Positions 1 through 64,000 of a stretch of 64,000 nt of DNA are shown in pieces; the first letter of the stretch is position 1, and each line of letters begins with the position of its first letter. The notes beneath the pieces are model-generated. The model saw nothing but the letters and a program-made list of their open reading frames with translations, made no database searches and had not been told where the DNA came from. Source of the DNA: Gilliamella sp. wkB7 (lineage in GTDB: Bacteria; Pseudomonadota; Gammaproteobacteria; Enterobacterales; Orbaceae). Location: NCBI RefSeq assembly GCF_001693435.1, contig NZ_CM004509.1, forward strand, positions 2,666,001 through 2,730,000. The letters are read 5' to 3'. Position numbers and translations under genes: made by a program.

Positions 1-48
1 GCATCGGCAATATTTTATCAACAACTCAACTCAATGGTGAATATTGTC

Positions 49-1515
49 ATGTCTCGTATAGTAAAAGAAGCCCTCACGTTTGATGACGTGTTATTAGTTC
101 CAGCTCATTCCACTGTATTACCGAACACCGCTGATATCAGTACGCAGCTTACCCAAACCATTAAACTAAATATTCCAATGCTTTCAGCAGCAATGGATAC
201 CGTTACTGAATCTGATTTAGCCATTGCACTTGCCCAAGAAGGTGGAATTGGTTTTATCCATAAAAATATGTCAATTGAAAACCAAGCTAATCATGTAAGA
301 CGAGTGAAAAAACATGAAAGCGGGATTGTACAAGATCCAGTAACTGTTTTACCAACAGCCACTATCAAACAAGTGACCGATTTAGCGAAAGAATATGGAT
401 TTGCTGGTTTTCCTGTTGTGACTGAGTCACAAGAATTAGTGGGAATTATTACTGCACGAGATGTTCGATTTGCAACTGACTTATCACTGCCCGTTACTGC
501 GGTAATGACGCCGAAAGAACGTTTGGTTACGGTAAAAGAAGGTGAACAACGTGAAATTGTTTTAAAAAAAATGCACGAACATCGCGTCGAAAAAGTGTTA
601 GTTGTTGATTCGAAATTTCATCTTAAAGGTATGATCACCGTCAAAGATTATAATAAAGCTGAACAAAAACCTAATGCATGTAAAGATGAAAAAGGGCGCT
701 TGCGTGTGGGAGCCGCAGTGGGTGCGGGCGCAGGTAATGAAGAACGCATTGCCGCATTAGTTGAAGCGGGTGTCGATGTGTTATTAATTGATTCGTCGCA
801 TGGCCACTCTGAGGGTGTGTTAGAGCGTATTCGCCAAGCGCGAAAAGCCTATCCTGATCTACAAATTATCGGAGGTAATGTCGCTACAGCAGAAGGTGCT
901 AAAGCACTCATTGATGCAGGCGTTAATGCCGTTAAAGTTGGGATAGGTCCAGGTTCAATTTGTACTACTCGCATTGTTACTGGCGTGGGTGTACCGCAAA
1001 TTAGTGCAATTATGGATGCAGTTGAGATGGCACAAAAGCACAATATTCCAGTTATTGCCGATGGTGGCATTCGTTTTTCTGGAGATATTGCCAAAGCCAT
1101 AGCTGCGGGTGCAGCCTGTGTTATGGTCGGTTCTATGTTTGCTGGCACTGAAGAAGCTCCTGGTGAAATTGAATTATTCCAAGGTCGAGCTTATAAATCT
1201 TATCGTGGTATGGGATCGCTTGGTGCTATGGCGAAAGGATCGTCCGATCGCTATTTCCAAACTGATAACGCTGCTGATAAACTCGTGCCAGAAGGCATCG
1301 AAGGGCGTATTGCTTATAAAGGTTTCTTAAAAGAAATCATCCACCAACAAATGGGAGGATTACGTTCTTGTATGGGATTAACCGGTTGTGCAACTATTGA
1401 TGAATTACGCACTAAATCGAAATTTTATCGTATCACTGGCGCGGGTATGAAAGAAAGCCATGTACATGATGTTTTAATTACTAAAGAGCCACCTAACTAT
1501 CGAGCTGGGGTATAA
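49..1515 (+). CDS. guaB: Inosine-5'-monophosphate dehydrogenase
   Basis: Catalyses the NAD-dependent oxidation of IMP to XMP, the committed step of guanine nucleotide synthesis, in the cytoplasm. The 488-residue product matches the usual enteric GuaB length. A (beta/alpha)8 barrel is interrupted by two CBS domains at about residues 93-200. The catalytic loop GPGSICTTR places the nucleophile at Cys305, as in E. coli. I chose the ATG at 49, which gives [13 protein letters not shown]; an in-frame ATG at 34 would add five residues the family lacks. Unlike E. coli, guaA does not follow: a hairpin at 1602-1624 closes the unit. Confidence 0.97.
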
Positions 1516-1601
1516 TTTTAGTATATCTCTTTTCTAGGGTAGTTTGATTTTAGGCATTTTAAAATAGATATCGCTTATCATCATTAAAATTTATCGAAAC
1601 T

Positions 1602-1624
1602 AAAGGGACTTCTTAAGTCCCTTT
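1602..1624 (+). terminator. guaB terminator hairpin
   Basis: Perfect 10-bp arms AAAGGGACTT and AAGTCCCTTT enclose a 3-base loop 87 bp after the guaB stop. The stem ends in a T run but is followed by AATC rather than a long U tract, so termination is likely but not certain. Confidence 0.7.
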
Positions 1625-2058
1625 AATCAATGGTATCCCAACACCATACCTTTTATCTTTCTTTATTTTAACTATGATTCATACTTAAATCATGAATTGG
1701 AGATTAAAAAAATGAAACGGTATAGACTCCTGAATATTTTTTACAAAATTCCTTTTGATTCATAACATTGTCATTCAGTAAAAATTCTTTCGTTGCAATT
1801 GGTTTTGTGTATTTTGGATTGGTTACCATTGTAACTTAGGTTATTTCAACATCATCGTTTTAATGGATAACACTGACTAACTATTTAAAATATTTGATAG
1901 ATATTGTCATTAAATAAATTTACAAATTTTATTTTGAAATTTAATTAACTTAATGTTTTTTGGAGTTATTTTTTTGCGTAAATAATTTGATCTGTAATCA
2001 AATTATCTATAAGATTAACTAATAATCAATATTTTATAATAATAAATGGGGATAGGAA
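1625..2058. other. AT-rich intergenic region
   Basis: No convincing gene is seen between the guaB terminator and the next lipoprotein. A 17-codon open frame starts at 1711 behind TTGGAG, but it has no recognisable product and may be a relic. A hairpin with 10-bp arms (ATAATTTGAT / ATCAAATTAT) lies at 1982-2006, upstream of the lipoprotein gene, and could be part of its leader. Confidence 0.4.
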
Positions 2059-2364
2059 ATGAAAAAGTTATTAATTGTAGTAATTTCAACAGGTTTATTA
2101 ATAGGTTGTAGTGATAAAACCATTGATGCTTCATCCTCAGAAAATCTGCAGAAATCGATTTCTGAAATGGTAAATGAGCTTCAAGATGATCAGTTACAAT
2201 CATTTAATATTTCAATTGGTAGAATTATGATCAATTCAGCTATTGAAGCTGCAGGCGACGAGAAAAAGAAACAAGAGATTATCAAGAACAAAATTAATGG
2301 TAAAACGGTTTCAGAAGTTATTGAAATTGGTGCAAATGAAAAATTACCAGGAGAAGCAGGCTAA
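2059..2364 (+). CDS. Small DUF6694-like lipoprotein
   Basis: A 101-residue protein with a lipoprotein signal: MKK, a hydrophobic stretch, then lipobox LIGC with the lipidated Cys at residue 17. The mature part is short, charged and helical (ENLQKSISEMVNELQDDQLQ), ending in a segment rich in Lys and Glu. The overall pattern recalls small DUF6694 lipoproteins, by recall only. AGGA precedes the ATG at good spacing. The gene stands alone between terminators. Membrane anchoring is well supported; function is unknown. Confidence 0.75.
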   Translation: MKKLLIVVISTGLLIGCSDKTIDASSSENLQKSISEMVNELQDDQLQSFNISIGRIMINSAIEAAGDEKKKQEIIKNKINGKTVSEVIEIGANEKLPGEAG

Positions 2365-2712
2365 ATATTTTGGAAATTTTTAATATTATAATATAGGTTA
2401 ACCAACTGTTTGAACTATATTGATTTATTTTTTAAGAATAATAATTTAAAAATCGTTAAAATGAATAATTCATTAGTTACTATTAAATTTTAATTAGTAA
2501 TAAGATAGTTTATAACACCCAATATAAGTTGCAATCTTTCTAAAATTATCCAAATTCTTTGTCAGGTTCTTTCATATCAATAAACACTTTATTGTTTCAA
2601 TTCAAAAAATAATAATTCAATGAGCTCAGAATCATCTTTTTAATGGTCACTTTCATTACCAGAATTTCTAATAATTTTACTGAAAAAAATAATTAGAAAT
2701 GTTTTTAAAACA
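2365..2712. other. AT-rich intergenic region
   Basis: This gap lies between the small lipoprotein and the pgm terminator. No open frame with a ribosome binding site, no repeat and no RNA motif was recognised in it. Confidence 0.4.
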
Positions 2713-2745
2713 AAAAAATAGCAGCCATAACGACTACTATTTTTT
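2713..2745 (-). terminator. pgm terminator hairpin
   Basis: Arms AAAAAATAG (2713-2721) and CTATTTTTT (2737-2745) form a hairpin just past the pgm stop. On the minus strand the stem closes in a U run, as in a rho-independent terminator. Confidence 0.65.
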
Positions 2746-2780
2746 CTTTTTTTGGGGCTTAAATACCGTCATTGATATGG

Positions 2781-4418
2781 TTATTTTATTGCTTTGGCTA
2801 CGATTTCTTGTGCTTCTTTCTGTAAAGTCGCTAAATGATCATTACTGATAAAGCTTTCAGCATAGATTTTATATGCATCTTCTGTACCTGATGGACGAGC
2901 GGCAAACCAACCATTTTCTGTGATAACTTTTAGTCCACCGATTGGTGCATTGTTAGCAGGGGCGGTGGTTAAGCACTGGGTTATTTTTTCTCCCCCGAGT
3001 TTGTCAGTAGTTAACTGGCTTGCATTAAGTTTAGATAGTTTTTGTTTTTCACTAAACGTTGCTGGTGCTTGAATTCGTCCATAATAAGATACCCCAAATT
3101 TGGCTTCAAGTTCTTGATATTGTTCTTGGGGATTTTTGCCGATCTTAGCTGTCATTTCAGCAGCAAGCAAACAAAGAATAATACCATCTTTATCTGTCGT
3201 CCAAACTTTGCCGTTAGTTCTTAAAAACGATGCACCCGCGCTTTCTTCACCAGCAAATCCTAATTTACCGTTATAAAGCGCATCAGCATACCATTTAAAA
3301 CCCACTGGATACTCTAAGTATGTTTTATTAAGGCTATTTGCTACGCGATCTATCATTGAACTGGTAACCAATGTTTTACCAATAGCAATATCTTTGTGCC
3401 ATTGCGGACGATTTTGGAAAAGATAGTTAACACAAGTTGAAAGATAAGCGTTAGGGTTCATTAATCCTTTAGGTGTTACAATACCATGACGGTCAGAATC
3501 CGTATCGTTACCAAATGCTAAATCAAACTTATCTTTTAACTCTAATAAACCCGCCATAGCCCATCGGCTAGAACAATCCATTCTGATAACTTCATCATGA
3601 TCCAAATGCATAAAGCTAAAAGTTGAATCAATTTTATTGTTCACAATATTAAGGTTAATGCCATATTTTTCAGCAATACGCGGCCAATAAGTGATGCCCG
3701 CGCCACCTAATGGATCGACACCTATATTTAAATTTGAAGATTTAATTAATGCTAAATCTAAAATATTCTCCAAATCATTAACATAGTCTGTTTCATATTC
3801 TTTGGTATGAATATAAGATGAGTTAAGTGCTTTTTCTAACGTAACACGCTTTACACCATTAAGGTGATTTTTGAGTAATTCATTAGCGCGATTTTCAATC
3901 TGTTTCGTAATATCTGTATCAGCAGGCCCACCATTAGTAGGATTATATTTTATACCACCATCTTCAGGAGGATTATGTGAAGGTGTAATGACAATACCAT
4001 CGGCAAGTTGTGATTGTTTATCTTGATTAAAAGTCAGAATAGCATGTGAAATAACTGGTGTAGGCGTATATCCCCAATCACGAGCGATAACCACCGTTTG
4101 CTCGTTTGCAACGAAAACTTCAAGAACAGATTTTAAAGCTAATTCAGACAGGGCATGTGTATCTTGGCCAATAAAACACGGACCAGTGACATTATTTACT
4201 TTACGGTATTCGGCTATTGCTTGAGCAACAGCTAAAATATGTGCCTCATTGAATGTGCCTTTATTTGCACTACCTCGATGACCTGAAGTGCCAAAAATCA
4301 CTAATTGACTGGCATTTTCTGGGTTAGGACTAATTTGATAGTAATTATTTTTCAAAGTTTCAACGTCAATCAAATCGGCTGGTTTTGCTAATAATCCTGC
4401 TCGGCTGTGATTTGCCAT
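2781..4418 (-). CDS. pgm: Phosphoglucomutase, alpha-D-glucose type
   Basis: Interconverts glucose 1-phosphate and glucose 6-phosphate, linking glycogen, UDP-glucose and glycolysis. The 545-residue product is collinear with E. coli Pgm. Visible motifs are FGTSGHRG near the N terminus, the phosphoserine loop [11 protein letters not shown], a metal-binding DTDSDRHG and the C-terminal phosphate loop [10 protein letters not shown]. An in-frame ATG lies upstream at 4457, but the ATG at 4418 is preceded by AAAGGAG and gives the family N terminus MANHSRAG, so I chose it. It lies 93 bp downstream of seqA on the same strand, as in enteric bacteria. Confidence 0.96.
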
Positions 4419-4511
4419 TTTATACTCCTTTTTCGAAAATTTTATATCTACATCCAAATTTATATCTATGTTATCAATTATTGACTATTTAATACACATT
4501 TAGTGAATGTT

Positions 4512-5024
4512 TTATTTTGTTTGTGCTGAAAAAATATTGATAACTTGGTTTATCATACTTTCAGAAATGCCCATATCACTCATTATTGATTCTAGTATAT
4601 ACATTTTTCTAGCTGTATTGGTATTACTAATAACCCAATAAGGTGTTCCGATAACTTCGCGTGGTTTAGTATTTTTACCTGATGTTTCTAAAGATTTTTT
4701 ATCTTTTGCTAAATATTGACGTTTACTACCATGTAAAGAAGTGGCTGCTATCGAAAAAAGGGCTGGATTATAGTTATAAAGTGCGCCAAGTAGTAATATA
4801 AAACGGCTGATGATTGACTTTTCATTAATAAACATATCACTATCTAATAAGTCATTAAATAATGTATATTGGGTTTCAGGTTGAGAAACCATGTTAGTTT
4901 TAGATTTAACTGGTTGATTGATTTTTAATAAACGTCGCAAAATACTGGATGCATCTTCACCAATATGTTTTGTTTGTGATGCGATAAAATGGTATAATTC
5001 TTCGTCAATTTCGATAGTTTTCAT
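4512..5024 (-). CDS. seqA: Replication initiation regulator SeqA
   Basis: SeqA binds hemimethylated GATC sites and sequesters oriC after initiation. The 170-residue protein has the N-terminal multimerisation segment MKTIEIDEELYHFIASQTKHI, a variable linker at about residues 40-70, and a C-terminal DNA-binding domain (PREVIGTPYWVISNTNTARK) typical of the family. It is slightly shorter than E. coli SeqA (181 residues) because of the linker. It heads the seqA-pgm pair, the conserved enteric arrangement. A dam gene is expected elsewhere in the genome. Confidence 0.93.
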   Translation of the reverse strand: MKTIEIDEELYHFIASQTKHIGEDASSILRRLLKINQPVKSKTNMVSQPETQYTLFNDLLDSDMFINEKSIISRFILLLGALYNYNPALFSIAATSLHGSKRQYLAKDKKSLETSGKNTKPREVIGTPYWVISNTNTARKMYILESIMSDMGISESMINQVINIFSAQTK

Positions 5025-5404
5025 TATGTTAGTTATGCCTATTAAATTAATTTACTGGACTCATTTGCATTGCAAAGTTGTCGGGTTAATGTAAATTGTT
5101 GTTTACTTCATTAGACAAGCAAGTAGCATTTGTTGATTTCGCTATTGCTTTTTCAGTTGTCTGTTGTTGTTAGTTTATATTATGACAGGCGGATATCATA
5201 ACTGATAATATTAAATGAAAAAATAACCGTTTCATATACTAATTGTATGGTAGATAAACTATTGAGCTGAGTATAACCCAACTTGATAATAAATAGTATT
5301 ATCGTTTGATAAAATAATGAAAAGCATATTGTCGTTTTTGTAAAAGAATATTATGCTTAAAAAAGTATGAGCTAGCTCATGCTCAATAATATGAGGAATA
5401 AATT
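5025..5404. promoter_or_regulatory. seqA/slyB divergent intergenic region
   Basis: This 380-bp region separates divergent seqA and slyB and must carry both promoters. I see a long hairpin with arms AAGCATA (5322-5328) and TATGCTT (5352-5358). A perfect 14-bp palindrome, ATGAGCTAGCTCAT (5367-5380), lies just upstream of the slyB ribosome binding site GAGG. The palindrome may be an operator or a 5'-UTR hairpin. No gene is seen here. Confidence 0.4.
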
Positions 5405-5905
5405 ATGAAAAAAATTGTCACAGCAGCTATATTAGTTTCACTTCTCTCTGGTTGCACCAATAGTGATATATATTCAGGTGATGTTTATACAACTGATCAA
5501 GCAAAACAAGTTCAACAAGTTAGTTATGGTACTGTCGTATCTGTACGTCCAGTTAAAATTCAAGCCAACGCTACAAATGGTAAAAATGAAAACGTTGTCG
5601 GCTCACTAGGTGGAGCTGTGATTGGCGGTGTGTTAGGTAATACCATTGGTAATGGTACCGGTAGAGCGTTAGCTATTGCCACAGGCGCTATTGGTGGTGC
5701 AGTAATTGGCAGTGCAATTGAAGATAAAACTAGCCAAACAAATGCTGTCGAGTTAGAAATTGAGCGAGAAAGCGGTGGTAATATTGTTATCGTGCAAAAA
5801 GGCTCTCCTAATGAATTTTATGCAGGTCAACATGTTCGTTTAGTTAGTAATGGTAAACAAATAAGCGCATCTCCACGCTATGGTCGTTCCTATAATAATC
5901 AATAA
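5405..5905 (+). CDS. slyB: Outer membrane lipoprotein SlyB
   Basis: A 166-residue outer membrane lipoprotein of the SlyB/Pcp family. It has a signal peptide with lipobox LLSGC (Cys at 16), the conserved segment SGDVYTTDQAKQVQQVSYGTV, and a glycine-zipper 2TM region at about residues 64-105 (GGAVIGGVLGNTIGNGTGRA). The C-terminal beta-rich part ends in GQHVRLVSNGKQ, as in E. coli. SlyB stabilises outer membrane proteins under stress and is PhoP-controlled in enterics; whether that holds here cannot be seen. GAGG lies upstream of the ATG, and the gene stands alone with a following hairpin. Confidence 0.93.
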   Translation: MKKIVTAAILVSLLSGCTNSDIYSGDVYTTDQAKQVQQVSYGTVVSVRPVKIQANATNGKNENVVGSLGGAVIGGVLGNTIGNGTGRALAIATGAIGGAVIGSAIEDKTSQTNAVELEIERESGGNIVIVQKGSPNEFYAGQHVRLVSNGKQISASPRYGRSYNNQ

Positions 5906-5924
5906 GTTAACAACCATTAGTCTT

Positions 5925-5957
5925 AACTTTCGCTTGCTTAATAAGTGAGCGAAAGTT
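5925..5957 (+). terminator. slyB terminator hairpin
   Basis: Ten-base arms AACTTTCGCT and AGCGAAAGTT lie 20 bp after the slyB stop. No long U tract follows, so the site could also be an mRNA 3' stabiliser. Confidence 0.6.
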
Positions 5958-6137
5958 GAAGTTTAAATTTGAGTTATGCAACTAGCATAATAATCACTCT
6001 AAGTTAACAATTTTTACTTCTCTAAAAATTTCCCATTTCAATCCAATTTCTAATATAAATATAAAATATTTGCCTGTATAACCGCTAACAGATAAAATCT
6101 GGTGGTGTAGTTAACTATTAAAAGGAACAATAAAGCA

Positions 6138-6545
6138 ATGCGTATATTACATACTATGATTCGAGTTGGAGATTTACAACGTGCTATTGATTTTTATACT
6201 CGTGTAATGGGAATGAAGCTATTAAGAACCAGTGAAAATACAGAATATAAATATTCTCTTGCATTTGTTGGTTATGGCGATGAAACCTCCAGTTCAGTTA
6301 TAGAACTTACCTACAATTGGGGTGTAGAGCAATATAATCATGGTGATGCTTTTGGACATATTGCCATTGGTGTGGATGATGTTGCTAAAATGTGTAATGA
6401 TGTAAAACAAGCGGGTGGTAAAGTTACACGTGAAGCAGGGCCAGTTAAAGGTGGTAAAACTATCATCGCTTTTATTGAAGATCCAGATGGTTATAAAATT
6501 GAGCTGATCCAAAATGATCAGGCGGATAAAGCATTAGGTAACTAA
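6138..6545 (+). CDS. gloA: Lactoylglutathione lyase (glyoxalase I)
   Basis: Converts the hemithioacetal of methylglyoxal and glutathione to S-lactoylglutathione, detoxifying a glycolytic by-product. At 135 residues it equals E. coli GloA. The four metal ligands are present: His5, Glu56, His74 and Glu122. The [10 protein letters not shown] and [12 protein letters not shown] motifs are intact. AAAGGA precedes the start. The gene is single and followed by a good terminator. gshB further along the window supplies glutathione, which fits. Confidence 0.96.
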
Positions 6546-6562
6546 TTTTATTTACTCATAAA

Positions 6563-6584
6563 ATCGCCGATTCATATCGGCGAT
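6563..6584 (+). terminator. gloA terminator
   Basis: GC-rich arms ATCGCCGAT and ATCGGCGAT surround a 4-base loop, and a T-rich run follows within 10 bases, 18 bp after the gloA stop. Confidence 0.8.
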
Positions 6585-6730
6585 CGATTAATTTTTTACA
6601 TCAACTTTTTTACATAACTAAGGTTTATAGTTTTGTAAAATTACTATTGTGACTCCTCTGCAACACTCTAATAATTAATGCAAATAATTATCTAACTTTA
6701 TTTAGTGATTTAGTGCAGATCGATAATTAA

Positions 6731-7354
6731 TTATTCAGCAAGCAATTCCTTGAGTAATTGTTGATTGGCTAAGGCTTGTTTTGGTTGCTCTAGACTGGCT
6801 GCGTTGATAATAGAATTTAATGCATTTAAAGAACATTCAAAATCATCATTAATGATAATGTAATCATATTCATTATAATGTGAAATTTCAGCTTGGGCTT
6901 TTTGCATTCTTTTATTAATAACAGTTGCATCATCTTGACCTCGTTTAATTAGGCGATTTTCAAGCTCTTTGAGTGATGGTGGTAAAATGAAAATGCTTTT
7001 TGCTTGTGGCATTTTTTCCCTTACTTGTTGTGCTCCTTGCCAATCAATATCTAAAAATACATTAATACCTTGTAACAAGCTCTGTTCAATCTCAGCTTTA
7101 GAGGTTCCATAATAGTTTTCAAACACATGAGCGTATTCTACAAATGCTTGCTCATCAATTAATGACTCAAAATGTTTGTGATCGACAAAATAGTAATGTG
7201 TGCCATGTAATTCTCCTGGTCTTGGATTACGCGTGGTATGAGAAATAGAAACTTTAGCGGGATGATGATCCTCTTGCTCTAAGTAAGCTCGAATTAAACT
7301 TGATTTACCTGCACCACTTGGCGCTGAGATAATAAATAGCGTTCCAGTATACAT
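6731..7354 (-). CDS. gmk: Guanylate kinase
   Basis: Phosphorylates GMP to GDP with ATP. The P-loop [11 protein letters not shown] lies at residues 10-20, followed by the GMP-binding region [13 protein letters not shown] and the lid (RLIKRGQDD). I chose the ATG at 7354, giving 207 residues and MYTGTLF, which aligns with E. coli Gmk (207). A GTG at 7369 would add five residues, and neither start has a clear ribosome binding site. E. coli gmk is followed by rpoZ; here gmk stands alone. Confidence 0.95.
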
Positions 7355-7510
7355 ATATTTGATTGCCACTTTAATTAATATTAAGTTATTTTATTGTCAT
7401 AAAGACGAGTTTGGCGATATTATAACAAACTTTAACGATAGTTTGTCTCATATTATTATGCAGACTATTTAGTTGGTATAAGTTTATGCTAAGTTAAGAT
7501 TAATTAAAAA

Positions 7511-7552
7511 ATATACTGAAACGTATGCTTAACCTGAAACTTTTTTACAAAA
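7511..7552 (-). repeat. Dispersed GTTTCAG-pair element, copy 1
   Basis: Reading the minus strand, two GTTTCAG heptamers 18 bp apart are embedded in a T-rich then A-rich context. The sequence closely matches copies at 59074-59117 and 62172-62215 and more weakly one at 35402-35444. This copy lies between divergent gmk and azlC, within 60 bp of the azlC start. It may be a regulatory site or a small intergenic repeat. Confidence 0.6.
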
Positions 7553-7601
7553 AAATTATAATTATTTATTAGTTGTACAGTTATTATATTAAGGAAAGAA
7601 C

Positions 7602-8297
7602 ATGTCATTAACATTTAAAGATGGTGTTTACGCTTGTATCCCAACTTTATTAGGTTACATTGGTATCGGTATTGCTGCTGGTGTTGTTGGCAAATCTGCA
7701 CATCTATCTGTATTAGAAATCACTTTATTGGCCGTAATTATTTATGCTGGAGCTTCACAATTTATTGTTTCTGGATTAATGTTAGTTGCCACACCTATTT
7801 CAGCTATTATTTTTACCGTATTTTTAGTCAATTCTCGTCACTTTTTAATGAGTATGGCAACCGCACCGACTTTTCGAAAATACTCATTACTCAACAATAT
7901 TGGGATTGGTAGCTTATTGACAGATGAGAGTTTTGCTGTGGCAATGAATGCAATTGCTAATAAAGAGCCTATTAATGCTGCATGGATGCATGGACTAAAT
8001 TTAACCGCTTATATTACTTGGATTTTATCCTGTTTCATTGGCGCTCTAATTGGTGAGTGGTTACCCGATCCAACAAAATTTGGGTTAGATTACGCTTTAG
8101 TTGCTATGTTTATAGGGCTCTTGTATTTACAGTTAATTGGCGATAAAACTAAACTTTTAAGAAATCGAGTTATTGCGATGTTAACGGTTACTGTTTTATT
8201 GGTACTGTTATTACGATTTATTTCTTCTGAAATGGCTATACTTATCAGCACATTCGCAGGTTGTTTTATGGGCGTTGCAATGGAGCGTAAGGCATGA
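7602..8297 (+). CDS. azlC: Branched-chain amino acid exporter, large subunit AzlC
   Basis: A 231-residue inner-membrane protein with about seven hydrophobic segments and family features such as the YAGASQF segment (about residue 47) and VNSRHFLMSMA (about residue 77). AzlC with AzlD forms a two-subunit branched-chain amino acid exporter; E. coli YgaZ/YgaH is the valine-exporting counterpart. The stop overlaps the azlD start by 4 bp (ATGA), indicating translational coupling. AAGGA precedes the start. Confidence 0.92.
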   Translation: MSLTFKDGVYACIPTLLGYIGIGIAAGVVGKSAHLSVLEITLLAVIIYAGASQFIVSGLMLVATPISAIIFTVFLVNSRHFLMSMATAPTFRKYSLLNNIGIGSLLTDESFAVAMNAIANKEPINAAWMHGLNLTAYITWILSCFIGALIGEWLPDPTKFGLDYALVAMFIGLLYLQLIGDKTKLLRNRVIAMLTVTVLLVLLLRFISSEMAILISTFAGCFMGVAMERKA

Positions 8298-8617
8298 CCA
8301 CATATAGTTTATTAATTATTTTAGGGTGTGGACTTGTTACTTGGCTGCCGAGAGTAATTCCATTTATACTGGTACGAAAAGTGCAATTGCCTGAAATCGT
8401 TATCCGATTCTTATCTTATGTACCTTTATGTATTTTAACGGCCCTTTTTGTGCAAAATCTCTTTATAGCCAAACAAGGTGAATTCCCTGTTTTTAACATT
8501 GAGTATTGTTTAGCGGCTATACCAACTACATTGATTGCAATTTTGACTAAAAATTTAATGTGGATTGTCGTTGTTGGTATGTGCTCTATGGCGGTGATTC
8601 GGTATTTCTTGGTTTAA
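8294..8617 (+). CDS. azlD: Branched-chain amino acid exporter, small subunit AzlD
   Basis: A 107-residue protein with four hydrophobic segments. It has the family N-terminal pattern TWLPRVIPF at about residues 16-24 and a following YVPLCILTALF segment. It is the partner of AzlC and overlaps it by 4 bp. The unit ends at a strong terminator at 8640-8657. Substrate is inferred from the family: leucine, isoleucine, valine or related amino acids. Confidence 0.9.
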   Translation: MTTYSLLIILGCGLVTWLPRVIPFILVRKVQLPEIVIRFLSYVPLCILTALFVQNLFIAKQGEFPVFNIEYCLAAIPTTLIAILTKNLMWIVVVGMCSMAVIRYFLV

Positions 8618-8639
8618 TGATAAATAGGAACAAAAAAAG

Positions 8640-8657
8640 ACAGGGCAGACGCCCTGT
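8640..8657. terminator. Bidirectional terminator between azlD and hemY
   Basis: Arms ACAGGGC and GCCCTGT around a 4-base loop are flanked by seven A on the left and six T on the right. The hairpin can therefore terminate azlCD on the plus strand and the hem operon on the minus strand. The hemY stop codon lies in its right flank. Confidence 0.9.
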
Positions 8658-8660
8658 TTT

Positions 8661-9563
8661 TTATGTTCTTTCTTTCAATTCTAATTTGTTAATTGTTCTG
8701 AGGATTTTATCTGCTTCAGCCGTTTGCCCTAATTGATTAAGATAATTTGCCATCGCTCTTTTATAGGCAACATTATTAACAATCGCTTTAGGTTGTGAAT
8801 TCCACCATTTTATTAAGGCTAATGGATCACTATCGGTTGATAATTGCTTAATACGACTTACATAGGCAACTTGTTTAAATTGGTCTAATTGCGACTCACT
8901 AAATGCTTCTGCTTTATACATAGCTGGCATAAGGTCAATGATTGCTTGATAATTTTTTGTATCATAATAGATTTGATCAGCAAGCCTTAACACTTCTGGA
9001 TTACGAGGTTTTTCATTTAATAAAGTTTCAATTGTTGCTCGTGCTGCATCATATTCGCGGTTTTTAATTTGCAAACGGATTTGCACTAATTGAAAAGCAA
9101 ATAATTCGTTCGGTTGACAATGTTTAGCTGCTTGTTCTAACGATTGATTAGCTGGAATCACTTCATCATTGTCAATTTGCGTTTGGGCAGCAAGTAAGAA
9201 CGATAAAGCTGTATTGGTTGACGCTTTAGCACTCTTCATAAAAAATTTACTGGCTTGTTTATAGTCCCCTTCAAGTAATGAAAGCTGTGCTTGCTCAAGT
9301 CGTTTAGCTGATTTTCTAGGTGATTTTGAGCGCAACCAGTTGCCCAACATTGTTTTGGAATTAAAGATTTTCTCAAAGAACCAATAGCAAATATATAAAC
9401 AAAGTAAACCCAGTAATTCTAAGATCACAAAGGATATAAATGACATACTGATTTTATAATTGGCGACCTCAAAAACGGCTGAGCCTTGATGACCCTGTAA
9501 TAATGGCCCTAGAAAAAATCCACCCACTAGCACTAAGAAAATAATTAATATTTTAAGCATCAT
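8661..9563 (-). CDS. hemY: HemY, TPR membrane protein of the haem operon (short form)
   Basis: An inner-membrane protein with two N-terminal hydrophobic helices (about residues 3-20 and 42-65) followed by TPR-like helical repeats, as in proteobacterial HemY (COG3071). The usual length is about 390-400 residues. This one has 300 and lacks most of the C-terminal TPR part, with no sign of a frameshift and a terminator immediately after. It begins 7 bp after hemX. This HemY is not the Gram-positive oxidase of the same name; its role in late haem synthesis is still unclear. Confidence 0.85.
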   Translation of the reverse strand: MMLKILIIFLVLVGGFFLGPLLQGHQGSAVFEVANYKISMSFISFVILELLGLLCLYICYWFFEKIFNSKTMLGNWLRSKSPRKSAKRLEQAQLSLLEGDYKQASKFFMKSAKASTNTALSFLLAAQTQIDNDEVIPANQSLEQAAKHCQPNELFAFQLVQIRLQIKNREYDAARATIETLLNEKPRNPEVLRLADQIYYDTKNYQAIIDLMPAMYKAEAFSESQLDQFKQVAYVSRIKQLSTDSDPLALIKWWNSQPKAIVNNVAYKRAMANYLNQLGQTAEADKILRTINKLELKERT

Positions 9564-9570
9564 TATTCTC

Positions 9571-11025
9571 CTATTTTGCCATCATTAAATGAACACGAGT
9601 TTGCATCAGTTTTTCTAACTCACTGGCACTTTCGAGTTTGTTAGGTACAGATTGGTCACTAATGGATTGGTTGAGCAAATTGTCAAGGTCATCTAAGAAA
9701 GCTTTAACGCTTGGTGCGTTACTATCAAAATAAGCACTCACCCAAAGTAAAGCATCACTAAGTGCTCTTTGATAGATTAAATCTTGATGTCGAGGTACTG
9801 CTTGAGCAGCAATTAAAAGACGAAAACGAATATTTTCTCGAAGATAAAGTGATTGTTCTAAAGTCAATGGTTCTTTAAAAATTTGACATCTAAGCATCTG
9901 TTTTTCATCTAAGCCTGCTTTAGACAAACAGGTTTTAAAGTTATTTTCTTTTTCATCGAGGTTTTCGATGGTAATGAATTTAGCCATAAAGTTTTTTGTG
10001 TTAGTCAGTAAATTACTGGACCAATCTGAAATTGACGAAGTAATACTTTGCTTATCATTATGAGCCTTATCAGAATCAGCTCCCAAATTCATGCCTTGCG
10101 CGCTGGTCGTATGGGAATTTGACGGCTCTGTTTGGGTTGAGGCAACGGCATCATCATGTTGCGTCATGCCTAAATCTATTTGTTTATAATTACCAACTAA
10201 GGGGAGTTCATTGAGTGATTCAGAAAGTCCAACCAAATTCATGATAATGCCATCATAATCAATAAAACTCACCTGAGACAGTGAATTAATATCTTCAGTA
10301 ATTGCCTGTCTTGCTGGTATTAAACTTGGATCATTTGCTTGTGCAAGACTTGCATCAGCATTTTTTAACAATAACCGAGCAGTCGCATAATCTTGCTCAT
10401 TCCAGATTTTTCTACCAGCTAAATGCACTAAATAATTAGCTTGAGAAATTAGCCAGACACTGTAATTTGTTGCCGACATGGACGATAAGCGTTCATTAAG
10501 ATTATAAATATTTTGCTCATTGAGTTTTGATGCATCATTAATCTGATTAGTTAACTGTTGTTGTGCTTTTTGTTGTTCAGTCAATTGATCATCAACTCGC
10601 TGCTCTAATGTTGCAAACTGTTGATTCTGTTTGTTTACCGCTTGCGTAATGTTGTTTTGTAAATCGTGAATAATACTATCTTTGGTGGTTTGCTTTAAAT
10701 TAGCTAATTCTGTTTGTAAACTAGCAATCGTCTTTTTTTGGTTTTCAACTTGTGTATGACCGTGATAAAAAACAAAACCTCCAAGACCAAGAGTTAGCGC
10801 AATAGCTAAAAGGGATAGTTTTGATACGGGTGCTTTATTGACATTATTAGATGATGCAACTTTTTTTTCAACTGTTGGACTAGATTGGGCGGTTGTTGAT
10901 GTTCTATTATCTTCTTTCATAGTCTTTTTCGCTTTATCTAAAGTAGTGATAGTGGAAGATTGGCTAAATGAAGAGGTGCTGATGGTAGAAAGTGTGGCAT
11001 TGGCACCATAATATCGTAATGGCAT
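9571..11025 (-). CDS. hemX: HemX, membrane protein of the haem operon
   Basis: Resembles HemX of enteric hemCDXY operons, annotated as uroporphyrinogen-III C-methyltransferase-like but without the methylase core. It has a Ser/Thr-rich cytoplasmic N terminus, one transmembrane helix (SKLSLLAIALTLGLGGFVFY), a coiled coil, and a conserved C-terminal domain (WLISQANYLVHLAGRK, YLRENIRFRLLIAAQAVPRHQ). The ATG at 11025 has GAGGT seven bases upstream. An ATG at 10920 would give an N terminus closer to E. coli, and one at 11037 is also open. An extra loop at about residues 345-375 carries three cysteines not present in E. coli HemX. Confidence 0.85.
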   Translation of the reverse strand: MPLRYYGANATLSTISTSSFSQSSTITTLDKAKKTMKEDNRTSTTAQSSPTVEKKVASSNNVNKAPVSKLSLLAIALTLGLGGFVFYHGHTQVENQKKTIASLQTELANLKQTTKDSIIHDLQNNITQAVNKQNQQFATLEQRVDDQLTEQQKAQQQLTNQINDASKLNEQNIYNLNERLSSMSATNYSVWLISQANYLVHLAGRKIWNEQDYATARLLLKNADASLAQANDPSLIPARQAITEDINSLSQVSFIDYDGIIMNLVGLSESLNELPLVGNYKQIDLGMTQHDDAVASTQTEPSNSHTTSAQGMNLGADSDKAHNDKQSITSSISDWSSNLLTNTKNFMAKFITIENLDEKENNFKTCLSKAGLDEKQMLRCQIFKEPLTLEQSLYLRENIRFRLLIAAQAVPRHQDLIYQRALSDALLWVSAYFDSNAPSVKAFLDDLDNLLNQSISDQSVPNKLESASELEKLMQTRVHLMMAK

Positions 11026-11076
11026 AACTGACCTCATTTAGCATTGATATAATTAACAATATTATGACATAGAGTC

Positions 11077-11082
11077 ATTATA
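11077..11082 (-). promoter_or_regulatory. hemX: Candidate hemX -10 element
   Basis: A perfect TATAAT on the minus strand lies about 50 bp upstream of the chosen hemX start. No good -35 is visible. The 241-bp hemD-hemX gap, versus a short gap in E. coli, makes a separate hemXY promoter plausible. Confidence 0.4.
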
Positions 11083-11167
11083 GTTTTAAATAAAATTTGC
11101 TATTTGAATTAACAAACGACCATAATAACTTTTTTTAACCTAGCTTTGCTATTACTTTTAATAAATT

Positions 11168-11190
11168 AAAATTTTATTCAATAAAATTTT
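11168..11190 (-). terminator. AT-only hairpin downstream of hemD
   Basis: Arms AAAATTTTAT and ATAAAATTTT around loop TCA lie about 80 bp past the hemD stop. The stem is weak thermally but T-rich. It may attenuate read-through from hemCD into hemXY. Confidence 0.4.
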
Positions 11191-11266
11191 TTAAAATAAA
11201 TAATCATCTTTACTATTACTATTTAAACGAATAAACGAAAAGTATTTTTCAACGTTATTAAATTTT

Positions 11267-11995
11267 TTATAACGGGGTAGGGAAGTGTTGTTTTACAGCA
11301 TTAAAGACAGTTTGATTATCCGCACTATTTACTAATAAAACATTTTGCCATGTTAACTCTTTAGCTTTTGTAAAAATCCTTTGACTGGTTACCAGTAAAC
11401 GACTTTGCTTTTTGTGTTCATCACTGCTATAGGATTCAAGTTGGTTTAGGTGCTCAATACTGGTAATAATAATGAGTTGTTGTGAGATATGCTCAGATAA
11501 GATATCAGGTTGGTAGATTATGGGAGTGCGAGAATAACACTCAATCAATTTTACTTTGGCTTGGCGAGACCTTAGCGTTTGTGCCAGTAAAGGTCGACTT
11601 GAATTACCACACAAGATTAAAATGTTTCGTTGTTTTACTGATTGTTGTTGAAGTAACACTAATAATCCTTCACTGTCTTCTCTATCAGGATAATTAACTT
11701 CAATTTCGGTGAATTGCTTAAATAATTGTGCAGATTTTTTGCCTATTGCAAAATAACTAATGTTTTTTGGCAAGGTCAAATTGGTAAAATACTGATTAAT
11801 GACATGAGTTACTTGGGGGGAAACCACTATTACGATATCTTGGGGTAATAGTTGGTTTAACTGATGCTGTAACTGTAGAATGTCACGACCTTGTGAAATT
11901 TTAAAAAATGGCAAATGTTGCGCAGGTAGATTGGCTTGGTTAAATAACTCAGTTAATTTTTCACCTTCCGGAGAGGGTCTGGTTACTAAAATCAT
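11267..11995 (-). CDS. hemD: Uroporphyrinogen-III synthase
   Basis: Cyclises hydroxymethylbilane with inversion of ring D to give uroporphyrinogen III, after HemC. At 242 residues it is the normal length. The family is poorly conserved; the N terminus [18 protein letters not shown], the central IALCGN-like segment ([15 protein letters not shown]) and position after hemC support the call. Its ATG overlaps the hemC stop by 4 bp (ATGA), so the two are translationally coupled. Confidence 0.9.
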
Positions 11996-12912
11996 GCGTC
12001 TAATAATTCCGTTAGAATTAAATCTGCACCTTGATTTAATAACTGTTTAGCAAGCTTTTCACCTAAAGATTCGGCTTCGTTTATAAAACCTGTTATCTGT
12101 TGTTTAATTATTTTTGAACCGTCAACACGACCCACCAGACCTTGTAACACTAATTCATCATTATTCAGCCGGCAATAACCCGCAATAGGTACTTGGCATC
12201 CACCTTGTAAGACGTTATTCATTGTTCTTTCGGCTTGGATACAAGCTCGACTTTTTTTATCATCGAGAACTGAAATAATGTCCAATATTTGTTTATCGTC
12301 AGTGCGACTTTCAATGCCAATCGCGCCTTGTCCAACAGCGGGCAACATTAAATCTGTATCTATGTATTGAGTAATTCTGTGTTCTAAAGATAAACGTTTT
12401 AAACCGACTGACGCCAGAATTATGGCATCATATTGCCCATCATCCAATTTATTGAGACGTGTACCTACATTACCACGAAGATCTTTAATTATTAAATGGG
12501 GAAAATGACTGCGTAACTGACATTGGCGCCGTAAACTTGATGTACCAACAATTGCACCTTCAGGTAAATCATTTAGATTGATATATTTATTAGCAACAAA
12601 TGCGTCTCGAACCTCATCTCTTTGGCAAATTGCTGCTAGCATCAAACCTTCAGGGAACTGAGCGGGAATGTCTTTAATTGAGTGAACCGCAATATCTGCT
12701 TCATTATTTAATATTGCTTGTTCTAACTGTTTAACAAAAAGACCTTTTCCACCAATTTTTGATAATGGACTATCAAGTATAATATCACCTTGAGTCACCA
12801 TTGGAATAAGTTCAACCGTTAAATCTTTATGTGCTAATAATAGATTTTGTTTAACGAAATTAGCTTGCCATAACGCTAATGGGCTTTTCCTTGTTGCAAT
12901 ACGAATCTTCAA
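11992..12912 (-). CDS. hemC: Porphobilinogen deaminase (hydroxymethylbilane synthase)
   Basis: Polymerises four porphobilinogens to hydroxymethylbilane. The 306-residue protein starts [17 protein letters not shown], the family signature. It contains [17 protein letters not shown] and the cofactor-attachment loop [13 protein letters not shown], whose first Cys carries the dipyrromethane. It is the first gene of the hem cluster read on the minus strand. purB starts separately upstream. Confidence 0.96.
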
Positions 12913-13039
12913 TTCATTTTCCTAATTTTATAAATGAGGCTTTTTGTTTGGTTAACTCTGTTATTTTTATAGCGCTAAGGATGATTATTGATAATCAATC
13001 CTTAGCACAGTTGTTGTTATACTTAATGATCAGTAAACA

Positions 13040-15102
<2,063 letters not shown>

Positions 15103-15103
15103 T

Positions 15104-16222
15104 TTACAACTCCTGTCTACCTATGATTCGCTCTTCAATGATGCCGCCACCAAGACACACTTCTCCTTGATAAAATACGGCTGATTGTCCTGGCGTTACT
15201 GCAGCAACAGGATGATTAAATATCACTTCAATTTTATCTTCTGATAAAGGATTAACTTGGCAAGCGATATCTTGCTGGCGATAACGTGTTTTAACGGTAC
15301 ATGTAAAAGGTTTGCTGACAACTTGACGATCAACCCAATGTAATTGGCTAGCAATTAATCCATCAGAAAATAATGCAGGATGATCATGTCCTTGCGCAAC
15401 AATCAATTCATTATTTTGTAAATCTTTATCTACCACATACCAAGGTGTATCATCAGCTTGTTTTAAACCACCAATACCTAAGCCTTTACGCTGCCCTAAT
15501 GTGTGATACATAAGCCCTTGATGTTTTCCAATTATTTCACCATCTACCGTACGAATTGCTCCGGCTTTTGCAGGTAAATAGCGCGCTAAAAAGTCACTGA
15601 ATTTTCGTTCTCCAATAAAACAGATACCTGTAGAATCTTTTTTAGCCGCCGTTGCTAAACCTAATTGTTGAGCGATTTCACGTACTTTCGGTTTTTCCAG
15701 TTCACCTACTGGAAATAGGCTTTGCTTAATTTGGGCTTCACTTAGAGTGTAAAGAAAATAACTTTGGTCTTTATTGTTATCCACACCGCGCAATAATTCA
15801 ACTTTGCCATTACTTTCACGTTTGCGTACATAATGACCTGTTGCGATATAATCTGCACCAAGATCTTCTGCTGCATATTCAAGAAAAGCTTTAAACTTGA
15901 TCTCTTTATTACATAAGATATCTGGATTTGGCGTGCGACCTGCTTTATATTCAGATAAAAAATGTTCAAAAACATTATCCCAATATTCGGCTGCAAAATT
16001 GATAGTGTGTAATTTGATATTCAATTTATCACAAACGGCTTGAGCATCGGCTAAATCGACTGATGCGGAACAATACTCTTCGGTATCATCTTCTTCCCAA
16101 TTTTTCATAAATAAGCCAACAACTTGGTAACCTTGTTGCTGTAATAGATAAGCCGAAACAGATGAGTCAACGCCGCCAGACATGCCGACAACAACTTTTT
16201 TGGGTGTATTTACATTTGACAT
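15104..16222 (-). CDS. mnmA: tRNA-specific 2-thiouridylase MnmA
   Basis: Installs the 2-thio group at the wobble uridine U34 of tRNA Lys, Glu and Gln, taking sulfur from the Tus relay. At 372 residues it is full length. The PP-loop [10 protein letters not shown] lies at residues 13-22. The two catalytic cysteines are in [12 protein letters not shown] and [10 protein letters not shown]. It heads the mnmA-hflD-purB set; the gap upstream (16223-16478) separates it from the phage-like repressor. Confidence 0.96.
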
Positions 16223-16420
16223 AATAACAAAATAGTAGACTTAGAAATTATGGTAATTTTACCATACCTCAATTAAAAAGCATAAAGTTATACCCACAAC
16301 AGTTTATTTAATCGTGACTGTTTTTTGCTAAAACATAGGATAACCTCAAATATTTTTACATTTTTTTAAACTGATTTTAAAGTTTATAAGAAAGGAAAAA
16401 AACGAATTAATAATTCTTTT

Positions 16421-16455
16421 AATAACTCAGTCGAATAATTAGCGACGGAGTTATT
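16421..16455 (-). terminator. Hairpin downstream of the S24 repressor
   Basis: Arms AATAACTC and GAGTTATT with an inner GTCG/CGAC pairing lie just past the repressor stop. The U run is poor, so termination is only possible. Confidence 0.4.
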
Positions 16456-16478
16456 AAGATATTATATGTAGTTTTTTA

Positions 16479-17165
16479 TTAAAAATCCTTTAATAAATAG
16501 ATGACATGCCCAATAATTTCGAAATTCTGCGGCGAATTTTTATCAATCAAAATCGTTGGGTACTTAGGATTATCACACAATAAAGCTAAATTAGTTCCTT
16601 GATTTTGTATTCGTTTAACACAAATTTGGTCATCATATTGTACAGCATAAAGATAACCATCAATCGGTTTACAATATGCTTTATTAATGATCAAAATATC
16701 ATGATTGGATATAGTCGGATCCATACTGTCACCTTTAGCCCAAATCGCAGTTAAATCCTCAGTTTTACAGCCTTGATTTTTAATCAATTTTACTTCAAAG
16801 GGGATAGAATTAATTTGTGATAATGGATTGACATTCTTAGTTAAGTCATGAAAAGGAATACGAATTGATTCTGTACCTAAAGAATCATTAAGTAAACGAC
16901 ATTCTCCTTTTCCTGTCGCTAACCATTCAATAGGCACATCACATTTTTGGGCAATGATTGCTAATCGATTTAAAGATGGATAGGTTTTACCAGATAAATA
17001 ATCTCGAATTACAGCTTCTGACATGCCAACTTTTTTGGCAAAAGCATTACCGGATAGTCCTTCTAATAATAAAGTTAATCTATTTTTAAAATTTATTACG
17101 CCTGTTTTTGTCAAAATACTCGTTTTTTCGTGCTCATTAAGCGTTTTAAAATTGTTTTCTTTCAT
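16479..17165 (-). CDS. Phage-type S24 (CI/LexA-like) repressor
   Basis: A 228-residue two-domain repressor. An XRE-type helix-turn-helix lies at about residues 38-70 (NAFAKKVGMSEAVIRDYLSGKTYPSL). A C-terminal peptidase S24 domain has the serine-lysine dyad: Ser147 in AKGDSMDP and Lys184 in ICVKRIQ. I see no Ala-Gly dipeptide in the linker, so LexA-style self-cleavage at the usual site is doubtful. It is divergent from a Ner-like gene, the arrangement of the early control region in Mu-like and other temperate phages. No other phage gene is adjacent, so it looks like a stranded or domesticated switch. Confidence 0.88.
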   Translation of the reverse strand: MKENNFKTLNEHEKTSILTKTGVINFKNRLTLLLEGLSGNAFAKKVGMSEAVIRDYLSGKTYPSLNRLAIIAQKCDVPIEWLATGKGECRLLNDSLGTESIRIPFHDLTKNVNPLSQINSIPFEVKLIKNQGCKTEDLTAIWAKGDSMDPTISNHDILIINKAYCKPIDGYLYAVQYDDQICVKRIQNQGTNLALLCDNPKYPTILIDKNSPQNFEIIGHVIYLLKDF

Positions 17166-17236
17166 TTTTTATTCCATTTTATAGATTTTTTTTGTTTTTA
17201 TGGTTTTGTTTCGTTTTTTTATGTGTTATCCTTTTT

Positions 17237-17283
17237 GTGGTAACATTATACCACTTAGTATTGTAATGCCGATAATCATTACA
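17237..17283. promoter_or_regulatory. Paired palindromic operators between repressor and Ner-like gene
   Basis: Two inverted repeats lie side by side: GTGGTA with TACCAC (17237-17254, 6-bp spacer) and TGTAATG with CATTACA (17262-17283, 8-bp spacer). A minus-strand TATAAT (17249-17244), a good -10 for the repressor, falls inside the first palindrome. They are candidate sites for the repressor, the Ner-like protein, or both. Confidence 0.6.
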
Positions 17284-17316
17284 ATAGCAAAGAATTAACC
17301 TGAAGAGGATCTCATA

Positions 17317-17541
17317 ATGAGCGAACAAGATCAAGATTGGTCACCATCAAGAGTTGTCGGTGAAATTAAAATTAGAGGTGGAAACTTAAGAGCACTATCA
17401 AGATCAAGTGGCTTACAAGCTGATACTTTGAGAAATGCTTTATATCGACATTGCCCTAAATATGAACGAATTATTGCTGAATACTTACAAGTTTCTGTTG
17501 AAACTATTTGGCCTTCACGTTATAGCATTCAAGCAAAATAA
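17317..17541 (+). CDS. Ner-like DNA-binding protein (Mu Ner / SfsB family)
   Basis: A 74-residue protein that aligns along its length with phage Mu Ner: an acidic start then DW, a segment RGGNLRALSRSSGLQADTLRNAL (helix-turn-helix), HCPKYERIIAEYLQV and the terminal IWPSRY. Ner represses the repressor gene and early transcription in Mu; the chromosomal homologue Nlp/SfsB is a regulator. It is divergent from the S24 repressor across 151 bp. GAGGAT precedes the ATG. No transposase A/B genes follow, and the gene ends at a terminator shared with tpiA. Confidence 0.88.
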   Translation: MSEQDQDWSPSRVVGEIKIRGGNLRALSRSSGLQADTLRNALYRHCPKYERIIAEYLQVSVETIWPSRYSIQAK

Positions 17542-17583
17542 TTATTTTTGATACTATATCAATTTAAATTCTTCCTTAAAAAA

Positions 17584-17601
17584 GACGCCTTTTCAGGCGT
17601 C
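17584..17601. terminator. Bidirectional terminator between the Ner-like gene and tpiA
   Basis: Arms GACGCCT and AGGCGTC with loop TTTC have A-rich sequence on the left and a T-rich run on the right. It suits both converging genes. Confidence 0.85.
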
Positions 17602-17607
17602 ATTATT

Positions 17608-18372
17608 TTATTTTTTTGCTTGTTCTGCTGCACGAACAATTGCTGCAAAAGCATCTGCTTTAAGGGATGCACCGCCCACTAAAGCACCATCAATATCTGG
17701 TTGTGTAAATAATTCTGCTGCATTTTTATCATTTACTGAGCCACCATATTGAATAATTACTTGTTCTGCAACTTTAGCATCTTGTTTTGCAATATGATCA
17801 CGGATGAATTTATGAACAGCTTGAGCCTGGGCTGGAGTTGCAGACTTGCCAGTACCAATAGCCCAAACTGGCTCATAAGCAATTACTGCACCGTTGAATG
17901 CTTCAACACCTAATGCATTTATTACAGCATCAATTTGACGTGCACATACTGATTGAGTTTGACCTGCTTCATTTTCAGCTTCAGTTTCACCGATACAAAG
18001 AACTGGTACTAAACCAGATTCTTTTAATACACCAAATTTTTTGGCAATAAACTCATCTGACTCTTTGTGGTAAGTACGACGTTCTGAATGACCAATAATT
18101 ACATGAGTGACACCCACTTCCTTTAACATTGTCGCTGATACTTCACCTGTATAAGCGCCAGACAGGTTAACATCTACATCTTGGGCACCTAAAATAATAT
18201 TAGAACCACCTAATTGATGTTTAACAAAGTCTAAATAAACTACTGGCGGGGCAATAGCAATATCACACGCAGCTTCTGTCGATAGTTCTTTTCTTAAACC
18301 CTCAACTAAATTTTTAGCCATATCAATACTACCATTGAGTTTCCAGTTACCCATAACGAGAGGTTTTCGCAT
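17608..18372 (-). CDS. tpiA: Triosephosphate isomerase
   Basis: Interconverts dihydroxyacetone phosphate and glyceraldehyde 3-phosphate. The TIM-barrel protein of 254 residues has Asn9 and Lys11 in MGNWKLNG, the catalytic His in [13 protein letters not shown] and the catalytic Glu in [15 protein letters not shown]. The ATG at 18372 has GGAG nine bases upstream. A TTG at 18384 overlaps that ribosome binding site, so I rejected it. Confidence 0.96.
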
Positions 18373-18472
18373 AATTTTCTCCAACTTAAGTTTTAAAAAG
18401 GTGTTGATTTTAGAATGAATTCGTTATAATGAGGAGTATTATACATCAAATAATTTGAACTTGAGGAAAAAT

Positions 18473-18718
18473 ATGACATTAGAAATTTTAAATCAGTTAG
18501 AAAATAAAATTCAGCATACTGTTAATACTATTACGACATTACAAAACGAAATTGCTACTTTAAAGCAAGGCAATCAAGAATTAGAACAGTTGATCAATGA
18601 CAGTTCAGACGAAATGAAAGCATTACGCGAAGAAAATGAAAAGCTCAAACAAGATCAACAAGTTTGGCAGCAACGTATCCAAACTTTATTAACCAAAATA
18701 GGTGAAATAACACAATAA
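18473..18718 (+). CDS. zapB: Cell division protein ZapB
   Basis: An 81-residue coiled-coil protein, the same length as E. coli ZapB, heptad-patterned along its whole length (LEILNQLENKIQHTVNTITTLQ). ZapB joins the Z-ring through ZapA and helps link it to MatP on the chromosome terminus. The ATG at 18473 has GAGG upstream; an earlier in-frame start at 18455 lacks one. It is divergent from tpiA. Confidence 0.88.
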   Translation: MTLEILNQLENKIQHTVNTITTLQNEIATLKQGNQELEQLINDSSDEMKALREENEKLKQDQQVWQQRIQTLLTKIGEITQ

Positions 18719-18794
18719 ATCACGCTATTTATAAACGCGGCTTATCTTGCGATTGTTTTTTATTTCATTAATAGAATTGTGAAAATTAACTATA

Positions 18795-20099
18795 ATGCGA
18801 GAAGAGTTAAAATCGTTGTGGATTGCTCAGACTATTCATCTAATTGAAAAAGAATCTGGGCGATTTGCTGATCAAGATATTAATCGACAAGTAAGAGTGA
18901 CTCAAACGTCACTGATTAATCGTATTGTTATGCGTGCGGTTATGCTATCAAAACAAAATGGTTTGTATGCAGCGCAAAAAAATTTATTAAGAGCAATAAA
19001 CCTTTCCTTTTTCATATTTATTTTTCTTTCTATTATTTGTGGTGCATCATTGGCTTTTAGTACATTAAGTCAAAATCCAATTAATTTGTATTGGGCGCTT
19101 TTTAGTTTACTAGGTCTTCATTTAGTCACTTTATTTATCTGGTTAGTCTCCTCTTTTTTGTTTACTAATTTAGGTGGTAGCTTTTTAGTTTATTGCTGGT
19201 TATGGTTAGCAAGAAAGTTCTCCCAAAAAAAGACGGTACAACAGCTTATTCCTGCTTTTATTGAGTTATTTGGTGGGCGTATTCGTTGGTTAATTGGATT
19301 TGTACTTAATCTTTTTTGGACAGTAATATTAAGTAGTGCCTTAATAGTGATTATTGCCTTATTTTCAACAAAACATTATAGTTTTGAATGGAAAACAACA
19401 TTACTTAGCTCAGATACAATTATTAGCCTAACTCATTATTTAGGTTGGTTACCCTCGAAAATAGGGTTTATGATTCCTGATGATAATATTATCAGATTAA
19501 GTGAACACGCGCTAAATGCTGGAGAAATACGTTCTGCTTGGGCAATTTGGTTGCTCGGTGTTTTCATCGTTTATGGTTTAGTGATTCGATTTTTATGTAT
19601 GATAATTTGCGGGATTAATTGGTTGGTAAGTTGTCGACGAATTAAATTCAATACCCAACATCCTGATTATCAATTATTAGCAAATGATCTACAACCTATA
19701 TTGTTTCATGTTGAAGATGAAGATAATAAAGATAACGTTAAATTTGAACAATCAATTTCGCATTTGACTCAAGAGGGCATAGGTACTTTCTTGGTGGCAA
19801 TTGATGTGCAAGAAGAGTGGAATCCACCAAATTCAGTAACCTTTTTAGGTTTTTTAAATACGCGTGAACAGCGCCGTAAAATTCTTGACTATTTACAATT
19901 AACACCTGCCAAAAAGTTATTAATCGCGATTGATACTGATAGGGCACCCGATCGGGGTATGTTAAATTTTATTAATCAACTGACAAGTAAATCGCAACAA
20001 AGTCGGATCTGGTTTATCAATCAAGGCAAACAATTTAATAATTGGCAAGCGTTATCGTTACAATCAGCTTTACCAACGTGGTTAGGCGAGGAATTTTAA
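18795..20099 (+). CDS. DUF2868 membrane protein
   Basis: A 434-residue protein with about four hydrophobic segments between residues 70 and 270 and a soluble C-terminal third. The N terminus (LWIAQTIHLIEKESGRFADQDINRQVR) and domain layout match DUF2868, which is regularly encoded just upstream of a DUF3482 GTPase. Here it ends one base before that gene. The function of the pair is unknown; the membrane protein may be the partner or anchor of the GTPase. Confidence 0.82.
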   Translation: MREELKSLWIAQTIHLIEKESGRFADQDINRQVRVTQTSLINRIVMRAVMLSKQNGLYAAQKNLLRAINLSFFIFIFLSIICGASLAFSTLSQNPINLYWALFSLLGLHLVTLFIWLVSSFLFTNLGGSFLVYCWLWLARKFSQKKTVQQLIPAFIELFGGRIRWLIGFVLNLFWTVILSSALIVIIALFSTKHYSFEWKTTLLSSDTIISLTHYLGWLPSKIGFMIPDDNIIRLSEHALNAGEIRSAWAIWLLGVFIVYGLVIRFLCMIICGINWLVSCRRIKFNTQHPDYQLLANDLQPILFHVEDEDNKDNVKFEQSISHLTQEGIGTFLVAIDVQEEWNPPNSVTFLGFLNTREQRRKILDYLQLTPAKKLLIAIDTDRAPDRGMLNFINQLTSKSQQSRIWFINQGKQFNNWQALSLQSALPTWLGEEF

Positions 20100-20100
20100 C

Positions 20101-21459
20101 ATGTTAACGACATTGAAATTAGCTGTGGTTGGGCATGCAAATGTAGGAAAAACATCATTATTACGCACCTTAATTCGCAATAGTAACTTTGGTGATGTAT
20201 CAGATAAACCAGGCACAACAAGACATGTCGAATCAATTACCTTACCTGTTGATAACCAAAACACCATCATTTTTTATGATACACCAGGTTTAGAAGATAG
20301 CTTGGCACTGTATGATTACATTGATCAATTAATACCTGCTAACAATAAACTTGATGGTATTGATAAATTAACATTTTTTTTACATAGCCCAGAAGCCGAA
20401 AATACCTTTGATCAAGAAGCTAAAGTAATCAGACAATTATTGAAAAGTGATGCAGCTATCTATGTAATCGACGTACGTGAGCCTGTTTTAGATAAATATC
20501 ATGATGAATTAGCTATTTTAGCCAGTGGAGCCAAACCAATATTAGCGGTATTAAATTTTACCGCTAGTGAGCAGCAAAATGAAAATGAATGGAAAATATT
20601 ACTTTCTCGGATCGGTATTCATGCTATCATACGGTTCGATGCAATCGTGCCGCCCATAGATGGTGAAGAGCGATTGTATAAAAGTTTATCGTTGCTAATT
20701 GAGCCAGCAAAATTGATCTTAGATCAATGGCTAACTAAAATTACGCAAATGCGTGAAACTCGCAATAAAAAGGCTAATTTGATTATTGCTAAAGCTTTAG
20801 TTGATGTAACAGCTTTTTACAAAATGGCCAAATCTGATGATAAACAGGCCATTGTTGATATGCAAAATCAAGTAAGAAAGCGGGAACAGTTGGCAATAAA
20901 TGAGCTGTTAAAACTCTTTCAGTTTAATTCAGCTTTAGAAAGTGAAGAATGTTTGCCTTTGTTAAAAGGTCGTTATAATGCAGATCTATTTAATATAGAT
21001 ACCCTAACCACAATGGGCATGCATTTGACGAAAGGTTTTGTGTCAGGTGCTACAATTGGTGCAAGTATTGATTTAGTTACCGGAGGCATTACGCTTGGTT
21101 CTGCAACGCTCATTGGCGGTGCTGTCGGTAGTTTAGTGCAAACAGCCAAGCATTATGGTTCTAGAATGCGATATCAGCTTTCTGGTTATAATAAATTAAG
21201 TGTTGATGATGTTATTATTTGTTACCTTTCTTTACGACTTGTTAGTCTAAGAGAGAGTTTAAATCATCGCAGCCATGCGAACACTTGCCCCATTAAATTG
21301 TCTAAGTTAGAGACTCAAGAATGGAAAAAAGGCGTGTTACCTAAAAGTTTGAAAGTAGCTAGGCGTTATTCGCATTGGTCGACGTTAAATAAAGGAACAA
21401 AAAGAAATGACAAAAAAAGACAATCGACAATTGAAAATGTTGCCGAACAACTTTTTTAG
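20101..21459 (+). CDS. Era-like GTPase with DUF3482 domain
   Basis: The N-terminal GTPase domain has a P-loop GHANVGKTS (residues 11-19), a G2-like KPGTTRHVE and G3 DTPG. The usual NKxD G4 motif is replaced by a degenerate LNFTAS. The C-terminal half carries a glycine-rich hydrophobic hairpin (GFVSGATIGASIDLVTGGITLG), which may insert in membrane, then a basic tail. It pairs with the DUF2868 gene upstream. Its last 53 bp overlap the NlpC/P60 gene in another frame. Confidence 0.85.
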   Translation: MLTTLKLAVVGHANVGKTSLLRTLIRNSNFGDVSDKPGTTRHVESITLPVDNQNTIIFYDTPGLEDSLALYDYIDQLIPANNKLDGIDKLTFFLHSPEAENTFDQEAKVIRQLLKSDAAIYVIDVREPVLDKYHDELAILASGAKPILAVLNFTASEQQNENEWKILLSRIGIHAIIRFDAIVPPIDGEERLYKSLSLLIEPAKLILDQWLTKITQMRETRNKKANLIIAKALVDVTAFYKMAKSDDKQAIVDMQNQVRKREQLAINELLKLFQFNSALESEECLPLLKGRYNADLFNIDTLTTMGMHLTKGFVSGATIGASIDLVTGGITLGSATLIGGAVGSLVQTAKHYGSRMRYQLSGYNKLSVDDVIICYLSLRLVSLRESLNHRSHANTCPIKLSKLETQEWKKGVLPKSLKVARRYSHWSTLNKGTKRNDKKRQSTIENVAEQLF

Positions 21460-21961
21460 TATAAAAAAGCGTTTTCTCATAACATTGCTGTTTTCTATGT
21501 TTATGTCATTCGGTTGTAGCAGTACAACAACCGCTACTGTGAATACTGGTTATGGTGCCAAATCGGCAAAAGTGACTAAACAAGATGCGCAGATGTTAGC
21601 CAAAATTGATTCCCATTATAAAAAATGGTATAAAACACCCTATCGTTATGGTGGTATGACTTTAGATGGGAGTGATTGTTCTGGTTTAGTTGTTAATTTT
21701 TTCAAAAATAAACTTTCTAAAACTGTACCAAGAAGTGCTGCTGAACAAGCTCAATTAGGTTATAAAGTGACTAAACCTAAACCAGGTGATTTAGTATTTT
21801 TCAAAACAGGTCGAAGCGGCAGTGGTCTACATGTCGGCATTTATTATGCAGATGGTAAATTTTTACACGCTTCAACATCAAAAGGTGTAATTTATTCAAA
21901 TTTAAATGATGACTATTGGAAAAAACGTTACTGGATGACGCGACGAGTGACTGGAGGTTAA
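21407..21961 (+). CDS. NlpC/P60 family lipoprotein endopeptidase
   Basis: A 184-residue cell-wall peptidase candidate. The N terminus is cytoplasmic and basic, followed by a hydrophobic stretch and a lipobox-like FGC (Cys at about 38). The NlpC/P60 domain has the catalytic Cys in GSDCSGLVVNFF, His in LHVGIYYADG and a further His in FLHAST. The family cleaves D-glutamyl-diaminopimelate-type crosslinks; E. coli NlpC and MepS are relatives. The ATG at 21407 has AAAGGA at long spacing; an ATG at 21437 would shorten the N region. It begins inside the preceding GTPase gene. Confidence 0.85.
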   Translation: MTKKDNRQLKMLPNNFFSIKKRFLITLLFSMFMSFGCSSTTTATVNTGYGAKSAKVTKQDAQMLAKIDSHYKKWYKTPYRYGGMTLDGSDCSGLVVNFFKNKLSKTVPRSAAEQAQLGYKVTKPKPGDLVFFKTGRSGSGLHVGIYYADGKFLHASTSKGVIYSNLNDDYWKKRYWMTRRVTGG

Positions 21962-22010
21962 TTTAGAAATCTGGTTGTCTATTTGACTCAAAATAGTGAT
22001 ATCTAAAAAG

Positions 22011-22038
22011 CTCTCTAAATCGTGTTCAATTTAGAGAG
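22011..22038 (+). terminator. Terminator after the NlpC/P60 gene
   Basis: Arms CTCTCTAAAT and ATTTAGAGAG with an 8-base loop are followed by TTTAATTTT. The hairpin also lies between converging genes. Confidence 0.8.
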
Positions 22039-22081
22039 TTTAATTTTGTCAATAATGACATTTTTAAGAACACTTATGAAA

Positions 22082-23269
22082 TTAAATTTTTCCTTTCTCT
22101 TTTAATCCTCGCATAATGTTAGCAACATAAAGCATTTCGCCTGGTGTACCGAGTGAAATACGGCACCATTCCGTAGCAGGAGGAAAATCCCGTCCAATCA
22201 AAATAAAGTTATTTTTCATTAATTCCCGATATGCTTTTAAATCAATCGGACTTTTATGAAACATAAAATTGGTTTCAGATTTTAGATAATGTAAACCTAA
22301 ATCGGATAAGACGTTTTCCATGATTTGACGTGAAACATCAACGGCTTTTTTAGAATAGGTTAAAAATGCTTGATCATCCATTGAGGTTAACGCGGCACAA
22401 ACGCCACAATAGTTAAGCTTTTCGCCTGCTACATATTGGGCGATATTATTGATATTTTCGGCTGAACTAACTGCATAACCTACACGTAAACCTGCCATAG
22501 CATGAATTTTTGAAAAAGTTTTCAGCAATATTATATTTTCGTAACCTTGTCCAATAAGGTAATCGACTGATTTGTATGCAGGATCATTAACAAACTCAGC
22601 GTAGGCTTCATCAATAATAAAAATAGTATTTTTAGGTTTGCTTTTTATCCATGATTCGATCTCTTTAGTTGCAAAAACGGTCGAAGTAGGATTGTTAGGA
22701 TTAACTAAATAAACAATCGATGACCCTTTATAGTTCTCAACCGCTTTTTGTATACCTTTCAAATCGATTTGCCAATCTGGTAAACTTAGTACTTTGTTGA
22801 TGCGTAAATTGAAAATTTTACCAAAATGTTCGCCGTCACCGTAGGTAAGTTCTGGGATAACTAATTGGGTATCTGGTTTAACATAGGCGGCAATAGCGCT
22901 ACGAATCCCCTCTGATGAACCTGCAGTTAATAAAATTTGAGATTCATCTACATTATGGTGTTTAGCTAATCTTTTATTTAGTAGTGGCATTTCTGCTTTA
23001 GCATAACGATTTGCTTTAGGAACAGCATTAATTGCCGCTTGTTGAGCATTAGGTGACATGCCAAGGGCATTTTCATTAAAATTGAGCCTGACTGGATTGT
23101 TTACATCGGGTGTAACTACTTTATCAAGCATCGGTAGGGTATATGAAATTGTGTTTTTTACTTCTTGCGCATAGGCTTTAGATAAAAATTGATTGATAGA
23201 CAAACCAGCTATCGCTGCACTTGAAAATGTTAATAATTTTCTTCTATTGATATTTATATTAGACACCAT
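22082..23269 (-). CDS. Tat-type exported HisC-like aminotransferase
   Basis: A fold-type I PLP aminotransferase closest in pattern to histidinol-phosphate aminotransferase. The N terminus NINRRKLLTF with a following hydrophobic stretch and AYA cut site (about residue 34) is a twin-arginine signal, so the enzyme is probably periplasmic. Motifs include NPNNPT (Asn191), Asp220 and Tyr223, the PLP lysine Lys254 in TFSKIHAMAGLRVGY, and Arg262. No his gene is near. Folding with PLP before Tat export would explain the signal. Substrate is unknown. Confidence 0.85.
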   Translation of the reverse strand: MVSNININRRKLLTFSSAAIAGLSINQFLSKAYAQEVKNTISYTLPMLDKVVTPDVNNPVRLNFNENALGMSPNAQQAAINAVPKANRYAKAEMPLLNKRLAKHHNVDESQILLTAGSSEGIRSAIAAYVKPDTQLVIPELTYGDGEHFGKIFNLRINKVLSLPDWQIDLKGIQKAVENYKGSSIVYLVNPNNPTSTVFATKEIESWIKSKPKNTIFIIDEAYAEFVNDPAYKSVDYLIGQGYENIILLKTFSKIHAMAGLRVGYAVSSAENINNIAQYVAGEKLNYCGVCAALTSMDDQAFLTYSKKAVDVSRQIMENVLSDLGLHYLKSETNFMFHKSPIDLKAYRELMKNNFILIGRDFPPATEWCRISLGTPGEMLYVANIMRGLKEKGKI

Positions 23270-23459
23270 GATTCACCTCATGTTTTAGTTGATCCTTATG
23301 TGGTCAATATTTATCCATGCAAAAATAATACCAAGTTAAAAAATTAATTAATATTATTGATTTATAATAATAAAATAGTAAAAGAAGAAGGTTGGCAATA
23401 GATGTTTATTAAAGAATGCACAATATTGATGCTTTATTGCACAAAAAGGGTGTATAAAA

Positions 23460-23492
23460 AGACCAGTTATTGTTTTTAGTAATAACTGGTCT
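23460..23492 (-). terminator. Terminator after nifJ
   Basis: Twelve-base arms AGACCAGTTATT and AATAACTGGTCT with a 9-base loop lie 35 bp past the gene and run into a U tract on the minus strand. Confidence 0.85.
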
Positions 23493-23526
23493 GTTTCATT
23501 CTTTATAGAAAATGCATCATTTGTGC

Positions 23527-26500
23527 TTAACTATCAGGCGGGGTTTCAATATCCGAATAGCTTGATAGCATTTGTAAGAACCTATATTTTGATTCGACCA
23601 TTTTTGTTGAACGTGCATGTAGTATATTAGCAACAGTCGGTTCTAAGGTTTCTAAACGTCGGAATCGTTGTTCTTTAAGTAAAATACTTGATAGAGCTTC
23701 ACTATTTGGTGATTTTGAATCTAAAACTAAACCCGGTTTTCCTTCAGCCGCACGGCGAGGATCATAACGATAAAGAGGCCAGAACCCAGATTTCACTAAA
23801 TCTTTCATTTGTTCGTGGGATTTAGCCAGATCATAACCATGTTCCTCACACGGACTATAAGCAATGACAAGTGATGGCCCATCATAGGCTTCCGCTTCTT
23901 GTAATGCTTTTAATGTCTGGTTTAGTTGAGAACCTAAAGCCACTTGAGCCACATAAACATGACCATACATCATAATGCTTACACCTAAATCTTTACGTGC
24001 TTTATGTTTACCCAAATCTGCAAATTTAGATACGGCGCCCATAGGTGTTGCTTTGGACTGTTGACCACCCGTATTAGAATAACATTGAGTATCTAATACT
24101 AAAATATTGACGTTATCGGTTAAACTCATTACATGGTCAAGTCCGCCAAAACCAATATCATAAGCCCAACCATCTCCACCAATTGCCCACACTGATTTAT
24201 CAATCAGATAATTGGCGTCTTCTAATAATTCTTTAGCCTCGACAGAATCAATGTGTTTTAATTGCTCTCGTAATAAGTCAACTTGCATTCTTTTTTCAGC
24301 GATGGTTGCATCAGAAGATTGCAAAATGATAGCAATTTCTGGGGAAATCTCGCCCGCCAAATGATCAAGTAAACGTAAGGCACGTTTTCTATGTTGGTTA
24401 TAAGTGATGCGATAACCTAAAGCAAATTCAGCATTGTCTTCAAATAAAGAATTAGCCCAAGCAGGTCCGCGACCCGAGCGATCGGTAGTATAAGGTGTTG
24501 ATGGTAAATTACCCCCATAAATGGATGAGCAACCAGTTGCATTAGCAATAGCCAAATGGTCGCCATAAAGTTGTGTCAATAATTTAATATAAGGTGTTTC
24601 ACCACAACCCGCACAAGCACCCGAATATTCAAACAATGGTGTAATTAATTGAGAAGTTCGAATATCTATACGCTCAAGTGATTTGATATCACGATCTGGT
24701 AATTGAGAAAAGAACTCATAATTAACTCTTTGTGTGTCAAGGTTATCAATACGAGGTTGCATATTGATTGCTTTAATATCAAAGTTGTTACGATCACGAG
24801 ATGGACACACCTCAACACATAAGTTACAACCAGTGCAATCTTCCGGAGCTACTTGTAATACATAACGTTGACCTTTCATATCGCGCGCTTTAACTTCTAG
24901 CGATTCTAGTGTATCAGGAGCATTAAGCATTGCATCCGGTTCGACCACTTTGGCTCGAATAGCTGCATGAGGACAGGCAACTGCGCAATGGTTACATTGT
25001 GTACACAGTTCTGATTTCCAAATCGGGATCTCTTCAGCAATATTACGTTTTTCCCATTTAGTGGTGCCAGTTGGCCAAGTGCCATCTGGTGGGAATGCCG
25101 AAACCGGTAGACTATCGCCTAAACCTGCTAACATAGTTGCAGTAACGGTTTTTACAAAATCTGGCGCATTGTTTGGTACAATAGGAGGCATTGATGGACT
25201 ACTTTGATCCACACAACTAAGTGGTATTTGTTCAAGCGAAGTGATGGCTAAATCTAACGCTTTCCAGTTATTTTCAACCAACTCTTGACCTTTACTACTG
25301 TAACTTTTGGCAATGACTTCTTTTAACTGTGTGATGCTAAAATCATTTTTGAATATATCTGATAGATGAAAAAAAGCAGCTTGCATGACTGTGTTAATTC
25401 TGGCTCCTAAATTACATTCACGCGCAATTTTAGCTGCATTGATAATATAGAAATGGGCTCTTTTCTTAATTAATTGTACCTGCACTTCTTTAGGTAACCG
25501 ATGCCAAATTTCATCTTTGCTATAAGGGGTATTAAGTAAAAAAATACCGTCATCTTTGAGTTTATCGACAATCTGATATTTATCTATAAATTGGTCTTGA
25601 TGACAACCAATAAAATGTGCACTTGTAATTAAGTAAGGCGAATCAATTGGATCTAAGCTCACACGTAGGTGAGAGGTAGTTAATCCACCTGCTTTTTTGG
25701 AATCATAAACAAAAAAACCTTGCACATAAAACGGTGAACTGTCTCCAATAATTTTAATATTATTTTTAGTTGCCGAAACGGTGCCATCACTTCCCAGCCC
25801 GTAAAACAGTGCTTCTAGTGCTGATTTTTGCGGAATTGATTTATCTGGTAGTGGTAATGATAGCCCAGTAATATCATCATAAATACCCACAGTAAAGCGT
25901 GGTCTTGGTTTTTCTAAACCAAGCTCATTGAAAATGCCAAGTACCGAGCGGGGATCAAACTCTTTAGAGGATAATCCATAACGTCCACCTACAATCTGTG
26001 GCATAGAACTACGTTCACCACGAGACAAGCTCTCAGCAAAAGCTGTCATAATATCCAAATATAAAGGTTCCGCTTGTGCTCCTGGCTCTTTGGTTCTATC
26101 TAATACGGCAATTTTTTTAACACTATCTGGAATCACGGCAAGTAAATGTTGAGCTGAAAAAGGACGAAATAATCGAACAATTACCACCCCGACTTTTTGA
26201 TTTTCTTTAAGTAGATAATCAACCACTTCTTTACTGGTGCTCGCACCAGAACCCATAATTACAATAATTCGTTCAGCATCACTGGCTCCGTAATACTCAA
26301 AAGGTTTATACTTTCTTCCAGTTTGTTTTTCAAAAACGATCATAGCATCAACAACGTGCTGATAGGCATTATCATAATAACTATTTATAGCTTCTCGACA
26401 TTGAAAATAGGTATCAGGATTGGCAGATGTACCACGGATCACCGGTTTATCAGGGGTTAGTGCTCGTGAACGATAAGCTTTAATTGCTTCATGTGGTAAA

Positions 26501-27069
26501 AGATTATGAATATCTTCATCTGATAGCGGATAAATCTTATTTACTTCGTGTGATGTTCTGAAACCGTCAAAAAAATGGACGAATGGAATTCGACTGTTAA
26601 AACTTGCAATTTGAGAAATTAATGCTAAATCTTGTGCTTCTTGTACCGAGCTAGAACAAAGCATAGCAAAACCGGTCTGTCTAACAGACATAACATCAGA
26701 ATGATCACCAAAAATTGACAAGGCATGCGTAGCAACAGTACGCGCAGCCACATGTAAAACAAATGGTGTAAGTTCCCCTGCAATTTTATATAACGAAGGG
26801 ATCATCAACAATAATCCTTGTGATGATGTAAATGATGTTGCTAATGCACCCGTCATTAATGCACCATGAACAGTGGAAATTGCTCCTGCTTCGGATTGCA
26901 TTTCAACTACTCTTGGAATATCACCAAATACGTTTGGCTTATCAAATTCTGCCCATGTGCTAGCTTGTTCAGCCATTGAAGAGCTAGGAGTAATTGGATA
27001 AATGGCAATGACTTCGTTTGCACGATAAGCGACGGAGGACACCGCGCTATTAGCATCTGATATGATCAT
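23527..27069 (-). CDS. nifJ: Pyruvate:flavodoxin/ferredoxin oxidoreductase
   Basis: A single-chain 1180-residue PFOR (E. coli YdbK type) that oxidises pyruvate with CoA to acetyl-CoA and CO2, reducing flavodoxin or ferredoxin. The order is: N-terminal pyrimidine-binding domain (IAIYPITPSSSMAEQ), gamma and CoA domains, two 4Fe-4S ferredoxin motifs (CTQCNHCAVACP and CTGCNLCVEVCP), and a C-terminal TPP domain with CAGCGETPY and GDGWAYDIGFGG. All cluster cysteines are present. Such an enzyme suits growth in low oxygen. The gene is transcribed alone. Confidence 0.96.
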   Translation of the reverse strand: MIISDANSAVSSVAYRANEVIAIYPITPSSSMAEQASTWAEFDKPNVFGDIPRVVEMQSEAGAISTVHGALMTGALATSFTSSQGLLLMIPSLYKIAGELTPFVLHVAARTVATHALSIFGDHSDVMSVRQTGFAMLCSSSVQEAQDLALISQIASFNSRIPFVHFFDGFRTSHEVNKIYPLSDEDIHNLLPHEAIKAYRSRALTPDKPVIRGTSANPDTYFQCREAINSYYDNAYQHVVDAMIVFEKQTGRKYKPFEYYGASDAERIIVIMGSGASTSKEVVDYLLKENQKVGVVIVRLFRPFSAQHLLAVIPDSVKKIAVLDRTKEPGAQAEPLYLDIMTAFAESLSRGERSSMPQIVGGRYGLSSKEFDPRSVLGIFNELGLEKPRPRFTVGIYDDITGLSLPLPDKSIPQKSALEALFYGLGSDGTVSATKNNIKIIGDSSPFYVQGFFVYDSKKAGGLTTSHLRVSLDPIDSPYLITSAHFIGCHQDQFIDKYQIVDKLKDDGIFLLNTPYSKDEIWHRLPKEVQVQLIKKRAHFYIINAAKIARECNLGARINTVMQAAFFHLSDIFKNDFSITQLKEVIAKSYSSKGQELVENNWKALDLAITSLEQIPLSCVDQSSPSMPPIVPNNAPDFVKTVTATMLAGLGDSLPVSAFPPDGTWPTGTTKWEKRNIAEEIPIWKSELCTQCNHCAVACPHAAIRAKVVEPDAMLNAPDTLESLEVKARDMKGQRYVLQVAPEDCTGCNLCVEVCPSRDRNNFDIKAINMQPRIDNLDTQRVNYEFFSQLPDRDIKSLERIDIRTSQLITPLFEYSGACAGCGETPYIKLLTQLYGDHLAIANATGCSSIYGGNLPSTPYTTDRSGRGPAWANSLFEDNAEFALGYRITYNQHRKRALRLLDHLAGEISPEIAIILQSSDATIAEKRMQVDLLREQLKHIDSVEAKELLEDANYLIDKSVWAIGGDGWAYDIGFGGLDHVMSLTDNVNILVLDTQCYSNTGGQQSKATPMGAVSKFADLGKHKARKDLGVSIMMYGHVYVAQVALGSQLNQTLKALQEAEAYDGPSLVIAYSPCEEHGYDLAKSHEQMKDLVKSGFWPLYRYDPRRAAEGKPGLVLDSKSPNSEALSSILLKEQRFRRLETLEPTVANILHARSTKMVESKYRFLQMLSSYSDIETPPDS

Positions 27070-27366
27070 TAAAAAAACCTTGTAATTTATAGTGTTACGA
27101 CATTACTTAATTATTATAAATTTTGACTATTGTACCAGAAAGTAAGATAGCTTTTAGTTATTTTTATATTAAATTTTTGGTAGGTGTTTTTGAATTACAG
27201 ATATCTCTAACTTTTTATCGAGATATTAATGAGATAAAGAAAAAAGCAGCTTTTCAGTAACAAATAATTAGGAGTAAAATATTATCTGTAATTAGAATTT
27301 TAGTGATTAAACGATTGATAATAAGTTAATTAGATTTAAAACCAACATTTTAAAAAAGGGATAAAA
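27070..27366. promoter_or_regulatory. nifJ upstream region
   Basis: AT-rich DNA upstream of nifJ and beyond the purM terminator. It should hold the nifJ promoter. I found no clear FNR palindrome and no open frame. Confidence 0.3.
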
Positions 27367-27409
27367 AATGATATTATTCTAAAGATAGATTTTTTCGAAT
27401 AATATCATT
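27367..27409 (-). terminator. purM terminator
   Basis: Thirteen-base perfect arms, AATGATATTATTC and GAATAATATCATT, with a 17-base loop lie 8 bp past the purM stop. A U run follows on the minus strand. Confidence 0.75.
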
Positions 27410-27417
27410 AAGTTAAT

Positions 27418-28458
27418 TTATTTCATCACAACACGATCAGTCGATGTTGAGTGTTTAATTTCGCCTAATAACCATGCCTTTTCACCGTGCTGATTAAGTA
27501 TAGAAATAGCTTTATCTGCCAGTGATTTTGGTAAAGCAATAATTAAACCAACACCACAGTTAAACGTGCGGTACATTTCATGACGGCTTACATTACCTGC
27601 TTTTTGTAGCCAATTAAATATTGCTGGCCATTGCCAACTTGCTTCATTTATTATTGCTTGAGTATTATCGGGCAGAACGCGAGGAATGTTTTCCCAAAAT
27701 CCACCACCAGTAATATGCGCAATTGCATGTACATCTTTAATCTGAGCAATTAAATCAAGAACAGATTTGACATAGATTTTAGTTGGTGCAAGTAAATGAT
27801 CAGCAAGTGGTTTCCCGTCGAGTTGTTCAACAGCAGGGTTAACACCACTCACTTCAATAATTTTTCGTACTAATGAATAGCCATTGGAGTGTGCACCACT
27901 TGATGCTAATGCAATTAATGCATCACCATCTTGAACTTTAGTACCATCAATCAATTGCGATTTTTCAACGACACCCACACAAAATCCTGCTAAATCGTAG
28001 TCGTTACCATGATACATGCCTGGCATTTCAGCTGTTTCACCACCGACTAAGGCACAACCTGATTGTTTACACCCCTCGGCAATGCCTGTAACTACCGTTG
28101 CGGCAACATCGACATTAAGTTTGCCCGTTGCGTAATAATCGAGGAAAAATAAGGGTTCAGCACCTTGAACAATGAGGTCATTGACACACATGGCAACCAG
28201 ATCAATACCGATTGACTCATGGCGGTTCAAATCCATTGCCAAACGTAATTTAGTACCAACGCCATCTGTACCAGATACTAAAATGGGTTCTTTGTATTTT
28301 TGTGGAATAGCACACAGTGCTCCAAAGCCACCTAGTCCCCCCATCACTTCTGGGCGTTTAGTTTCTTTAACAACCGATTTGATGCGATTAACCAGTTCAT
28401 TGCCAGCATCGATATCGACACCAGCATCTTTATAACTGAGAGATTTATTATTTGACAC
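27418..28458 (-). CDS. purM: Phosphoribosylformylglycinamidine cyclo-ligase (AIR synthetase)
   Basis: Closes the imidazole ring in purine synthesis: FGAM plus ATP to AIR. At 346 residues it matches E. coli PurM (345) almost throughout ([52 protein letters not shown]). The start is a GTG at 28458 with TAAGGA nine bases upstream; a TTG at 28467 abuts that site and is less likely. In E. coli purN follows; here a terminator follows instead. Confidence 0.95.
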
Positions 28459-28558
28459 AGCGAGCAATCCTTACAGTAGAAAAATTGCTTTTTATTTTAG
28501 CAAGGATGAAATTTGTTGGCGATGGATTATTTAAAAAATAACGAATTAATTCAGTTTG

Positions 28559-28969
28559 CTAATTATTTTCAAACCAGCTTTCTAAAATAATGACAGCAGA
28601 AGTAGCATCAACATGCCCTTTTTCAAGGGCTCGATAACCACGAGAAGCAAAAATCCTTGATTTTGCTTCAACAGTCGATAAGCGTTCATCTTGCAATTGA
28701 ACTTGATAACCAAACCGTCCATGTAATCGATTAGCGAACTTACGGGCTCTGGCGGTTAACGGTTGTTCTGTACCATCCATATTCAACGGTAAACCTACGA
28801 CTAATAAATCAGGTTGCCACTCATTTAAGACTTTTTCAATAGATTGCCAATTGGGGATACCATCACGAGCTTTGAATGAACAAAGAGGACTAGCGGTTCT
28901 AGTCACATCCTGACCAATAGCAGCACCAATACTAAAGGTGCCAAAATCAAATGCAATTACTGTCGCCAT
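28559..28969 (-). CDS. ruvX: Holliday-junction resolvase-like protein RuvX (YqgF)
   Basis: A 136-residue RNase H-fold protein with the N-terminal Asp motif [14 protein letters not shown], the central [13 protein letters not shown] segment and DERLSTVEA. It is essential in E. coli and implicated in 16S rRNA 5' maturation and antitermination. It starts 3 bp after yqgE, the conserved yqgE-ruvX order. Confidence 0.93.
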
Positions 28970-28972
28970 GGG

Positions 28973-29530
28973 TTATGCATTACCCATTTGGTGCGAAATT
29001 GTGTTCATATTGACACCCAAAGATTCGGCTGCTTTTTGCCAGCGATTTTCAAAAGGAACTTCAAAAATAATCTTAGCGTCAGCATCAGCAACTAACCAGT
29101 CGTTTCTGGCAACTTCATCTTCAAGCTGTAACGACTGCCAACTAGAGTAACCCAATGCTAATAAAAGATCTTTGGGTTGTTGACTTGTGCCAATTGATTT
29201 TAATAAATCCAGAGAAGTGGTTATCATTACATCGTCAGAAATTTGAATACTTGATGAAAAACCGGCTTGCGGTGTGTGTAATATAAAGCCTTGTTCTTCT
29301 GCAATAGGACCTCCTGCAAAAACAGGATATTCAAGTTCTGCGCAATTTCTTGATGCAGTAATTTCAAGGCGACTTAGTATCGTTGAAACATTCAGTTCAA
29401 TGATAGGTTTATTGATAATAATTCCCATAGCGCCATCGCGGTTATGCTCACAAATATATACTACAGAACGACTAAACAATACGTCGCTCATGGTCGGCAT
29501 AGCTATTATAAAATGATTTTTTAAATTCAT
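28973..29530 (-). CDS. yqgE: UPF0301 protein YqgE
   Basis: A 185-residue protein of the UPF0301/AlgH family with conserved LKNHFIIAMPTM, NRDGAMGIIINKP, VFAGGPIAEEQGFILH and LGYSSWQSLQLEDE. Biochemical function is not established. It sits in the usual gshB-yqgE-ruvX context, but an acetyltransferase gene intervenes between gshB and yqgE. Confidence 0.93.
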   Translation of the reverse strand: MNLKNHFIIAMPTMSDVLFSRSVVYICEHNRDGAMGIIINKPIIELNVSTILSRLEITASRNCAELEYPVFAGGPIAEEQGFILHTPQAGFSSSIQISDDVMITTSLDLLKSIGTSQQPKDLLLALGYSSWQSLQLEDEVARNDWLVADADAKIIFEVPFENRWQKAAESLGVNMNTISHQMGNA

Positions 29531-29550
29531 ATGCTCACATCTTTAATTGT

Positions 29551-30003
29551 TTATAAAGCACATTTACCAATTTTAACATTATGCTCAATATCGCAACGCA
29601 ATAAAAGTTCTGATTCATTACTTTCTTCATTGATTGATTCGGATATGATTTCGAAGTTTTGTGAAAGAAAAAAGTTAATCGCATCAGTATTTTTCTTATA
29701 AACATGCACAAAAAGTTCATTATAGCGTTGTTTAGCTTTATTAACTAAAGCTTTGCCTGTTCCTTGTCGACGATAATCTTGTTCAACAAACAGACCTGAA
29801 ATATAATTTTCAGTTATACCAATAAAGCCTTTTACACCATCAAGATCTTGAACATAAACAGTTGACATTGGGATCAACATTTCTACGATATCAAAATTTT
29901 GTTTGAAAAAATTACTATCAATAAAGTTATGTGCTTGTTCATTACCTTGTAACCATATTTCCATAACTTTATCTAAATCGGCACTTTTAAATTCTCTAAT
30001 CAT
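29551..30003 (-). CDS. GNAT family N-acetyltransferase
   Basis: A 150-residue GNAT protein with N-terminal MIREFKSADLDKVMEIW, the acetyl-CoA loop VEQDYRRQGTGKALVNKAK (motif A) and a C-terminal NAINFF-type helix (NTDAINFFLSQNFE). It resembles YjaB-like acetyltransferases; the acceptor is unknown. It lies 2 bp after gshB and 20 bp before yqgE, so it seems to have entered this otherwise conserved operon. Confidence 0.85.
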   Translation of the reverse strand: MIREFKSADLDKVMEIWLQGNEQAHNFIDSNFFKQNFDIVEMLIPMSTVYVQDLDGVKGFIGITENYISGLFVEQDYRRQGTGKALVNKAKQRYNELFVHVYKKNTDAINFFLSQNFEIISESINEESNESELLLRCDIEHNVKIGKCAL

Positions 30004-30005
30004 TT

Positions 30006-30962
30006 TTAACTCAACTTATTTAATCGACGTTCAATGGCATCCATAAGCATGCCAGTAATTGAAAGATTTGGATTTTCTGCTTCAATTTCCCGAACACATG
30101 TAGGGCTAGTAACATTGATTTCAGTTAGTTTATCACCAATGATATCCAATCCTACAAATAATAACCCTTTTTCTTTTAAAGTTGGAGCAACACTTTTAGC
30201 AATATGCCAATCACTTTCACTTAGTGCTCTGACTTCACCATGACCACCTGCCGCAAGGTTACCTCGTGTTTCACCTTTCTGTGGAATTCTAGCTAGACAA
30301 AAAGGGACAGGTTCGCCATCGACAACTAAAACTCGTTTATCGCCATCTTTAATAGCGGGTATATAGGTTTGAGCCATGCAGTAACGTGTATTATGTTCGG
30401 TTAATGTTTCAATAATCACGGATACATTTGGATCGCCTTGTTTAATTCTAAAAATTGAGGCGCCTCCCATACCGTCCAAAGGTTTTAAGATAATATCAGA
30501 ATATTGTTGATGAAACTCTTTAATATGTTGGGTTTGCCGAGTAACTAATGTTTCAGGTGTAAATTGTGCAAACCAAGCAGTAAATAGTTTTTCATTACAA
30601 TCACGTAAACTTTGTGGTTTATTAACCACTAATACACCTTTTGCCTCAGCACGTTCAAGAATGTACGTTGCGTATATAAATTCTGTATCAAAGGGTGGAT
30701 CTTTACGCATTAAAATGACATCAAGATCACTTAACGGTATAGTTTGTTCTTCAGTAAAATCAAACCAATGGGAATGGTCGTTATAAACCTTTAATGTCTT
30801 TGTTGTTGCGTACGCTTCGCCATTGCGTAAAAAAAGATCATTCATTTCCATATAAAAAAGTTGGTATCCACGTTTTTGTGCCTCATGTAGCATAGCAAAA
30901 CTTGTGTCTTTCTTAATTTTGATATGACTAATTGGATCCATTACTATACCAAGCTTAATCAT
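30006..30962 (-). CDS. gshB: Glutathione synthetase
   Basis: Joins gamma-glutamylcysteine and glycine with ATP. The 318-residue ATP-grasp enzyme has family motifs MKDPPFDTEF (here MRKDPPFDTEFIYAT), NKPQSLRDCNEKL, KPLDGMGGASIFR and INVTSPTCVREIE. It supplies the cofactor for GloA in this window. The gene order rsmE, gshB, yqgE, ruvX follows E. coli, with the added GNAT gene. Confidence 0.96.
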   Translation of the reverse strand: MIKLGIVMDPISHIKIKKDTSFAMLHEAQKRGYQLFYMEMNDLFLRNGEAYATTKTLKVYNDHSHWFDFTEEQTIPLSDLDVILMRKDPPFDTEFIYATYILERAEAKGVLVVNKPQSLRDCNEKLFTAWFAQFTPETLVTRQTQHIKEFHQQYSDIILKPLDGMGGASIFRIKQGDPNVSVIIETLTEHNTRYCMAQTYIPAIKDGDKRVLVVDGEPVPFCLARIPQKGETRGNLAAGGHGEVRALSESDWHIAKSVAPTLKEKGLLFVGLDIIGDKLTEINVTSPTCVREIEAENPNLSITGMLMDAIERRLNKLS

Positions 30963-31154
30963 GGTAACTCCTTACTGACGTTATTGGTTTTATCGACATT
31001 TATGATGATAACATATATTAAAGTAATACTTGTTAAAAAGTATATTTGAAACATTATGATAGAATATTACCCATTATTATAAGTAAATTGGTAACTATCA
31101 TACTCGTTACTGGTCTAGATGCAAATAAACATTTATTACCTTATTTCTATTTCA

Positions 31155-31880
31155 TTAGCCTAAATCACCTGAATGTACTTGTAAGGCTGTAATAGCGGTA
31201 AGTGCTGCTGTTTCAGTGCGTAATATACGTGGACCAAGTAGTATATCAGTAAAATCATATTGATGTGTCATATTGATTTCAGCATCGGACAAACCGCCTT
31301 CTGGACCAATTAGTAGACTAATATCTTTTTTATCATAAGGTAAATGCTTAATACCATGTTGCGCTTTAGGATGTAAATTTAACCTTAACTGACTTGTTAA
31401 ACTTGCACACCAATTTTCCAGTTTCATCACGGGATTAACGATAGGTATCACGTTACGACCGCACTGTTCACAGGCTGATATCACAATTTTCTGCCATTGT
31501 TGGACTTTCTTATTCATTCTTTCGTCATCCAACTTAACACCACAGCGTTCTGACAAAAGGGGAGTGATAGTGTTAACGCCTAATTCTACGGATTTTTGAA
31601 TGGTAAATTCCATTTTTTCCCCGCGCGAAATCACTTGGCCTAAATGAATATTTAAAGGAGATTCACGATTATCTAAAATTGTTGTAGCTGTTTTTACTGT
31701 GATGGATTTTTTATTTATTTCATGAATAACTGCTGGGGTGATGTGATTTGAACCATCAAATAAGATGATTTCTTCACCTGCTTTCATTCTCAACACCCGT
31801 ATAAGATGATTAAAAGCATCATCATTTAAAGTTATAAGGCTATTTTGTTTGATGGTAAAAGGTTGATGTATCCGAGTCAT
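31155..31880 (-). CDS. rsmE: 16S rRNA m3U1498 methyltransferase
   Basis: A SPOUT methyltransferase that modifies U1498 of 16S rRNA. The 241-residue protein has an N-terminal PUA-like RNA-binding part ([20 protein letters not shown]). The C-terminal knot has [14 protein letters not shown] and [16 protein letters not shown], the SAM-binding loops. It is upstream of gshB with a 192-bp gap and divergent from folB. Confidence 0.94.
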
Positions 31881-31978
31881 AATTACTAATTTCTTATAAT
31901 ATATTGCAATAAATTATAGCGTAATTTATCAATATTCGGTAATCTCTATTTAATACAGATCAGCAATCGGAACTAACT

Positions 31979-32347
31979 ATGAAAATTAATAATAAAGACA
32001 GAGTATTAATAGAAGGTCTTACTGTTCTAACAACCATCGGTGTTTATGAATGGGAAAAGACCATAAAACAAAAGTTAATACTGGATCTTGAAATGTCATG
32101 GGACAACAAGCCTGCGGGTGAGAGTGATGATGTTACACTGTGTTTAGATTATTTTTTGGTTAGTCAATCGATAACTAATTTTATTCAATCTACTCAATTT
32201 GAGCTTATAGAATGTGTCGCTGAACGTGTAGCACAATTGGTGATACGAAAGTTTTCAGTGCAATGGTTAAAAGTGAAAGTTTCAAAACCTGGCGCGATTG
32301 CTAATGCGAGTAATGTGGCCGTGGTGATAGAACGAACCGCTAATTAA
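31979..32347 (+). CDS. folB: Dihydroneopterin aldolase
   Basis: Cleaves and epimerises dihydroneopterin in folate synthesis. The 122-residue protein has TTIGVYEWEKTIKQKLILDLEM, CLDYFLVSQSITN, and the C-terminal SKPGAIANASNVAVVIER with the family pattern. It starts a plus-strand run of four genes. E. coli folB is divergent from plsY; that neighbour is absent. Confidence 0.93.
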   Translation: MKINNKDRVLIEGLTVLTTIGVYEWEKTIKQKLILDLEMSWDNKPAGESDDVTLCLDYFLVSQSITNFIQSTQFELIECVAERVAQLVIRKFSVQWLKVKVSKPGAIANASNVAVVIERTAN

Positions 32348-32363
32348 TCTAGGATTTTAATCG

Positions 32364-33359
32364 ATGATAAACAAGCAAGAAGCTAATAAAAAAGCACATC
32401 GTTCAACCAATAAATTTGAGAATTATGAACCTTTTACCATCGATTTTGTTAAAACATGGTGGTGGTATCAAAGACGTAAAGTGCTTGAACCAAAAGGAGG
32501 GTATGAAGCATTTAATCAGGTTTGGTGTGAGCCTATCGATCTTACTTTACCTGACGATAGAGTTTGGTGGATAGGTCATTCAACCAATTTAATTCGTTTA
32601 AATGATAAGATGATTTTAACTGATCCTATTTTTTCTAAGCGAGCTTCACCCTCACAATTTTCTGGTCCTAAACGTCATAATTCACCTGCACTTACTATCG
32701 ATAAACTGCCTAACATTGATTTTGTTATGATTTCGCATAATCATTATGACCATTTGGATGATTATAGTATTCATCAATTGGTTAAGCGATTTCCTAAAAT
32801 CGTCTTGGTTGTTCCTTTAGGATTGAAAGATAAGCTTTTGAAATGGGGTGCTCAGCAGGTTTTTGAACTTAATTGGTATGATTCAATCACTTTTGATTGT
32901 CTAACTTTTGCCGCAACACCCGCTAGACACTGGAGTAATCGAGGTCTTTTTGATATTAACAAATCGTTATGGTGCGGTTGGATAGTGCAATCAAATGTGG
33001 ATATTCCCAATAAAACTAAAACCGTTTATTTTATGGGGGATACTGGCTATTCACCGCGTTTAAAAGAGATAGGTCAACGTTTTACTTGTATTGATCTGGC
33101 ATTAATTCCAATAGGTGCTTATGCTCCCCGTAGATTGTTACAATCACAACATATCGATCCTGCGCAGGCTGTGCAGTTGTATGACGAACTCAATTGTCAT
33201 GAAGCGATTGCTATTCACTGGGGAACATTTGAATTATCTGATGAATCGTTAGATGAGCCTGCGCAACAATTATGTGAGCATAGAGCTGATCGTTGTTTTC
33301 ATCTATTAAAAATAGGTGGCAGTTTAGCTATTAATCATCATAATTCTGGATTAAAATGA
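32364..33359 (+). CDS. MBL-fold metal-dependent hydrolase (RomA / NAPE-PLD-like)
   Basis: A 331-residue metallo-beta-lactamase-fold protein. The metal motif H125-N-H127-Y-D129-H130 is present, preceded by VWWIGHSTNLIRLN and followed by an ARHWSNRG segment, FMGDTGY and a terminal AIHWGTFELSDE. This pattern is typical of the UlaG/NAPE-PLD-like branch, sometimes named RomA. Substrate is not predictable from sequence. It lies 16 bp after folB. Confidence 0.85.
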   Translation: MINKQEANKKAHRSTNKFENYEPFTIDFVKTWWWYQRRKVLEPKGGYEAFNQVWCEPIDLTLPDDRVWWIGHSTNLIRLNDKMILTDPIFSKRASPSQFSGPKRHNSPALTIDKLPNIDFVMISHNHYDHLDDYSIHQLVKRFPKIVLVVPLGLKDKLLKWGAQQVFELNWYDSITFDCLTFAATPARHWSNRGLFDINKSLWCGWIVQSNVDIPNKTKTVYFMGDTGYSPRLKEIGQRFTCIDLALIPIGAYAPRRLLQSQHIDPAQAVQLYDELNCHEAIAIHWGTFELSDESLDEPAQQLCEHRADRCFHLLKIGGSLAINHHNSGLK

Positions 33360-33418
33360 TTTTCAAATGTTTGAATTCGAAACTGTAATTCAGTTTTTGA
33401 TTGAAAAAAGGGGGCATA

Positions 33419-33625
33419 ATGAAATTAGCAACGCTTGGATTAACTTGCATCATCTTAAGTTTAACTTTAGTTGCATGTGGCGGGAAGAATGATCAAGGGA
33501 AAAAATATCACTGGTCAAAGGCACATGGCGTATTAGAAGATTGCAAAGGTATGATGAGTAAATCACAACAATGTGAAAATAATTCAAATAATCAGCAGTT
33601 CCTTTTTCAAGTAGATAGGTATTAG
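33419..33625 (+). CDS. Small lipoprotein
   Basis: A 68-residue protein with a clear lipoprotein signal, ending in lipobox LVAC with Cys at about residue 20. The mature part is short, with two further cysteines (EDCKGMM, QQCENN) and a Gln/Asn-rich tail. The ATG at 33419 is preceded by GGGGG; an earlier in-frame ATG at 33401 lacks one. It lies one base before the EamA gene. Function unknown. Confidence 0.72.
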   Translation: MKLATLGLTCIILSLTLVACGGKNDQGKKYHWSKAHGVLEDCKGMMSKSQQCENNSNNQQFLFQVDRY

Positions 33626-33626
33626 T

Positions 33627-34055
33627 ATGAGTGCATGGCTTATTTATGCTTTACTCTCAGCAATTACCGCAGCTGGTGTGGCGATTTTAGGTAAAATCGG
33701 TTTACAACAGCTTGATGCCAATACAGCCACAGCGATTCGTGCCGTTGTTATGGCCATTTTTTTGGTTGGTGTGGTTGTAGTACAAGGAAAACTTAATCTT
33801 GTTAGCACATTTTTAAATGATAAAAAAGCATTGTTAATCATAGCACTAAGTGGTATTGCTGGTGCTCTATCTTGGTTGTTTTATTTTATGGCCATTAAAG
33901 AAGGTAAAGTATCGCAAGTTGCGCCAATCGATAAATTAAGTGTGGTTTTTGCAGTCGTATTTGCAGCGATTTTATTTGGTGAAAAAATCTCATTGTTAGC
34001 TGGAATTGGTGTGGCAATGATTGCTGCTGGTGCTATTTTAGTTGCACTCTTCTAA
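33627..34055 (+). CDS. Single-domain EamA/DMT transporter
   Basis: A 142-residue inner-membrane protein with five hydrophobic segments and one EamA unit (LSAITAAGVAILGKIGLQ at the start, PIDKLSVVFAVVFAAILFGEKIS near the end). Most EamA permeases carry two such units in about 300 residues. Half-size members like this presumably act as dimers. Substrate unknown. Confidence 0.85.
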   Translation: MSAWLIYALLSAITAAGVAILGKIGLQQLDANTATAIRAVVMAIFLVGVVVVQGKLNLVSTFLNDKKALLIIALSGIAGALSWLFYFMAIKEGKVSQVAPIDKLSVVFAVVFAAILFGEKISLLAGIGVAMIAAGAILVALF

Positions 34056-34071
34056 TAACTAAATAACATTA

Positions 34072-34099
34072 ATCATACACTATTTAAATAGTGTATGAT
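34072..34099. terminator. Perfect 28-bp palindrome between the EamA gene and moeA
   Basis: A fully self-complementary 28-bp palindrome, centred on TTTAAA, sits between converging genes. Its likely role is bidirectional termination, though such a perfect palindrome could also be a protein site. Confidence 0.65.
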
Positions 34100-34139
34100 C
34101 TTGTGTTAATAAGTTAACTTTTATATTAGATTAGTGAAA

Positions 34140-35366
34140 TTACTTAAGTAGAGTATTAAATAGTTCAATCGTCACCAATTCGCCTTTGTTTACATTACCG
34201 CGTTCTTGTTCGAGAATAATAAAACAGTTAGCCTGATTAAACGACTGTGTAATATGTGACCCTTGTTGGCCAGTAGTAACAACTTCTAATTCTCCTTGAG
34301 CATCAATTTGCAATCTTCCTCGTTGAAAATCTACCCGACCAATACTCTTTTTAAGGTTGGTAGCTGCTTTTACTTGGAAACGAAAATCAATATCGGATGT
34401 TGCAAGCCCAGAAAGTGTTAAAATCAAAGGCTGAACGAGTTGATAAAAAGTTACCAAAGTTGATACTGGGTTGCCCGGCAAACCACAAAATAATGCATGA
34501 CCAATTTGTCCAAAAGCAAAAGGTTTACCTGGTTTCATGGCAATTTTCCAGAAATTGATCTGTCCTAAATCTTCTAAGGCTGTTTTCGTATAATCGGCAT
34601 CGCCCACCGAAACGCCACCACTGGTTATGACAAGATTTGCTTGGTTTGATGCGGTCACTAAAGCTTGTTTAATTTGAGTCGGATCATCAGGAATAATTCC
34701 AAGATCAATGATTTCACAGTTAAGTTTTGTTAATAACAATTTTAAAGTAAAGCGATTACTATCATAAATTGCGCCATTGCCTGATAAGGGCATTCCAATT
34801 GGTGTTAGTTCATTACCCGTTGAAAAGATAGCTACTTTCAATTTGTTAAAAACGGTGACTTCGCTAATGCCTAATGTTGCAAGGGTTGATAGGGTAGGTA
34901 ATGTTAATTTAGTACCTGTGGCAACCGTTATCGAATTCTTTTTTACATCTTCACCACACCGACGTATGTTATCACCCGCTCTAATTTCCTTTAAAAAACG
35001 AATACCTAAATCGGATTGTTCTGTATACTCTTGCATTACAACCGCATCTGCGTCAATCGGGACAGGGGCACCTGTCATAATTCGTAAACAAGTACCTTCA
35101 GGCCATTGTAAATTACTAATATCGTCACCCGCAAAAATTGCACTGGCTAGAGGTAATGTTTTTGTTTGTTGAATATCTGAAAGTCTGACTGCGTACCCAT
35201 CCATTGCTGAATTATCAAATCCTGGAACATTAATTGGCGAAATAATTGGTATGGCAGCAATTCTATCTAAAGCGTCAAATAATGAAACCTTTTGGTTAGA
35301 AAGAGGTTTTGCTGTAGTCGCGATTTCTAATATATTTTGTTTAGCTTGATTAAAAGTAAGTAACAT
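34140..35366 (-). CDS. moeA: Molybdopterin molybdotransferase MoeA
   Basis: Inserts molybdate into adenylated molybdopterin to complete Moco. The 408-residue protein has VPGFDNSAMDGYAVRL, IMTGAPVP, the MPT-binding SGGVSVGDADYTK, and PGKPFAFG followed by FCGLPGNPVS. The enteric moeB does not follow. A dispersed GTTTCAG-pair element lies just upstream of its start. Confidence 0.95.
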   Translation of the reverse strand: MLLTFNQAKQNILEIATTAKPLSNQKVSLFDALDRIAAIPIISPINVPGFDNSAMDGYAVRLSDIQQTKTLPLASAIFAGDDISNLQWPEGTCLRIMTGAPVPIDADAVVMQEYTEQSDLGIRFLKEIRAGDNIRRCGEDVKKNSITVATGTKLTLPTLSTLATLGISEVTVFNKLKVAIFSTGNELTPIGMPLSGNGAIYDSNRFTLKLLLTKLNCEIIDLGIIPDDPTQIKQALVTASNQANLVITSGGVSVGDADYTKTALEDLGQINFWKIAMKPGKPFAFGQIGHALFCGLPGNPVSTLVTFYQLVQPLILTLSGLATSDIDFRFQVKAATNLKKSIGRVDFQRGRLQIDAQGELEVVTTGQQGSHITQSFNQANCFIILEQERGNVNKGELVTIELFNTLLK

Positions 35367-35401
35367 TGACGAGTGCTTTCCTTATGTGAATAGTCCATTA
35401 G

Positions 35402-35444
35402 TTTTGACAAGAAGTTTCAGGTAAGGTATACGTTTGTGTAAAAA
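35402..35444 (+). repeat. Dispersed GTTTCAG-pair element, diverged copy
   Basis: Shares with the other copies the TTTTG.CAA start, the first GTTTCAG, the central ATACGTTT and a final GTA plus A run. The second heptamer is altered to GTTTGTG. It lies 35 bp upstream of the moeA start. Confidence 0.45.
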
Positions 35445-35496
35445 TTATTATTATATTATATCTTAATGAGAACTTAATATAACAGTAAATATAACA

Positions 35497-35516
35497 ACGT
35501 CGCCAAAAGACGACGT
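35497..35516 (-). terminator. Hairpin after ychF
   Basis: Arms ACGTCG and CGACGT with an 8-base loop lie 12 bp past the ychF stop. The minus-strand downstream is AT-rich without a clean U run. Confidence 0.5.
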
Positions 35517-35527
35517 GAAATAGATGG

Positions 35528-36619
35528 TTATACATTAAATAAAAAGTTCATGATATCGCCATCTTGTACGATATAGTCTTTTCCTTCAGAACGCATTTTC
35601 CCTGCTTCTTTAGCACCTTGTTCACCGCCATATTTGATAAAATCATCAAAAGCAATGGTCTGTGCTCGAATAAAGCCTTTTTCAAAGTCGGTATGAATTT
35701 TACCTGCTGCTTGTGGGGCAGTATCTCCAACCGAAATTGTCCATGCGCGAACTTCTTTAACACCTGCGGTAAAATATGTTTGTAAATTAAGTAAACTGTA
35801 ACCAGCACGAATAACGCGATTTAAACCAGGTTCAGTTAATCCTAGATCTTGCATGAACTCATCACGATCAGCATCATCTAGTTCAGCAAGTTCTGCTTCA
35901 ATGGCTGCACATACAGGAACAACAACAGATTTTTCTTGAGCGGCGATAGCTTTTACTTTTTCTAAATAAGGATTATTTTCAAACCCATCTTCATTAACAT
36001 TAGCAATATACATGGTTGGTTTTAATGTTAAAAAGCTTAAGTATTTAACCGCATCAAGCTCTTCTTTACTTAAATCCAATAGCAATAGCTTTTTACCTTG
36101 TTCTAAATGTGGTAAGCATTTTTCAAGAATTTCTAGTTCAAATTTAGCATCTTTATCGCCACCTTTAGCACGTTTTTGTAAACGTGTCATTGCTCTTTCA
36201 CAAGCTTCTAGATCGGCTAACGCAAGTTCAGTATTAATAATTTCAATATCTTCAGCTGGGTCAATTTTGCCTGCAACATGAATGATATTTTCATTTTCAA
36301 AACAACGAACAACATGACCAATGGCTTCAGTTTCACGAATGTTAGCTAAAAATTGATTACCTAAACCTTCACCTTTTGAGGCACCTTTTACTAAACCAGC
36401 AATATCAACAAATTCCATAGTAGTAGGTAAAGTGCGCTGAGGTTTGACAATTTTAGCCAGCTCATCTAAACGTGGATCGGGCATTGGTACTACACCAGTA
36501 TTTGGTTCGATAGTACAAAATGGAAAGTTAGCTGCTTCAATGCCTGCTTTGGTTAGTGCGTTAAAAAGAGTTGACTTGCCAACATTTGGTAGTCCGACGA
36601 TACCACATTTAAATCCCAT
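35528..36619 (-). CDS. ychF: Redox-regulated ATPase/GTPase YchF
   Basis: An Obg-family nucleotidase that prefers ATP and binds ribosomes. The 363-residue protein has G1 [15 protein letters not shown]3 [16 protein letters not shown] and the NVNE motif that replaces NKxD, explaining the ATP preference. A coiled-coil arm and a C-terminal TGS domain ([22 protein letters not shown]) follow. It appears to be transcribed alone; in E. coli it follows pth. Confidence 0.96.
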
Positions 36620-36784
36620 ACTGTTTGTTACCTTTTTATCAATAAATGTCTTAAATATAAGAGGTAATTATATACTAAATCATGCTATTTATGCCAATGT
36701 TCTTATTGACGTGCTGCTAATAGATCTATATCAAATGTTGATATCGGTTTTAACTTGTTACTTTGCTTGAATTTATTAAAAGTG

Positions 36785-36804
36785 ACAAGTAGCGCATGAC
36801 TTGT
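36785..36804 (-). terminator. Possible hairpin after rsmI
   Basis: Arms ACAAGT and ACTTGT with an 8-base loop lie just past the rsmI stop. The stem is short, so support is weak. Confidence 0.35.
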
Positions 36805-36808
36805 TAGT

Positions 36809-37636
36809 TTATTCTTCCAAATTTAAACCAATTTGATAGAGTTGATTCTTTTTAAGTCCATAAATTTCAGCAGTAATCGCAGCTGCTTTTTTTAATGGTA
36901 GCTCTTTTTGTAATAATTTAAGAGTATTTATGGCTTTTGGATCAATATCCTTGTTACTTTCTGTATACCCAGCCACAATTAAGACAAATTCACCTTTTTG
37001 ACGAGATGCATCTTGATTTAACCAGTCTATAAGTTCATTGACTGGAAAGCTAACAATGGTTTCCCATGTTTTAGTAAGTTCTTTAGCCAAAACGATTTGC
37101 TTATCGGCACCAAAAATAGTTTGCATATCCTTAAGTGTCTCTAATAAGCGATGCGTTGATTCATAAAAAATCATGGTGCGAGGCTCAGTAATTAATGAGA
37201 CTAAACTATCTTGCCGTGCTTTGCTTTTAGCGGGTAAAAATCCTTCATAAATAAATTTGTCGGATGGTAATCCAGCTACTGATAAGGCTGCAATGGCGGC
37301 ACAAGCTCCTGGAATCGGAACTACTTTTATATCATTTTCACGGCAAGCTTTTACTAAATGGTAGCCAGGATCATTGATTAATGGCGTTCCGGCATCTGAA
37401 ACCAAGGCAATAGAGATACCTGATTGGAGTTTTTCAATCAGAACGTGTGCTTTTTCTTGTTCATTATGATCATGCAAGGAAAAAAGCTTAGCTTTAATAC
37501 CCAAATGCTGTAATAATAAACCGCTATGCCTTGTATCTTCAGCAGCTATCAAATCAACACGTTTAAGTGTGTTAATTGCTCTAAGGGTAATATCATCTAA
37601 ATTTCCAATGGGTGTTGCAACAATATATAGAGTCAT
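36809..37636 (-). CDS. rsmI: 16S rRNA 2'-O-ribose C1402 methyltransferase
   Basis: A tetrapyrrole-methylase-fold enzyme that methylates C1402 of 16S rRNA. The 275-residue protein begins [20 protein letters not shown], with [42 protein letters not shown] and [10 protein letters not shown], all family motifs. It is divergent from nlpD. The E. coli neighbour lpoA is not present. Confidence 0.95.
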
Positions 37637-37989
37637 TAATTTGAGTCACATTAAAATTTCACAGAAAATAGAATAAATCTACTGTACGAGAAAGCATTTT
37701 ATTGTATATACTCACCACTTTCAAAAATAAATTCTATTTTCCGCTATTTATTATAATAGTTATAATAAATAAACATATTGCTCATTAGATGTTGACTATT
37801 TGTTGTGCAATCTATTAATAATCGAAAAACAGAGGGTATATTTGTGCGAATTTAGTAGAAATTCGGTGGATTGTAATTGATTTAAATTGTATCCTTAACT
37901 ATTTTATTATAGCTAGCATAATAAGGAACCGATATAATAGCTTTTTATATCAGAAACGATAGAATATGCTCTTAAAACAATATTAACGA
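37637..37989. promoter_or_regulatory. rsmI/nlpD divergent intergenic region
   Basis: No gene is seen here. An AT-only hairpin with 12-bp arms (TATTTATTATAA / TTATAATAAATA) occupies 37745-37771. A TATAAT at 37933-37938, about 50-70 bp before nlpD, is a candidate -10, but no good -35 accompanies it. Confidence 0.4.
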
Positions 37990-39162
37990 ATGAAAGGTGT
38001 TGCTTTGAAAAAGATTCTTACGCTAACTTGTTTAAGCTTGGTCATTACTGCCTGTACTCAATCCAATCCTGCCCAAATTGAAGATATTTCGGATTTTTCT
38101 GGTGGTTCATCAAAAACAGGTTACTCTAAACCTCCTGTTAATATTTCTACTGGAAGTGGTATTACTCCATCTTCAGTACCATCAAATACCAATTCAACAC
38201 AGGTACCTAAACCAGTAACGACGTCAAGTTCAAATAATGGTGATGCAAACAATAAGACAAACAGTAATGTAAACAGCAATAACGGTGTTATTATTACTAA
38301 CGATCGTGTTTCATATAACCGTAATTATGACGAAATTCCTAAGGGAGGGTATCAAGGAGATACTTATACTGTAAGCCGAGGCGACACATTATATTATATA
38401 GCTTGGGTAACGGGTAATGATTATCGCTCTTTAGCGGCTAAAAATAATATTAAGAAACCTTACTCTGTTTCAGTTGGCCAAGTATTAGATGTAAGTGGGG
38501 GAACTACAGTTGTTACACAACAAGTAACGAGCAATCAAACAACTCAACAAGTGGTGGTTACCAATCCAACATCTAAAGTAACGGATACTAAAACAGCACC
38601 TACACCTACAACTACAACTTCTACACCAGTACCTACACCTGTTTTAACTACGACCACTACAACAACTACTACATCAGGAAAAAATCAGACATCGAGTGTT
38701 GTTCAGACAACTCAAACGGTAACCGATTCTGTTAGCAATACTACAAATAATGGAAAAACAAATTTGTCAGATACTGGAACATCCGCTACTAAGGTTGCAA
38801 ATATTACATGGCAGTGGCCAGCAAAAGGCAAAATTATTGAAAAATTTTCTAATGCTAGTAAAGGTATTGATATCGCTGGTGGATTAGGTAATAAAGTGAT
38901 GGCTGCCGCAGATGGTCGCGTGGTTTATTCAGGTAATGCTTTACCTGGTTATGGGAATTTAATTATTATAAAACATAATGATGATTACTTAACTGCATAT
39001 GCACATAACCAGTCGATTTTAGTAAAAGAGCAACAAGCAGTTCGAGCAGGAGAACAGATTGCAACTATGGGAGCGACAGGTACCTCTTCAGTAAGATTGC
39101 ATTTTGAAATTCGTTATAAAGCAAAATCCGTTGATCCATTAAAATATCTTTCAAAAAATTAG
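37990..39162 (+). CDS. nlpD: Murein hydrolase activator NlpD
   Basis: An outer-membrane lipoprotein that activates the amidase AmiC at the division site. The layout is signal peptide with lipobox ITAC, LysM domain at about residues 123-168 (YTVSRGDTLYYIAW), a Thr-rich low-complexity linker at about 175-265, and a C-terminal LytM domain (RVVYSGNALPGYGNLIIIKHNDDYLTAYAH). The first zinc-ligand His is missing (KGIDIAGG), as in activator-type LytM proteins. The true start may be TTG at 38005, which has AAAGGTG upstream. rpoS, the usual neighbour, is absent. Confidence 0.92.
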   Translation: MKGVALKKILTLTCLSLVITACTQSNPAQIEDISDFSGGSSKTGYSKPPVNISTGSGITPSSVPSNTNSTQVPKPVTTSSSNNGDANNKTNSNVNSNNGVIITNDRVSYNRNYDEIPKGGYQGDTYTVSRGDTLYYIAWVTGNDYRSLAAKNNIKKPYSVSVGQVLDVSGGTTVVTQQVTSNQTTQQVVVTNPTSKVTDTKTAPTPTTTTSTPVPTPVLTTTTTTTTTSGKNQTSSVVQTTQTVTDSVSNTTNNGKTNLSDTGTSATKVANITWQWPAKGKIIEKFSNASKGIDIAGGLGNKVMAAADGRVVYSGNALPGYGNLIIIKHNDDYLTAYAHNQSILVKEQQAVRAGEQIATMGATGTSSVRLHFEIRYKAKSVDPLKYLSKN

Positions 39163-39263
39163 TATTTATTAACTGCGAAACAGTTAATGTATGGGATTTA
39201 CGAGTATTATAAAGATTATTTAATTTAAACAGTTTTATTCTACGTAACAAAGGAGTTAGACTC

Positions 39264-40016
39264 ATGGCAGTAAAAAAATTAGTTCTTATTCGACATGGAG
39301 AAAGTGTTTGGAATCAAGAAAACCGTTTTTGTGGTTGGACTGATGTTGATTTATCTGACAAAGGTAATAAAGAAGCAGCCGAAGCAGGTAAACTACTTAA
39401 ACAAGAAGGTTTCCAATTTGATTACGCTTATACTTCTGTATTAAAACGTGCAATTCATACTTTATGGCATGTTCTTGACGAAGTTGATCAAGCTTGGTTA
39501 CCTGTTGAAAAATGTTGGAAACTAAATGAACGTCACTATGGTGCGCTGCAAGGTCTAAATAAAGCTGAAACTGCGGCTAAATATGGTGATGAGCAAGTAA
39601 AATTATGGCGCCGTGGTTTCGCAATTACGCCTCCAGCACTTGAAAAATCAGATGAACGTTTTCCTGGTCATGATTCACGTTACAGCAATTTACCTGAATC
39701 AGAATTACCATTAACAGAAAGTCTAGCGTTAACCATTAAACGTGTACTTCCTTATTGGGAATCAACAATTGCGCCACGTGTTGCTAAAGGTGAACGTGTA
39801 ATTATCGCTGCTCATGGTAACTCTCTTCGTGCTTTAGTTAAGCATTTAGACAACATCAGTGACGATGATATTATCGAACTAAACATCCCAACTGGTGTGC
39901 CATTAGTGTATGAGTTTGATGACAACATGAAAGTTATCAAACATTATTACTTAGGTAATGCTGATGAGATCGCGGCAAAACAAGCAGCGGTTGCTAATCA
40001 AGGTAAAGCGAAATAA
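39264..40016 (+). CDS. gpmA: 2,3-bisphosphoglycerate-dependent phosphoglycerate mutase
   Basis: Interconverts 3- and 2-phosphoglycerate in glycolysis. The 250-residue protein has the phosphohistidine motif [15 protein letters not shown], the catalytic [12 protein letters not shown] and the second His in [21 protein letters not shown] precedes the ATG. The ending is AT-poor compared with its surroundings, as expected for a highly expressed glycolytic gene. It is closed by a strong hairpin. Confidence 0.97.
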
Positions 40017-40033
40017 TTAATCTTTAAGCTTTG

Positions 40034-40063
40034 AAAAAGGTAAGTTATGTAACTTACCTTTTT
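40034..40063 (+). terminator. gpmA terminator
   Basis: Fourteen-base perfect arms, AAAAAGGTAAGTTA and TAACTTACCTTTTT, around a 2-base centre start 18 bp after the gpmA stop. Confidence 0.85.
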
Positions 40064-40115
40064 ACTATCTGAACTATCTCTTTTATCCATTAATTTTATT
40101 TCTGAGAGTCTTATT

Positions 40116-40694
40116 TTGTCGAAAATTTACTATATTTATGCCGTAATGAACGCAGGTAAATCAACCGAGTTACTACAAATTGACCACAATTATTTAAGTA
40201 ATAATATGCAAACTTTACTGCTTAAATCTTCGGTCGATACCCGTGATTCGGCGGTTGAAATTGTCTCACGTTTAGGATTGCGAAAAAAAGCATTACAGCT
40301 TGATGATAATAGTGTTGATGAAATCATTGAATTGATTAAGAAAAATAATTACGCTTGTGTATTAATCGATGAAAGCCAATTTTTATCGCAAAGCACTATC
40401 TGGAAGCTGTCTGATGTGTGTGATGAATATGGTGTACCGATGATGTTTTTTGGTTTAAAAACGGATTATATGGGACATTTATTTGAAGGTTCAAAAACAT
40501 TATTAGAAATTGCCGATAACTTTAGAGAACTAAAAACAGTTTGCTGGTGTGGAAAAAAAGCAACCATGAATTTATTAGAAGGAAAAGATGGGCAAATTGT
40601 TAAATATGGTAATTCAATTCATTTAGGAGATAGTGAGTTCCATTCAGTTTGTCGCAAACATTGGAAAGCGGGACAAATTAGACCTAAACAATAA
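40116..40694 (+). CDS. tdk: Thymidine kinase
   Basis: Phosphorylates thymidine to dTMP. The 192-residue type II enzyme has the P-loop MNAGKSTELL, the VLIDESQFL Walker B-like motif, and a zinc site formed by CWCGKKA and VCRKH. The start is TTG at 40116, giving MSKIYYIYAVMNAGKST, with GAGAG upstream. No upstream ATG fits. Confidence 0.95.
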   Translation: MSKIYYIYAVMNAGKSTELLQIDHNYLSNNMQTLLLKSSVDTRDSAVEIVSRLGLRKKALQLDDNSVDEIIELIKKNNYACVLIDESQFLSQSTIWKLSDVCDEYGVPMMFFGLKTDYMGHLFEGSKTLLEIADNFRELKTVCWCGKKATMNLLEGKDGQIVKYGNSIHLGDSEFHSVCRKHWKAGQIRPKQ

Positions 40695-40822
40695 TCTTCT
40701 TAATATTTCACACTTATTCAATCTAATGATATTGCTATATTTATTATTTGGTTTTGTAAAAGTGTGAATAACCTCTCATTTTAATAATTTTTCTTTGTCG
40801 ATTTTTGGTTATTTATGTCATA

Positions 40823-40851
40823 TTGACTGAAACGATTCAGTGTTGTTTTAT
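40823..40851 (+). promoter_or_regulatory. Sigma-70 promoter with LacI/GalR-type operator
   Basis: TTGACT (40823-40828) and TTTTAT (40846-40851) are spaced 17 bp. Within the spacer lies ACTGAAACGATTCAGT (40826-40841), a near-perfect palindrome with a central CG, the hallmark of LacI/GalR-family operators. A repressor bound there would block the polymerase. The regulator gene is not in the window. Confidence 0.6.
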
Positions 40852-40871
40852 TAATCATGAGAGGAATTACC

Positions 40872-42080
40872 ATGAAAGTTCAATTAGTTTCATTAGCTAC
40901 AATACTTAGTTTGGCTAGTTATAGTGCCGATGCAAAAGAATTTATACTAACAGATGTTGAAAAAGGTCTTGCTAAAGGTAACTGGTCAATTACGAGTAAA
41001 GATTTAGGTGTAAAAGAACATGAATTCACTATCAAAAATACGGTTCTTAAAGGTGGTAAACAGGATGGTGCGGAACTTTTAACTATAGCTAGTGATAATC
41101 TTACAATTAAATTAAGTCCTACAAGAGGACTCGGTATTTTATCTGTTGATGGCGATGGCATCCGTCTGGGATGGGACTCTCCTGTAGATGAAGTTGTCAA
41201 CCCTAAATACATTAATTTAGAAAGTCGCGGCGGATTGGGTTGGTTAGATGGTTTTAATGAGTTGATGGTCCGTTGTGGTTTTGAATGGACAGGTCATGCG
41301 GTACAAGCCGATGGCATGATATATACGCTTCATGGTCGAGCACAAAATACCCCTGTATCAAAATTGATCGTTAATGTATTAGATAAAGCACCTTATACCA
41401 TAACAGTGAAAGGATTAATTAAAGAAAATACTTTCAAGAAAAGCAATCTAGAAACTTGGGTATCGCTTAGCTACGTACCAGGTAGTAAAGATTTCATTGT
41501 TCATGATGTCGTAACCAATAAAGGTGATTATACTCGTGATTACCAAATTATTTATCACAGCAATTATGGTACGCCGATTCTAGAAGAGGGTGCTCGATTT
41601 GTTGCACCAGTTAAAGAAATTTCACCATTTAATGATTATGCTAAAAAAGGCTTAAAAACATGGCAAACGTATTTAGGTCCAACTAAAAACTTTGATGAAA
41701 TGGTCTTTAATATTTATCCTTATGCCGATGATCAAGGACAGACTCAAGTGATGGTTACTAACCAAGCAGGTGACAAAGGGGCGGGTATCTCATTTAATAC
41801 AAGTCAATTACCTGTTTTTACTTTATGGAAAAATACCGATACTCTTAAACAAGGCTATGTAACAGGTTTAGAGCCTGGAACCAGCTTTGCCTACCCAGTT
41901 ACAATTGAGCGTGAACAAAAGCGTGTACGTCAATTAGAACCAGGACAAAGTACTGAGTTTACTTTGGTGTATAGTTTGTTATCGGGTAAAAAAGCCGTTG
42001 AACAATATGAGGCTCAAATCAAGTCTATACAGGGCAACCAAGAAACCAAAGTTGTTGAACGACCAATGGCAAAAGAATAA
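40872..42080 (+). CDS. Exported DUF4432 aldose-epimerase-like protein
   Basis: A 402-residue protein with a Sec signal peptide (cut after SADA, about residue 21), so it is probably periplasmic. The mature part fits the DUF4432 family, a branch of the galactose mutarotase-like fold: SPTRGLGILSVDGDGIRLGWDSP, GWLDGFNELMVRCG, HGRAQNTP, and YHSNYGTPILEEG. Sugar binding or epimerisation is likely; the substrate is unknown. The ATG at 40872 has GAGGA upstream; the frame also opens at 40857. A LacI-type operator lies in front. Confidence 0.82.
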   Translation: MKVQLVSLATILSLASYSADAKEFILTDVEKGLAKGNWSITSKDLGVKEHEFTIKNTVLKGGKQDGAELLTIASDNLTIKLSPTRGLGILSVDGDGIRLGWDSPVDEVVNPKYINLESRGGLGWLDGFNELMVRCGFEWTGHAVQADGMIYTLHGRAQNTPVSKLIVNVLDKAPYTITVKGLIKENTFKKSNLETWVSLSYVPGSKDFIVHDVVTNKGDYTRDYQIIYHSNYGTPILEEGARFVAPVKEISPFNDYAKKGLKTWQTYLGPTKNFDEMVFNIYPYADDQGQTQVMVTNQAGDKGAGISFNTSQLPVFTLWKNTDTLKQGYVTGLEPGTSFAYPVTIEREQKRVRQLEPGQSTEFTLVYSLLSGKKAVEQYEAQIKSIQGNQETKVVERPMAKE

Positions 42081-42425
42081 GTCTTGTAATACAACTAACA
42101 GGGAAGTTAGTTGTTATATTCTTGTTGATTATTTAGTAAATCTATTATTATTGTGTCAAAGAACTCATCATTTTTTATTAACAGATCTTGCTATTTTTTT
42201 ATAAAAAACGGTGTTTAATACTGTTAGATAGCATAAATTATCTCATTAATGCTCAAATCCAGTGAACCATGCAGATACTTGCTTGATAGCTAGGTGTTAT
42301 ATCGGTATGATTAGTGACATTCGATTATTTAAAATCAATTTTTGAAATTAATAACCGTTAAATATAGCTTGAATTGTTATCAAAAGTTGTCTGATTTAAT
42401 ATTGATTGAAATGGAAGAGGTTATT
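42081..42425. other. Intergenic region with terminator, before ubiD
   Basis: A hairpin with arms ACAACTAAC (42091-42099) and GTTAGTTGT (42106-42114) follows the DUF4432 gene and probably terminates it. The remainder, up to the GAAGAGG before ubiD, should hold the promoter of the decarboxylase operon. No gene is seen. Confidence 0.5.
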
Positions 42426-43904
42426 ATGGCAAATCCTACTGGATCTTATGATTTGCGTGATGCAATTAATCAATTAGCACAAATCCCCGATCAACTGGTT
42501 ACAACTGACACCCTTGTTGACCCTATGGCAGAATTAGCGGGTGTTTATCGGTTTGTTGGGGCAGGGGGAACGGTTAAAAGACCTACTCGAATTGGTCCTG
42601 CAATGATTTTTAATAAAGTAAAAGGATTTGATGATTTTAAAGTCTTAATTGGATTACTTGCTTCACGCAAACGAGTTGCACATTTATTTGGTTGTGAACC
42701 AGACAAACTCGCATTTTTACTAAAAGATGCAGTAAATAATCCCATAGCCCCGATAACGATTCCTCGTGAACTAGCAGTTTGTCAAGAAATCGTGCATAAA
42801 GCGACTGATCCTGATTTTGATATTCGTAAACTAGTACCCGCACCAACTAATACCGAAGAAGATGCCGGCCCATACATTACTCTTGGCATGCTCTATGCGA
42901 GCGATCCACAAACAGGTGAAAGCGATGTGACTATTCATCGAATGTGCTATCAAAGCAAAGACGAAATTTCAATCTACTTTGTTCCCGGACGACATATAGA
43001 TGTATTTCGTGAAAAGGCTGAAAAAGCGGGTAAACCGTTACCTGTCTCAATTAGTATCGGTGTCGACCCCGTGATTGAAGTGTCTGCATGCTTTGAACCA
43101 CCAACCACACCAATTGGTTTTGATGAACTTTCTATTGCTGGTGGCATTCGTGGGCGTGCAGTTGAATTAGTCGATTGCTTAACAGTTAATGCAAAAGCGA
43201 TTGCTAATGCCGAAGTCGTCATTGAAGGTGAAATCTTACCAAATGTGCGAGTCGCTGAAGATCAAAACTCTCACACAGGTAAAGCAATGCCTGAATTCCC
43301 GGGTTATACTGGTCCTGCGAATCAATCATTACCCGTTATCAAAGTGAAAGCAGTTACTTATCGAAAAAATCCAATTTATCAAACTTGCATTGGACCAAGT
43401 GAAGAACATGTTAATATGGCGGGTATTCCTACCGAGGCCAGTATTTTACAAATGGTTGAGGCTGCGATGCCAGGTAAATTATTAAATGTTTACGCACATC
43501 GTTCTGGTGGGGGAAAATATTTAGCTATCTTACAATTTAAAAAATCTGTTCCTTCTGATGAAGGTAAACACAAGCAAGCTGCTATTTTAGCTTTTGCGGC
43601 ATTTTCCGAATTAAAACATGTAATACTTGTTGATGAGGATGTCGATATTTATGATACTGATGATGTACTGTGGGCGATGAATACTCGTTTTCAAGGTGAT
43701 ATTGATATTTCAACAATATCAGGCGTTAGATGCCATCCGCTCGATCCATCTCAACGTCCAGAATATAGCCCGTTTATTAGGCAATTTGGTAGTTCGGCAA
43801 AAGTAATTTTTGATTGCACGGTGCCTTTTGCGTTAAAAGCAGAATTTGAACGAGCCCGTTTTAAAGAAGTTGATATAAAACGTTTTCTGCCAGATTTTGA
43901 ATAA
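42426..43904 (+). CDS. UbiD-family decarboxylase (phenolic/aromatic acid type)
   Basis: A prenylated-FMN-dependent decarboxylase of 492 residues. Family features include [51 protein letters not shown] and [19 protein letters not shown]. It resembles subunit C of non-oxidative hydroxyarylic acid decarboxylases (BsdC/EcdC type) more than the ubiquinone enzyme. The ATG at 42426 has GAAGAGG upstream; the open frame extends to 42342 without a better start. A dedicated UbiX-like partner follows. No small D subunit gene is seen. Confidence 0.88.
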
Positions 43905-43917
43905 AATAGGAATGAAT

Positions 43918-44511
43918 ATGACTGTAAAGCGACTAGTAATTGGGATTAGTGGTGCAACAGGTTTTGCTTATGGTATTAAAGCGTTAGAGCTTTTAAAACC
44001 ATTGGATATTGAAACACATTTAGTAATTTCAAAAGCGGCACAACTAACACGCTCTTACGAAATCCCTAATATGAGTTTGGCTCAGATTGAATCATTGGCG
44101 GATAAAGTTTATTCCGTCAATAATGTTGGCGCAGCGATTGCCAGTGGATCGTTTAAGACTATGGGCATGCTGGTTGCACCTTGCTCAATGCGCTCTTTAG
44201 CTGCAATTGCTCAGAGTTTATCGGATAATTTATTAACTCGTGCTGCAGATGTCGTACTAAAAGAGCGTCGCCGATTGGTATTAATGATAAGAGAATCCCC
44301 CCTACATTTAAGCCATATAAAAAATATGGAAATGGTCACTCTTATGGGAGGAGTAATTTTTCCACCAGTACCTGCGCTTTATCAGCATATTGACAGTATC
44401 GATGATATGATTACCCACAGTGTTGCACGAGCGCTTGATCTGTTTGATATTGATATACCGTCACTACCTCGCTGGGGCGAAGATATGCATTTAAATGTTA
44501 AGCCAGAATAA
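43918..44511 (+). CDS. UbiX-family flavin prenyltransferase
   Basis: Makes prenylated FMN for the adjacent UbiD-like enzyme. The 197-residue Rossmann-like flavoprotein has [18 protein letters not shown], a [23 protein letters not shown] segment and [23 protein letters not shown]. It is nearest the BsdB/EcdB/Pad1 branch. I chose the ATG at 43918, which has TAGGA at good spacing; ATGs at 43912 and an earlier open start are also in frame. It lies 13 bp after ubiD. Confidence 0.9.
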
Positions 44512-44514
44512 TGT

Positions 44515-44943
44515 ATGTTAATCGATCCCAAAATTCTTAAGTTTATCAGAAAAAACCATGTATTATCGCTGAGTGTCATTACTTCAGATAACTTACCGTG
44601 GGCGTGTAATGTGTTTTATGTATTGGATGAAGATCAGTTAAATCTCTATTTTTTAACTGAGTTAAAAACGGAGCATGCCAAGGCAATGCTAATTCAACCG
44701 CAAGTAGCGGGGACGATTGCCGTTACACCTAAAACCGTTGCTCAGATTCAGGGCATACAATTTCAGGCTCAAGCAACACAGTTGCAAGGTGAGCAAGCTA
44801 AAGATGCTTATAATCAATACTATCGTGCCTTTCCTTTTGCCAGAGTAATGAAAGCACCCATCTGGTCGTTACAGCTACAACAGATAAAAATGACGAACAA
44901 TCTTTTAGGCTTTGCCCATAAGACTCATTGGCAAAGAAAGTGA
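44515..44943 (+). CDS. UPF0306/YhbP-family protein
   Basis: A 142-residue protein with the split-barrel (pyridoxamine-phosphate-oxidase-like) pattern of E. coli YhbP: PWACNVFYVLDEDQLNLYFLTELKTEHAKAM, AGTI..PKTVAQIQGIQFQ and a terminal LGFAHKTHW. Members may bind flavin; no activity is established. It lies 3 bp after the UbiX gene, hinting at a flavin-linked role in the same pathway, but this is inference. Confidence 0.85.
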   Translation: MLIDPKILKFIRKNHVLSLSVITSDNLPWACNVFYVLDEDQLNLYFLTELKTEHAKAMLIQPQVAGTIAVTPKTVAQIQGIQFQAQATQLQGEQAKDAYNQYYRAFPFARVMKAPIWSLQLQQIKMTNNLLGFAHKTHWQRK

Positions 44944-45146
44944 ATGCTAATGGATAGTTTTTAATTAATTAAAAGCTCAATTGCTCAAGATTAAACATGG
45001 CAGACTTTCTTCTTGTCAGGTTTTATGTGAGTTTTGCGGGTTATTTCGTTTCTGTTTAAATTAAGAATAAAATATCCAATCAATCATTATCTTTTACCAA
45101 ATACTGCGTTATAAATAAAAATTATAACTATATATAAATATTTTAT

Positions 45147-45175
45147 TTAACAGAAAAAATAGAGTTTTGTATTAT
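45147..45175 (+). promoter_or_regulatory. Sigma-70 promoter of the aminotransferase-metQNI operon
   Basis: TTAACA (45147-45152) and TATTAT (45170-45175) with a 17-bp spacer lie 40 bp upstream of the first start codon. No MetJ box (AGACGTCT repeats) and no SAM riboswitch are visible in this region. Confidence 0.6.
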
Positions 45176-45214
45176 ACTTACCAACCTTATAATTTTATTA
45201 TCTAAAAAAAAACA

Positions 45215-46390
45215 ATGCATAAACTAGCCAATCGACTCGATCATTTTTCTGATTCAGTTATTCGTAGGATGACGCGAATTGCTAACCAATATCAGGCTAT
45301 CAATTTATCACAAGGCTTTCCTGATTTTGATCCTCCAAAACAGCTTATTGATGCCCTTAAACAAGTAGCTGATAATGGGCCTCACCAATATGAGATCACG
45401 TGGGGATCGCAAGAATTTAGGCAACTGTTGGCCAAAAAACAGCAAAAGTTAATGAACATCGACATAAACCCAGATGAAAACGTATTAGTTACTTGTGGCA
45501 GTACTGAGGCAATGATGTGTGCGGTGATGGCGGTATGTAACCCAAAAGATAAAGTTATCATCTTTTCGCCTTTTTATGAAAACTATGGTGCTGATGCAAT
45601 TTTGTCAGATGCAACGCCTATCTATGTACCACTTATTCCACCTACTTTCGAGTTTGATAAAAAGCAGCTCCGCGAGGCGTTTGAGCAAGGTGCTAAAGCA
45701 TTAATTTTATGTAATCCGAGTAATCCTTGTGGCAAGGTATTTACTAAAGATGAGCTTGAATATATCAGTCAATTAGCAATTGAATTCGATGCTTATGTCA
45801 TTACTGACGAAGTGTATGAACACATGGTCTATCCACCGCATAAACATCTCTATTTAGCGAGTTTTCCTGATATGCAACAGCGCACGATTAGTTGTAGTTC
45901 ATTATCTAAAACTTATTCTATTACTGGTTGGCGTCTAGGCTATATCATAGCGGACAAACGCATCATTGATGGTTGCAAAATGATTCATGATTTTCTTACC
46001 GTTGGTGCTGCTGCGCCATTACAAAAAGCCGCTTGTGCAGGTCTATCATTAAGTGAGGAATATTATCAGCAACTCACCGAAACTTATATGGCTAAACGTC
46101 GCTTATTTTTACAAGGTTTAGATCAGATAGGCTTATCTTATTATGAACCGCAAGGTGCTTATTATGTATTGGTTGATATTTCTGGATTGAATCCATTTAC
46201 CACTGATTTTGAATTTTGTGAATGGTTAATAAAAGAAGTTGGTGTAGCAGCTGTTCCTGGATCGGCTTTTTTTAAACATCCAGAATATCGCTATATTCGT
46301 TTTCATTTTGCAAAACAAGAACAAACCTTGATTGCAGCTTTAGATAGATTATCAAAACTTAAGGAAAAATTAACATGTTTAAAAAACTAA
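45215..46390 (+). CDS. PLP-dependent aminotransferase (methionine aminotransferase-like)
   Basis: A 391-residue class I/II aminotransferase close in pattern to E. coli YbdL and kynurenine/glutamine aminotransferases: INLSQGFPDFDPP near the N terminus, CNPSNPCGKVF, DEVYEHMVY, the PLP lysine in SSLSKTYSITGWRLGYI, and the terminal YIRFHFAKQEQ. YbdL prefers methionine. The gene begins an operon and overlaps metQ by 16 bp, which supports methionine or its 2-oxo acid as substrate. Confidence 0.85.
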   Translation: MHKLANRLDHFSDSVIRRMTRIANQYQAINLSQGFPDFDPPKQLIDALKQVADNGPHQYEITWGSQEFRQLLAKKQQKLMNIDINPDENVLVTCGSTEAMMCAVMAVCNPKDKVIIFSPFYENYGADAILSDATPIYVPLIPPTFEFDKKQLREAFEQGAKALILCNPSNPCGKVFTKDELEYISQLAIEFDAYVITDEVYEHMVYPPHKHLYLASFPDMQQRTISCSSLSKTYSITGWRLGYIIADKRIIDGCKMIHDFLTVGAAAPLQKAACAGLSLSEEYYQQLTETYMAKRRLFLQGLDQIGLSYYEPQGAYYVLVDISGLNPFTTDFEFCEWLIKEVGVAAVPGSAFFKHPEYRYIRFHFAKQEQTLIAALDRLSKLKEKLTCLKN

Positions 46391-47193
46391 TTACATCAAC
46401 TATAGCCATATTTTCGGTTATGTTGTTATTAACAGGTTGTGACGATGCTAAAAAGGAAAACCAGATTACCGTTGGCGTAGCAGCAGGTCCATATGGTGAT
46501 ATGTTTAAACAAGCGATTGCACCAGGATTAGAAAAAAAAGGTTACAAAATTGAAATTCGAGAATTCAGTGATTATGTACAACCTAATCTGGCTTTAGCCA
46601 ACAAAGATATTGATATTAATTTATTCCAACATTTGAGCTATCTTGAAAATTTCAAACAAGCACGTAATTTAGATATCTTAGCTGTTGGCTTTGTACCAAC
46701 GGCTGGGGCGGGTATTTTTTCGAACAAGATCACCGATTTTTCGCAATTAAAAAAAGGTGATCAAGTCACCATTTCAAATGATGTCACTAACGAAGCGAGA
46801 GCGCTAAGAATCTTACAAGCAGCAGGTTTAATTAAGCTCGATCCTGCGGTTGATAAAAATAATCTAACACCAAAAAACATTATCGAAAATCCATATGAAT
46901 TGGAAATTGTACCCATTGAAGCGCCACAAACGCCTAGATCACTGGATAATGTTGTTTTATCCGTTGTAAATGGAAATTATGCGATCGGTGCAGGTTTGGA
47001 TCTATCTAAAGCACTTTATACAGAAATCCTTGATAAAGATCACAAAAACGTCATCGCGATTCGTACTGAATCAAAAGATACTTTAGGTAAAGACATTATA
47101 GATGTTTTGAAATCAGACGAATATTTACAAGTGATCGAAGACAAAAACGGTATTTTCTATACTTTCCAAAAACCTGATTATCAATTATTTTAA
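46375..47193 (+). CDS. metQ: Methionine ABC transporter substrate-binding lipoprotein
   Basis: A 272-residue NlpA/MetQ lipoprotein with signal peptide and lipobox LLTGC (Cys at about 22). The family pattern is present: [57 protein letters not shown], and [14 protein letters not shown] precedes the ATG. It delivers methionine (possibly D-methionine or analogues) to the MetNI importer encoded next. MetQ-first order differs from E. coli metNIQ. Confidence 0.93.
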
Positions 47194-47195
47194 CT

Positions 47196-48215
47196 ATGCA
47201 AAATACACCACTGATTCAAGTAAAAAATGTATCTGTTCGTTTTGAGGCCAAAGATCAGATCATTGATGCAGTAAAAAATGTTTCTTTTGAGGTTAATCAT
47301 GGCGAGATATTTGGTATTATTGGCTCCAGTGGTGCAGGTAAAAGTACCCTCGTTCGCACTCTTAATCGACTTGCTGATCCCAGCTCTGGACAGATTATTG
47401 TTGGCGGCACAGATATTCAGACGTTAAAAGGCCGACAATTAATGGCCTTTCGTTTTCAAGTCGGCATGATCTTCCAAAATTTCAACCTAGCTTCATCAAA
47501 AACTGTTTATGAAAATATTGCCTTTGTACTAAAAGCTGCGGGTAAAAAAGGGGAGGCAGTCAAAAATAGAGTAGAGGAGTTACTTGCATTAGTGGGATTA
47601 AGTGACAAAGCCAAAGCTTATCCTGCTGAACTGAGTGGTGGACAAAAACAACGAGTCGGTATTGCCCGTGCATTAGCTAATGAAGCTAAAATATTACTGT
47701 GTGATGAAGCTACCAGTGCACTCGATCCGACTACAACCAGTGCCATTTTGGAGCTACTTAAACAGCTTAACCAAAAATTTTCCTTAACCATAGTACTGAT
47801 TACCCATGAAATTGATGTCGTAAAAAAAATCTGCGATCGAGTTGCTGTGATGTCTCAAGGTGAAATAGTTGAAATGGATAATACTTTCAATTTGTTCGCC
47901 AATCCCAAACAACAATTCACCCAAAATTTTCTTAACATTGATGAAAATACTCATTTGCCTGAACCTATTAGACAAAATGTCAAAGGTAAATTGGTTCGAC
48001 TTCGCTATATCAACGAAAACACCACTCAACCTATTTTGTATCAATCTGCTTATGAAACGGGTGTGGCTTTTAATATATTGCATGGTTTTATCGAATATTT
48101 TGACCAACAAGCGCTAGGCAATTTAGTTATAGAGTTAATTGGTGAGCCCAATAATATCCAACAGCTCATTGCGAAACTGGAACATCAAAGCGTGATCATT
48201 GAGGAAATAAAATAA
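47196..48215 (+). CDS. metN: Methionine ABC transporter ATP-binding protein
   Basis: A 339-residue ATPase with Walker [13 protein letters not shown], signature [15 protein letters not shown], Walker [14 protein letters not shown] and switch His in [11 protein letters not shown]-terminal NIL domain (about residues 265-339) provides the methionine feedback site seen in E. coli MetN. It starts 2 bp after metQ and ends overlapping metI by one base. Confidence 0.95.
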
Positions 48216-48886
48216 TGGTTAAATTGACAATCGCTGAAATAATGGAAATGCTATGGAAAGCCGCTGACGAAACGTTCATTATGGTAAGTTGGTCATTACT
48301 AGCTGGGCTTGTTTTTGGTACCCTAATTGGATTGCTTCTATTTTTATTATCCAATCCATTTTTTCTAAAAAACAGAGTGATAGGGAATATTGCTAATTTT
48401 ATTATTAATGCAACGCGCTCCATTCCTTTTTTAATTTTGATGGTAGCCGTTCTACCGCTTGGAACGTATATTGTCGGTACTACAGTTGGCCCTAAAGCGG
48501 TAATTGTCCCGTTGGCAATAGCTGCAATAGCATTTTATGCTAGATTGGCGGAAAACGCCTTTAGCCAAATTGACAAAGGTGTTATTGAAGCAGCCATTGC
48601 CAGTGGTGCCTCACACACTCGTATCATCTTTGGTATATTGTTTCCTGAAGCGTTAGCACAGCTAATCCGCCATGCTACAGTCACGACCATATCACTCATA
48701 GGTTTTAGTTCAATGGCTGGTGTTGTTGGTGGTGGAGGAATCGGCGATTTAGCGATTCGGTTTGGTTATCAGCGTTATGTCACCGAAGTTCTTATTATCT
48801 GTATTATCATTTTAATTATTGTAGTTATGTTAATACAGTATCTAGGTGATAAATTAGCTAATCATTTTGATAGAAGTCACAAATAA
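48215..48886 (+). CDS. metI: Methionine ABC transporter permease
   Basis: A 223-residue permease with five hydrophobic segments and the EAA loop (VIEAAIASGASHTRIIFGILFPEALAQ) that contacts MetN. Family landmarks NATRSIPFLILMVAVLPL and GVVGGGGIGDLAIRFGYQRY are intact. It completes metQNI, and the FAD oxidase gene follows after 13 bp. Confidence 0.94.
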   Translation: MVKLTIAEIMEMLWKAADETFIMVSWSLLAGLVFGTLIGLLLFLLSNPFFLKNRVIGNIANFIINATRSIPFLILMVAVLPLGTYIVGTTVGPKAVIVPLAIAAIAFYARLAENAFSQIDKGVIEAAIASGASHTRIIFGILFPEALAQLIRHATVTTISLIGFSSMAGVVGGGGIGDLAIRFGYQRYVTEVLIICIIILIIVVMLIQYLGDKLANHFDRSHK

Positions 48887-48899
48887 TCGGTAAAGCAAC

Positions 48900-50258
48900 A
48901 TGAAAAAATTAACGGATATAATTGTTGATTCAGATCGAATCATTACTAAAGATCATATACCTCAATCTCACTTAACTGATGGGCTTAAATCACATTATGG
49001 GCAAGCGGAAATTTTGGTTTATCCTAAAACTACGGATGAAGTTGCACAACTTGTCAAATATGCCAATCAAAATAATCTTAAAGTTACAACACGTGGAGCG
49101 GGTACCAATCTAGTTGGCTCAACCATTCCTAATGGTGGTATGATTATCGACTTATCGTTAATGAATGCCATTATCGAACTAGATAGATCTACCTTTACGG
49201 TAACTGTACAATCAGGCATCTTATTGCAAGATTTGCAACAGTTTGTTGAAAAGCAGGATCTTTTTTATCCACCTGATCCCGGTGCAAAAAATGCGACCGT
49301 TGGCGGTAATATTAGTACTAATGCGGGTGGCATGCGTGCGGTTAAATATGGTGTTACGCGAGATTATGTGCAAGCGCTTGAAGTCGTTATGGCAGATGGC
49401 ACAATATTAAATATTGGTAGTAAAAATATCAAAGATAATACGGGGCTGTCATTAAAACATCTTTTTATCGGCAGCGAAGGAACATTAGGTATTATTACCC
49501 AATGTACATTAAAATTGATTGCTAAACCAAGTGTCTTTGAAACATTAATTATTGGATTTAACACCATTGAACAAGCCGTTGCCAATATCACGACAATATT
49601 ACAGACATTAACACCCACTGCGCTGGAATTTGTTGAACGTCAAGTGGCTCAGTGGGGAGAACGCTATTTAGGGTTCCAATTTCCATTGCCAGATTCTAAG
49701 GCCTATTTAATCATTATGCTTGATGGTGCGAACAAGCAACACATTGTTCAGCAACGCCAACAGTTATTAGCGAATTTAGGCGATTGCAACTATTTTATTG
49801 CCGAAACGCTCGAACAAGCCAATCAAATTTGGACCGTTCGCGGATCACTGGTTCGTGCTGTTGAGGCAGTTACAGAACAAGATCCGATTGATATTGTCGT
49901 TCCGATTAATCGCATTGCCGATTTTATTAATTACACTAAACAGTTACAATCCCAATCAGGTGTTCGTATGCTCGCTTTTGGTCATGCAGGAGACGGCAAT
50001 ATTCACTTATGCATATTGCGTGACGGACGAGACGAAAAGCAATGGTCAGAAGCACTCGAGCAAATCCATAATGCCTTATATCAAAAATGTCATGAGTTAG
50101 GTGGTCTGCCTTCGGCTGAACATGGTATTGGCACCGCAAAAGTAAAATATTTTAACAATGCCATTGCCCAAGAAAACCGTCAATTAATGCAGCGAATAAA
50201 ACAGCAATTTGATCCTAATAACATTTTGAATCATCAGGTCTATATTACCCAACTTTAA
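48900..50258 (+). CDS. FAD-linked 2-hydroxyacid oxidase/dehydrogenase (GlcD-like)
   Basis: A 452-residue protein with an N-terminal FAD-binding PCMH domain (TRGAGTNLVGSTIPNGGMIIDL, DPGAKNATVGGNISTNAGGMRAVKYG). The C-terminal FAD-oxidase domain has FGHAGDGNIHLCILRDG and AEHGIGTAKVKYF. Relatives include GlcD, D-lactate dehydrogenases and D-2-hydroxyglutarate dehydrogenase. It is the last gene of the aminotransferase-metQNI operon. That context suggests oxidation of a D-2-hydroxyacid such as the methionine hydroxy analogue to the 2-oxo acid, though this is inference. Confidence 0.85.
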   Translation: MKKLTDIIVDSDRIITKDHIPQSHLTDGLKSHYGQAEILVYPKTTDEVAQLVKYANQNNLKVTTRGAGTNLVGSTIPNGGMIIDLSLMNAIIELDRSTFTVTVQSGILLQDLQQFVEKQDLFYPPDPGAKNATVGGNISTNAGGMRAVKYGVTRDYVQALEVVMADGTILNIGSKNIKDNTGLSLKHLFIGSEGTLGIITQCTLKLIAKPSVFETLIIGFNTIEQAVANITTILQTLTPTALEFVERQVAQWGERYLGFQFPLPDSKAYLIIMLDGANKQHIVQQRQQLLANLGDCNYFIAETLEQANQIWTVRGSLVRAVEAVTEQDPIDIVVPINRIADFINYTKQLQSQSGVRMLAFGHAGDGNIHLCILRDGRDEKQWSEALEQIHNALYQKCHELGGLPSAEHGIGTAKVKYFNNAIAQENRQLMQRIKQQFDPNNILNHQVYITQL

Positions 50259-50282
50259 AAGTGCTATTAACATATAAACTAT

Positions 50283-50313
50283 AAACTAACAGATCATAAT
50301 AATCTGTTAGTTT
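50283..50313. terminator. Bidirectional terminator between the FAD oxidase gene and pdxT
   Basis: Twelve-base arms AAACTAACAGAT and ATCTGTTAGTTT with a 7-base loop lie between converging operons. Confidence 0.75.
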
Positions 50314-50364
50314 ATTGCTTAATTTCTAGTTGATTAAATTAATGGTCTATTTTACTAAAACTGA

Positions 50365-50958
50365 TTAACAGCTCTCTACAAAATAGTGCATAATGCGATT
50401 ATCTTGTGTTAATTCAGGATGAAATGAACAGACTAAAATATTATTTTGTTTAGCCATTACGCAATGTTCATCAATAAAAGCGAGTTGTTCTACATGCTTA
50501 CCTGCTTTGGCGATATAGGGAGCACGAATAAAAACAGCAGGGATTTGTTGACCGATTAACTTAACATCTAACTTTGTTTCAAAGCTGTTAATCTGCCGAC
50601 CAAAACCATTACGCTCAACATGAATATCGATTAAAGCAAGCTGTTCAACTTCATTATGAGTAGTGGTTTTTCCGCATAATACTAATCCTGCACAAGTTCC
50701 CAAAATACCTTTACCTTGTTGAGCAAATTGTTTAATTGGTTCAAACAGTCCATTTTGTTTTATCAAACGGCTAATGGTTGTTGATTCTCCTCCCGGAATA
50801 ATCAGGCCATCTAGTTCAGCTAATTGCTCAGGATGTTTTACTGCGATAGCTTGCACGTTATCTAAACTATTTAGCATAGTGATGTGTTCGCTAACCGCTC
50901 CTTGTAAATTGAGCACACCAACTTTTTTTAACCGTTTGGAAGTTAACGATTGCGTCAT
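50365..50958 (-). CDS. pdxT: Pyridoxal 5'-phosphate synthase glutaminase subunit
   Basis: Hydrolyses glutamine and passes ammonia to PdxS in the DXP-independent B6 route. The 197-residue class I amidotransferase has VGVLNLQGAVSEH, IPGGESTTISRLI, the nucleophile Cys in GTCAGLVLCG, and the His-x-Glu pair in CSFHPELTQD. The ATG at 50958 shares its A with the pdxS stop (TAATG) and has GAGG upstream; a TTG at 50964 is less likely. Confidence 0.95.
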   Translation of the reverse strand: MTQSLTSKRLKKVGVLNLQGAVSEHITMLNSLDNVQAIAVKHPEQLAELDGLIIPGGESTTISRLIKQNGLFEPIKQFAQQGKGILGTCAGLVLCGKTTTHNEVEQLALIDIHVERNGFGRQINSFETKLDVKLIGQQIPAVFIRAPYIAKAGKHVEQLAFIDEHCVMAKQNNILVCSFHPELTQDNRIMHYFVESC

Positions 50959-51845
50959 TACCAACCTCGTTCTTGCATGCGTTCCGATTCGGTAAGTTTA
51001 CTGATTTCTATTCCTTTCATTGCTTCACCTAAGCCTTTCGATAATTCCACTAAACGTGGGTAATCATCATAATAGGTTGTAGCTTGCACAATTGCCTTAG
51101 CAAATTTTTCAGGATTTTGTGATTTAAAAATACCAGAACCGACAAATACGCCATCCGCACCAAGTTGCATCATCAAAGCTGCATCGGCAGGAGTTGCTAC
51201 GCCACCAGCAGCAAAATTGACGACAGGTAATTTACCGAGTTGCTTAATTTGTTCTACTAGTTCAAAAGGCGCACCAATTTCTTTAGCAAAAGTCATCAAC
51301 TCATCATCAGATTTACTGACAACCATACGAATTTGTTCATTGACTTTACGCATATGGCGTACCGCTTCAACAATATTACCCGTACCAGGCTCACCTTTGG
51401 TTCTTAACATTGATGCACCTTCACCAATACGACGCAATGCTTCGCCTAAATCACGACAACCACACACAAATGGTACGGTAAAATTACTTTTAAGTAGATG
51501 ATATTGTTCATCGGCAGGGGTTAATACTTCACTTTCATCGATATAATCAACGCCCATTGATTCTAAGATACGAGCTTCAACAATATGCCCAATACGTGCT
51601 TTTGCCATGACAGGAATCGTCACTGCATTCATTACCTGTTCTACTATTGTTGGATCCGCCATTCGGGCAACGCCTCCAGCTGCTCGAATATCCGATGGCA
51701 CACGTTCTAAAGCCATCACTGCGACAGCCCCCGCTTGCTCAGCAATTTTTGCTTGTTCGGCATTAACGACATCCATAATAACACCACCTTTTTGCATTTG
51801 CGCCATGCCACGTTTAACGGTTTGCGTTCCTGTAACTTGATTCAT
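50958..51845 (-). CDS. pdxS: Pyridoxal 5'-phosphate synthase lyase subunit
   Basis: Forms PLP from ribose 5-phosphate, glyceraldehyde 3-phosphate and ammonia. The 295-residue TIM barrel has [29 protein letters not shown], the catalytic lysine region [15 protein letters not shown] and [13 protein letters not shown]. Most gammaproteobacteria use PdxA/PdxJ, so pdxST is notable, although Pasteurellaceae have it too. The divergent MocR-like regulator 427 bp away is a candidate PdxR. Confidence 0.95.
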
Positions 51846-52272
51846 GCTTGCTCCTAGTAAAGTTCTTAATAATAAAATGTGAGATCAGGTATCTATTATT
51901 CAGAAATATAAGAGTGGAATAAACGGCCAATTGGACTATAATCAAACCATCCAATTTTATTTTATATTCGGTTAAATTTAGGCAACATTAAGTATATTTT
52001 TAGACATTGCTTATAATGCCATTATTTCAATAGATCATCTTTGTTTTGCAATACTTAATGTAATAAAGCGAACATTATCAATGAGATAAATGAAAACCAA
52101 AATAAAATTATAAAGTTTTTTTCTTAGGACATAATTTTTTAATGGTAGGAAATGTATATTAAAAAAGTCGAAACCTAATCACACAAAATTGCGATGGCAT
52201 TAAAAGACTCAACCATTTAATACCAGTTTTAAAAATATTAGACTTATCACTCCGATATAAAAAGAGTAAAAC
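51846..52272. promoter_or_regulatory. pdxST / MocR divergent regulatory region
   Basis: Near pdxS there are two CCAATT motifs (51927-51932, within CCAATTGG, and 51951-51956). Between them GGACTA (51933-51938) resembles the core of PdxR-type sites by recall. A minus-strand TATAGT (51940-51935) there could be the pdxST -10. A plus-strand TATAAT at 52012-52017 could serve the MocR gene. No gene is seen in the region. Confidence 0.4.
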
Positions 52273-53676
52273 ATGTGGCATAAACAAAAACTTGTTCCCT
52301 TTGAAGGGCCAATTTTCAAAAAAGTTATCCAACTGATTGAGTATTATATCGAACATGGGATTTTGATTTCGGGTGAAAGGTTACTTTCAGAACGTGAATT
52401 GGCTAAACAATTGCAAGTAAATCGTTCGACTATCGTACATGCTCTAGATTATTTAACTGAACGCGGTGTATTAATTCGTAAACGTGGTAGTGGTACATAT
52501 GTAAATAATCAAAAATGGGGGGTGCAAGTTTACTCTACGATTAATTGGCGTTTACCTGGACATTTCTTCTATCAAAACAAACAAACATTGTATCAACAAA
52601 AAATTGATAAACTACGGAACAGTAAAACTCAAATATATGATCTTGCTAATGGAGATTTACCCACTGATTTAATTCCCAAATTACAATTACCTAATATATC
52701 ATCGCACGAATTAGTGATGCACGAAAAACAGAGTGATCAACTACAGTTGGGGTTACCCTCACTTAAAGAACAGATTGTGCACTACATGAAAGCATGTTTT
52801 GCTATGCAAGTTAACAGTGATGAGATCTTAATTACTTCAGGTACTCAGCAATCATTGTTCTTAATTACGCAAGGTTTACTCAAACCAGGAGATGCGATTG
52901 GCATTGAGTCTCCTTCTTACTTTTATTCGTTACCCTTATTTCAAGCAGCGGGATTACGCTTATATGGCATAGAGTGTGATGCTCAAGGCATCATGCCGGA
53001 GAGTTTAAAAAAAGTAGTAGAACAACATCAAGTAAAATGGTTGTTCTTAAATCCTGTTTTTCAAAACCCGATGGGATTTGTTATGAGTGATAAACGAAAA
53101 AAAAGGATACTTGATTTTTGTCGATCACAATGTATTGGAATCGTCGAGGATGATGCTTATAGTAATTTAGCCTTTAGCGATAACTTAGCAATCTCACCGA
53201 TTAAAAAGTTTGATAGTAATGATCAGGTTATTTATTTAGGTTCATTATCTAAATATATTGGTCGAAATATTCGAATTGGTTGGATGATTGCGCCTCGAGC
53301 AGTTATCGAAAACTTAGCTAAAATCCGCCAACATATTGATTCAGGGTTAAGCATTTTACCTCAATTATTAGCAGAACAATATTTAAAGAACCACTATCTG
53401 GCACATCAACAACTGCTACGTGAAAAACTAAAATACAGATCGGAGCTATTAATGGATTGGCTAAACACGAAATTTAAAGGTGAGATAACTTATCAACCAT
53501 CATTAGGTGGTTTCCATTTGTATGCAAACTTACCCGTCACAAATACGGCTCAAGAATTAATGTTTTTAAATCACCTATTATCTCAAGGTATTATTGTTGC
53601 ACAAGGCTCAGATTTTGGGGATAGCTTGGGTAAAGTCAGATTAAGTTATGGACATTTTGTTCAGAATCTGATTTGA
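52273..53676 (+). CDS. MocR-type GntR/aminotransferase transcription factor (PdxR candidate)
   Basis: A 467-residue fusion of an N-terminal GntR winged helix (about residues 12-80: LLSERELAKQLQVNRSTIVHALDYLTERGVLIRKRGSGTYV) and a C-terminal aminotransferase fold (about residues 110-460) with FQNPMGFVMS, DDAYSNL and the PLP lysine in GSLSKYIGRNIRIGW. MocR proteins use PLP or related ligands as signals. Divergence from pdxST suggests PdxR; proximity to the NiaP-like gene downstream suggests it also controls that transporter. Confidence 0.88.
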   Translation: MWHKQKLVPFEGPIFKKVIQLIEYYIEHGILISGERLLSERELAKQLQVNRSTIVHALDYLTERGVLIRKRGSGTYVNNQKWGVQVYSTINWRLPGHFFYQNKQTLYQQKIDKLRNSKTQIYDLANGDLPTDLIPKLQLPNISSHELVMHEKQSDQLQLGLPSLKEQIVHYMKACFAMQVNSDEILITSGTQQSLFLITQGLLKPGDAIGIESPSYFYSLPLFQAAGLRLYGIECDAQGIMPESLKKVVEQHQVKWLFLNPVFQNPMGFVMSDKRKKRILDFCRSQCIGIVEDDAYSNLAFSDNLAISPIKKFDSNDQVIYLGSLSKYIGRNIRIGWMIAPRAVIENLAKIRQHIDSGLSILPQLLAEQYLKNHYLAHQQLLREKLKYRSELLMDWLNTKFKGEITYQPSLGGFHLYANLPVTNTAQELMFLNHLLSQGIIVAQGSDFGDSLGKVRLSYGHFVQNLI

Positions 53677-53711
53677 TGAGCAAACTCAAGTCATTTTATC
53701 TGTTAGTTATT

Positions 53712-54932
53712 ATGGAAAATTTAAAAGTATCATCATTATCGATTAATAAGCTATTACTTGTTGCCGGCACAGGTTGGTTGTTTGATGCAATGGACGTTGG
53801 CTTATTATCTTTTATTTTAGCTGCGTTAAAGCAAGATTGGGGGCTTTCACCTGCTCAACTGGGATGGATAGGTAGTGTTAACTCTATCGGTATGGCGGTG
53901 GGTGCATTTGTATTTGGTATTTATGCAGATCAAAAAGGACGTAAATCGGCCTTTTTATTTACCTTACTCATGTTTAGTATTGCCAGTGGTTTAAGTGCCT
54001 TTGCATGGGGACTGGGTAGCTTGCTTGTATTACGTTTTTTCATTGGTATGGGATTAGGTGGTGAATTGCCCGTTGCATCCACATTAGTTAGTGAAAGCGT
54101 TGCACCAGAGGTACGTGGTAGGGTTGTGGTATTACTGGAAAGCTTTTGGGCTGTAGGTTGGGTACTTGCGGCATTGATTGCTTATTTTCTGATCCCGCTT
54201 CCAGCAGTTGGTTGGCGTGGAGCTATGATAATTTGCGCTGCTCCTGCTTTTTATGCGCTCTATTTACGATTTAGCTTACCGGATTCACCAACATACATAC
54301 AGTTAAATTCCAATGCTAAAAAAGATTCCATCCTTCATAAAGTACAGTCATTGTTATCAACAAAGTTTCGTCGTCAAACATTAATGCTATGGATTGTTTG
54401 GTTTTGCGTAGTGTTTTCCTATTATGGCATGTTCTTATGGTTGCCAAGTGTTATGATGATGAAAGGCTTTGGTATGGTTAAAAGCTTTGAATATATTTTG
54501 CTAATGACGCTTGCACAGTTACCTGGTTATTTTACAGTTGCATGGCTAATTGAACGTGTTGGGCGTAAATGGGTGTTAGTTACCTATTTACTTGGTACAT
54601 TAATAAGCGCATATTTGTTTGGTTTGTCTGAATCCGCTAACCAGTTATTATTCTTTGGTGCATTACTTTCGTTCTTTAATTTAGGTGCATGGGGGGCGAT
54701 GTATGCTTACACGCCAGAACAATACACCACTAATATTCGGGCAACGGGTGCCGGCATGGCGGCATCAATTGGTCGTATTGGCGGTATTTTAGGTCCATTA
54801 ATGGTTGGGTTATTAATGGCAAATAATGTATCAATCAGTACCATTTTCGGGCTTTTTAGTTTATCGATCTTAGTTGCAATTATCAGTATTATATTTTTAG
54901 GTTATGAAACAAAACAGACTGAACTTAAATAA
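53712..54932 (+). CDS. niaP: NiaP-like MFS transporter
   Basis: A 12-helix major facilitator of about 406 residues. It closely follows the pattern I recall for B. subtilis NiaP (niacin transporter): GWLFDAMDVGLLSFILAAL, WIGSVNSIGMAVGAFVFG, GMGLGGELPVASTLVSE, LLESFWAVGW, and a terminal ETKQTELK. I chose ATG 53712 for family length; an ATG at 53676 overlaps the MocR stop and would imply coupling. Because it shares an operon with a probable B6 regulator, it might carry a B6 vitamer (also a pyridine) rather than niacin. Confidence 0.8.
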   Translation: MENLKVSSLSINKLLLVAGTGWLFDAMDVGLLSFILAALKQDWGLSPAQLGWIGSVNSIGMAVGAFVFGIYADQKGRKSAFLFTLLMFSIASGLSAFAWGLGSLLVLRFFIGMGLGGELPVASTLVSESVAPEVRGRVVVLLESFWAVGWVLAALIAYFLIPLPAVGWRGAMIICAAPAFYALYLRFSLPDSPTYIQLNSNAKKDSILHKVQSLLSTKFRRQTLMLWIVWFCVVFSYYGMFLWLPSVMMMKGFGMVKSFEYILLMTLAQLPGYFTVAWLIERVGRKWVLVTYLLGTLISAYLFGLSESANQLLFFGALLSFFNLGAWGAMYAYTPEQYTTNIRATGAGMAASIGRIGGILGPLMVGLLMANNVSISTIFGLFSLSILVAIISIIFLGYETKQTELK

Positions 54933-55197
54933 TTACAGGTAATTTATAACAGTATCACCAATCCTAGAAATAAATTGCATTGTGTGGTTTTTATCTTACT
55001 GGTTAATAAACTACACAGTGCGTTTTATAACCTGATGAATAACTGTAACATCGTTTTTTAACACATACATTCCTTATTATTTCATTGATTTGTCTTAACG
55101 ATAATGAATACTTTGGGGCAAGATCGTGTAATTGCAGGTAATTCCACATCTGATTATAATCATTTAGATATCTTTAGAAATTTAAAAGGGGACAATT

Positions 55198-55461
55198 TTG
55201 AAACTATCAAAAAAAGCTTTCCATTATTTAGGTATTATCGCAACAGCAGCTTCGTTATGTATGTATATTTCTTATATTCCACAAATTATTGATAATCTTC
55301 ATGGGTTAAAATCTAATCCAACTCAACCATTAGCGGCTGCAATCAACTGTTTACTTTGGGTGTTTTATGGATTATTACGAGAAAAGAAAGATTGGCCAAT
55401 TGCAATCGCTAATTCTCCTGGTGTCATATTTGGTTTTATCGCATTTCTAACCGCATTATAA
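55198..55461 (+). CDS. SemiSWEET-type sugar transporter
   Basis: An 87-residue protein with three hydrophobic segments and the YIPQ PQ-loop motif at about residues 26-29, followed by NP in KSNPTQPL and a conserved W/N pattern (INCLLWVFYGLL). This matches bacterial SemiSWEETs, which dimerise to carry sugars. The start is TTG with AAAGGGG at good spacing; no in-frame ATG is better placed. Substrate unknown. Confidence 0.85.
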   Translation: MKLSKKAFHYLGIIATAASLCMYISYIPQIIDNLHGLKSNPTQPLAAAINCLLWVFYGLLREKKDWPIAIANSPGVIFGFIAFLTAL

Positions 55462-56165
55462 ATTCTAATAATGATAATGTGACAATCAATCTTGATATTT
55501 GATTTTCGCTGTTTAATTAAAAAAACTTATCCTAACAATTTTAATAATTAACAAAATAACAGAATTATCGCAATTAGCTGTTTACTTTAAACCTATCTAT
55601 TTTAAAAGGTGTAAAGTTTACCAATTGTAAATATTGACTATTTAGATTTCTTATTTGCTATTTGGAATTTTACTGCGTTTTAAATACCAATAATGTTAAA
55701 GCAACAATCACAATATTAATATTTGGCTGTTGCTTTTTTGTTGCAATTTAGACGATAAAAAGCTTTTTTTGTAAAAGAAAAAAGTAAAAAAACACTTGCT
55801 TTTTTTAAGGGTATAAAACCAAAAAATTCGCTGGTTAATTTTTAACCTAGTGAAAATAACAATATAAATCAATTTTATAAAGAGTTATCAACAGGTTTGT
55901 TAAATACTTATCAAATAGTATAGTGAATAATTTTGGTGATATAAAATTAAAAAATTTTTATGAATGATTAATATTCGTCCATTGTAAAGACTTTAATATA
56001 ATATTATAGTAAAAAGTGTCAGTGATATTTTGATAATGATTTAAATTTTAGAATAAATGGCATTTTTTATCCGATGTAGTTGATGGTATTTACCTGAAAA
56101 AAGACCAGCTATTTTTATTCAATAGTTGTGAAGTAGGTAATGATGAGACAAAAGGAATGAATATT
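55462..56165. other. Long AT-rich region with one strong hairpin
   Basis: No open frame with a ribosome binding site is seen over about 700 bp. At 55698-55736 a hairpin with perfect 9-bp arms AAAGCAACA and TGTTGCTTT and a T run resembles a rho-independent terminator. It lies 237 bp after the SemiSWEET stop, so it could end that transcript or a small RNA from this region. The rest is low-complexity AT-rich DNA. Confidence 0.4.
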
Positions 56166-56390
56166 ATGACTGAGATAAATTTTTCAGATGACTTGATAAA
56201 AGAATTTATCTACTCCGTATACCGTAAAGAAGTATTGTTAAATTTAAAAGGAGTAGTATTAACTGAAGCTGATCGAAAAAAATTGCACGAAAAAAGAGAT
56301 TTTGTGAATAGTTTATCGGAAGATGAATTAAACGATATCCGAACTTGGATTGTGAATAGATTAAAATTATTGGAAAACCAACACCAGTAA
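56166..56390 (+). CDS. Small hypothetical protein
   Basis: A 74-residue, charged, probably helical protein (DDLIKEFIYSVYRKEVLLNLKG, EADRKKLHEKRDFVNSLSEDELNDIRTWIVNRL). The ATG at 56166 has AAAAGGA nine bases upstream; an ATG at 56157 touches that site. No family is recognised. Its amphipathic pattern and coding bias look genuine. Confidence 0.6.
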   Translation: MTEINFSDDLIKEFIYSVYRKEVLLNLKGVVLTEADRKKLHEKRDFVNSLSEDELNDIRTWIVNRLKLLENQHQ

Positions 56391-56520
56391 TCATTATTCC
56401 ATTTTTTCCAAAATTCGTTTTATCATCACTCACTTTTATGAAGTAATTATGTACAACAAATGTAGACAGATTCACCAATAGTTTTATAATGTTGGCAGTT
56501 CTATATTAAAAGGAAAGGAA

Positions 56521-56904
56521 ATGAAAAAGTTAGTCTTGGTTCTGTTATTAAGTTTACCAATGATGGCTGTAGCATCTAATTGTGATGATATCAGTGCCAA
56601 TATAGCTAAAAAAATAGAAAATAATGGTGTTGATCCTTCAAAATTTCAATTGAAACTCATTTCAGTAGATCAAGCCGATCAACAAACAGAAGGTAAAATT
56701 GTCGGATCTTGTGATCGTGGTCAACAAAAGATTGTTTATGTGCTCTTTAAAGATATATCCGCAACGACTAAAACAACCGAACAAACATCAACAACCCAAG
56801 ATCAGAACCAAAAAACTCAATCTGATGCATCAGTTCAACAAGAAGCAGCAGCTCCGCCCGCTACAGAAAATCAGGAACCCCAAATTGAGTCAGAAAACAG
56901 ATAA
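56521..56904 (+). CDS. DUF1161-family periplasmic protein
   Basis: A 127-residue protein with a Sec signal (cut after AVAS, about residue 19). A DUF1161 core has two cysteines (NCDDISANIAKKIENNGV and VGSCDRGQQKIVYV) that probably form a disulfide. The last 45 residues are a Gln/Thr/Pro-rich low-complexity tail not typical of the family. AAAGGA lies upstream. Function unknown. Confidence 0.75.
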   Translation: MKKLVLVLLLSLPMMAVASNCDDISANIAKKIENNGVDPSKFQLKLISVDQADQQTEGKIVGSCDRGQQKIVYVLFKDISATTKTTEQTSTTQDQNQKTQSDASVQQEAAAPPATENQEPQIESENR

Positions 56905-56925
56905 GTAAGTTTAATAAAATAGATA

Positions 56926-56974
56926 GAGTAGGCTCACTAAGCTATATCTACAATGTGACCGAATAAGCCTACTC
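56926..56974 (+). terminator. Large stem-loop after the DUF1161 gene
   Basis: Outer arms GAGTAGGCT and AGCCTACTC with an inner TCAC/GTGA stem form an extended hairpin 21 bp after the stop. There is no U run, so it may be a 3' structure rather than a terminator. Confidence 0.4.
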
Positions 56975-57089
56975 AACTGCAATAATAAAAATTAATTTTT
57001 TAGTTGATAATAAATGAACAAAAAGAAAGTAAAACTTAATAATAAATTATTACTCATGTAAAAGTTTTGTTCATAATTCTAGATATTTA

Positions 57090-57164
57090 TTTAATTGGGG
57101 TGCTATAGGCTGAAATTATATCAGTAGAATCTGATTCGTTTAATGCCGACGAAAGGAGTTTAAA
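57090..57164 (+). ncRNA. TPP riboswitch (THI element)
   Basis: The conserved THI-box blocks appear in order: GGGGTGC (57097-57103), GGCTGAAAT (57109-57117, consensus GGCTGAGAT), GAATCTGAT (consensus GAACCTGAT), TAATGCCGACG (consensus TAATGCCAGCG), then AAAGGA. Closing P1 can pair TTTAA (57090-57094) with TTTAAA (57159-57164). It precedes tenA, a thiamine salvage gene. The following stem AAAACAG/CTGTTTT (57162-57190) and TCGTC (57193-57197), complementary to the aptamer GACGA, may form the expression platform acting on the tenA ribosome binding site. Confidence 0.85.
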
Positions 57165-57227
57165 ACAGACTTTTTCTGCAAGACTGTTTTGCTCGTCAGT
57201 AGCTGAGTTGTTAAAAAAGGAGCTGTT

Positions 57228-57890
57228 ATGTCATCGTTTTACTCACTTATTCAATCATGTCAAACTGATTGGGATCACTATATTCAACATGAATTTATTC
57301 AACGATTAGGCAAAGGAACATTAGATATAACCTGTTTCCAGCACTATTTAAAACAAGACTATCTATTTTTAATCAATTTTTCACGGGTTTGGGGACTTGC
57401 TGTCTATAAAAGTAATGATATTTCAGAAATTAAGCAATCTTTAAATAGTTTAAAAACGATTGTTGAAGTTGAACTCGATTTACATATTGAATATTGTAAA
57501 AGATGGCGAATAAATGAAAATGAACTCAATACGCTAACGGAAGCCAAAGCAAATAAGGCATATACGCAGTATGTGCTTGATGTTGGATTACAAGGTGATA
57601 TTTTAGACTTACATATTGTATTGGCTCCTTGTTTAATCGGTTATGGTATGATTGCCAAATGGTTAAAAAAACAACTTTGGTATGATGCTAAAAATAACCC
57701 ATATACCAGTTGGATTAAAATGTATGCCAGTAAGGAGTTTCAACAAGCAATGCAAAATGAAATTGCTTGGATTGATCAACGTTTAATAAATATCGATACG
57801 AGCCGATTTGAACAGTTAACGACAATATTCAAGCAGGCTACACAGCTTGAAGCTAATTTTTGGCAAATGGGATTGGATAGGAGTTTTTAG
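57228..57890 (+). CDS. tenA: Thiaminase II / aminopyrimidine aminohydrolase TenA
   Basis: Hydrolyses formylaminopyrimidine or aminopyrimidine breakdown products of thiamine to HMP for salvage. The 220-residue helical protein has Asp44 in QDYLFL, catalytic Cys135 in LAPCLIGYG, and Glu208 near the C terminus, matching B. subtilis TenA positions. AAAGGAG precedes the ATG, and a TPP riboswitch lies upstream. No other thi gene adjoins. Confidence 0.9.
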   Translation: MSSFYSLIQSCQTDWDHYIQHEFIQRLGKGTLDITCFQHYLKQDYLFLINFSRVWGLAVYKSNDISEIKQSLNSLKTIVEVELDLHIEYCKRWRINENELNTLTEAKANKAYTQYVLDVGLQGDILDLHIVLAPCLIGYGMIAKWLKKQLWYDAKNNPYTSWIKMYASKEFQQAMQNEIAWIDQRLINIDTSRFEQLTTIFKQATQLEANFWQMGLDRSF

Positions 57891-57897
57891 TCAAAAT

Positions 57898-57925
57898 CAT
57901 ACTTTACCATTTAAGGTAAAGTATG
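57898..57925. terminator. Bidirectional terminator between tenA and asnA
   Basis: Eleven-base arms CATACTTTACC and GGTAAAGTATG with loop ATTTAA lie between the converging genes. Confidence 0.8.
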
Positions 57926-57935
57926 TTTACTGCGA

Positions 57936-58928
57936 CTAAAGCAATTGTGAATAATTTTGTTTGGTTGAATCATCCCAAACGCTAGCTTGAACTTGACCAA
58001 TATGTTTTTGTTGTAGAAGTAACATAACTAGACGAGATTGACCAATTCCACCACCTATGGTTTGTAATAGTTCTCCATTGACTAAAGCTTGGTGCCAAGC
58101 AAATTGTAACCGATCTTCATCACCTGTAATTTTCAATTGACGTTTTAATGTTTCTGGGTCGACACGAATACCCATAGATGAAATTTCAAATGCGCTATTT
58201 AAAATTGGATTCCAAACTAAAATATCACCATTTAATCCTTTAGAACCCATTTCATTATCGCTACTCCAATCATCATAATCTGGAGCACGAACATCATGTT
58301 TTTCGTTATTTGCCAACTTACCGCCAATACCAATTAAAAATACAGCGCCAAGTTCCTTAGTTATCGCATTTTCACGCTCTTTAGGGGATAAATTTGGATA
58401 ACGTTTTAACAGTTGCTCACTGTCCATAAAGGTTATTGATTCAGGTAAAAAACGGGAAAGATGATATTTTTCGGATACTGCTTTTTCAGTCGCTTTAATG
58501 GCTGAATAAATTTTTTCAACCGTCTGTTTTAAATAAGTTAGATTACGATCTTCTGGTCGAATTACTTTTTCCCAATCCCATTGATCAACATAGACAGAAT
58601 GAATAGGTGATAAGCGATCTTCATCAGGACGCAATGCTTTCATGTTAGCATATAAGCCTTCACCAACAGCAAAATGGTGATCACTTAAAATTTTACGTTT
58701 CCATTTAGCGAGTGAATGCACTACCTCAAATTGGGCATCATTAATGGTTTTCACTTTAACTTGCACTGCGTTTTCAGTTCCAGATAAATTATCTTGAACA
58801 CCATCACCAACTTTACTCAGTAGAGGGGCTTGAACTTCGATTAATGATAAATTTTCCGCTAACTTATCGGCAAAAAATTGTTTTACAAAGCTAATTCGCT
58901 GCTGTTGTTCTTTAAATGATATCTGCAT
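57936..58928 (-). CDS. asnA: Aspartate-ammonia ligase
   Basis: Makes asparagine from aspartate, ammonia and ATP. The 330-residue class II tRNA-synthetase-like enzyme equals E. coli AsnA. It shows [66 protein letters not shown] and [15 protein letters not shown] dispersed GTTTCAG-pair element lies about 145 bp upstream of its start, next to the CRISPR leader. Confidence 0.96.
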
Positions 58929-59073
58929 GTTTAGTCTCTAATTATTTATAATTTGTGCAGGTAAATTAAACTAGAAAATAAAAATTTGCAAGATACAATC
59001 AGCCAAATGCAAAGAGTGACAATAGTGATCAACAATTTATAGTCTGTTTACTAACAAATAATAGGTATTTCTA

Positions 59074-59117
59074 TTTTGTCAAAAAGTTTCAGGTTAACCA
59101 TACGTTTCAGTATAAAA
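59074..59117 (+). repeat. Dispersed GTTTCAG-pair element, copy 2
   Basis: Begins TTTTGTC, carries two GTTTCAG heptamers 18 bp apart and ends TATAAAA. It lies at the outer end of the first CRISPR leader copy and upstream of asnA. Confidence 0.65.
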
Positions 59118-59606
59118 GATAAATAAATAATCTAAATTAATTTTATGTTTATAAAAAAATATAATATTGAGCCAATATAAGTATTTACTTTTAAAACAGT
59201 ATAATAAATTCCAAATAACCGCGCTTATAAAATTATTTTCATTCAAAAAGAATATATTGGATCACTCAAAATTACAGAAATGCACTTACTAAAAAAACAC
59301 TACTTGAGTTTAATTTGTAAAAATTTTATAACTAAGCTACACATGCAAACAACTATAAAAATAGAGTCATTTTGATAACAACAAATCATTAAAAATAGAA
59401 CAATAAAAATTCCTATTTTTAACTACATGAAAAATATATATTTATTGGTAGAATTCCGTAGAATCGAAATTTAATTTCCATTAATTTTAATTAATCAAAT
59501 AAAAACAGTGTGTTATAAATACAGATTTTAATAAAAAATAGCCTAAAAAATCGGTAGAAATTTGGTGGTCAATATTTTAATTATAAAACAGTATGTTATA
59601 ATTGGT
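59074..59606 (+). repeat. CRISPR leader, copy 1
   Basis: This 533-bp AT-rich leader abuts the first repeat of array 1 and is matched in length and order by 62172-62703. The inner block of about 395 bp (from 59212) is nearly identical between copies; the outer 138 bp has diverged apart from the GTTTCAG element. A TCAA-N4-TTA sequence (59569-59579), 27 bp before the repeat, resembles an IHF site, consistent with type I-E adaptation. No gene is seen in the leader. Confidence 0.8.
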
Positions 59607-60062
59607 CTGTTCCCTGTACACACAGGGATAAACCGCTAAACAATTTGATGAACCAATCACAATTGCACTGTTCCCTGTACACACAGGGATAAACCGGTAT
59701 GATGGTGGATCACGTTGTAGATTATATCCTGTTCCCTGTACACACAGGGATAAACCGCTCTAGGTAAACCTATCGTCATTACATCTGGACTGTTCCCTGT
59801 ACACACAGGGATAAACCGCAACGTAGTTATCAATGAAAATTGTCAGATACCTGTTCCCTGTACACACAGGGATAAACCGCCAAATTTCCTATTTCGTCGG
59901 TAGTCACGCCGCTGTTTCCTGTACACACAGGGATAAACCGGCATTGATTTGTGTTTGCCTTTCTTGCCTTTTCTGTTCCCTGTACACACAGGGATAAACC
60001 GATTTGCGTGATGAGTTGTATCAATTACTGATTGTGTTCCCTGTATACACAGGTATTAATCA
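59607..60062 (+). CRISPR. CRISPR array 1, type I-E-like, 8 repeats and 7 spacers
   Basis: The 29-bp repeats begin CTGTTCCC, contain the palindrome CCCTGT-ACAC-ACAGGG and end ATAAACCG, matching the type I-E repeat plan. Starts are 59607, 59668, 59729, 59790, 59851, 59912, 59973 and 60034. All seven spacers are exactly 32 bp. Repeat 6 has one C to T change. The last repeat (60034) is degenerate at both ends (GTGTTCC..., ...AGGTATTAATCA), marking the leader-distal end. Transcription is therefore rightward from the leader. No cas gene is in the window. Confidence 0.97.
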
Positions 60063-60380
60063 ATAGTAGACATGAATTTTAACTCTACTCAGTTACAGTT
60101 GTTTAGTATTTATAAACAAACCTTAGCCACTGTCATCGACCAGTTGAATAATTTGCGAGAAAAAAACAGAATCGCCAGTGTTAAAACGGTTATGCTTTAT
60201 TGCTATTACAGAATTACAGAGTGCGCAAATGTGATTCGTCAAATCTTTTACTTTCTCAGATATCCGTTCATAACCAAATATCTATTTACATTCATTAACC
60301 TAAAAAATAGGATTTATATAGTTATATTGTATAAAATATTTCCATATTAAAAATGGATATAAAGCACTTGAGAATATAGC
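60063..60380. other. Region between array 1 and the PAAR gene
   Basis: An open frame at 60072-60350 could encode 92 residues but has no ribosome binding site and no recognisable domain, so I do not call it a gene. It might be a remnant of an earlier cassette gene. The promoter of the PAAR operon is expected just before 60381. Confidence 0.35.
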
Positions 60381-60977
60381 ATGATTAAACAAATAGCTGT
60401 ATTGGGAGATATAACTAATTATGGTGGTAGGATTATTACAGCCTCAGGGAATGGTTATTGTGGTATTGATGGTGTCGCCTTATTGGGCGATTTAGCATCT
60501 TGCCCTAAATGTAGAAGCACAGGAAGGATCATAGAGGGGGCAAGTAATTTTATTATTGACGGAAAACCTGTTGCTTATGATGGTTGTATTATTGCGTGTA
60601 AATGCACTCCAGTTGGTGGTCATAGAATCATTGCATTAAAAAGTACTATGTATATTAATATCTCTAATAATAGTCTATCGAATTCATCTCAATCAAATTC
60701 CATTATAAATAAACAAGAAATCAACCAAAAAAAAGCTGATAACTGGATTGGATTTCAAATAGCTTCAAATAGAGATTATTCTGGTTTAAACTTCATTGTT
60801 ACTTTAAATAATGGTCAATTATTAAAAGGAACTTTTGATCAAAATAATAAAGCAAGACTAACTATTGATACACAATGTGATAGTGCAAGAATAGAGATAG
60901 AAAGCTTAGAGAATTTAGGGGATGATAATAATATATCAAGCATAACTGAAAATTTATTAAAAACAATAATAGGTTGA
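60381..60977 (+). CDS. PAAR-domain protein with probable TTR-like adaptor
   Basis: A 198-residue protein. Residues 1 to about 90 form a PAAR domain, the metal-tipped cone that caps the VgrG spike of type VI secretion. Its pattern starts with GDITNYGGRIITASGN and includes CPKC, IDGKPVAYDGCIIACKC and GGHRII. After a Ser/Asn linker, residues 120-175 (GLNFIVTLNNGQLLKGTFD) resemble the transthyretin-like adaptor that loads cargo effectors. The stop overlaps the next open frame; the effector start is 6 bp later. T6SS structural genes are not in the window. Confidence 0.85.
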   Translation: MIKQIAVLGDITNYGGRIITASGNGYCGIDGVALLGDLASCPKCRSTGRIIEGASNFIIDGKPVAYDGCIIACKCTPVGGHRIIALKSTMYINISNNSLSNSSQSNSIINKQEINQKKADNWIGFQIASNRDYSGLNFIVTLNNGQLLKGTFDQNNKARLTIDTQCDSARIEIESLENLGDDNNISSITENLLKTIIG

Positions 60978-60982
60978 TAATT

Positions 60983-61771
60983 ATGGTGGTTACACTTATG
61001 GTGGGAGGTCAATTTCCTACGGAAACTGACAATTTAATCGAAGATCCAAATCAAATATTAGACAATGCTTTGTTTGCACTGAATGATACTGCAATGAAAT
61101 TTGCAAAAGATGCAATCAGCGATGCAAAAGTAAGAGAGAGTTATATAAGTAATATAAAAAGAATTAGTGTAGAAATAAAAGGATTAGTTGACGCGAAGAA
61201 AGTATCAGTGAAAGAGGCTGCTACATTTTGTTACGAAATGAGAAATCAAATTATGGCAGAGCATAGAAAATACACATCAGCTTATGGATTAGCGAGAGCA
61301 GAAAAATATAAATCAGGACCTAAGACACATGAATATTATTTAAATAAATATTCACAGCTAAGATTCAAATTAAACTTTAAAGATCTTTCACCTAAACAAA
61401 AAAATATCATATATTATGAAACAATTAGCTCTTCTGGTCGTGATAATAAAGACTATACAACAAAAAATAAACGATTAAAAATTATAGGTAAAGTTGGTAT
61501 TTTAGTGACGGCATCACTTGCTACCTATGAGATTATTAATGCTGAAAATAAACCGAAAGAAACTATAAAGCAAGGAATGGGAATTGGAGGAGCGATGGCA
61601 GGAGGCTGGTTGGCAGGGTTAGGTGCATCAACAATATGTGGTCCAGGTGCTCCATTTTGTGCTATTGCTGTTGTTTTAGCTGGCAGTATTGGAGGATCGA
61701 TGATTGGTTCAGCAGTTGCAGATAGCCTTGATGATGAAATAGAGGAGTTTACAAAGTGGAACATACGTTAA
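60983..61771 (+). CDS. Probable T6SS cargo effector with glycine-rich membrane domain
   Basis: A 262-residue protein of unknown family. The first 160 residues are polar and helical. The C-terminal part has a hydrophobic helix (about 166-185, IGKVGILVTASLATYEII) and two glycine-zipper segments (about 199-215 and 225-246, GGAMAGGWLAGLGA and AVVLAGSIGGSMIGSAVAD) around GPGAPFC. This layout recurs in membrane-depolarising cargo effectors. The ATG at 60983 has AGGT upstream. Position between PAAR and a small acidic protein supports an effector; the mode of action is inferred. Confidence 0.7.
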   Translation: MVVTLMVGGQFPTETDNLIEDPNQILDNALFALNDTAMKFAKDAISDAKVRESYISNIKRISVEIKGLVDAKKVSVKEAATFCYEMRNQIMAEHRKYTSAYGLARAEKYKSGPKTHEYYLNKYSQLRFKLNFKDLSPKQKNIIYYETISSSGRDNKDYTTKNKRLKIIGKVGILVTASLATYEIINAENKPKETIKQGMGIGGAMAGGWLAGLGASTICGPGAPFCAIAVVLAGSIGGSMIGSAVADSLDDEIEEFTKWNIR

Positions 61772-62100
61772 ATGAAGAAGATCTTTATATTGCTCTTTCA
61801 GATCTATTTGTTGATAATGAAGTCGATTATAACCATATTGCTTCAGTAGCAAAATTATTTCCAATATCCTATGTTGAGCATGCTTTATTTAATTATGTCG
61901 CACCTTATTGTTACCACAATGCGCTCACACCTGTTCCATCTGTCTGCTACTTTTTTGATGAAGATGAGTTATTGAGTGCAATTGATGATATCAAAAAAAA
62001 AGAAAATCGCCCAATAAGTAAAATCAAGATGCGTATTTTGGCTTTTTATCTTAAGTTTAGATTTAAATATGCATGGCAAAAATTAAAAAGCTTATTATGA
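61756..62100 (+). CDS. DUF7079-like probable immunity protein
   Basis: A 114-residue protein whose first 60 residues (EEDLYIALSDLFVDNEVDYNHIASVAKLFPIS, then NYVAPYCYHNAL) match the DUF7079 pattern I recall: ALS.LFLD.E and a later EVAP.C..NL. The C terminus is basic. The start is GTG at 61756 with GAGGAG upstream, 16 bp inside the effector gene, so the two are translationally coupled as expected for an effector and its immunity protein. Confidence 0.7.
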   Translation: MEHTLNEEDLYIALSDLFVDNEVDYNHIASVAKLFPISYVEHALFNYVAPYCYHNALTPVPSVCYFFDEDELLSAIDDIKKKENRPISKIKMRILAFYLKFRFKYAWQKLKSLL

Positions 62101-62145
62101 TTATTATCGTTTTAAAATCTTATTTGAATCAAATTGATAATATGA

Positions 62146-62172
62146 GTTTTCTATAAACACAGGGACAAAACT
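62146..62172 (+). repeat. Degenerate CRISPR-repeat relic
   Basis: A 27-bp stretch aligns without gaps to the repeat (from GTTCCC onward) with about 20 matches, including CACAGGGA followed by AAA. It sits immediately before the second leader copy. It could be the eroded last repeat of an earlier array. Confidence 0.5.
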
Positions 62173-62215
62173 TTGTCAAAAAGTTTCAGGTTAGCTATAC
62201 GTTTCAGTATAAAAA
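62172..62215 (+). repeat. Dispersed GTTTCAG-pair element, copy 3
   Basis: Begins TTTGTC and carries the two GTTTCAG heptamers 18 bp apart. It differs from copy 2 mainly in the middle (TTAGCTATAC versus TTAACCATAC). It marks the outer end of leader copy 2. Confidence 0.65.
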
Positions 62216-62703
62216 TCAATAAATAATTTATTTTAAATCTATGATTATAGACAAAATACCATGTTGAGCTGACATAAAGTTTTATTTTTAATATTGAGTA
62301 ATAGATCACAAATAACAGCGCTTATAAAATTATTTTCATTCAAAAAGAATATATTGGATCACTCAAAATTACAGAAATGCACTTACTAAAAAAACACTAC
62401 TTGAGTTTAATTTGTAAAAATTTTATAACTAAGCTACACATGCAAACAACTATAAAAATAGAGTCATTTTGATAACAACAAATCATTAAAAATAGAACAA
62501 TAAAAATTCCTATTTTTAACTACATGAAAAATATAAATTTATTGGTAGAATTCCGTAGAATCTAATTTTAATTTCCATCAATTCTAATTAATTAAATAAA
62601 AACAGTGCGTTATTAATACCGATTTTAATAAAAAATAGCCTAAAAAATTGGTAGAAATTTGGTGGTCAATATTTTAATTATAAAACAGTATGTTATAATT
62701 GGT
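62172..62703 (+). repeat. CRISPR leader, copy 2
   Basis: A 532-bp copy of the leader at 59074-59606 in direct orientation, nearly identical over the last 394 bp, including the IHF-like TCAA-N4-TTA and the TATAAT next to the first repeat. The region from the immunity gene to array 2 holds no other gene. Confidence 0.8.
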
Positions 62704-62976
62704 CTGTTCCCTGTACACACAGGGATAAACCGTCCCACCAGTGTTTGCGGATTATTGACGTGTTCTGTTCCCTGTACACACAGGGATAAACCGGAGGGCG
62801 AGCGATTTATCGCAGTAGATACTGGCTGTTCCCTGTACACACAGGGATAAACCGCTAAAAAATTGGTGGCTGAAAAATTAAACGATCTGTTCCCTGTACA
62901 CACAGGGATAAACCGGCAGAACTAGACACAGAAGCAATCAGTGGATAGCGTTCCCTGTATGCACAGGGATAAATCA
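62704..62976 (+). CRISPR. CRISPR array 2, type I-E-like, 5 repeats and 4 spacers
   Basis: The same 29-bp repeat as array 1 starts at 62704, 62765, 62826, 62887 and 62948, with four 32-bp spacers. The first four repeats are identical. The last is degenerate (GCGTTCCC..., TATGCACAGGG, AAATCA) but differs from the last repeat of array 1. Orientation is the same as array 1. No spacer is shared between arrays, and I saw no match to other sequence in the window. Confidence 0.97.
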
Positions 62977-63403
62977 TAATAGATTAGAAGTTGTTAACTT
63001 TATATGAATGGATTCTAAATATTATTTATACGACATATATTTGATTGATTAATGAGTTTTTAAGGATTGCATGGTAAAAGTATAAAATAAATGAATTTTT
63101 ACCTATCAGTATAGATAAGCAACTAAACTTATAAATACAAAGTTATTTTATTGATTATGCTCAATAGCGCTTACAGAATTTGTTTTGTTTATAACTGCAT
63201 ATTACGATCTCTTTCCATAAAATAGTTTATGAAAAGTCTTCTTTTTAAAAGGAATTAATAATTTATTCACTTAACTGCTTAGGCGGTTTTTTATTGCCCA
63301 AATCATCTAAATAAAATACTATTACCCAAAATAAAATTTAAAGTATGAAAAAAATTTAATTATTTTATCATCTGTTATTATTCAATAATAAATGGAAGTA
63401 AGG
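62977..63403. other. AT-rich region after array 2
   Basis: No gene, repeat or further CRISPR unit was recognised in this 427-bp region. It should contain the promoter of the secreted protein gene that follows. Confidence 0.35.
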
Positions 63404-64000
63404 AATGAAAAATTTAATTGCAATTTCAATATTAACTTTGATCGGTTTCAACGCTTTTGCTAATGATAATGCAAAAAAATTTACTGAGTTACTTATAAAT
63501 GAAGATATTGCTGTTTTTAGAACAAACGGTGAATCAATTATTGGTGAAAAAATACCAATCGTATCGGTATCAGATCTTAGCAAAGAATTCAGTAATGATT
63601 TGACTAAATACGACAAAACATACGATCAACAGTTAGTGAATATTATAACAGAAACATCAGAAGTAAAAACGGATTTAAATGGTAATCCATATATTGTTGC
63701 AAATGGTGATAATCAATCTGAATTGGTTTCTATTGAATTAAAAAATAAAGATGATGCAGTGAACATCAAAAAGGGAAGTAAACTTGACTTGATCTGTCTG
63801 GGTACAAAAGACAATGTTAAATTTCCGGTTTTAAAGGATTGTGTAGCTACTGACAGTTACTTTCAGAAGTTTCTTGAAATCACAATGAATAATATAAGCC
63901 AACTAAAAGACGGGGACGTTCCAAAAGATTTTTTTGAAGCGATTTACCTGAGTTTTAAAGAATTTGATATTAAAAATCCTAACCAATTAGATGAAAAAAA
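63404..64000 (+). CDS. Secreted protein, OB-fold (tRNA_anti-like) candidate, 3' partial
   Basis: The frame is open from the ATG at 63404 to the window edge, 199 codons without a stop. The N terminus is a Sec signal (MKNLIAISILTLIGFNAFA, cut before ND). Residues about 70-135 (YDKTYDQQLVNIITETSEV, GNPYIVANGDNQ, IKKGSKLDLICLGT, VLKDCVAT) resemble the OB-fold tRNA_anti-like pattern with two cysteines. GGAAG lies six bases upstream of TAAGGA-ATG. Function unknown; the C terminus is not in the window. Confidence 0.7.

What the first reader, a model, noticed from the sequence alone, without database searches (positions are those of the whole stretch)
59074..62976. T6SS effector cassette enclosed by two CRISPR arrays with duplicated leaders
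Two same-orientation type I-E-like arrays, each with its own copy of a leader of about 530 bp, flank a PAAR, effector and immunity cassette. The repeated unit is 3.1 kb (59607 to 62704 first repeats). Recombination between the two leaders would remove array 1 and the whole cassette and leave one intact leader-array. The locus could therefore act as a gain/loss platform for interbacterial weapons, or the cassette may have arrived by recombination at a CRISPR locus. The layout is read directly; the exchange model is inference.
Basis: partly seen in the sequence, partly recalled or inferred. Interest (0 to 1): 0.75.

Follow-up and report, generated by a model that had tools for sequence, protein, structure and literature searches.

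The report
CRISPR arrays trading phage weapon genes
In what looks like a bee-gut bacterium, small gene cassettes for fighting other bacteria and probably phages sit between repeated CRISPR memory arrays, and comparison of related species suggests that these arrays serve as joints at which cassettes are gained, lost and swapped, partly with phages.

Summary
Confirmed: two same-strand type I-E arrays (8 and 5 repeats), each behind a 532-bp upstream copy (92% identical), enclose PAAR, an unknown 265-aa protein and a DUF7079 protein. The "530-bp leader" is composite: three other arrays share only the last ~190 bp. The rest resembles the downstream flank of DUF7079 genes and begins with a dispersed 44-bp element.
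At a second site three species carry zero, one and two PAAR cassettes; at this site a sister species keeps three DUF7079 genes after losing PAAR and most of the effector. The two window leaders share a 218-bp identical tract (0 of 20,000 shuffles) in otherwise diverged, mosaic sequence, so exchange between leaders has happened. In other comparisons homology switches at a CRISPR repeat.
Four of four other such cargo families of this genome recur beside the same repeats in viral contigs. One spacer matches, with AAG PAM, a viral contig carrying a related PAAR gene.
Best reading: a composite CRISPR-and-phage-cargo island remodelled by homologous recombination. No excised strain was seen; the mechanism is inferred.

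The parts
59075..59118 (+). 44-bp dispersed intergenic element, start of leader copy 1
   Evidence: (39 further genome hits)
59119..59410 (+). outer leader extension, copy 1; homologous to the flank downstream of DUF7079 genes
59221..59438 (+). 218-bp tract identical to the tract starting at 62318 in copy 2 (conversion or crossover signature)
59411..59606 (+). core leader of array 1
59607..60062 (+). CRISPR array 1, type I-E, 8 repeats (last degenerate), 7 spacers
59758..59789 (+). spacer 3 of array 1: 32 of 32 match with AAG PAM to a viral contig carrying a PAAR-effector gene
60381..60977 (+). PAAR protein with C-terminal extension (198 aa)
   Evidence: PF05488 above cut-off
60974..61771 (+). 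putative T6SS effector, 265 aa, glycine-rich C-terminus; homologues lie downstream of PAAR or VgrG in most loci where the upstream gene was scanned
61756..62100 (+). DUF7079 protein (114 aa), putative immunity protein, 16-nt overlap with the effector gene
62144..62172 (+). degenerate repeat-like remnant (8 of 29 mismatches) before leader copy 2
62172..62507 (+). 44-bp element and outer leader extension, copy 2
62508..62703 (+). core leader of array 2
62704..62976 (+). CRISPR array 2, 5 repeats (last degenerate), 4 spacers
63405..64000 (+). 230-aa secreted OB-fold-like protein (runs past the window end), phage-type cargo gene between array 2 and the next repeats
57936..58928 (-). asnA, left flank of the island (site marker used across species)

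Best explanation
The locus is one segment of a composite CRISPR island between asnA and a dehydrogenase-like gene. A typical unit is leader, type I-E array, cargo gene(s) on the same strand, then one or two terminal repeats. Here the cargo is a T6SS module: PAAR tip, a putative membrane-acting effector and its DUF7079 immunity protein. Units are gained, lost, duplicated and swapped by homologous recombination that uses the long leader copies at one end and CRISPR repeats at the other. The same cargo families, several beside the same repeats, occur in viral contigs, so the island and the phage cargo ('moron') pool exchange genes, while the arrays keep working as ordinary anti-phage memory. Shown: architecture, differences between species, the mosaic leader tract, breakpoints at repeats, copies in viral contigs, a PAM-correct spacer match. 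Inferred: RecA-type recombination as the mechanism, direction of transfer, effector toxicity, and any benefit from keeping cargo next to arrays.
For: Presence/absence: site B has 0 PAAR cassettes in G000, 1 in G034, 2 in G001; asnA site. Leader exchange: 218 identical columns, 0 of 20,000 shuffles; in the first 110 columns copy 1 is less like copy 2 (75%) than like any of four G001 copies (79-81%), in columns 110-350 it equals copy 2 (rounded 100%) and is 69-86% to the G001 copies. Breakpoints at repeats: G024 vs G008, 98% identity from the terminal repeat on, 4-9 of 20 positions per block before it; one unit at two sites of G024, 83.7% over 1328 bp from leader to terminal repeat; a repeat-to-repeat block G000/G001, 82.6% over 1353 bp; three G001 units with the same repeat/effector-remnant junction. 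G001 DUF7079 genes intact, dN/dS to the window copy 0.07, 0.15, 0.47. Layout in 17 of 45 arrays, 31 of 31 ORFs on the array strand. Viral contigs. Spacer match.
Against: No within-species comparison and no excised product. Only 5 of 85 PAAR hits lie in arrays, in three genomes, so the PAAR part may be local chance. No spacers are shared between the arrays flanking the cassette or among the G000 and G001 arrays, so any array duplication is old or followed by spacer turnover. Core leaders of site B resemble each other across species (90-96%), so exchange is mostly local, not genome-wide. 28 of 45 arrays lack the array-gene-repeat layout. The window's three-gene cassette also lives without these repeats in other bacteria and viral contigs. 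[quoted passage not shown]
Confidence: 0.6

Rival explanations
1. Prophage decay: temperate phages or satellites carrying the cargo genes (and sometimes their own mini-arrays) integrated near arrays and decayed. What is left looks like cargo between arrays, and the arrays play no active part.
For: Several cargo families are phage-type; a related PAAR effector of this genome sits beside an integrase (L146; L164 by eye); the window's effector type lies on three viral contigs; a phage tape-measure end remains between repeats in L160.
Against: Breakpoints coincide with repeats in several comparisons; the same unit sits at two sites of one genome; 31 of 31 ORFs share the array strand; leaders are mosaic.
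Confidence: 0.25
2. Neutral tandem duplication: unequal crossing-over between duplicated leaders enlarges and shrinks the locus, without any link between arrays and the kind of cargo.
For: Three of the four core leaders at the asnA site of G001 are 92-93% alike (the fourth 88-91%), as tandem units would be.
Against: The same cargo families occur next to repeats at other sites and in viral contigs; the G001 DUF7079 genes are under purifying selection.
Confidence: 0.12
3. Giant spacers: Cas1-Cas2 or a variant inserted gene-length phage fragments between repeats.
For: In L220 a ~1.1-kb piece with a phage-family lipoprotein gene lies directly between two good repeats inside one array.
Against: Cargo sits at the trailer end, often after a degenerate terminal repeat, whereas new spacers enter at the leader (recalled); outer leader sequence travels with units.
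Confidence: 0.03

Closest known systems
Virus-borne mini-CRISPR arrays and single repeat units (PMC6858448 and PMC11656645, passages seen)
   Same: Viral contigs here carry 1-8 repeats of the host type, and host spacers match related phages with a PAM.
   Different: PMC6858448 says of an earlier survey that its phage mini-arrays lack leaders; 9 of 19 viral stretches here (some the same contig or near-copies, one match only 21 nt) show leader-like sequence. Several sit beside secreted cargo genes, and homologous cargo lies between chromosomal arrays.
Polymorphic T6SS effector-immunity loci of bee gut bacteria (PMC5727410 and PMC8125069, passages seen)
   Same: Horizontally exchanged T6SS toxin and immunity genes, orphan remnants, recombination.
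   Different: The passages treat Rhs and VgrG loci; the word CRISPR occurs 0 times in both main texts. Here a PAAR module is enclosed by CRISPR arrays.
Vibrio cholerae island with CRISPR-Cas and T6SS modules (PMC5109276, search listing only)
   Same: CRISPR and T6SS genes on one island.
   Different: By its title a site-specific island with CRISPR-Cas; here arrays without cas genes punctuate the cargo, and none of the six island ORFs is an integrase.
Integrons (recalled)
   Same: A platform that collects small same-strand gene cassettes at repeats.
   Different: No integrase among the island ORFs; joints are CRISPR leaders and repeats. attC sites were not searched for.

Membership tests
Type I-E CRISPR array | 29-bp repeats with 32-33-nt spacers | tested here: met
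   302 of 304 spacers of the loci are 32 or 33 nt; the window's are 32 nt
Type I-E CRISPR array | I-E cas genes in the genome | tested here: met
   Cas8e, Cas11e, Cas7e, Cas5e, Cas6e, Cas1e, Cas2e; a cas3 frame of 909 aa about 9 kb beyond cas8e
Type I-E CRISPR array | protospacers with AAG PAM (PAM recalled for type I-E) | tested here: met
   window spacer 3: 32 of 32 with AAG; of 27 spacers with a listed match outside arrays 14 have AAG, of 9 with at least 30 nt and at most 2 mismatches 7
T6SS PAAR effector-immunity module | PAAR domain and a T6SS in the genome | tested here: met
   PF05488; PF05936, T6SS_VasE (TssK, recalled), at 2545141
T6SS PAAR effector-immunity module | effector toxicity neutralised by the immunity protein | not testable with these tools
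   only gene order, the 16-nt overlap and orphan retention
Phage-borne mini-CRISPR array | array lies within a phage genome | tested here: not met
   six ORFs of at least 70 aa between asnA and the dehydrogenase gene; none is a phage structural gene by Pfam, though the 230-aa protein is phage-type
Integron or site-specific island | integrase or transposase in the island | tested here: not met
   none among the same six ORFs by Pfam; the sister G001 has transposase-like ORFs in its island (by eye)

The most novel reading that the evidence does not exclude
CRISPR leader-array units act as mobile cassette carriers: leader, array, cargo and terminal repeat move as one unit between temperate phages and several chromosomal sites, coupling adaptive immunity with superinfection-exclusion-like genes and T6SS weapons, so that a cell inherits memory, phage exclusion and bacterial weapons together.
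Probability: 0.4. Interest if true: 0.87.

Novelty: new variant of a known kind. Interest (0 to 1): 0.7.

Why it matters
CRISPR arrays are normally viewed as stores of spacers. Here they also mark the joints of a gene-exchange platform whose cargo is linked to conflict with phages and with other bacteria. It gives a testable route by which phage cargo and T6SS modules enter and leave chromosomes, an example of effector loss with immunity retention, and a link between phage-borne mini-arrays and chromosomal arrays. It also suggests a role for DUF7079 as immunity protein of an effector family without a Pfam model.

Tried and rejected
Genome-wide PAAR-CRISPR linkage: rejected. Of 85 PAAR hits 5 lie inside arrays (G000 1, G001 3, G034 1). 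75 further stretches were fetched around PAAR hits and 4 around DUF7079 hits (about 6 kb each side, some cut by contig ends). Scanning these 79 gave repeats in 2 (L151, L160); a third (L161) has a single weaker repeat with a leader. One weak PAAR hit, G023:C33, was not covered.

Homogenisation of leaders between all sites of a genome: rejected; site B leaders group across species. The core-leader tree had one supported fork, the two window leaders (97/95).

Spacer sharing as proof of array duplication: none among the G000 and G001 arrays; identical spacers occurred only within G008.

Effector fold: low-confidence model (mean pLDDT 48.5), no fold search made with it. DUF7079 model (82.9): best PDB match E 4.2. 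Protein queries for the 230-aa cargo protein and for DUF7079 in viral contigs found none, yet homologues are there (56% in L245; 46-53% in L288-L290): such queries reach close relatives only. The effector in the phage collection: none.

The 196-aa gene after the array at 2826 kb (L032) was left out of the four cargo families because no repeat follows it; it had no hit in the viral stretches.

Strain-level comparison: not possible, one genome per species is held. The organism's name was not obtained; Gilliamella is an inference from family members and gene content.
Full report
What is there. The window holds two type I-E arrays on the + strand, 59607-60062 (8 repeats) and 62704-62976 (5 repeats), each preceded by a copy of a 532-bp stretch. 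Between them lie PAAR (198 aa), a 265-aa protein without Pfam family and a DUF7079 protein of 114 aa. The genome (2.9 Mb, one contig) has 40 repeats at up to 3 mismatches, 0 with the pattern reversed. It has a I-E cas operon with Cas8e, 11e, 7e, 5e, 6e, 1e and 2e near 1.19 Mb, a cas3 frame about 9 kb beyond cas8e and a T6SS marker at 2.545 Mb. The genus set held 35 genomes.

The leader is composite. Three arrays elsewhere in this genome share only the last ~190 bp (87-88%). The first 44 bp is a dispersed element (39 of the 45 hits are this piece elsewhere). The ~290 bp between recurs in G001 at four places upstream of leaders, three of them directly downstream of DUF7079 genes, and in part at two places of G001's site B. 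The locus continues beyond the window: array 2, a 230-aa secreted protein, two repeats, leader, array 3, a 168-aa lipoprotein-like gene, two repeats, then a dehydrogenase-like gene.

Comparison across species. asnA was found in 32 of 35 genomes; 31 were looked at (G033 not fetched; four stretches were short). The dehydrogenase gene lies near asnA in 10: with repeats in G000, G001, G024 and G029, without in G005, G015, G020, G025, G032 and G034; in G015 and G020 no ORF of 70 aa lies between. The other 21 have other neighbours in the stretch shown. G029 has the 230-aa gene and one repeat but no array or PAAR. G024 has the 230-aa homologue, a leader-array, a lipoprotein gene and one repeat. The sister G001 (asnA 98%) has about 19 kb there with four core leaders, arrays, one PAAR effector and three DUF7079 genes. 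At a second site ('site B', 977 kb) G000 has leader-array and no cassette, G034 one PAAR cassette between arrays (no leader detected before the second), G001 two PAAR cassettes between three leader-arrays. These are between-species differences; no strain comparison was possible.

Effector loss with immunity retention. In G001 three DUF7079 genes at the asnA site each begin after a short remnant of the effector gene's 3' end that abuts a CRISPR repeat at the same junction (two of the three remnants also found). PAAR and most of the effector are missing there. The DUF7079 frames are intact (114, 114, 111 aa), dN/dS against the window copy 0.07, 0.15 and 0.47. One deletion followed by copying of the unit explains this; it is inference.

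Exchange between leaders. The two window copies share 218 identical columns (59221-59438 and from 62318), with 79% identity before and 94% after; 0 of 20,000 column shuffles gave such a run. In the first 110 columns compared copy 1 is less like copy 2 (75%) than like any of four G001 copies (79-81%), while copy 2 is nearest G001_b (88%). In columns 110-350 copy 1 equals copy 2 and both are 69-86% to the G001 copies. A constraint on function does not explain the tract, because other copies differ there by 14-31%. Gene conversion or crossing-over between the leaders does.

Repeats as joints. G024 and G008 are 98% identical from the terminal repeat outward, with no alignable sequence immediately upstream: one has a lipoprotein gene before the repeat, the other the array itself. 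Within G024 the unit leader, array, lipoprotein gene, terminal repeat occurs at two sites, 83.7% identical over 1328 bp. G000 and G001 share a block running from repeat to repeat around the 230-aa gene. In 42 loci given to, 17 of 45 arrays of at least 3 repeats are followed within 3.5 kb by ORFs and then a same-strand repeat; these come from six genomes. All 31 ORFs (70 aa or more, overlapping shorter ones dropped) lie on the array's strand. Some rows are orthologous or paralogous, the loci were picked by leader, asnA, PAAR or cargo hits, and 28 of 45 arrays do not show the layout. The 230-aa protein has 11 copies in the genus; 6 have a repeat within 0.6 kb, but four of these are the asnA site, so three independent sites. 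A seventh (G020) has a repeat at about 1.8 kb.

Phage connection. The repeat pattern occurs in 19 stretches of 18 viral contigs, some near-copies of each other. 9 of 19 show leader-like sequence beside the repeats, one match only 21 nt. Ten neighbouring proteins from six stretches were scanned: tape-measure, minor tail, baseplate or virion structural families came up for 9, the tenth hit only families of unknown function. The four other cargo families between arrays of this genome recur there beside repeats (local blastp identity): the 230-aa protein (56%, L245), the lipoprotein (69 and 52%, L238), the 223-aa protein (65%, L238) and the 158-aa protein (80%, L229; 48%, L239/L243). The 230-aa protein matches a phage family of unknown function and, weakly, a superinfection-exclusion family (E 0.0054). 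In L160 a tape-measure end and a cargo gene lie between repeats. In G024 (L220) a ~1.1-kb piece with a lipoprotein gene of a phage family lies between two repeats inside one array. PAAR effectors of a related type (397-418 aa) lie on six viral contigs, in the one scanned between endolysin and terminase genes (L256). The window's own effector type lies on three further viral contigs (58-59%), each followed by DUF7079 and none with these repeats, and in another genus of the family the three-gene cassette lies beside an integrase and a tail-assembly family (L186).

Spacers. Of 424 unique spacers blasted against the held loci, 27 gave 45 alignments outside arrays; 24 of 45 alignments and 14 of 27 spacers have AAG at the PAM position. 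Of the 9 spacers with at least 30 nt and at most 2 mismatches 7 have AAG. Window spacer 3 matches 32 of 32 with AAG in the endolysin gene of a viral contig that also carries a PAAR effector (L250/L256), and with 1-2 mismatches over 29-30 nt in G020 and G015. The viral loci were fetched because they carry repeats or PAAR, so no enrichment is claimed. None of the 45 lies in a PAAR, effector or immunity-type gene.

The cassette. Homologues of the 265-aa protein occur in Frischella, Xenorhabdus, Providencia, Pseudomonas, Moellerella and a MAG. Upstream genes scanned: PAAR in the window and L175, L177, L178, L186; VgrG families in L179, L180, L181; nothing in L176. L182, L183 and L189 showed no such gene by the searches made. 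DUF7079 overlaps the effector gene by 16 nt in 13 of 13 loci where both frames were read, some being the same sequence twice; in L181 and L189 no DUF7079 was seen and in L182 the effector frame was not called. The effector has weak phage hits (tail-associated lysin, E 1.2e-6), over its C-terminal part. The glycine-rich C-terminus suggests a membrane target; this is inference, as the model is poor.

Literature. Eight searches showed, in the rows listed, no paper that by title or abstract start describes gene cassettes between CRISPR arrays; several lists were capped, and the library lacks most subscription journals. [quoted passage not shown] the latter says of an earlier survey that its phage mini-arrays lack leaders. 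Passages on Gilliamella phages and prophages (PMC12586679, PMC10259446) did not mention such arrays; the former says that Frischella lacks CRISPR systems.

Verdict. The exchange idea is supported between species and by the leader mosaic, but the system is broader: islands of leader-array units with phage-type and T6SS cargo. The mechanism (homologous recombination) and the benefit are inferred.

Noticed in passing
window 59075-59118 and 62172-62214: A 44-bp dispersed intergenic element; 39 of the 45 hits are further copies in the genome. Function unknown.
   Followed up: partly
L031 9715-9747 (genome 2731715-2731747): The leader-distal spacer of array 3 has 24 nt identical to a site found in all 35 genomes of the genus including the own one, a tRNA-Met gene in the two such loci checked; perhaps a phage attachment site or a self-matching spacer.
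   Followed up: partly
L034 and G000:C1:1207123: cas3 lies apart from the rest of the I-E cas operon; the distance from the nearby array to the cas3 match is 15.7-15.9 kb in G000, G001 and G008.
   Followed up: no
G027:C1:154247-157740 and 190791-194312: Four PAAR-effector genes with identical scores in two pairs, suggesting a recent duplication.
   Followed up: no
L237 9344-10435 and L242 11828-12919: A viral contig ORF 37% similar (local blastp) to Cas8e (Cse1) near CRISPR repeats and tail genes; possibly a phage-borne Cas8-like protein.
   Followed up: no
L238 6176-8128: A 650-aa ORF in the phage tail region between two leader-repeat sites, near lipoprotein cargo; by eye ATPase-like, unidentified.
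   Followed up: no
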